A model generated the notes under the pieces. It was not told the DNA's origin and searched no databases. It was given only the letters and a program-made list of their open reading frames with translations. A stretch of 21,350 nt of DNA, from positions 1-21,350 of the IMG/VR virus record IMGVR_UViG_3300030329_001919; one strand, 5' to 3'. A program made the position numbers and the translations under genes. This document shows positions 1 through 21,350 of this stretch, piece after piece. How positions within the stretch are numbered: the stretch's first letter is position 1; each line of letters opens with the position of its first letter. This DNA comes from a virus.

Positions 1-47
1 TATGACCAGCCTGCGCCCTGGGCAGCCATCTCACGTGTGCGACCAGC

Positions 48-88
48 AGCCAGGGCAGCAGCAGCCACTAGCCAGGGCAGCAGCAGCC
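48..88. repeat. 19-bp direct repeat, two copies with 22-bp period
   Basis: The 19-base word AGCCAGGGCAGCAGCAGCC occurs at 48-66 and again, exactly, at 70-88, separated by ACT. A third partial match (GGGCAGCC at 20-27) lies just upstream, and each side carries a related CATC(T)CACG(T/C)GT word. The arrangement looks like short iterons and could be a protein-binding site such as a TerS recognition element. It may equally be chance expansion of CAG-like sequence. Confidence 0.6.
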
Positions 89-288
89 CATCACGCGTAT
101 AAAGGAAGCCACCGCAACCGCCGCATGGGACCCGCAACACGCGGCCCACGCGAGCCGACCCCCCGCCCGCAAGCCTGCTTATTACTTAACTTATCCCCTT
201 CTCGCGGCTGCACAGATCTGAAGCCCCCCTACCCCCTTTGGGACCCCTATGGGACCTCTCTCCAAATATGGGGGATATACCGCTTATT

Positions 289-315
289 CTGCTTAGTACA
301 TTTTGTGCTAAGCAG
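289..315. promoter_or_regulatory. Imperfect palindrome / 12-bp hairpin with 3-nt loop
   Basis: CTGCTTAGTACA (289-300) and TGTGCTAAGCAG (304-315) pair over 12 positions with one mismatch as DNA, which is a G-U wobble as RNA, around a TTT loop. No U-tract follows, so it is a poor terminator. It sits just upstream of a possible promoter and could be an operator or a structured 5' leader element. The structure is seen directly; the role is inferred. Confidence 0.5.
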
Positions 316-323
316 GTTGCTGT

Positions 324-353
324 TTGACTTGTGTCAGTTTTGTCAGTTACACT
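324..353 (+). promoter_or_regulatory. Possible sigma70-type promoter for the packaging/head operon
   Basis: TTGACT (324-329, five of six matches to TTGACA) is followed after 18 bases by TACACT (348-353, four of six matches to TATAAT). Transcription would start near 360 and cover the small terminase and the long co-directional operon. It is the best such pair I found in the leader, but no host consensus is known and phages often use their own sigma factors. Confidence 0.3.
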
Positions 354-381
354 TCGCTTGCCTTTTCCTGCTTGCGTCCTT

Positions 382-414
382 CCCCCTACGGGGCGTCTCT
401 CCCCCTCGGGGGAG
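382..414. other. Two adjacent GC-rich hairpins just before terS
   Basis: CCCC/GGGG pairs around TAC at 383-393, and CTCCCC/GGGGAG pairs around a 4-base loop at 399-414 (up to 7 bp with a tighter loop). No T-run follows. They lie 20 bases upstream of the terS start and just before its SD site (TGGAG 424-428). They may be a leader structure, a remnant of an upstream terminator, or REP-like palindromes. Confidence 0.4.
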
Positions 415-435
415 GGGCGTGAGTGGAGCATTGCA

Positions 436-1074
436 ATGCCAGAGACACAGGATCAGTTTAGGACTCGCATACAGGCGAGTGGTAAGTGGGACGAGTTCGT
501 CGCTTACAGACGGGCCTTGGAGAAGCATGGTCGCGAGCCTCGTGACGCATGGATAGAGGCTGCTAGGGCGTTTGGCTTTGATGGCCACTACACAATGGAT
601 GCCCGCAAGAAGGCTAAGGCTCAGGCTAATCCTGTGGCTCTTGTGCAGAGTGCCCCGGGAGAGGTTTTTGAGGGGAAGAAGAGCAACGTCCGTGGCGACT
701 TTGAGTGGGTGTACTCTAATATAGGGGTTGTGGACATCACCCCTGAGAATGCCCCCAGTAGCGGGGCGTGGGGGTTGCTTGAGTTCGCCAGAACTGACCC
801 CAAGGAGTTTTACAAGAGTTGGATGAGCATGGTTTCCCGTACTGTTGACACGGATTCCAAGCTGGAAGGGTTCAAGGCTGATGCCACCAAGTCCGTTGAT
901 GAAATCGAGGAAATGCTCGGATCCTTGGAAACTACCGTTGTACGGGAAGGTCCCCAAGGGATTCAGGGAGAATCTGGAGTACAGGAAGGAGGTTCTGGCA
1001 CTCGCGGGGCAGAGTCGGGAGATGCAGAAGAGCCTGTGGGAAGCATGCAGCAGGGACATCCTGTATTGGATTAA
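436..1074 (+). CDS. terS: Terminase small subunit-like protein (TerS)
   Basis: The predicted 212-aa protein would bind viral DNA and recruit TerL to start genome packaging. I chose ATG 436 because TGGAG (424-428) lies 7 bases upstream; the frame stays open back to GTG 331, but the extra 35 residues are low-complexity translation of the hairpin region. Residues 15-65 are basic and helical, fitting a DNA-binding part. Residues 87-135 contain the block DFEWVYSN...NAPSSGAWGLLEFAR, which I recall from TerS-like phage proteins located directly before terL. A helical segment follows (150-165). From about residue 168 the sequence turns Gly/Gln/Glu-rich and collagen-like, exactly where the gene overlaps terL in another frame, so this tail may be shaped by terL coding. 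Position and length support TerS, but TerS proteins diverge strongly. Confidence 0.7.
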   Translation: MPETQDQFRTRIQASGKWDEFVAYRRALEKHGREPRDAWIEAARAFGFDGHYTMDARKKAKAQANPVALVQSAPGEVFEGKKSNVRGDFEWVYSNIGVVDITPENAPSSGAWGLLEFARTDPKEFYKSWMSMVSRTVDTDSKLEGFKADATKSVDEIEEMLGSLETTVVREGPQGIQGESGVQEGGSGTRGAESGDAEEPVGSMQQGHPVLD

Positions 1075-2665
1075 CACGTTTGTCTGGACTTTTGATCCTC
1101 GCAAGCCGAACCCGAAAATCCCGTTTATAACGTATGAGTACCAGGACGAGGCGTTTTTGGCGATGGATGAGGCTCTCCCCGGGGCTGGAGGGGAATTCAA
1201 GGGTCACGATGTCATTATTGAAAAATCGAGAGACATGGGGGCTTCATGGATTTGCCTAACTCTTTTCGCTTGGCGGTGGCACTTTCGGAATTTGCAATCG
1301 TTCTTGATGGTCTCCCGGAAGGAGGGGTTGGTGGATGGGTCTGGGGACTCCTTGTTCTCTCATATCGATTTCATCAACAAGGGGCTTCCCAGCTGGATGC
1401 TCCCCGAGATGCGTCGAAACAAGCTGAAGATGATCAACCTGGAGAACGGGTCCAAGATCGAGGGTGAGAGTACCACGGATAACATTGGCCGTGGTGGCCG
1501 TCGTACCGCGATGCTGGTGGACGAGTTTGCTGCTTTCGAGGGTGGCGGGTATGACGTGTTGAGTGCCACGGCAGACAACACAAACTGCCGGATCTTCAAC
1601 AGCACCCCCAATGGCACGGCTAATGCGTTTTACGCTCAGCTGCAGAAGGGGACTCCAAGACTGAGGTTTCATTGGTCCCGGCACCCTGAGAAGGCTGATG
1701 GCCTGTATGAGGGGGAAGACGGGAAGGCTCGCAGCCCGTGGTATGACAACGAATGTGTACGCAGGGCGCATCCTGTGGAGATTGCCACCCAGCTGGATAT
1801 CGATTATCAGGGGAGTGCCTATCCGTTTTTCGATCCCAAGACTCTAAACCAACTCTCCTCGGAGTTTGCCCGGGTGCCCAACCATCAGGGACATTTGATG
1901 CGTGATGACATCAGGAGTCCCGAGTTCATGGAGAGTTTTGAGGCTAGGGGCAACCTGAAGGTTTGGACGCCTCTTGACGTGTTCCTGAAGCCTCGTGACG
2001 ACCACGATTATGTAATCGGGGTGGATATCAGCCAGGGAACGGGTGCCAGTGAGTCTGCTGCCAGTGTCGTTGACCGCCACACGGGAGAGAAGGTTGCTGA
2101 GTTGGCAGACAACTCGATCACCCCAAACCATTTCGCTGAACTGTGCGTGGCACTGTGCCACTGGTTCAAGGGTCCAGGTGGCAGGCCAGCATTCCTGATC
2201 TGGGAGGCAACTGGCCCGGGTCGAACTTTCGGCAAGACTGTTATCGAGGAGTGCCGATATGGAAACATCTATTACGCGACCAATGACCAGAAGATAAGCA
2301 AACGTGAGAGCGATAAACCGGGGTGGTTTAGTACATCCGAGGGCAAAAAGGACCTCCTTGCCAACTACAGGGATGTCCTGTTTTCCAAGGGTTTCATAAA
2401 CCCAAGCAAGAAGGCGTTGCGTCAGGCAAGCGAGTTTGTGTACCTTCCCAATGGCAGAATAGAGCACGGGGGTTCAGTCAACACGATTGACCCCACCGAT
2501 AGGGGTGACAACCATGGAGACGTAGTTATTGCCGATGCTCTTGCTGCCAAGATTATCAGGGAAAGGAAAAAGGCCGAGCCGAAGCTGGAGGTCCAAGGTC
2601 CTCCAGCTGGTAGCTTTGCATGGAGAAGGCAAAAAAGGGAGACAATAAGCGATGAGTGGGATTGA
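881..2665 (+). CDS. terL: Terminase large subunit (TerL), ATPase-nuclease packaging motor
   Basis: TerL powers DNA translocation into the procapsid and cuts the concatemer. Numbered from ATG 881 (594 aa), it shows a Walker A-like EKSRDMGAS (114-122), Walker B TAMLVDEF (209-216), coupling motif NSTPNG (240-245), then an RNase H-fold nuclease with VIGVDISQG (378-386, catalytic Asp), an acidic IWEATGPG (440-447) and C-terminal DRGDNHGDVVIADAL (540-554). The start is uncertain: ATG 881 has GGAAGGG 10 bases upstream; ATG 845, TTG 938 (GGAA 7 bases upstream) and ATG 1022 are alternatives. The segment after 938 (FRENLEYRKEV, then SRDILYWINTF) looks like the usual N-terminus of this TerL type, so translation probably begins at or before 938. 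That forces an out-of-frame overlap of at least 137 bases with terS. Family assignment is secure. Confidence 0.93.
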   Translation: MPPSPLMKSRKCSDPWKLPLYGKVPKGFRENLEYRKEVLALAGQSREMQKSLWEACSRDILYWINTFVWTFDPRKPNPKIPFITYEYQDEAFLAMDEALPGAGGEFKGHDVIIEKSRDMGASWICLTLFAWRWHFRNLQSFLMVSRKEGLVDGSGDSLFSHIDFINKGLPSWMLPEMRRNKLKMINLENGSKIEGESTTDNIGRGGRRTAMLVDEFAAFEGGGYDVLSATADNTNCRIFNSTPNGTANAFYAQLQKGTPRLRFHWSRHPEKADGLYEGEDGKARSPWYDNECVRRAHPVEIATQLDIDYQGSAYPFFDPKTLNQLSSEFARVPNHQGHLMRDDIRSPEFMESFEARGNLKVWTPLDVFLKPRDDHDYVIGVDISQGTGASESAASVVDRHTGEKVAELADNSITPNHFAELCVALCHWFKGPGGRPAFLIWEATGPGRTFGKTVIEECRYGNIYYATNDQKISKRESDKPGWFSTSEGKKDLLANYRDVLFSKGFINPSKKALRQASEFVYLPNGRIEHGGSVNTIDPTDRGDNHGDVVIADALAAKIIRERKKAEPKLEVQGPPAGSFAWRRQKRETISDEWD

Positions 2666-2942
2666 GACACCAAACGGGGACGCTGTAGCTGAGAGCCTTC
2701 CAGACGAGGACATCCTCCAGGCCGACGGGTTTGACGAGGCCATTATTGGTTACGCCGAGGTCTGGACGAAAAATGGTCAGGCGAGGGTGATGGCTTATGA
2801 CCGGGACATGTGTATTGACGTTCTGATGGAGCGTGACGGCATGGATTGGAACGGGGCAAACGAATACTTCGATTTCAATGTGGCCGGGGCTTACATGGGT
2901 GAGATGACACCAGTGTTTATCAGCAGGGTGATCGATCAATGA
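2652..2942 (+). CDS. Conserved small phage protein between terL and portal
   Basis: This 96-aa acidic protein starts inside the last codons of terL (14-base overlap) and ends in an ATGA overlap with the portal gene, so the three are probably translationally coupled. The pattern GFDEAIIGYAE, then VMAYDRDMCIDVLMERDGM and a C-terminal FDFNVAGAYMGEMTPVF, matches a short conserved hypothetical protein that I recall from many phages next to terminase and portal genes. It has no membrane segment or catalytic motif I can name. Function is unknown; the location suggests a packaging or portal-associated role. Confidence in the gene is high, in any function low. Confidence 0.85.
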   Translation: MSGIETPNGDAVAESLPDEDILQADGFDEAIIGYAEVWTKNGQARVMAYDRDMCIDVLMERDGMDWNGANEYFDFNVAGAYMGEMTPVFISRVIDQ

Positions 2943-4714
2943 ATCCCAATAAAAAAGAGCATCTCAGCCGACTCCGTGACGCGATGCGGTTTTCACGCAG
3001 GAAGCTGGAGCCATTCCGCCGTCGCCACAAGGAGGCGATTGAGCAGTACGTTGGGATCGATTATTCCGAGGGTGGCAGCGACAAGCCGGTGTACCTCAAC
3101 CTGATGGAGGTCGCGGCCAATATTTACGAGCGTCAGCTGGCGGCTCGTCCACCCAAGGTCTTGGTCTTCACCCATAGCGATGAGTTGAAGCCTTATGGGC
3201 TGAAGCTAGAACATGCGATGAACTCGATGCTGCGCACTTTCGATGTGCATAACGCACTTCGTCGGTGCGTGAGATCGGCCCTGTTCTCCATGGGAATCTG
3301 CAAAATCGGGACCCAGGTGATCGGTAGCTATCAGGAGGAGGGTTTCGATTTCAAGAAGACTAGGCCGTTTGTGGCCAATGTCTCCTTGGACGACTGGGTG
3401 CATGATATGACTGCCCATGTCCACGAGGAGACTGACTACTGCGGGCACCGATACCGCATGTCGCTGGAGCAGGCCCGAAGTGAGAAGTCGTTCAACAAGT
3501 CGGTTCGTGAGAACCTGACCGCGATGGATGACTACAATTACAACGAGAGTGGTGACGAGAGGCTCAGCACTATTACGCAGGGTGCCAGCCAGCACGAGGG
3601 TCAGCTGGAAGACAAGATCGAGTTGTGGGAGATCTGGCTCCCCAAGGAGAGATTGATCGTCACGCTGGGTCCGAACGAGGATGACAAGCCTCTCAAGATC
3701 GTGGAGTGGAACGGTCCACCCAATCCGCTGGGTCCCTACCACCTGTTGTATTTCAATGAGGTGGACGGGAACTCGATGCCTCTTGCCCCGGCCATGTTGT
3801 GGCGTGGGCTTCACGATGTGAGCAACGGGCTGATGCGTAAGCTGGTTCGTGAAGCGCAGCGGTATAAGGTTGTGGGGCTGACAAGGGGTGTGGACTCGGA
3901 GGATGCCGAGCGGATCCGGATGGCTTCTGATGGGGAGATTGTTGGGGTCGACAACCCAGAGGCAATCCAAGAGAAGATGTTCGGTGGCCTGGATCAGCGA
4001 AACTTTGCGTTCATGCTGCAGATCAAGCAGCTGTTTAGCTGGCAGGCCGGGAACTTGGATTTGATGGGCGGGCTGGGTGCCCAGAGCGAAACGGCCACCC
4101 AGGACCAACTGCTGCATGCCAGTGCCAGCCAGCGAATGTCTGGGATGCAGGACGATGTGCGTCTCTTCACCAAGAAGGTGATCAGGGATTGGGGATTCCA
4201 CCTGTGGTCAGATCCCGTGGAAAGTTACCCGATCCGGCTGAACTCTCAGCCACTTGGCCCGATCGATACGTTCCTCACCCCAGAAGAGCGAGGCACCCAC
4301 GACTTCCTTATGCATGAAGTGGATATCGAGCCGCATTCAATGCAGTTCGTGTCACCCCAGCAAAGGATGGCCAAGCTCAACCAGATCATACAGGGCGTGG
4401 TCATACCAAGCCTCCCGATGATGGGGCAGCAGGGATTGGGTATAGATTACAAGGAACTGCTCAACACCTTCTCCAGGTACGCTGATCTTCCTGAGTTGAA
4501 GGACATTATTGTCGGTCTTGAGGATGTCCCGCCCGGGAGCGACCAGATGGGTTCACCCGAGGCAGCAGGGCCGCAGACCAGACATAGCGTGAATGAGCGC
4601 ATTTCGCGTCCGGGTGCCACCCCTCAGGGCGCGGAGCAGACTCTGGTAAACACGCTGATGGGCGGAAACCCGCAGCAGGCTGAACAGGGTGCAATGGCAA
4701 GGGAGATGATGTGA
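2939..4714 (+). CDS. Portal protein (head-tail connector)
   Basis: The 591-aa product has the size and position of a phage portal, the dodecameric ring through which DNA enters and leaves the capsid. It follows terL and the 96-aa protein directly. The basic N-terminus (RFSRRKLEPFRRRHKEAIEQ, about 18-37) is followed by a mixed domain with CGHRYRM near 168-174, a beta-rich stretch KIELWEIW near 225-232, and the portal-like FNEVDGNSMPLAPAMLWRGL near 272-291 leading to a long helix. An AGNLDLMGGLG...TATQDQLL segment (about 370-390) resembles the region preceding the C-terminal helical part of other portals. The last 60 residues are Gly/Pro/Gln-rich and probably disordered. I call it by family appearance and synteny; it is not clearly T7-, P22- or SPP1-type. 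Confidence 0.88.
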   Translation: MNPNKKEHLSRLRDAMRFSRRKLEPFRRRHKEAIEQYVGIDYSEGGSDKPVYLNLMEVAANIYERQLAARPPKVLVFTHSDELKPYGLKLEHAMNSMLRTFDVHNALRRCVRSALFSMGICKIGTQVIGSYQEEGFDFKKTRPFVANVSLDDWVHDMTAHVHEETDYCGHRYRMSLEQARSEKSFNKSVRENLTAMDDYNYNESGDERLSTITQGASQHEGQLEDKIELWEIWLPKERLIVTLGPNEDDKPLKIVEWNGPPNPLGPYHLLYFNEVDGNSMPLAPAMLWRGLHDVSNGLMRKLVREAQRYKVVGLTRGVDSEDAERIRMASDGEIVGVDNPEAIQEKMFGGLDQRNFAFMLQIKQLFSWQAGNLDLMGGLGAQSETATQDQLLHASASQRMSGMQDDVRLFTKKVIRDWGFHLWSDPVESYPIRLNSQPLGPIDTFLTPEERGTHDFLMHEVDIEPHSMQFVSPQQRMAKLNQIIQGVVIPSLPMMGQQGLGIDYKELLNTFSRYADLPELKDIIVGLEDVPPGSDQMGSPEAAGPQTRHSVNERISRPGATPQGAEQTLVNTLMGGNPQQAEQGAMAREMM

Positions 4715-4995
4715 CATACCAGCAAGAAATGGACAATGAGAAACGAATGGAAGAGTTGCAACGCCTGAGGGCGATGCGACGAGCCAAGGCTCGTGGGCAA
4801 TACATGAGGTCCCCCAGTGAAGCGTTGTCCAACCCATTGCTGCCTCCTTGGATGTCGCCCAGTTCCCTAGAAATTGCATCGCCTCTTGGAATCGGTATTT
4901 CTAACTTCTCCGGGATGGATGTCCGAGAGACCAAGAGGCCGGTGGCAACTCGTGAATACCCAGCAGAAATCAGCGGTCTTGGGAGTTCCTATTGA
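4711..4995 (+). CDS. Hypothetical small basic protein after portal
   Basis: The 94-aa product starts with GTG overlapping the portal stop (GTGA) and has GGGAG (4701-4705) five bases upstream, a strong case for this start. Residues 4-38 form a charged helix (QQEMDNEKRMEELQRLRAMR, then RAKARGQY), likely a short coiled coil. Residues 39-94 are Ser/Pro/Gly-rich with few predicted secondary elements. The stop codon overlaps the next ATG (TGATG at 4993-4997), so it belongs to the same translated chain as the portal. I do not recognise the family. Candidate roles are a minor head protein or chaperone of the connector. Confidence 0.75.
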   Translation: MTYQQEMDNEKRMEELQRLRAMRRAKARGQYMRSPSEALSNPLLPPWMSPSSLEIASPLGIGISNFSGMDVRETKRPVATREYPAEISGLGSSY

Positions 4996-5516
4996 TGGAC
5001 TTTGAACAGGAGTTCCAAGAGCTTTACGGCGGGTCCTACAAGGCTGTGAAGCATGGTCTGCGCCGCTACAAGAACTGGGGGCTTCCTCGCCTGCAGTCTG
5101 AGTTCGACAGGCTGTCTGGATTCGCTGGAACCCCGATGGCATCGAGGTCACAGCACGATATCAAGGCGTTGCAAAAGCTAATCGAGATTCGTTCCAGGCC
5201 AGTCCCGGACGCTACCGCTTCTGAATCAGGTCCATTTGACCCGTTTTCGTTCCTGCCAGCGTACCAGCAGTTTGGGCAGCAGCAGCAGCAGGGTGTGAAT
5301 CCGATGCAATCCATCCCATCAGGCCCCGCGTATTTCGGGATCGGTGGTGTCTCTCGTAGCCAGCCCAACATGAAGTCGCAAAACGTCAACCTCTGGGGAG
5401 GGGTTGCTGGACAATCCAATCAGGGTTACAACGCCCAGCTGGGTCCGATGATGAACCAAGCGTATGGTCGGTCGCCCGGGTATATGGGAATAAGAACTCA
5501 AACAGGGATGCAGTAG
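4995..5516 (+). CDS. Hypothetical Gln/Gly-rich protein
   Basis: This 173-aa product starts at ATG 4995 in a TGATG junction; a TTG three bases earlier is possible but less likely, and GGGAG (4981-4985) serves either. Residues 1-68 are helical and basic (LYGGSYKAVKHGLRRYKNWG, then a helix ending LQKLIEIRSRP). From about 75 on it is low complexity: a five-glutamine run encoded by CAG repeats near 5279-5293, then Gly, Asn, Gln and Met-rich sequence with no charged core. It has no signal peptide or membrane helix. The ordered-head, disordered-tail layout resembles virion-associated proteins, but I cannot name a family. Confidence 0.7.
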   Translation: MDFEQEFQELYGGSYKAVKHGLRRYKNWGLPRLQSEFDRLSGFAGTPMASRSQHDIKALQKLIEIRSRPVPDATASESGPFDPFSFLPAYQQFGQQQQQGVNPMQSIPSGPAYFGIGGVSRSQPNMKSQNVNLWGGVAGQSNQGYNAQLGPMMNQAYGRSPGYMGIRTQTGMQ

Positions 5517-5520
5517 ACCC

Positions 5521-6252
5521 ATGCCAAGAAGAAACGCACCGTCAGCAACACCACGGGTCTTAGGTCCAGGGCAGGGGGTCCTCCCCTTGGCCCCGCGTGG
5601 CGATGATTTTTATGGTCCCATTGGTACAGGAATGAGAGGTCAGGGTCCGGATGTGGCACCCGGGGTCACTCCGTTCGAGCAGACAGGGTACGACCTTGGC
5701 AATCTATGGGAGCATGGAACGACCATGCCTCACTGGAGCGAAAACCAGATGAGGAAAATGTACGGGGTTCCGCTCCTCAGGGCCGCGTTCAATCAAGACG
5801 AGACGCGACGTGCGATCACTGCTGCCGAGGTTGATCGCGTGCTTAGAAACGTGGGGACAGGAATCAGTGATTACGCTGGCCAGTTGATTCCAAATATATT
5901 CGGTGGTGGAGGGGCACAGTATTCGGTGCCTCCAGGCCAGATTGAGCCGAGACGAATCGAGTTTGATCAGTTGTTTCCTGATGCACCCAAAAGGCTTCCA
6001 CCTGGGACTGTGACTCCTGACAACCTGCTGCGACCAAAGGTTCCAGGCTACCCAACGACCGATCCTACTGCAGGTGGTCTTGGGGGGCCGTTTGTTCCTG
6101 GCCCCGGGAACCCGAGTTACCCGCCCGCTCAGGCCCAGCAGGACAGGATTATCAATAAGTCTCGCGAGATGAAAGAGCAGATCAAGGACTGGTTGAGACG
6201 CAGAAGAGAGAGACGAGAGATGAGAGTTGACCCAGCAAGGTTTGAGGCATAG
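5521..6252 (+). CDS. Hypothetical Pro/Gly-rich protein with basic C-terminal helix
   Basis: The 243-aa product begins 4 bases after the previous stop, with only a weak SD site, so reinitiation from the upstream gene is likely. It is Pro/Gly-rich at both ends. The middle (about 55-125) looks ordered: NLWEHGTTMPHWSENQMRKM, then a helix with DETRRAITAAEVDRVLRNVG. The last 35 residues are a highly basic amphipathic helix (KEQIKDWLRRRRERREMR). Such a basic end could contact DNA, scaffold or membrane. I see no enzyme motif and do not recognise a family. It sits in a run of four unassigned genes between portal and the capsid block. Confidence 0.7.
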   Translation: MPRRNAPSATPRVLGPGQGVLPLAPRGDDFYGPIGTGMRGQGPDVAPGVTPFEQTGYDLGNLWEHGTTMPHWSENQMRKMYGVPLLRAAFNQDETRRAITAAEVDRVLRNVGTGISDYAGQLIPNIFGGGGAQYSVPPGQIEPRRIEFDQLFPDAPKRLPPGTVTPDNLLRPKVPGYPTTDPTAGGLGGPFVPGPGNPSYPPAQAQQDRIINKSREMKEQIKDWLRRRRERREMRVDPARFEA

Positions 6253-6254
6253 CC

Positions 6255-6794
6255 ATGGCAAACCCGCCTACATATCCAGGTCAATCCGCAGATCCTCATT
6301 TCAAGATGAGGATGGATGATTACTGGCAAAACTTTTACGAGCCACCAGAGGATCTTCGTCACTTCTCTCCAGTGGACCCGTTTGATTTCCCGCTGTCGTA
6401 TCCTGAAACAGAGCCGTGGTCGGAGGGCATGTATCTGGCCCCCCTTGAGGACGCGCCTTTTCGTCCAGGTGAAAGTCCGATCACCATCCAGCCGTCAGGC
6501 CCACTGAACCCTTACCATGAAGGCTACCCGCATGGCGGGTTTTATGAAGCCCCGCTGGGGGACTGGGGTCAGCAGCAATACCCATTCAATCCAATCGACT
6601 ATCAGGCCCCCTGGAACGTGGGTCCGTATGAATCATGGCCGGGGTACTATCCGGCGCAGCCGGGGACTCCAGAAGACGATTTCATAAATTCTGGGCCATA
6701 CGTTCAGTCTCCCGGGATGTTCCAACAGGCCCCGGGATTTTTCCAGGGTGTTCCATACGCTCAGCAGCTGCACGGTCTTGAGGGGTATCTTTGA
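6255..6794 (+). CDS. Hypothetical proline- and aromatic-rich acidic protein
   Basis: The 179-aa product starts two bases after the previous stop, with GAGG (6244-6247) 7 bases upstream of ATG 6255. By my count it has 32 prolines, 16 tyrosines, 12 phenylalanines and 5 tryptophans but only one lysine and three arginines, with about 23 acidic residues. Short motifs such as PGYYP, GPY, NPY and APG recur without an exact period. This composition predicts an extended, disordered, aromatic sticker-type chain rather than a globular enzyme. It has no signal peptide or membrane helix. I know no named phage family with this makeup; a capsid-lining, decoration or adhesive role is possible. Confidence 0.7.
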   Translation: MANPPTYPGQSADPHFKMRMDDYWQNFYEPPEDLRHFSPVDPFDFPLSYPETEPWSEGMYLAPLEDAPFRPGESPITIQPSGPLNPYHEGYPHGGFYEAPLGDWGQQQYPFNPIDYQAPWNVGPYESWPGYYPAQPGTPEDDFINSGPYVQSPGMFQQAPGFFQGVPYAQQLHGLEGYL

Positions 6795-7081
6795 TGGCAG
6801 TCGTTTACAAGATAAATGGCGAGCAGGTCACCCGGAAGGAGTTCGTAAAGGACTCCAAGGGAATGGGCCAGATACGCCGCAGTTATGAGTCGTCCAGTGT
6901 GATCGTGTCTGAAGGGGCTGCAGTGCATCCCGATGACAGGCACGAGGCCATGAGTCATGCTCGCAAGCACGGGTTCGCTATTGACTTTGATCGCGAGGGT
7001 CGGCCACACTTCACATCACACACTCAGCAGAAAAAGTATTTGAAAGTGCTGGGCTTGTACAACAAGGATTCCAACTCGTAG
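6794..7081 (+). CDS. Conserved small phage protein upstream of scaffold
   Basis: This 95-aa protein starts at ATG 6794, overlapping the previous TGA (TGATG), with GAGGGG (6780-6785) 8 bases upstream. The layout YKINGEQVTRKEF near the N-terminus, VIVSEGAAVHPDDRHEAMSH in the middle, then ARKHGFAIDFDREGRPHFTS and a final KKYLKVLGLYNKD, matches a conserved hypothetical family that I recall from phage head-gene clusters, typically with a Ser-Asp-ala-x-Val-His-Pro core. Function is not established to my knowledge. The gene marks the left edge of the capsid module. Confidence 0.82.
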   Translation: MAVVYKINGEQVTRKEFVKDSKGMGQIRRSYESSSVIVSEGAAVHPDDRHEAMSHARKHGFAIDFDREGRPHFTSHTQQKKYLKVLGLYNKDSNS

Positions 7082-7090
7082 GGGGCAGGC

Positions 7091-7201
7091 ATGCCAAGGG
7101 GAAGAGGCGGAAAAAAGCTCAGGATGAACAAAAACGTGAGTGCGAAAAAGACCAAGTCGAACAAGAAGAAGGCAAAGCGGCCCAGTCGTCGTGTGTACTA
7201 G
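7091..7201 (+). CDS. 36-aa extremely basic micro-protein
   Basis: ATG 7091 opens a 36-codon frame ending TAG 7199-7201, with AGGGGGCAGG (7080-7089) immediately upstream as SD site and the scaffold start 12 bases downstream. The product has 10 Lys and 6 Arg and no Asp or Glu (net about +16), with the order PRGRGGKKLRM, a Lys-rich middle, and RPSRRVY at the end. It fills what would otherwise be a 130-base gap in a tightly packed operon, which supports translation. A nucleic-acid- or scaffold-binding role is inferred from charge alone. It is too short for family assignment and easy for gene callers to miss. Confidence 0.65.
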   Translation: MPRGRGGKKLRMNKNVSAKKTKSNKKKAKRPSRRVY

Positions 7202-7213
7202 GAAAAGGAACTG

Positions 7214-8089
7214 ATGATGCCAGACGAGCAATTTGAGCAGGTTGAAGAGAACGTGATCCCCGAGGGGGAGCAGCTGGTTGAGGAAGAGCCTCCTGAGTTG
7301 ATGGCTGTTCCTGAACCTCAAGCTGAAGCTGAAGAGACCGTCCAGGAAGAGGCACCGATTGAACAGCAGTGGCGTAACGATCAATACGCAATTGGGAAAG
7401 CGATGGGCCTGGAACCTGAGCAGGTCCGTGCGTTTGCTGACCCCTCAGCTTTTGATGCGGTTGCAAACCAGTGGGCTGAAACCGTCCAAAAGTCCATGTC
7501 TGAGTCCCCTGAAGTGCAGCAGGAGCAGGAAGCGGCCCAGGCTGCTGCCAGTCAGCAGCAGAACCGGACAGCGTTTGAGTTTACCGACCCAAGCGACTAC
7601 GACCCTGAACTTGTTGAAATGAACAAGTTCTACAACGACAAGATCGATCACATGGAAAACACGCTGAGTGCTGTGCTGATGCACACTCAGCGGATGCAAA
7701 TGGAGGCTGCTGGCCGTGAAATGGATCTCATCCTGAACAACATGGATGAAGGTCTTTACGGTCGCGGTCGACTGAACGATCTGAGTGAAGAAAATGCCCT
7801 GAACCGCATTTCTGTGGCTGACGAAGTCGCCCGTATGGGGAAGGGGTATTTGGCTAGGGGTGAAGGTATTCCCCCAATGGATGCTTTGGTTGAGCGGGCT
7901 GCACAGTCTGTTCATGGGAAAGAAATGAGCCAAGCGGCTCTACAACGTGTCTCCGACAAGGCCAGTCAAGTCGCTCGGCAGGCCACAGCGTTACCCCAGC
8001 ACCGTGACGGAGGTCCGGAAACCGGGTATGAGGCCGCAGTCCAGGCTGCTGCCAATTGGCAAGCTGAGCACGGGATGTCCTCGTACTAG
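7214..8089 (+). CDS. Capsid scaffolding protein
   Basis: The 291-aa product lies directly before the capsid gene, where scaffolds normally sit. Scaffolds nucleate procapsid assembly inside the shell and leave or are degraded before packaging. Residues 1-50 are strongly acidic (Glu/Pro/Gln-rich); 55-130 contain Gln/Ala-rich helices; 130-180 form a long helix (NKFYNDKIDHMENTLSAVLM, then HTQRMQMEAAGREMD) likely to make coiled coils; the C-terminus is Ala/Gln-rich helical, as expected for the capsid-binding end. AAGGAA (7205-7210) serves ATG 7214 or the adjacent ATG 7217. Sequence identity among scaffolds is low, so the call rests on composition and synteny. Confidence 0.82.
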   Translation: MMPDEQFEQVEENVIPEGEQLVEEEPPELMAVPEPQAEAEETVQEEAPIEQQWRNDQYAIGKAMGLEPEQVRAFADPSAFDAVANQWAETVQKSMSESPEVQQEQEAAQAAASQQQNRTAFEFTDPSDYDPELVEMNKFYNDKIDHMENTLSAVLMHTQRMQMEAAGREMDLILNNMDEGLYGRGRLNDLSEENALNRISVADEVARMGKGYLARGEGIPPMDALVERAAQSVHGKEMSQAALQRVSDKASQVARQATALPQHRDGGPETGYEAAVQAAANWQAEHGMSSY

Positions 8090-8094
8090 GGAGG

Positions 8095-8110
8095 CACTCA
8101 TAACGGAGTG
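8095..8110 (+). promoter_or_regulatory. Small hairpin sequestering the capsid gene SD site
   Basis: CACTC (8095-8099) can pair with GAGTG (8106-8110) around ATAACG, placing most of GGAG (8105-8108), the SD site 7 bases before ATG 8116, in a 5-bp stem. A second SD-like GGGAGG lies at 8089-8094. The stem is weak and would open easily, so any regulatory role is speculative. Confidence 0.25.
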
Positions 8111-8115
8111 TTTCA

Positions 8116-9165
8116 ATGCCTTATCAGGCTGATGATTATGCAGATCTCGTAGCAACCACGTTACGCGCTCTGGAAAAGACCACGTGGGCCGACATCGTTG
8201 TGGACAACCAGAGCCACATCGCGTTGCCCAGGATTCTGAAGAAAAAAGCCGTCCAGTTCGGGTCTGGGTACGGCTATCAGTTCAATGTTCGCCTATTTTC
8301 AAATAATGCGGCGCGCAATGTGAAACTGGCAGAGACGGACAACCCGACAACTGCCGACACGCAGAAGACGGGCAACATCCCTTGGCGACACACTGAGACT
8401 CACTGGTCGCTTGAGGAGCGGGTCATTGCGATGAACCGTTCTCCCGCCCGTCTTGTCAACCTGCTCCAGACCAGTCGCGTTGACGCGATGACCGATCTGG
8501 CTGAGTTGATGGAAAGCAACTTCTGGTCGAAACCCACGAGTTCAAGCGACAGCTTGGCTCCTTACGGGGTTCCGTACTGGATCAACACCACCAGCTACTC
8601 GACCACGGGTGGCTTCAATGGTGGTCGTCCTACTGGCTTCACCGATGTTGGTGGCCTGGACCCCAACACCTACTCGCGGTGGAAGAACTGGAATGCTCAG
8701 TATGTGAACATTTCCAAGTCCGACCTCATTCGCAAGTGGCGTGAAGCTGCGACCAAAACGGAGTTCAAACCGCCTGTCGACGGCCCGTTCTCCAACATGA
8801 AGTCCAACTGGGGCTACTACACCGATTACACGGTGCTGGGAACCCTGGAGGAAGTTTTGGAATCGCAAAACGATAACCTGGGTAATGATGTCGCGAGCAA
8901 AGATGGCGCGACGATCTTCCGCAGGATTCCCGTGGAGTGGGTTCCGTACTTCGACAACAACTCCGGTACTGGTGACACGACCAACCCGATTTACGGGATC
9001 AACTGGGCCGTGTTCAAGCCGTGCTTCTTGCAGGGCGAGTACATGAAGGAGACGAAAGTGCAGCCGCATCCGTACCAGCACCGTACTATGGTGCAGTACA
9101 CAGACTGCACGATGAATTTCTGCTGCGTCGATCGTCGTCGTGGCGGGTTCGTTCTGAGTAAGTAA
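8116..9165 (+). CDS. Major capsid protein, probable HK97 fold
   Basis: The 349-aa product follows the scaffold and precedes a strong terminator, the classic arrangement for the most abundant virion protein. It starts at ATG 8116 with GGAG seven bases upstream. The N-terminal helix (YADLVATTLRALEKTTWADI) is followed by an extended arm, a spine-helix-like EERVIAMNRSPARLVNLLQ near 106-124, and a DAMTDLAELMESNFW segment common in capsid proteins of this group. The C-terminal half has beta-rich loops around the WVPYFDNN and YGINWAVFKP segments. Arg codons are almost all CGN (17 of 19), consistent with high expression. The fold is inferred from layout and position; I cannot align it. Confidence 0.88.
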   Translation: MPYQADDYADLVATTLRALEKTTWADIVVDNQSHIALPRILKKKAVQFGSGYGYQFNVRLFSNNAARNVKLAETDNPTTADTQKTGNIPWRHTETHWSLEERVIAMNRSPARLVNLLQTSRVDAMTDLAELMESNFWSKPTSSSDSLAPYGVPYWINTTSYSTTGGFNGGRPTGFTDVGGLDPNTYSRWKNWNAQYVNISKSDLIRKWREAATKTEFKPPVDGPFSNMKSNWGYYTDYTVLGTLEEVLESQNDNLGNDVASKDGATIFRRIPVEWVPYFDNNSGTGDTTNPIYGINWAVFKPCFLQGEYMKETKVQPHPYQHRTMVQYTDCTMNFCCVDRRRGGFVLSK

Positions 9166-9181
9166 TCTGACCTCAGGTTCT

Positions 9182-9228
9182 GACCGGGGGGGGGCAATCG
9201 CTGCCACGCCCCCCCCGGTCGGTTTTTC
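9182..9228 (+). terminator. Strong intrinsic terminator after the capsid gene
   Basis: GACCGGGGGGGG (9182-9193) pairs perfectly with CCCCCCCCGGTC (9209-9220) over 12 bp with a 15-base loop, followed by GG and a TTTTT run (9223-9227). It begins 16 bases after the capsid stop codon. The next gene starts only 27 bases past the T-run with its SD site inside that gap, so downstream genes probably depend on read-through. Confidence 0.88.
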
Positions 9229-9254
9229 TCGCTTGGCAGCACTGGAGCATTCGG

Positions 9255-10088
9255 ATGACAGCTTACGTACAACACAAAGGTCCCACAGGGCCAAGTTCTG
9301 CCCAGACTCGCGGGCTTTCGAGCCGCATCTGGGGTCGTCTTCCCATCAAGAACTGGAGCGTCGGTCTCGGCGGTGGTCGATTCTTTTTTGACGACTTCAT
9401 GAACCATCCGGCACACATCAGTACCCAGACCATCGGTAACTACGCCAGTTACATCGATACTGGGGTCACGCTGAAGCAATCCGCTTCTGAGGCGACTGGT
9501 GCCATCGAGGTTGCTGGCAACGATGCCGACAATGACGAGGGCAGTATCATCAGCGGTGGCGGTGCTGGTGGCATGGTTGCGATTGATGCGACTGGTGCAG
9601 GCCGGATTGCTTTTGAATGCCGGTTCAAGAAGGCCGATGTCGACGACAACGGACTTTCGTTTTTCGTTGGTCTGTCCGAGGAAGGATCCCAGGCTGCTAA
9701 CGCCCTCACCGATGACTCTGGCGTGGTTGCTGACAAGGACTTCATTGGTTTCAACGTCCTTGCTGACGATGGAGACTCTCTCGATTTCTCTTGGAGGAAA
9801 TCGGGGCAAGCTGTCCAAACTCACGCAAACATCGCTACGATGGCCGCTGACACCTACATGAAGATGGGCTTCCTGTACGATCCGGCTCACCCGGATGACA
9901 AGAAGATCAAGATCTTCATCGATAACGGGGTTGAAGAGTCGGTCTACGTCACCAAGACGCAGATGGCTGCGGCCACCTTCCCGGATGACGAGGAACTGTG
10001 CTTGTTCCTTGCAACAAAAATGGTCAGTGGCACGACCACTGCAAGGCTTGCGCAGCTTGACTGGTGGGCTGTCGGCGTTGAAGACTAG
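9255..10088 (+). CDS. Putative lectin-like head structural/decoration protein
   Basis: The 277-aa product starts at ATG 9255 with GGAG (9244-9247) seven bases upstream. Residues 1-40 are Gly/Ser/Arg-rich and probably extended. From about 44 on, alternating beta strands dominate: RIAFECRFKKADVDDNGLSF, FIGFNVLADDGDSLDFSW and KKIKIFIDNGVEESVYV, with Asp/Asn-rich loops. This pattern looks like a concanavalin A-like jelly-roll sandwich, a fold used in capsid decoration and host-binding proteins. Its place directly behind the capsid terminator suggests a virion protein made at a lower level than capsid. The fold is a visual inference without alignment; a head fibre or adhesin is an alternative. Confidence 0.68.
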   Translation: MTAYVQHKGPTGPSSAQTRGLSSRIWGRLPIKNWSVGLGGGRFFFDDFMNHPAHISTQTIGNYASYIDTGVTLKQSASEATGAIEVAGNDADNDEGSIISGGGAGGMVAIDATGAGRIAFECRFKKADVDDNGLSFFVGLSEEGSQAANALTDDSGVVADKDFIGFNVLADDGDSLDFSWRKSGQAVQTHANIATMAADTYMKMGFLYDPAHPDDKKIKIFIDNGVEESVYVTKTQMAAATFPDDEELCLFLATKMVSGTTTARLAQLDWWAVGVED

Positions 10089-10103
10089 TAAACCGGTGCC
10101 GCA

Positions 10104-10136
10104 GCACCCGGGGGGGCGTTGGACTCCCCCGGGTGC
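10104..10136 (+). terminator. GC-rich hairpin without U-tract (weak terminator or mRNA 3' stabiliser)
   Basis: GCACCCGGGGG (10104-10114) pairs with CCCCCGGGTGC (10126-10136) over 11 bp around an 11-base loop, 15 bases after the preceding stop. CTTATGAAGG follows, with no T-run, so intrinsic termination would be poor. It may protect the upstream mRNA end or slow transcription between expression tiers. Confidence 0.55.
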
Positions 10137-10155
10137 CTTATGAAGGGGAATGGAA

Positions 10156-10299
10156 ATGGCCAAGAAAAAAGCTGCCAAGAAGGCTGTTGAGAAGAAGGTT
10201 GCCAAAAAGGTCGCCAAGAAGCCCGCAGCCAAGAAGGCTCCACCCGTCGTGGAAGAGGTTTGTGAACTTTCGTATGGCGGGGTGATGCACGATGGATAA
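10156..10299 (+). CDS. 47-aa lysine-rich, histone-H1-tail-like micro-protein
   Basis: ATG 10156 opens 47 codons to TAA 10297-10299, with GGGG (10144-10147) eight bases upstream; ATG 10150 is an in-frame alternative. The first 28 residues are almost only Lys, Ala and Val in a rough four-residue period (AKK, VAKK, AAKK), with 13 Lys against one Glu. A Pro-Pro hinge then leads to an acidic C-terminal tail (VVEEVCELSYGG). The Lys/Ala repeat resembles C-terminal tails of bacterial histone-like proteins and H1. Its stop lies inside the next gene (8-base overlap), supporting translation. DNA or capsid-interior binding is inferred. It is short enough to be missed by gene callers. Confidence 0.68.
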   Translation: MAKKKAAKKAVEKKVAKKVAKKPAAKKAPPVVEEVCELSYGGVMHDG

Positions 10300-10660
10300 T
10301 GTCAACCAGCAGCGAATGGAGCACATGACCGGTGGCCCGTTATCGGACCATGTGGTCAAGGCTTTCAATCGCCTGGAACGTCAGGCGTATGCTGCGAGTG
10401 CCGAGAGTCATCCGAGCGGATGGATCCTCGCGTTGTGCAATGAGATCTCGTTCCTGAGCGGACGCATTGCAGAACTTGAAAACGAGGACGAGAAGGCCGA
10501 TATGCCTGAGCATGCTGCAAACCTGCAGGTGTTTATCAAGGGTGCGACCTATCCAGCCGAGTTCCTGGGGATGACTCCAAAAGGTTATTACCGCGTTCGC
10601 CTGGATGGCGAGGATAAAGTGCGGGTTGTTGCTCCCGATAAGGTGAACATGGATGGCTGA
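10292..10660 (+). CDS. Hypothetical protein with helical N-half and small beta-barrel-like C-half
   Basis: The 122-aa product starts at ATG 10292 within the tail of the 47-aa gene; GGCGGGG (10276-10282) provides an SD site nine bases upstream. Residues 15-70 are helical and amphipathic (DHVVKAFNRLERQAYAA, then CNEISFLSGRIAELENEDEK). Residues 77-118 alternate short strands and turns (LQVFIKGATYPAEFLGM, then GYYRVRLDGEDKVRVVAP), reminiscent of small KOW/Tudor-like barrels. Its end overlaps the adaptor start by eight bases. I recognise no family. Position suggests a connector accessory or assembly factor. Confidence 0.68.
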   Translation: MDNVNQQRMEHMTGGPLSDHVVKAFNRLERQAYAASAESHPSGWILALCNEISFLSGRIAELENEDEKADMPEHAANLQVFIKGATYPAEFLGMTPKGYYRVRLDGEDKVRVVAPDKVNMDG

Positions 10661-11675
10661 GCCTACTCTATCCCTGACGTGGGATGGTATTCGGAACGAG
10701 GTGTACGAGTATCTCTTTGGCGGAAACGACGAGGGGTACACCAACGAGTCGGATACCGACCGAAAACGACTGGTTGAGAGGACCTGTGAATCTGGCTTGC
10801 GTCAGTTTTACAATCCGCCACCTGTCGAGGGCAGGACCCATGACTGGTCCTTCTTGATGCCGGTGGCGACACTCTCGCTCAACGCGGCCTATTCTACCGG
10901 GACGATCGCGGCCACCAACGGGGTGGTCACGCTTTCGGGTGGAACATGGCCTGCATGGGCGGCAGCTGGCGAGATCAACATTAGTGGCACTAACTACGCG
11001 GTCGATACCCGGGATACCACAACGCAACTGACCCTTGTCGACACATCCAGTGCCTCGGACGCGGCTTCAAGCACCTCGTACTCATTGCACCAGGACGACT
11101 ACGATCTGCCTGATGACTTTGGGAACATAATGGGTGTTATGACTTACGCTCAGGCCGACAATGCCATCCAGCCCGTGGAGATGGTGGGCGAGGGCCGGAT
11201 GCGTGAACTGAGGCAGCGTGACTATAACGTCACCTACTCCTCGGAAGACCCGTTTTACGGGGCAATTCGTCCGAAAGCGAGATCGCACACGCTAGAGGGA
11301 ACTCGCTACGAGATCATGTTTTGGCCGGATGTCACGGCAGCTGCAACGCTGTCGTATCGGTACAGGGTGCTCCCTGACAAGCCAGAAACCGGTTCACCGT
11401 CCGCTGGTGAGCGAGTTCACGGGATTACGCAGCATAGCGAAACAATTCTGTACAGTTGCCTCGCAGAAGCTGAACGCCGAATGGATGGCGAGCGAGGAAT
11501 CATGTATCAGACTTTCCAGGAATATCTGGTAACATCAGTTACACGCGACCGTCAGGACAACAAGGCGGAAGTGTACGGGTACAATGCAGACTGGTCTGAC
11601 AGGCGTGAGATGTACGGCCCGCGAAGGCTCACCCTGTTTAGTAGTGGCGTAACCTACAAGGGCCAGGGAACATAA
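10653..11675 (+). CDS. Head-tail adaptor (P22 gp4-like / podoviral adaptor type)
   Basis: The 340-aa product starts at ATG 10653 with AAGGTG (10640-10645) seven bases upstream. The N-terminus (WDGIRNEVYEYLFGG...RLVERTCESGLRQFYNPP) is the helical segment typical of phage adaptor proteins that bind below the portal. Residues about 72-142 form an inserted beta-rich module (TGTIAATNGVVTLSGGTW, then INISGTNYAVDTRD), followed by YDLPDDFGNI, which returns to the adaptor core. The C-terminal half has the MFWPDVTAAATLSYRYRVLP strand set and a final helix (ILYSCLAEAERRMDGERG). I recall this arrangement from adaptor-annotated proteins of aquatic phages. T7 gp11-like tubular protein is the main alternative. 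Confidence 0.75.
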   Translation: MAEPTLSLTWDGIRNEVYEYLFGGNDEGYTNESDTDRKRLVERTCESGLRQFYNPPPVEGRTHDWSFLMPVATLSLNAAYSTGTIAATNGVVTLSGGTWPAWAAAGEINISGTNYAVDTRDTTTQLTLVDTSSASDAASSTSYSLHQDDYDLPDDFGNIMGVMTYAQADNAIQPVEMVGEGRMRELRQRDYNVTYSSEDPFYGAIRPKARSHTLEGTRYEIMFWPDVTAAATLSYRYRVLPDKPETGSPSAGERVHGITQHSETILYSCLAEAERRMDGERGIMYQTFQEYLVTSVTRDRQDNKAEVYGYNADWSDRREMYGPRRLTLFSSGVTYKGQGT

Positions 11676-11685
11676 GGAGATTTCG

Positions 11686-11937
11686 ATGAGTGGCAGGCAT
11701 AAGCTGCACGATGCGACTGGTGTTCTTCTTGCCGATGAGGCTGGGAACAAATTGTTTTGCGTAGAAGATTTTGGCAGTGCTGGCGGTTCTGCGCCCGCTG
11801 ACGGAAGCATCGGTTACGCCAAGGGTTGCATTATCATCAATTCCGGTGCTGCCGATGATGATGACGATGCACACGTTTTCATCAACCTGGGTTCCGCGAC
11901 TGACAGCAACATCGACGGGCTTAAGGTTCAAACATAG
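11686..11937 (+). CDS. Small conserved structural-like protein
   Basis: The 83-aa product has an ideal SD site (AAGGAG 11674-11679) six bases before ATG 11686. It is acidic and beta-rich. The middle GSIGYAKGCIIINSGAADD, followed by HVFINLGSATDSNIDGLKV, resembles small phage proteins with a GYAKG(C/A) core and a strand ending in N-x-G-(S/T) that sit after the adaptor in similar clusters. A five-Asp run (about 57-61) could bind metal. No signal peptide is present. Function is unknown; a minor virion protein is the likely role given the neighbours. Confidence 0.75.
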   Translation: MSGRHKLHDATGVLLADEAGNKLFCVEDFGSAGGSAPADGSIGYAKGCIIINSGAADDDDDAHVFINLGSATDSNIDGLKVQT

Positions 11938-11949
11938 CAGGGGTTACGA

Positions 11950-12321
11950 ATGGTTTCTTCGGTTACAAGTGCCATCGACCAATTTGGGAACGTCGCGTTC
12001 AGTGGCGGTGGCCAAAAGTACACGTCGGTCGCACAAGGTTCGGCTGGAACTGTGGCCATCGCAGCAGCATCAACGGGCGTGAAGTTTCGCGTCCTCGCTG
12101 CAGTCCTTGCTAACGTGCAGAGCGGTGGGTCACCCGGGACGGCGCAGTTCAAGAGCGGCTCGACGGCTCTGACCGGTGCGATGCCCAACTCCAACAACCC
12201 GTTCGTTCTTCCGTTCAACCCTGCGGGGTGGTGTGAGACGAGTGCGGGTGAGGCTTTGAATCTCACCAGTGCCACCGATGCGTTGAACGGGGTCGTTGTA
12301 TATGACGAGGTCGCAGGCTAA
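11950..12321 (+). CDS. Small beta-sandwich-like virion protein
   Basis: The 123-aa product starts at ATG 11950 with AGGGG (11939-11943) six bases upstream. It consists mostly of short strands with Gly/Ser/Ala turns: YTSVAQGSAGTVAIAAAS, KFRVLAAVLANVQSG, then AQFKSGSTALTG and a conserved-looking NPAGWCETSAGEALNLTS. This order (V/L-rich strand, F-x-SG, LTG, GW-x-T, GEALNL) recurs in small phage proteins encoded near adaptor genes. Its stop overlaps the next start (TAATG). The most probable role is a minor capsid or tail component; not proven. Confidence 0.75.
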   Translation: MVSSVTSAIDQFGNVAFSGGGQKYTSVAQGSAGTVAIAAASTGVKFRVLAAVLANVQSGGSPGTAQFKSGSTALTGAMPNSNNPFVLPFNPAGWCETSAGEALNLTSATDALNGVVVYDEVAG

Positions 12322-12794
12322 TGACTAGCACGGTTACAGCTGCAACCATGACGGTGAAGATCACTGAGACGATCAAGCTCAATGGTCGTGACCAGGGTGC
12401 TGAGAACACTCTCAGCATTGCCTCGGTAAACGAGGTGAGCAAGCGAATCGTGACTGCCACGACCACCGAGCAGATCATCTTGGCATTTGGGTCTGCTGTA
12501 GCAGCTGGCCAATTCGACAAAACCAAGGTCGTGTACATACGCATCACGAATCTTGATGATACGAATTTTGTTGGTCTGATCTTCCGCAACGAGAATAGTG
12601 ACGAGTTCAGCGTGAAGTTGGATAAGGGTCAGTCCTTCATCTACAACGGTGATCTGGCCGGGGGTGTTGTGGACACGATGGATGCGGTGGACAATGCCGG
12701 TCTGACGACGAATACGTTTGGAGACTTGGTCGATATCACGGCAGATGCTGACACAGCCTCGTGCGATCTTGAATTGTTCGTAGCGAGCATCTGA
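12321..12794 (+). CDS. Beta-rich phage structural-like protein
   Basis: The 157-aa product starts at ATG 12321 within the previous stop (TAATG). It alternates strands and loops: TVKITETIKLNGRDQG, EQIILAFGS, KVVYIRITNLDDTNFVGLIF, then FSVKLDKGQSFIYNG and an acidic C-terminal part. The segment reading as a residue-in-a-frame pattern (VYIRITNLDDTN) matches a small phage protein class I recall near tail genes. It has no catalytic motif. With its two upstream neighbours it forms a trio of small beta-rich proteins between adaptor and tail hub, which may be paralogues or parts of one connector ring. Confidence 0.75.
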   Translation: MTSTVTAATMTVKITETIKLNGRDQGAENTLSIASVNEVSKRIVTATTTEQIILAFGSAVAAGQFDKTKVVYIRITNLDDTNFVGLIFRNENSDEFSVKLDKGQSFIYNGDLAGGVVDTMDAVDNAGLTTNTFGDLVDITADADTASCDLELFVASI

Positions 12795-12815
12795 TGGTGC
12801 CAAGAGGGAGCATGG

Positions 12816-15800
12816 ATGCCTCGCAAGCCGAGTGTCTACACGATGGCCTTCCCGTTCAACGGGATCCACGAGGCGGGGCCTTACGAACTGCAGCCAGACC
12901 ACACAACGGTCGACGCTCAGAACGTGCGACCCTTCCCAGCGTCGTCGCCTGATACTGCCAGCACGCTGAACTCCGAGTCCAGTGGACGGTCTCGTGGAGG
13001 TCAGCGGCCTGGGATGTCAAAGTATCTGGCGGATGCGCCGATTGCTACGCCACTGGTACAAGACATCAATCATATTTCATGGTCTGACCTGACCCCTCTC
13101 TCAGGTAAAGGTCATGCCATCATGAACGAGTCAACCAGTGGCTCTTTCCTGATGGTGGACCCGGATGGGGCGCAGGAGGGATCTGACGGGGGCGTCAGCA
13201 CCGAGGTCTTCAACCTCAGTTGCTGGGGCGATGACGGGTTTGGCTACATCGCGACAGTCGACAGTTCCCACAAGTTGATCATTCGTCAGGTCAACAAGAA
13301 GATGACGGTCGACATCGACTGGACGAACTCAGGGATGCCGAGTGTCCAGCTGTCCTCAGCCACCCGTCAAGTTCGCGGCATGGTTGTGGTCGGGAACGTG
13401 CTGTATGTCTGGGTGAAGAACATCAACGGGGTAAACGGCGAGGCAATCTACAGGGTCAGCACCTCAACCGGGAAGCTGCTGGACACTGCCACTGGCGATG
13501 GCGATCAAGACGATTACTGGGCTGTTTCCGAGAACCAAAGCACCGGTGCGTTTCAGCATTTCTATCCAAGCTCAGGTGAAACATCCAACTGCGTGAACCT
13601 GATGACTCACGCTGATGGGGTGCTGGGGATGCTGTGCTTCAACAATAGCGCGCCAGCAGCATCGTCTGACACAGCAACGGCCAGCATAGCTTGGAATGCC
13701 ACAGCGACCGGAACCGACTCTGTCCAAGTTCGCCTGGAAGCGTTGTCCCACTTGGACTCAACAAAGATTGCCTGCAGTGGAGGTCCGCTCGGAACCAACC
13801 CGATCACGATCGAGTTCCAGGGTACGCTGGGCCTGCAGGACGTGGTGCTGCCTACGGTTACGGATTCAGGGGGCAGTAACATTGCGGTTGCTGTGACGCA
13901 GGGCGGGTCCGCGAGAACAAACAAAAAGATCACGCTGACTCAGTCGGGGAGTGCGGGCACCTTTACAATCTCCCACAACGCGAGGCTGTCATTGCAGCTG
14001 CTTGATGTCCAGACTGGCGAGCAAGCAGTTGTCAAAGAATTACAAACCTATGCTGCAGACTCCACCCCGACTGACGCCAACCAGGAGTTGGACATTGCGG
14101 CAGATGGGGTCGGAAACTTCTATTGTTTGACCCGCTCAGGATCCACGTTCTCGCATGCCGTGACAAAGGTGAACAAGTACGGGGTTCAGCAGTGGCAACA
14201 GACCAACTCGGGAACCACGCGGTCGATTACATACGATCCGGTCAGGGATCGTCTCGGTTTAGCGGGGGGCAGTGTTTATGGCAGCGGAAGATCGTTCGGT
14301 GTTGCTGCGGTCTCTGATGGAGCACTGTCCTCGTCTGCAGACTCCCATGGTGTCACCGCGTGGAACGTCGTTCGTGTCGACGACAAGGGCGGTTTCCGGC
14401 TATTCAAGAATGCTTCCTCCAATAATGTCGCCAGGGTTACCGAGGCGGCAACTCCCTCTGATACAGCAGCTGGGTCGTGGATCAAAAGCCACGGTGACGG
14501 CACGACAAACCATAGAGGAGCTTCGTGTGCAGCTGCGTATTCGCTGAACCCGGAAAACGCGACATCAAAACGGCAAACAGTACGTCTGGTAGTCCATGGC
14601 GGAATCGTCCGCGAGTTTGACGACCTTGCGTTTACGGGTGTCACCGATGGGGGAACACTTACTGTACCAGCCCTTGAGAGAAACGCTCCAGTCATCTTCT
14701 CAGCACAGCTGGGGAGCAACCTGTTTTACGCGGATGGCCGGTCAGCCCAATACTACAAGTCTGAGACGCGGGCGATCACAGCCTGGACCCCGACCAGCGG
14801 GACACTTCCGATCGATTCAGCTGGCAAGCGTCCCACTCTGATCGAGAACTGGCGTGGACGGATCGTGATGTCTGGGACTGAGGCAGATCCGTCTGAGTGG
14901 TACATGAGTAAGGTCGCGGACCCGTTTGACTGGAACTACGCCCCAGACACGATCACGGAAACTCAGGCTGTCGCTGGGGTGAACTCACCAGCAGGTAAGT
15001 CACCAGATGTGATCCGGTGCATTATCCCGGTGAGTGACGACATACTGATTTTTGGGTGCGACCACAGCATCTGGCAGATGACTGGTGACCCGATGCTCGG
15101 AGGTCGACTCGACGAGATCATCGACGGGGTTGGAACTCCCTGGGGAAGACCGTGGTGCCGGGGGACCAGTGGAGAGTTCTATGTGTTCGGGACACGGGGT
15201 GGGGTCTACCGAGGTTACCCCGGGCAAAGCGTGACCAAGATCACAGAAGGCCGCTTTGAAGAGCGGATGAACAACATCAACCTAAACACCAACCTTGTGC
15301 GTCTGGTATGGAACGAGCGAGAGCGGGGGGTGCATGTGTTTGTGACTCCACTGACGGTTGGAGACTCATCCAACGAGCACTACTTTTACGACACAAGAAC
15401 CAACAGCTGGTGGATTGATAAGTTCGGCAATGCAAACCACGATGCCAGGGCAGTGCATGTGTTTGACGGGGATGACGCGGCTGACAGGGCGATTTTGCTG
15501 GGCGGTGCAGATGGATATATACGAAAGTGGGACGTCACGGCGTCAGATGATGACGGGACCGCGATCAGCAGCCATGTGTATTTTGGCCCGATTCTTCCAA
15601 GAGCACTTGGCACGGTGAATGTAAATGAGATCAGGACGATGCTGGCAAAAGGTTCCTCGGACGTCACGATGTCAGTGTTCCGGGGAAACAACGCGGAAGA
15701 CGCCTACAACCAAACAACACCCCTGTACACGTCCACCTTCTCAGCAGGCCGGAACGTCTCGGAAAGGCGAAGGGCGCAGGGGCATGCGATATACCTGAAA

Positions 15801-15896
15801 CTGAGCAACACGACTGCTAGCCAGACATGGGCCATGGAACTGCTGCAGGCAGTGTTTACCGAGACATCTGGTAGGTTTGGCAGGATTTACTACTAA
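12816..15896 (+). CDS. Large tail hub / beta-propeller-like structural protein
   Basis: The 1026-aa product has a strong SD site (AGAGGGAG 12803-12810) five bases before ATG 12816. The N-terminus (FPFNGIHEAGPYELQPDHTT, then VDAQNVRPF) and the C-terminal set ILIFGCDHSIWQMTGDP (about 743-759), FYVFGTRGGVYRGYPG and HYFYDTRTNSWWID match a large phage tail protein type I know, reading as repeated beta blades like the P22 gp10 or T7 gp12 hubs. Residues about 281-388 look like a separate Ig-like or jelly-roll insertion (ATASIAWNATATGTDSVQV, then ITIEFQGTLGLQDVVLP). It overlaps the fibre gene by one base (TAATG). It probably forms the tail nozzle to which fibres attach. Propeller fold is inferred. 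Confidence 0.78.
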   Translation: MPRKPSVYTMAFPFNGIHEAGPYELQPDHTTVDAQNVRPFPASSPDTASTLNSESSGRSRGGQRPGMSKYLADAPIATPLVQDINHISWSDLTPLSGKGHAIMNESTSGSFLMVDPDGAQEGSDGGVSTEVFNLSCWGDDGFGYIATVDSSHKLIIRQVNKKMTVDIDWTNSGMPSVQLSSATRQVRGMVVVGNVLYVWVKNINGVNGEAIYRVSTSTGKLLDTATGDGDQDDYWAVSENQSTGAFQHFYPSSGETSNCVNLMTHADGVLGMLCFNNSAPAASSDTATASIAWNATATGTDSVQVRLEALSHLDSTKIACSGGPLGTNPITIEFQGTLGLQDVVLPTVTDSGGSNIAVAVTQGGSARTNKKITLTQSGSAGTFTISHNARLSLQLLDVQTGEQAVVKELQTYAADSTPTDANQELDIAADGVGNFYCLTRSGSTFSHAVTKVNKYGVQQWQQTNSGTTRSITYDPVRDRLGLAGGSVYGSGRSFGVAAVSDGALSSSADSHGVTAWNVVRVDDKGGFRLFKNASSNNVARVTEAATPSDTAAGSWIKSHGDGTTNHRGASCAAAYSLNPENATSKRQTVRLVVHGGIVREFDDLAFTGVTDGGTLTVPALERNAPVIFSAQLGSNLFYADGRSAQYYKSETRAITAWTPTSGTLPIDSAGKRPTLIENWRGRIVMSGTEADPSEWYMSKVADPFDWNYAPDTITETQAVAGVNSPAGKSPDVIRCIIPVSDDILIFGCDHSIWQMTGDPMLGGRLDEIIDGVGTPWGRPWCRGTSGEFYVFGTRGGVYRGYPGQSVTKITEGRFEERMNNINLNTNLVRLVWNERERGVHVFVTPLTVGDSSNEHYFYDTRTNSWWIDKFGNANHDARAVHVFDGDDAADRAILLGGADGYIRKWDVTASDDDGTAISSHVYFGPILPRALGTVNVNEIRTMLAKGSSDVTMSVFRGNNAEDAYNQTTPLYTSTFSAGRNVSERRRAQGHAIYLKLSNTTASQTWAMELLQAVFTETSGRFGRIYY

Positions 15897-18358
15897 TGAC
15901 CATCAACACAGGGTTTGAGCAGCCTAGAGTTCCGTCAGGTGCGTCTCCAAGAGAAAGGCGTGGGCAAGCACTACTGGGCGGAAACCACTCTGTCCTCAAG
16001 GAACTGGGGATCGGGACCAATGATCCAGATTCTGCCCTGCACATCGTCAAGGAGACTGCTGGTGCCGGTCTGACTCTTGAAAGGATCCAGGCTTCAGTAA
16101 ACTCGGCGTCGGTTCAATCTAAAAAGTCCAGGGGGACACTGGACAACAGGGCTGCTGTTGCCGATGACGACGACCTGCTCACCATCAGCGGGTTTGCATA
16201 CGTTGGGGATAACAACTCGTACCAGGAAACGTGCCGGATTGAGTACGAGGTTGATGGCTCCGTTTCAGATGCCAGCAAGGGTGCCCCGGGCCGGATCGTG
16301 TTCAGGACCTCCAGCGGTAGTGGTCTGACCAAGCGGATGCGGATCACCAAGGACGGGAATGTGGGGATTGGACTGGACGATCCGTCCACCAAGCTGACCG
16401 TGGAAGGGGCGATCACAATGAAGGAACAGGCTGCAGCCGATACAGATGCAGCAGCCTATGGGCAGGTGTGGGTCAAGACAGCCACGCCGAACGAATTGTA
16501 TTTCACCACCGATGCTGGCAACGACATCCAGATAACGAGCGGCACATCGCTGGCTGCTGGCGGGATGACTAGCTTTCAGCTGGAGGACGGGGACGGCACT
16601 GAGGTTACGATCTCCAACGCCAAGGAAGTGAAGTTCGTCGAGGGCACGGGCATCGACATCAACTGGACAGACACGGACAACGGCACAGATGGTGATCCGT
16701 ATGACCTCACGTTTACCGTGGACTTGGAGGGGACAGAACTGAAGTCAACTGGAGAGACTGGTGGCAGCAAGTTTCTCCGAGAAAACGGTGACGGAACGTG
16801 CAGTTGGCAGACCGTCAGCGGAAGCGGCGGCATGTCCAGCTTCTTCCTGGAGGATGGTGATGGCACCGAGGTGGAAATTGGAGACGCAAAGGAGGTGAAG
16901 TTCATCGAGGGGGGTGGCATCGACATCAACTGGACGGACACCTCGACAGGTTCTGATGCGGACCCATACGATCTTACCTTTACGGTTTCGGATACGACCG
17001 TAGCTGGTGACAGCGGGTCAACGGCCATTACGCCTGGAGACACACTCACTATCGCTGGTGGGACCAACGTCACAACGGCCATGTCCGGTGACACTCTGAC
17101 GATCACATCAACCGACACAAATACGATGGGTTCAGGTTTCGTTCTTGAGGACGGTGACGGCACCGAGGTCACCATAACCGAGAACAAAGAGGTTAAGTTC
17201 ATCGAGGGTGGCGGGATCGATATCGACTGGACAGACACGGATAACGGCACAGACGCCGATCCCTACGATCTCACCTTCACCGTGTCTGACACCACGGTGG
17301 CTGGCGACAGTGGGTCTACCGGAATCACTCCCGGCGACACCTTGACTATTGCTGGCGGCACCAACGTCACTACCGCAATGTCTGGCGACACCCTAACGAT
17401 CACCTCAACCGACACCAACACCCAGTTGTCGACGGAGCAAGTCCAGGACATTGTCGGGGCAATGTTCTCGTCCAATACCGAGACTAGGATTTCTGCCACC
17501 TATCAGGATGGCGATGGAACGATTGATCTCGTGGTCGATGACATGACCGCAAACACGATGGGGTCTGGGTTCGTCCTTGAAGACGGTGACGGTACGGAAG
17601 TCACCATAACCGAGAACAAGGAGGTGAAGATCGTTGAGGGGACTGGGATCGATGTCGACTGGACCGATACAGATAACGGAACGGATGGCGACCCGTATGA
17701 CCTCACGATCTCGTGCGACCTGGAAGGCACGGAACTCAAGTCGACTGGTGAGACTGGCGGATCAAAGTTTTTGCGAGAGGATGGCGACGGCACATGCAGT
17801 TGGCAGACGGTGAGTGGTGGCAGTGGTAGCGGTGATGTCGAGGCGGGCAGCACCTTCACTACTGCCGGGGTCATCATGGCCTGCAATGGAGACGACAAGA
17901 CGATTGATGAGCCTGGGGCCACGCTGACGACCAACGGTCAGGGGATGACAGTCAGTGCGGCTGTGGCGACTCCATTCCAAGTTGACTCCAGCACCAGGGA
18001 CGGTAACTCCACGTTCAAGTTCACCACGGGGAGTGGCTCAGGGACCAACAACCAAGCGTCCATGCAGATCATTGCCCAGACTGCAGCTAACGCCAACTTG
18101 TATCTTGGTGACACCGACAGTGCGACTAGGGGCGGGCTGAAGTACAAGAACAATGGTGATTCCCTGCAGGTGGTAGCCAGTGGAAACGCGGTCCTTGAGC
18201 TAGACTCAAACAAGGTCGTGGAGTTCAAGATCGCTGAAGAGACGGATAGCGGATCAGACTATCAATACGACAGCAAGGTGCTAAAGATAAAAGTCAACGG
18301 CACTGATTACTATCTGCCGCTTTACGTTGAGGCTGGCGGTGGCATGGGAGGTCCGTAG
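15896..18358 (+). CDS. Tail fibre / adhesin with internal repeats
   Basis: The 820-aa product starts in a TAATG overlap with the hub gene. The N-terminus (1-35) probably docks to the virion. LGIGTNDPDSALHIV (37-51) and RMRITKDGNVGIGLDDPSTK (147-166) are GIG-x-x-x-P trimeric-fibre motifs typical of phage fibres and S74-type spike proteins, although no S74 peptidase is present. GQVWVKTATPNELYFTTDAG (189-208) is a common fibre segment. Four repeat units then begin at residues 224, 313, 411 and 555. A C-terminal region (about 645-820) ends in KILKIKVN-like strands and GGGMGGP. Acidic, Thr/Gly-rich, Cys-poor composition fits an extended trimeric beta fibre that meets the host receptor. Confidence 0.82.
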   Translation: MTINTGFEQPRVPSGASPRERRGQALLGGNHSVLKELGIGTNDPDSALHIVKETAGAGLTLERIQASVNSASVQSKKSRGTLDNRAAVADDDDLLTISGFAYVGDNNSYQETCRIEYEVDGSVSDASKGAPGRIVFRTSSGSGLTKRMRITKDGNVGIGLDDPSTKLTVEGAITMKEQAAADTDAAAYGQVWVKTATPNELYFTTDAGNDIQITSGTSLAAGGMTSFQLEDGDGTEVTISNAKEVKFVEGTGIDINWTDTDNGTDGDPYDLTFTVDLEGTELKSTGETGGSKFLRENGDGTCSWQTVSGSGGMSSFFLEDGDGTEVEIGDAKEVKFIEGGGIDINWTDTSTGSDADPYDLTFTVSDTTVAGDSGSTAITPGDTLTIAGGTNVTTAMSGDTLTITSTDTNTMGSGFVLEDGDGTEVTITENKEVKFIEGGGIDIDWTDTDNGTDADPYDLTFTVSDTTVAGDSGSTGITPGDTLTIAGGTNVTTAMSGDTLTITSTDTNTQLSTEQVQDIVGAMFSSNTETRISATYQDGDGTIDLVVDDMTANTMGSGFVLEDGDGTEVTITENKEVKIVEGTGIDVDWTDTDNGTDGDPYDLTISCDLEGTELKSTGETGGSKFLREDGDGTCSWQTVSGGSGSGDVEAGSTFTTAGVIMACNGDDKTIDEPGATLTTNGQGMTVSAAVATPFQVDSSTRDGNSTFKFTTGSGSGTNNQASMQIIAQTAANANLYLGDTDSATRGGLKYKNNGDSLQVVASGNAVLELDSNKVVEFKIAEETDSGSDYQYDSKVLKIKVNGTDYYLPLYVEAGGGMGGP
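16565..17818 (+). repeat. Four in-frame repeat units in the fibre gene (layout A-B-B'-A)
   Basis: Units start at 16565, 16832, 17126 and 17558, each opening with M-x-S-(x)-F-x-LEDGDGTEV and running to DPYDLT. Units 1 and 4 continue with an A tail (EGTELKSTGETGGSKFLRE, CSWQTVSG); units 2 and 3 continue with a B tail (TTVAGDSGSTAITPGDTLTI, then TSTDTNT); unit 3 adds a LSTEQVQDIVGAM module. Proteins are nearly identical while codons differ widely, so these are old repeats under selection. Confidence 0.88.
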
Positions 18359-18363
18359 GTCAA

Positions 18364-18675
18364 ATGGGACAGGTCACACTTGAGGCGTGGGGAAAAACCG
18401 CGACGATCACCTATCCAGACGGCATGGATGCACTTGCTCCTCTGGCGTTCGGTGACGCTTATGGATATGAAGAACTGATTCTGGAGGACGGGGATAACAT
18501 TCCCAACCCCCAGTCCCTGGAAGAGTTCACCATCGAAAAGATATTTGAATACGTTGGGCAAGTTATGCGGACGTATTCGACCAAGGATGCCGTGGCGACA
18601 GCGATAGAGGATGCCGAGGCGGCTGCTGATGCCGCTATGGATCTAATCACAGTAGAAATTGCGGACCAGGAGTAA
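18364..18675 (+). CDS. Hypothetical small acidic protein after the fibre
   Basis: The 103-aa product starts at ATG 18364, five bases after the fibre stop, with GGGAGG (18348-18353) ten bases upstream. The first 45 residues look beta-rich (QVTLEAWGKTATITYPDG), and residues 50-100 form an acidic, Ala-rich amphipathic helix (FTIEKIFEYVGQVMRTYSTK, then EDAEAAADAAMDLI). The net charge is strongly negative. I recognise no family. Following the fibre it could be a fibre chaperone or capping subunit, by analogy with small assembly proteins next to fibre genes; this is inference. Confidence 0.7.
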   Translation: MGQVTLEAWGKTATITYPDGMDALAPLAFGDAYGYEELILEDGDNIPNPQSLEEFTIEKIFEYVGQVMRTYSTKDAVATAIEDAEAAADAAMDLITVEIADQE

Positions 18676-18678
18676 GTC

Positions 18679-20136
18679 ATGGCTATAGCTGCGTGGCAGG
18701 ACCCAAACGCTCCCCTGACGTTTGAAAACGTACTTCCGAACCCGAAAAGCGTGAGGTTAGATTACATCACGGGCGGAACCGTGCCTGTCGCGGGGTATTC
18801 CGGGAATCCGGCATACGGACAAATCGGTGGAGATCTAACCACTCCACAACACACATACCGCACAATCCAAATGCCCGGGGTTCGGTTGGGCGCGGGCGGG
18901 CAGGCCCAGCAGCAGATGTTTAGCTACAACCTGCCCATATTTTCAGGCCCCGGCGAACTGGGACCTTCCGAGTTCCAGGCACAGCAGGATGCGATGCTGC
19001 TGGGCGACTACCGTCGAAGGTTCAAGTGGGCGCAACCTGGAGCAACCGAGGGCGAGTTTCGCGAGTACGACGCGGTTACCGACCCAGAAACTGGTGAGAT
19101 CAGCTATGTAAAAAGAGACGACTGGAAGGTTGTAAGTGAAGAGGAGATGAAGCGGTGGTGGAGCAAGCACAGTAGAAAACACATAAAGCGAACAGAAGAT
19201 AAGTACAAGCAGAAGGCTCTTGAGCTTCAGACGCAGCAGCAGCAGGACTACGCAAAGTGGTGGAACGAGGAGCGGTACAAACAGCTTCAAAACCTGATGG
19301 CCGATCATTGGCAAAACCAGATGTCGATGATGCAGGGCATGGGTGAAGCTGAGCGAGCGGATCTCCTGCGTCAAGGTGGGGCACTCCAAGAGAGCGCGTT
19401 GTCTCAGGCCATGCAGCGTGGCATGTCGGGCACGACAGCACTTTCAGCGATGAAGCGAGGTGCCTCAGCAGAAACCGCACAGCAGCTGGGTCGCTTCTAT
19501 TCCCAGCAGCAGATGCAGCGATACCAGATGCAGAACCAGCTGGCCGGTCAGTACATGAATATCATCGAGGGTCGGGTGGACGAGTACCCGAGCACTTACG
19601 AACTGGCCCAGATCATGTACGGGGCGTTCGAGGGTGGCGCAGGTCAGAGCCAGCCGTCCACAGGCGGCGCACAAGGCATGGGTATGGCTGGCCTCGCACT
19701 TGGTGCCGGAATGGGCATGGCTGCAGCTGGGGCGGCTGGTGGCGGCGCAGGCATGGCTGGCCTTGGGTGCCTGTGCCAGATCTTCATGGAGGGTCGCCAC
19801 GGCAACGGCACCATGGACTGGGTGGTCCGCAAGTACCGTGACGAGAACATCAACGAGAGAAATGCTCGTGGCTACTACAAGATGAGCGAGGTGATCGTCC
19901 CGCTCATGCGTAAGAACAAGCTGCTCAAGTTGCTGTTCTTCTTGTTCTTTATCCAGCCCTGCTTCCTGTGGGCGAGATGGCATTACAGGGACGAGATCAA
20001 GAAGCGTGGTGAGAAACCTGGGTGGGGTTCTCGTATTGGCTGGGTGTTCGGGCCGGTAAAGCGGTTCTGGGAACGCCTGTGTTACTACCTGGGACAGGAT
20101 CATCCGTACATCCGTTGGAATGGTGAGCTAATCTAA
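18679..20136 (+). CDS. Putative internal virion / DNA-ejection protein with membrane-active C-terminus
   Basis: The 485-aa product has AGGAG (18668-18672) six bases before ATG 18679. Residues 1-100 are Pro/Gly-rich; 150-300 are long Gln/Met-rich helices (coiled-coil-like, with Trp and Lys); 330-363 is an unusual Gly/Ala/Met run (GMGMAGLALGAGMGMAAAGA); a cysteine cluster CLCQIF (364-369) begins a C-terminal module with VVRKYRDENI, then a hydrophobic helix LLKLLFFLFFIQPCFLWA (415-432) and a basic end. The Cys-x-x-(I/V) start followed by an RKYRDE segment resembles the CFI-box type C-terminal module seen in bacterial and phage proteins. The layout suggests a protein carried in the particle that inserts in the host envelope during ejection, like T7 gp14, but homology is not established. 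Confidence 0.65.
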   Translation: MAIAAWQDPNAPLTFENVLPNPKSVRLDYITGGTVPVAGYSGNPAYGQIGGDLTTPQHTYRTIQMPGVRLGAGGQAQQQMFSYNLPIFSGPGELGPSEFQAQQDAMLLGDYRRRFKWAQPGATEGEFREYDAVTDPETGEISYVKRDDWKVVSEEEMKRWWSKHSRKHIKRTEDKYKQKALELQTQQQQDYAKWWNEERYKQLQNLMADHWQNQMSMMQGMGEAERADLLRQGGALQESALSQAMQRGMSGTTALSAMKRGASAETAQQLGRFYSQQQMQRYQMQNQLAGQYMNIIEGRVDEYPSTYELAQIMYGAFEGGAGQSQPSTGGAQGMGMAGLALGAGMGMAAAGAAGGGAGMAGLGCLCQIFMEGRHGNGTMDWVVRKYRDENINERNARGYYKMSEVIVPLMRKNKLLKLLFFLFFIQPCFLWARWHYRDEIKKRGEKPGWGSRIGWVFGPVKRFWERLCYYLGQDHPYIRWNGELI

Positions 20137-21350
20137 TGCCTATTGTTGTTAAGCATGAGCCGTCCGCTGCCGCAGTGTTGGGCATGTCCCGTATCGCCGG
20201 GGAAGGTGCATTCAACAAGTGGAAGACCGAGTTTGAGGCTCGGCAGCAGCAGTACGGATTCCAAAACCTGATGTCTGGACTCAGCGGGGGCATGGGGCTT
20301 GCCCAGCCGTTCATCCAGTCAGCACAGCAGCAGGCTGGTCGCGATCACCAGATGGCGATGTACGAGTTGAAGAAGGGCGACCAGCTTGCAAAGCAGGCCA
20401 AACTAGCAAAATCAACGGGCGCGGGCTTGAATTTTCTGTTTGGTCCGGATGGCCCACTTGCAAACTCAGACGGTACAGCGGCAATTCCAAAGGAGACTAT
20501 AGCGCAGATAGTGCAGAACCCGGACCTTGCCAGTCGGATGCTAGGCTCTGGGGTTGGGGCATTGCAGTCACAGATTGTTGCCGAGCAAGCGTTGCACCCG
20601 GATCGAATAAGGCAAAGAGTTGGGGCACAAATTGCTGCACAACAAGAAATGGACAAACAGAAGATCCAACAACTCGAAATTAAAAAGGGGCAGCTGCTTG
20701 GCGACCCAAGTTTCAATTTCAGAATTGGAAAAAACGGGCAGCTGGAAAACCCTGACCCACAAGTGATGAAGGCTTGGAAATCGCTAGAGTCACAAATACG
20801 CGGTATCAAGTACGGAACCAAGCCGACAATTGAGCAAAGAGAGCAAGCGAACGTGTTAGATAAGGGCGACCATTACCTTATGGACGACGGAAAGGGAAAG
20901 TTTTCTGTCGCTCCAAAGCCCAAGAAGGAATCCGAAAAGCCATCACCCCACTTGCCCCTCCCCAGGAGGGGTGGTCCTGCTGGAACTCAGTGGCCCGAGG
21001 AGGGTCCATCTCCTCAGCAGGCTGAAAAATGGAGAAGTAGGTTTAGGGACAACAGGGACCACATCGAGGAGCGAGACAAGCCAGACGAGGGAGCAATTCT
21101 TGAATGGAGAGATCAACTCGACAAGCTCAACGGAATGAAAGACACACAAAGAAGCGTGCTCCTTGACCCGACCGCCGAGGAGTCAGCAAAGCAGAGCGCC
21201 CGCCAAAACATGGCCACGTTGGATGCGGAGATAGAAGCGCATCAGCAACAACGACCCTCCGGTAGAAAGTCAGCCGCCCAGATCAAGTACGAGGCAGAAC
21301 TGGAGACTTTCATGGAGACGCGGTTGCCTCCACCCTGGCAACCGGGATGG
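20136..21350 (+). CDS. Partial gene, putative internal virion protein (runs off the window)
   Basis: The frame opens at ATG 20136 in a TAATG overlap with the previous gene, with GGTGAG (20122-20127) eight bases upstream, and stays open for 405 codons to the window end, so the C-terminus is missing. The N-terminus (EPSAAAVLGMSRIAGEGAFN) leads into Gln-rich helices (EARQQQYGFQNLMSGL, IQSAQQQAGRDHQ), then mixed charged coil with a LPLPRRGGPAGTQWPEEG linker (about 274-291). Low hydrophobicity, many Gln and Lys, and its place after a probable ejection protein suggest a large internal virion protein. By my count 13 of 23 Arg codons are AGA/AGG, unlike the capsid gene. Function is inferred; the missing part may carry an enzyme domain. 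Confidence 0.72.
   Translation, partial: MPIVVKHEPSAAAVLGMSRIAGEGAFNKWKTEFEARQQQYGFQNLMSGLSGGMGLAQPFIQSAQQQAGRDHQMAMYELKKGDQLAKQAKLAKSTGAGLNFLFGPDGPLANSDGTAAIPKETIAQIVQNPDLASRMLGSGVGALQSQIVAEQALHPDRIRQRVGAQIAAQQEMDKQKIQQLEIKKGQLLGDPSFNFRIGKNGQLENPDPQVMKAWKSLESQIRGIKYGTKPTIEQREQANVLDKGDHYLMDDGKGKFSVAPKPKKESEKPSPHLPLPRRGGPAGTQWPEEGPSPQQAEKWRSRFRDNRDHIEERDKPDEGAILEWRDQLDKLNGMKDTQRSVLLDPTAEESAKQSARQNMATLDAEIEAHQQQRPSGRKSAAQIKYEAELETFMETRLPPPWQPGW
20955..20971. other. Perfect 7-bp GC-rich hairpin inside the last gene
   Basis: CCCCTCC (20955-20961) pairs with GGAGGGG (20965-20971) around CCA. It encodes the LPLPRRG linker. The arms resemble the GC hairpins at 382-414 upstream of terS and the CCCCTCC-type palindromes found as dispersed repeats in some bacterial genomes. 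It may be chance in a proline-rich coding stretch. Confidence 0.35.

Follow-up and report, generated by a model that had tools for sequence, protein, structure and literature searches.

KA, a 47-residue lysine- and alanine-rich protein encoded among the head genes of an uncultured phage, is a genuine protein-coding frame under purifying selection. It is an accessory, lineage-restricted protein that occupies a swappable slot between the capsid and connector genes. We tentatively propose, giving the proposal somewhat less than an even chance, that KA binds DNA nonspecifically through its arm while its C-terminal motif fixes it to a component of the virion.

The phage and its head genes

The window, i.e., the whole stretch of DNA analyzed, is a 21,350-base phage fragment. 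A set of 50,697 phage records contained no match to its capsid or portal, and its terminase has only 22 to 24% identity to known phages in that set. Relatives of the capsid were found in two bacterial assemblies, labelled Deltaproteobacteria (64% identity) and Planctomycetes (40%), but the host remains unsure because both are metagenome bins. The kind of relatives found and one Tara Red Sea bin suggest that the phages are marine. A protein of 3301 aa from the 44-kb relative G002 (L091:3033-12938, i.e., G002:23033-32938) contains RuvA_C, ddrB-ParB, and LPD38 domains and is likely a virion-packaged polyvalent protein; giant proteins of this class are predicted to be packaged and injected (PMC5512222).

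From left to right, the head genes are those for terminase, portal, accessory proteins, a 36-aa basic protein, scaffold, capsid, p277, KA, p122, and adaptor. The features discussed below are as follows.

7091..7201, + strand: 36-aa basic protein, MPRGRGGKKLRMNKNVSAKKTKSNKKKAKRPSRRVY
7214..8089, + strand: probable scaffold, from its position ahead of the capsid gene; 19 acidic residues and 1 basic residue among the first 60
8116..9165, + strand: major head protein (capsid), phrog_9953
9182..9227, + strand: terminator-like hairpin and T run 3' of the capsid gene; comparable stems in relatives
9255..10088, + strand: p277, function unassigned; exchanged along with KA
10104..10137, + strand: G+C hairpin in the p277-KA interval; its stem is kept in phages without KA as well, and 3 of 10 pairs have changed on both sides
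10143..10148, + strand: Shine-Dalgarno sequence AAGGGG serving ATG 10156
10156..10299, + strand: KA gene, 47-aa protein with a disordered Lys/Ala arm and a conserved C-terminal motif; supported by the Shine-Dalgarno sequence, synteny, in-frame repeat changes, and purifying selection
10156..10245, + strand: Lys/Ala arm, residues 1 to 30, net charge +12; repeat number differs among relatives
10246..10296, + strand: C-terminal segment VVEEVCELSYGGVMHDG, retained in L019 without p122 overlap
10273..10291, + strand: p122 ribosome-binding region within the C-terminal codons of KA, GGCGGGGTGATG, −12.4 kcal/mol
10292..10299, + strand: overlap of KA stop and p122 start, ATGGATAA
10292..10660, + strand: p122, with predicted helices and a small Tudor/SH3-like barrel; no PDB match at E ≤ 0.001
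10653..11675, + strand: head-tail adaptor, SU10_adaptor PF24175, above cut-off

An earlier note on this DNA had placed KA among head and connector genes and had it flank, together with the 36-aa basic protein, the scaffold and capsid genes. Both genes are real and both statements hold; KA lies between p277 and the p122-adaptor pair, and p277 also falls within the flanked region. A strongly basic protein of 30 to 40 aa precedes the scaffold gene in nearly every relative, including those without KA (counterparts of the 36-aa protein are at L003:4976-5086, L013:4918-5031, L027:4760-4867, and L037:4683-4790), and the idea of a co-inherited pair was rejected because the 36-aa protein is present in lineages lacking KA. 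The lineage B-type form of this protein matches phrog_33179 (function unassigned), and the window form has no match. These pre-scaffold proteins resemble KA in being tiny, Lys-rich, and part of the same structural module but differ in sequence pattern, in position, and in being present in nearly all relatives. Near the scaffold gene of a distant relative (L125, positions 292-411) there is a 39-aa pure Lys/Ala frame, MTMKKKAAKKSPKKAVKKASKKAPVAAKKKAAKKKSAKK, which overlaps another long frame.

The hairpin upstream of KA (10104-10137) shows compensatory changes among relatives. It was rejected as a KA-specific regulator, since it is also conserved where KA is absent and takes the form of a T-run terminator in L009 and L020. 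An Rfam search returned nothing.

Reading frame and composition of KA

The KA protein, MAKKKAAKKAVEKKVAKKVAKKPAAKKAPPVVEEVCELSYGGVMHDG, has 47 residues followed by TAA. A mechanical open reading frame call begins at ATG 10150, but this start was rejected because AAGGGG (10143-10148) lies too near, with a gap of only 1 nt; the same sequence is 7 nt from ATG 10156, a suitable spacing that makes the latter the likely start. The earlier note had given the frame exactly (10156-10299, + strand), its choice of start is backed by this spacing, and a translation signal is present. The anti-Shine-Dalgarno score of the KA start (−7.9 kcal/mol) is moderate, being among the best 13% of ATG/GTG codons and on par with those of neighboring genes rather than exceptional.

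KA contains 13 K, 9 A, and 7 V. Its N-terminal arm is built of AAKK and VAKK units, and the net charge is +12 for residues 1 to 30 and +8 for the whole protein. The richest 29-residue stretch holds 22 K+A, 13 of them K, whereas 60 dinucleotide shuffles of the window yielded no open stretch of that length with even 8 K; chance origin as a low-complexity frame is ruled out by the shuffles together with synteny and dN/dS. AlphaFold predicted no secondary structure, with a mean pLDDT of 56, although a prediction from nine aligned sequences of a low-complexity protein is weakly founded. Trypsin would reduce the arm to tiny fragments, and the predicted tryptic peptide is APPVVEEVCELSYGGVMHDG.

Conservation and selection

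In relatives taken from IMG/VR, the frame is kept in synteny on about ten contigs, lying between p277 and p122 in L002, L003, L004, L006, L007, L008, L019, L041, L043, and, in part, L044. Two pairs, L006 with L041 and the window with L002, are near-identical, so that the independent lines number fewer than ten. The earlier note had named loss of the frame in relatives and lack of a translation signal as findings that would refute its reading; both were checked, and neither was observed. KA varies from 43 to 57 aa, and all gaps are whole codons, so that repeat number shifts in frame. In L006 (3752-4018), a one-base difference from L041 deletes the stop and lengthens the frame, which could be an assembly error or a real frameshift.

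The relatives share a C-terminal motif of 12 to 13 residues, VC(E/T)LS..G.M.DG, and within the C-terminal segment Cys36, Leu38, Ser39, Gly42, Met44, Asp46, and Gly47 are invariant. The acidic, Cys-containing tail pointed out in the earlier note is real, but the Pro-Pro that it also mentioned is not conserved, as relatives have APV, APA, APD, DPA, or AAK at that place.

Over all pairs, changes at third codon positions (610) are about twice as frequent as at first and second positions (321 and 320). For the highly divergent pair of the window and L019, dN and dS are 0.21 and 1.72 overall, 0.19 and 1.85 in the arm, and 0.24 and 1.61 in the end segment; dS is near saturation and alignment of the repeats is uncertain, and only the direction of these ratios is claimed. 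Purifying selection acts on the Lys/Ala arm and the end motif alike. Within the window's own clade, dS of the end segment is low as well, as is to be expected of codons that double as the p122 ribosome site.

No relative of KA was found among isolated phages in the phage collection. tblastn with KA or the 36-aa protein gave zero matches, a result made uninformative by low-complexity filtering, and a literature search for Lys-rich virion microproteins found no match.

The end of KA serves two purposes, as a protein motif and as the ribosome site of the next gene. The p122 site (−12.4 kcal/mol) ranks among the best 0.9% of all ATG/GTG codons in the window and is the strongest anti-Shine-Dalgarno match among the gene starts scored. 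KA, p122, and the adaptor form a translational chain in which each stop overlaps the next start. In L019, where KA and p122 do not overlap, p122 begins past the KA stop and has a TAGGAGAAG of its own, yet the KA protein still ends in VCTLSYGGQMIDG. Conservation of the motif merely through the ribosome site was rejected for this reason, and its persistence shows that the motif is constrained as protein.

The barrel of p122 might have suggested a reader of Lys tails, but this was set aside, as Foldseek gives generic Tudor/chromo barrels (best E, 0.014). The p122 of other lineages is a short form, seemingly without the barrel and with a KKK tail at its end.

An exchangeable slot

Comparisons of neighboring genes indicate that p277 and KA form an exchange-prone cassette, bounded by the strong G+C hairpins on either side of p277. 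In trees, L019 falls within lineage B by capsid and adaptor (support of 96/99 and 100/99) but beside the window by p277 (93/86), and its identity to L025 is 96% for the capsid and 97% for the adaptor but 46% for p277. The window and L003 are similarly near-identical in capsid (96%) and adaptor (99.8%) but differ in p277 (70%) and KA (83%). High variability of p277 among phages with near-identical capsid and adaptor has the appearance of a recombination cassette between capsid and connector. The linkage of p277 and KA is not absolute, because L002 shares KA (99% identity) but not p277 (82%) with the window.

In L010, L015-L017, L022, L025, and L084, the slot is filled by a different small protein, consisting of a body and a K-rich C-terminal tail, e.g., ...LSGGSKKAAAKKASSKKSK; because this protein occupies the same position, the slot seems to favor a cationic tail. 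No slot gene was found in L009, L011, L013, L014, L018, L020, L027, or L029, and three of these (L009, L014, and L018) have a short p122 equivalent that itself carries KKK in its terminal tail. Since many relatives lack any such slot protein, KA is dispensable for head assembly in general.

Relationship to known Lys-rich proteins

The description of KA as H1-tail-like, given in the earlier note, is fair for its composition but does not extend to family membership. The Lys/Ala arm, predicted disorder, and in-frame repeat changes like those of Hc2 and AlgP place KA in the compositional class of Lys/Ala-rich disordered proteins, which are Lys/Ala dominated and of low complexity, with no predicted fold and variable repeats. 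By the tests run, KA belongs to no H1, HU, or Hc2 family. At 47 aa, with no Pfam hit and no predicted secondary structure, it has no winged-helix globular domain of eukaryotic linker histone H1, and it has no Pfam or PHROG match to the ∼90-aa DNA-binding fold of HU/IHF. The Hc2 profile (PF07382; gathering cut-off, 40 bits) did not hit the window KA and scored 17.0 for the L006 form and 13.6 for the L019 form. Weak matches to HU_inhibitor, DUF6465, PAF, and several PHROGs were below cut-off and compositional, and were rejected.

Hc2/HctB, the chlamydial H1-like protein, has Lys-rich repeats and a size set by repeat number (PMC2848022), as does KA, but it is a cellular chromatin protein of 165 to 237 aa. 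In AlgP/PhaF of Pseudomonas, a disordered Lys/Ala tail binds DNA and is believed to link some other body with the nucleoid, and peptides of KPAA repeats bind DNA in vitro (earlier data summarized in PMC9239181). The likeness to KA lies in the disordered tail and variable repeat number; however, the AlgP/PhaF tail consists of KPAA repeats over ∼154 aa at the C terminus, after a helical domain, whereas KA lacks both KPAA tandem repeats and an N-terminal helical domain and has a 30-aa arm at its N terminus with just a short motif behind it. The T4 internal proteins IPI to IPIII are small, head-packaged, and targeted by a peptide of ∼10 residues (PMC7697877). They serve here as an analogy for KA, a putative head protein; in T4 the peptide is N-terminal, and there is no sequence family match.

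Proposed role and alternatives

Lys/Ala tails like this one are known to bind DNA irrespective of its sequence. In our preferred but tentative reading, KA would belong with the head-completion genes as a small late protein, its cationic arm binding DNA (or another polyanion) nonspecifically and its short conserved end, the natural candidate for an anchor, docking to a virion protein, which could be p122, the adaptor, the capsid, or p277. Given the chaining of KA to p122 and the adaptor, the connector or shell would be the most likely site. KA would then tether DNA to shell or connector during packaging or retention, possibly leaving with the genome, much as AlgP/PhaF tails and T4 internal proteins work but outside both families. 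The fuller version, a free-standing H1-tail-like tether with a virion-docking peptide, carried on an exchangeable cassette and helping to hold or deliver the genome, is possible but rather unlikely in all its parts. Lys-rich disorder also fits binding to RNA, membranes, polyphosphate, or acidic proteins.

The earlier note had suggested neutralization of packaged DNA, compaction, or delivery of a nucleoid modulator with the genome. Bulk neutralization is doubtful: a genome of 44 kb or more carries ∼88,000 phosphates, of which ∼1,100 copies of KA at +8 would neutralize only 10%, and this arithmetic makes a local tether more credible than bulk neutralization or compaction. KA may compact DNA or be delivered along with the genome. 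Carriage of proteins in these virions is plausible, and delivery to the host possible, because G002 encodes the 3301-aa ddrB-ParB/LPD38 protein of an injected class (PMC5512222). The same protein lends something to the view that KA is a nucleoid modulator or counter-defense peptide, which would act in the host once injected or expressed late, but KA lies among late genes and matches no known inhibitor family (HU_inhibitor reached 12.3 bits against a cut-off of 27, in one relative), and we consider such a role quite improbable. Equally improbable is that the frame mainly brings ribosomes to the p122 start: the strong site inside KA and the stop/start overlap would suit a coupling leader, but a leader needs neither the Lys/Ala composition nor the motif, both of which persist in L019, and p122 is present without such a gene in L011, L013, and others.

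Two further alternatives are improbable to a lesser degree. As an electrostatic partner of the acidic scaffold N terminus, KA (and the 36-aa protein) would act in assembly or scaffold release and not on DNA. The 19 acidic residues at the scaffold start, similarly acidic starts in G003 and G006, and the basic gene directly 5' of the scaffold gene in nearly all relatives are in its favor, but most relatives lack KA, those examined retain an acidic scaffold, and the translational chaining of KA is to p122 rather than to the scaffold. Marginally less probable still is a surface accessory linked to p277, e.g., a cationic peptide displayed on the outside of the capsid to aid adsorption to particles or cell surfaces. 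KA does travel with p277, as in L019 and in the joint divergence of the window and L003; nevertheless, L009, L020, and L075 carry the same p277 type without KA, L002 separates the two, and joint exchange may reflect adjacency alone.

Tailed phages are usually thought to package naked DNA. If the tether model is true, tailed phages can use histone-tail-like microproteins at their shell or connector. In any case, KA represents an unannotated family of small proteins that is absent from Pfam and PHROGs and for which the evidence of selection is clear.
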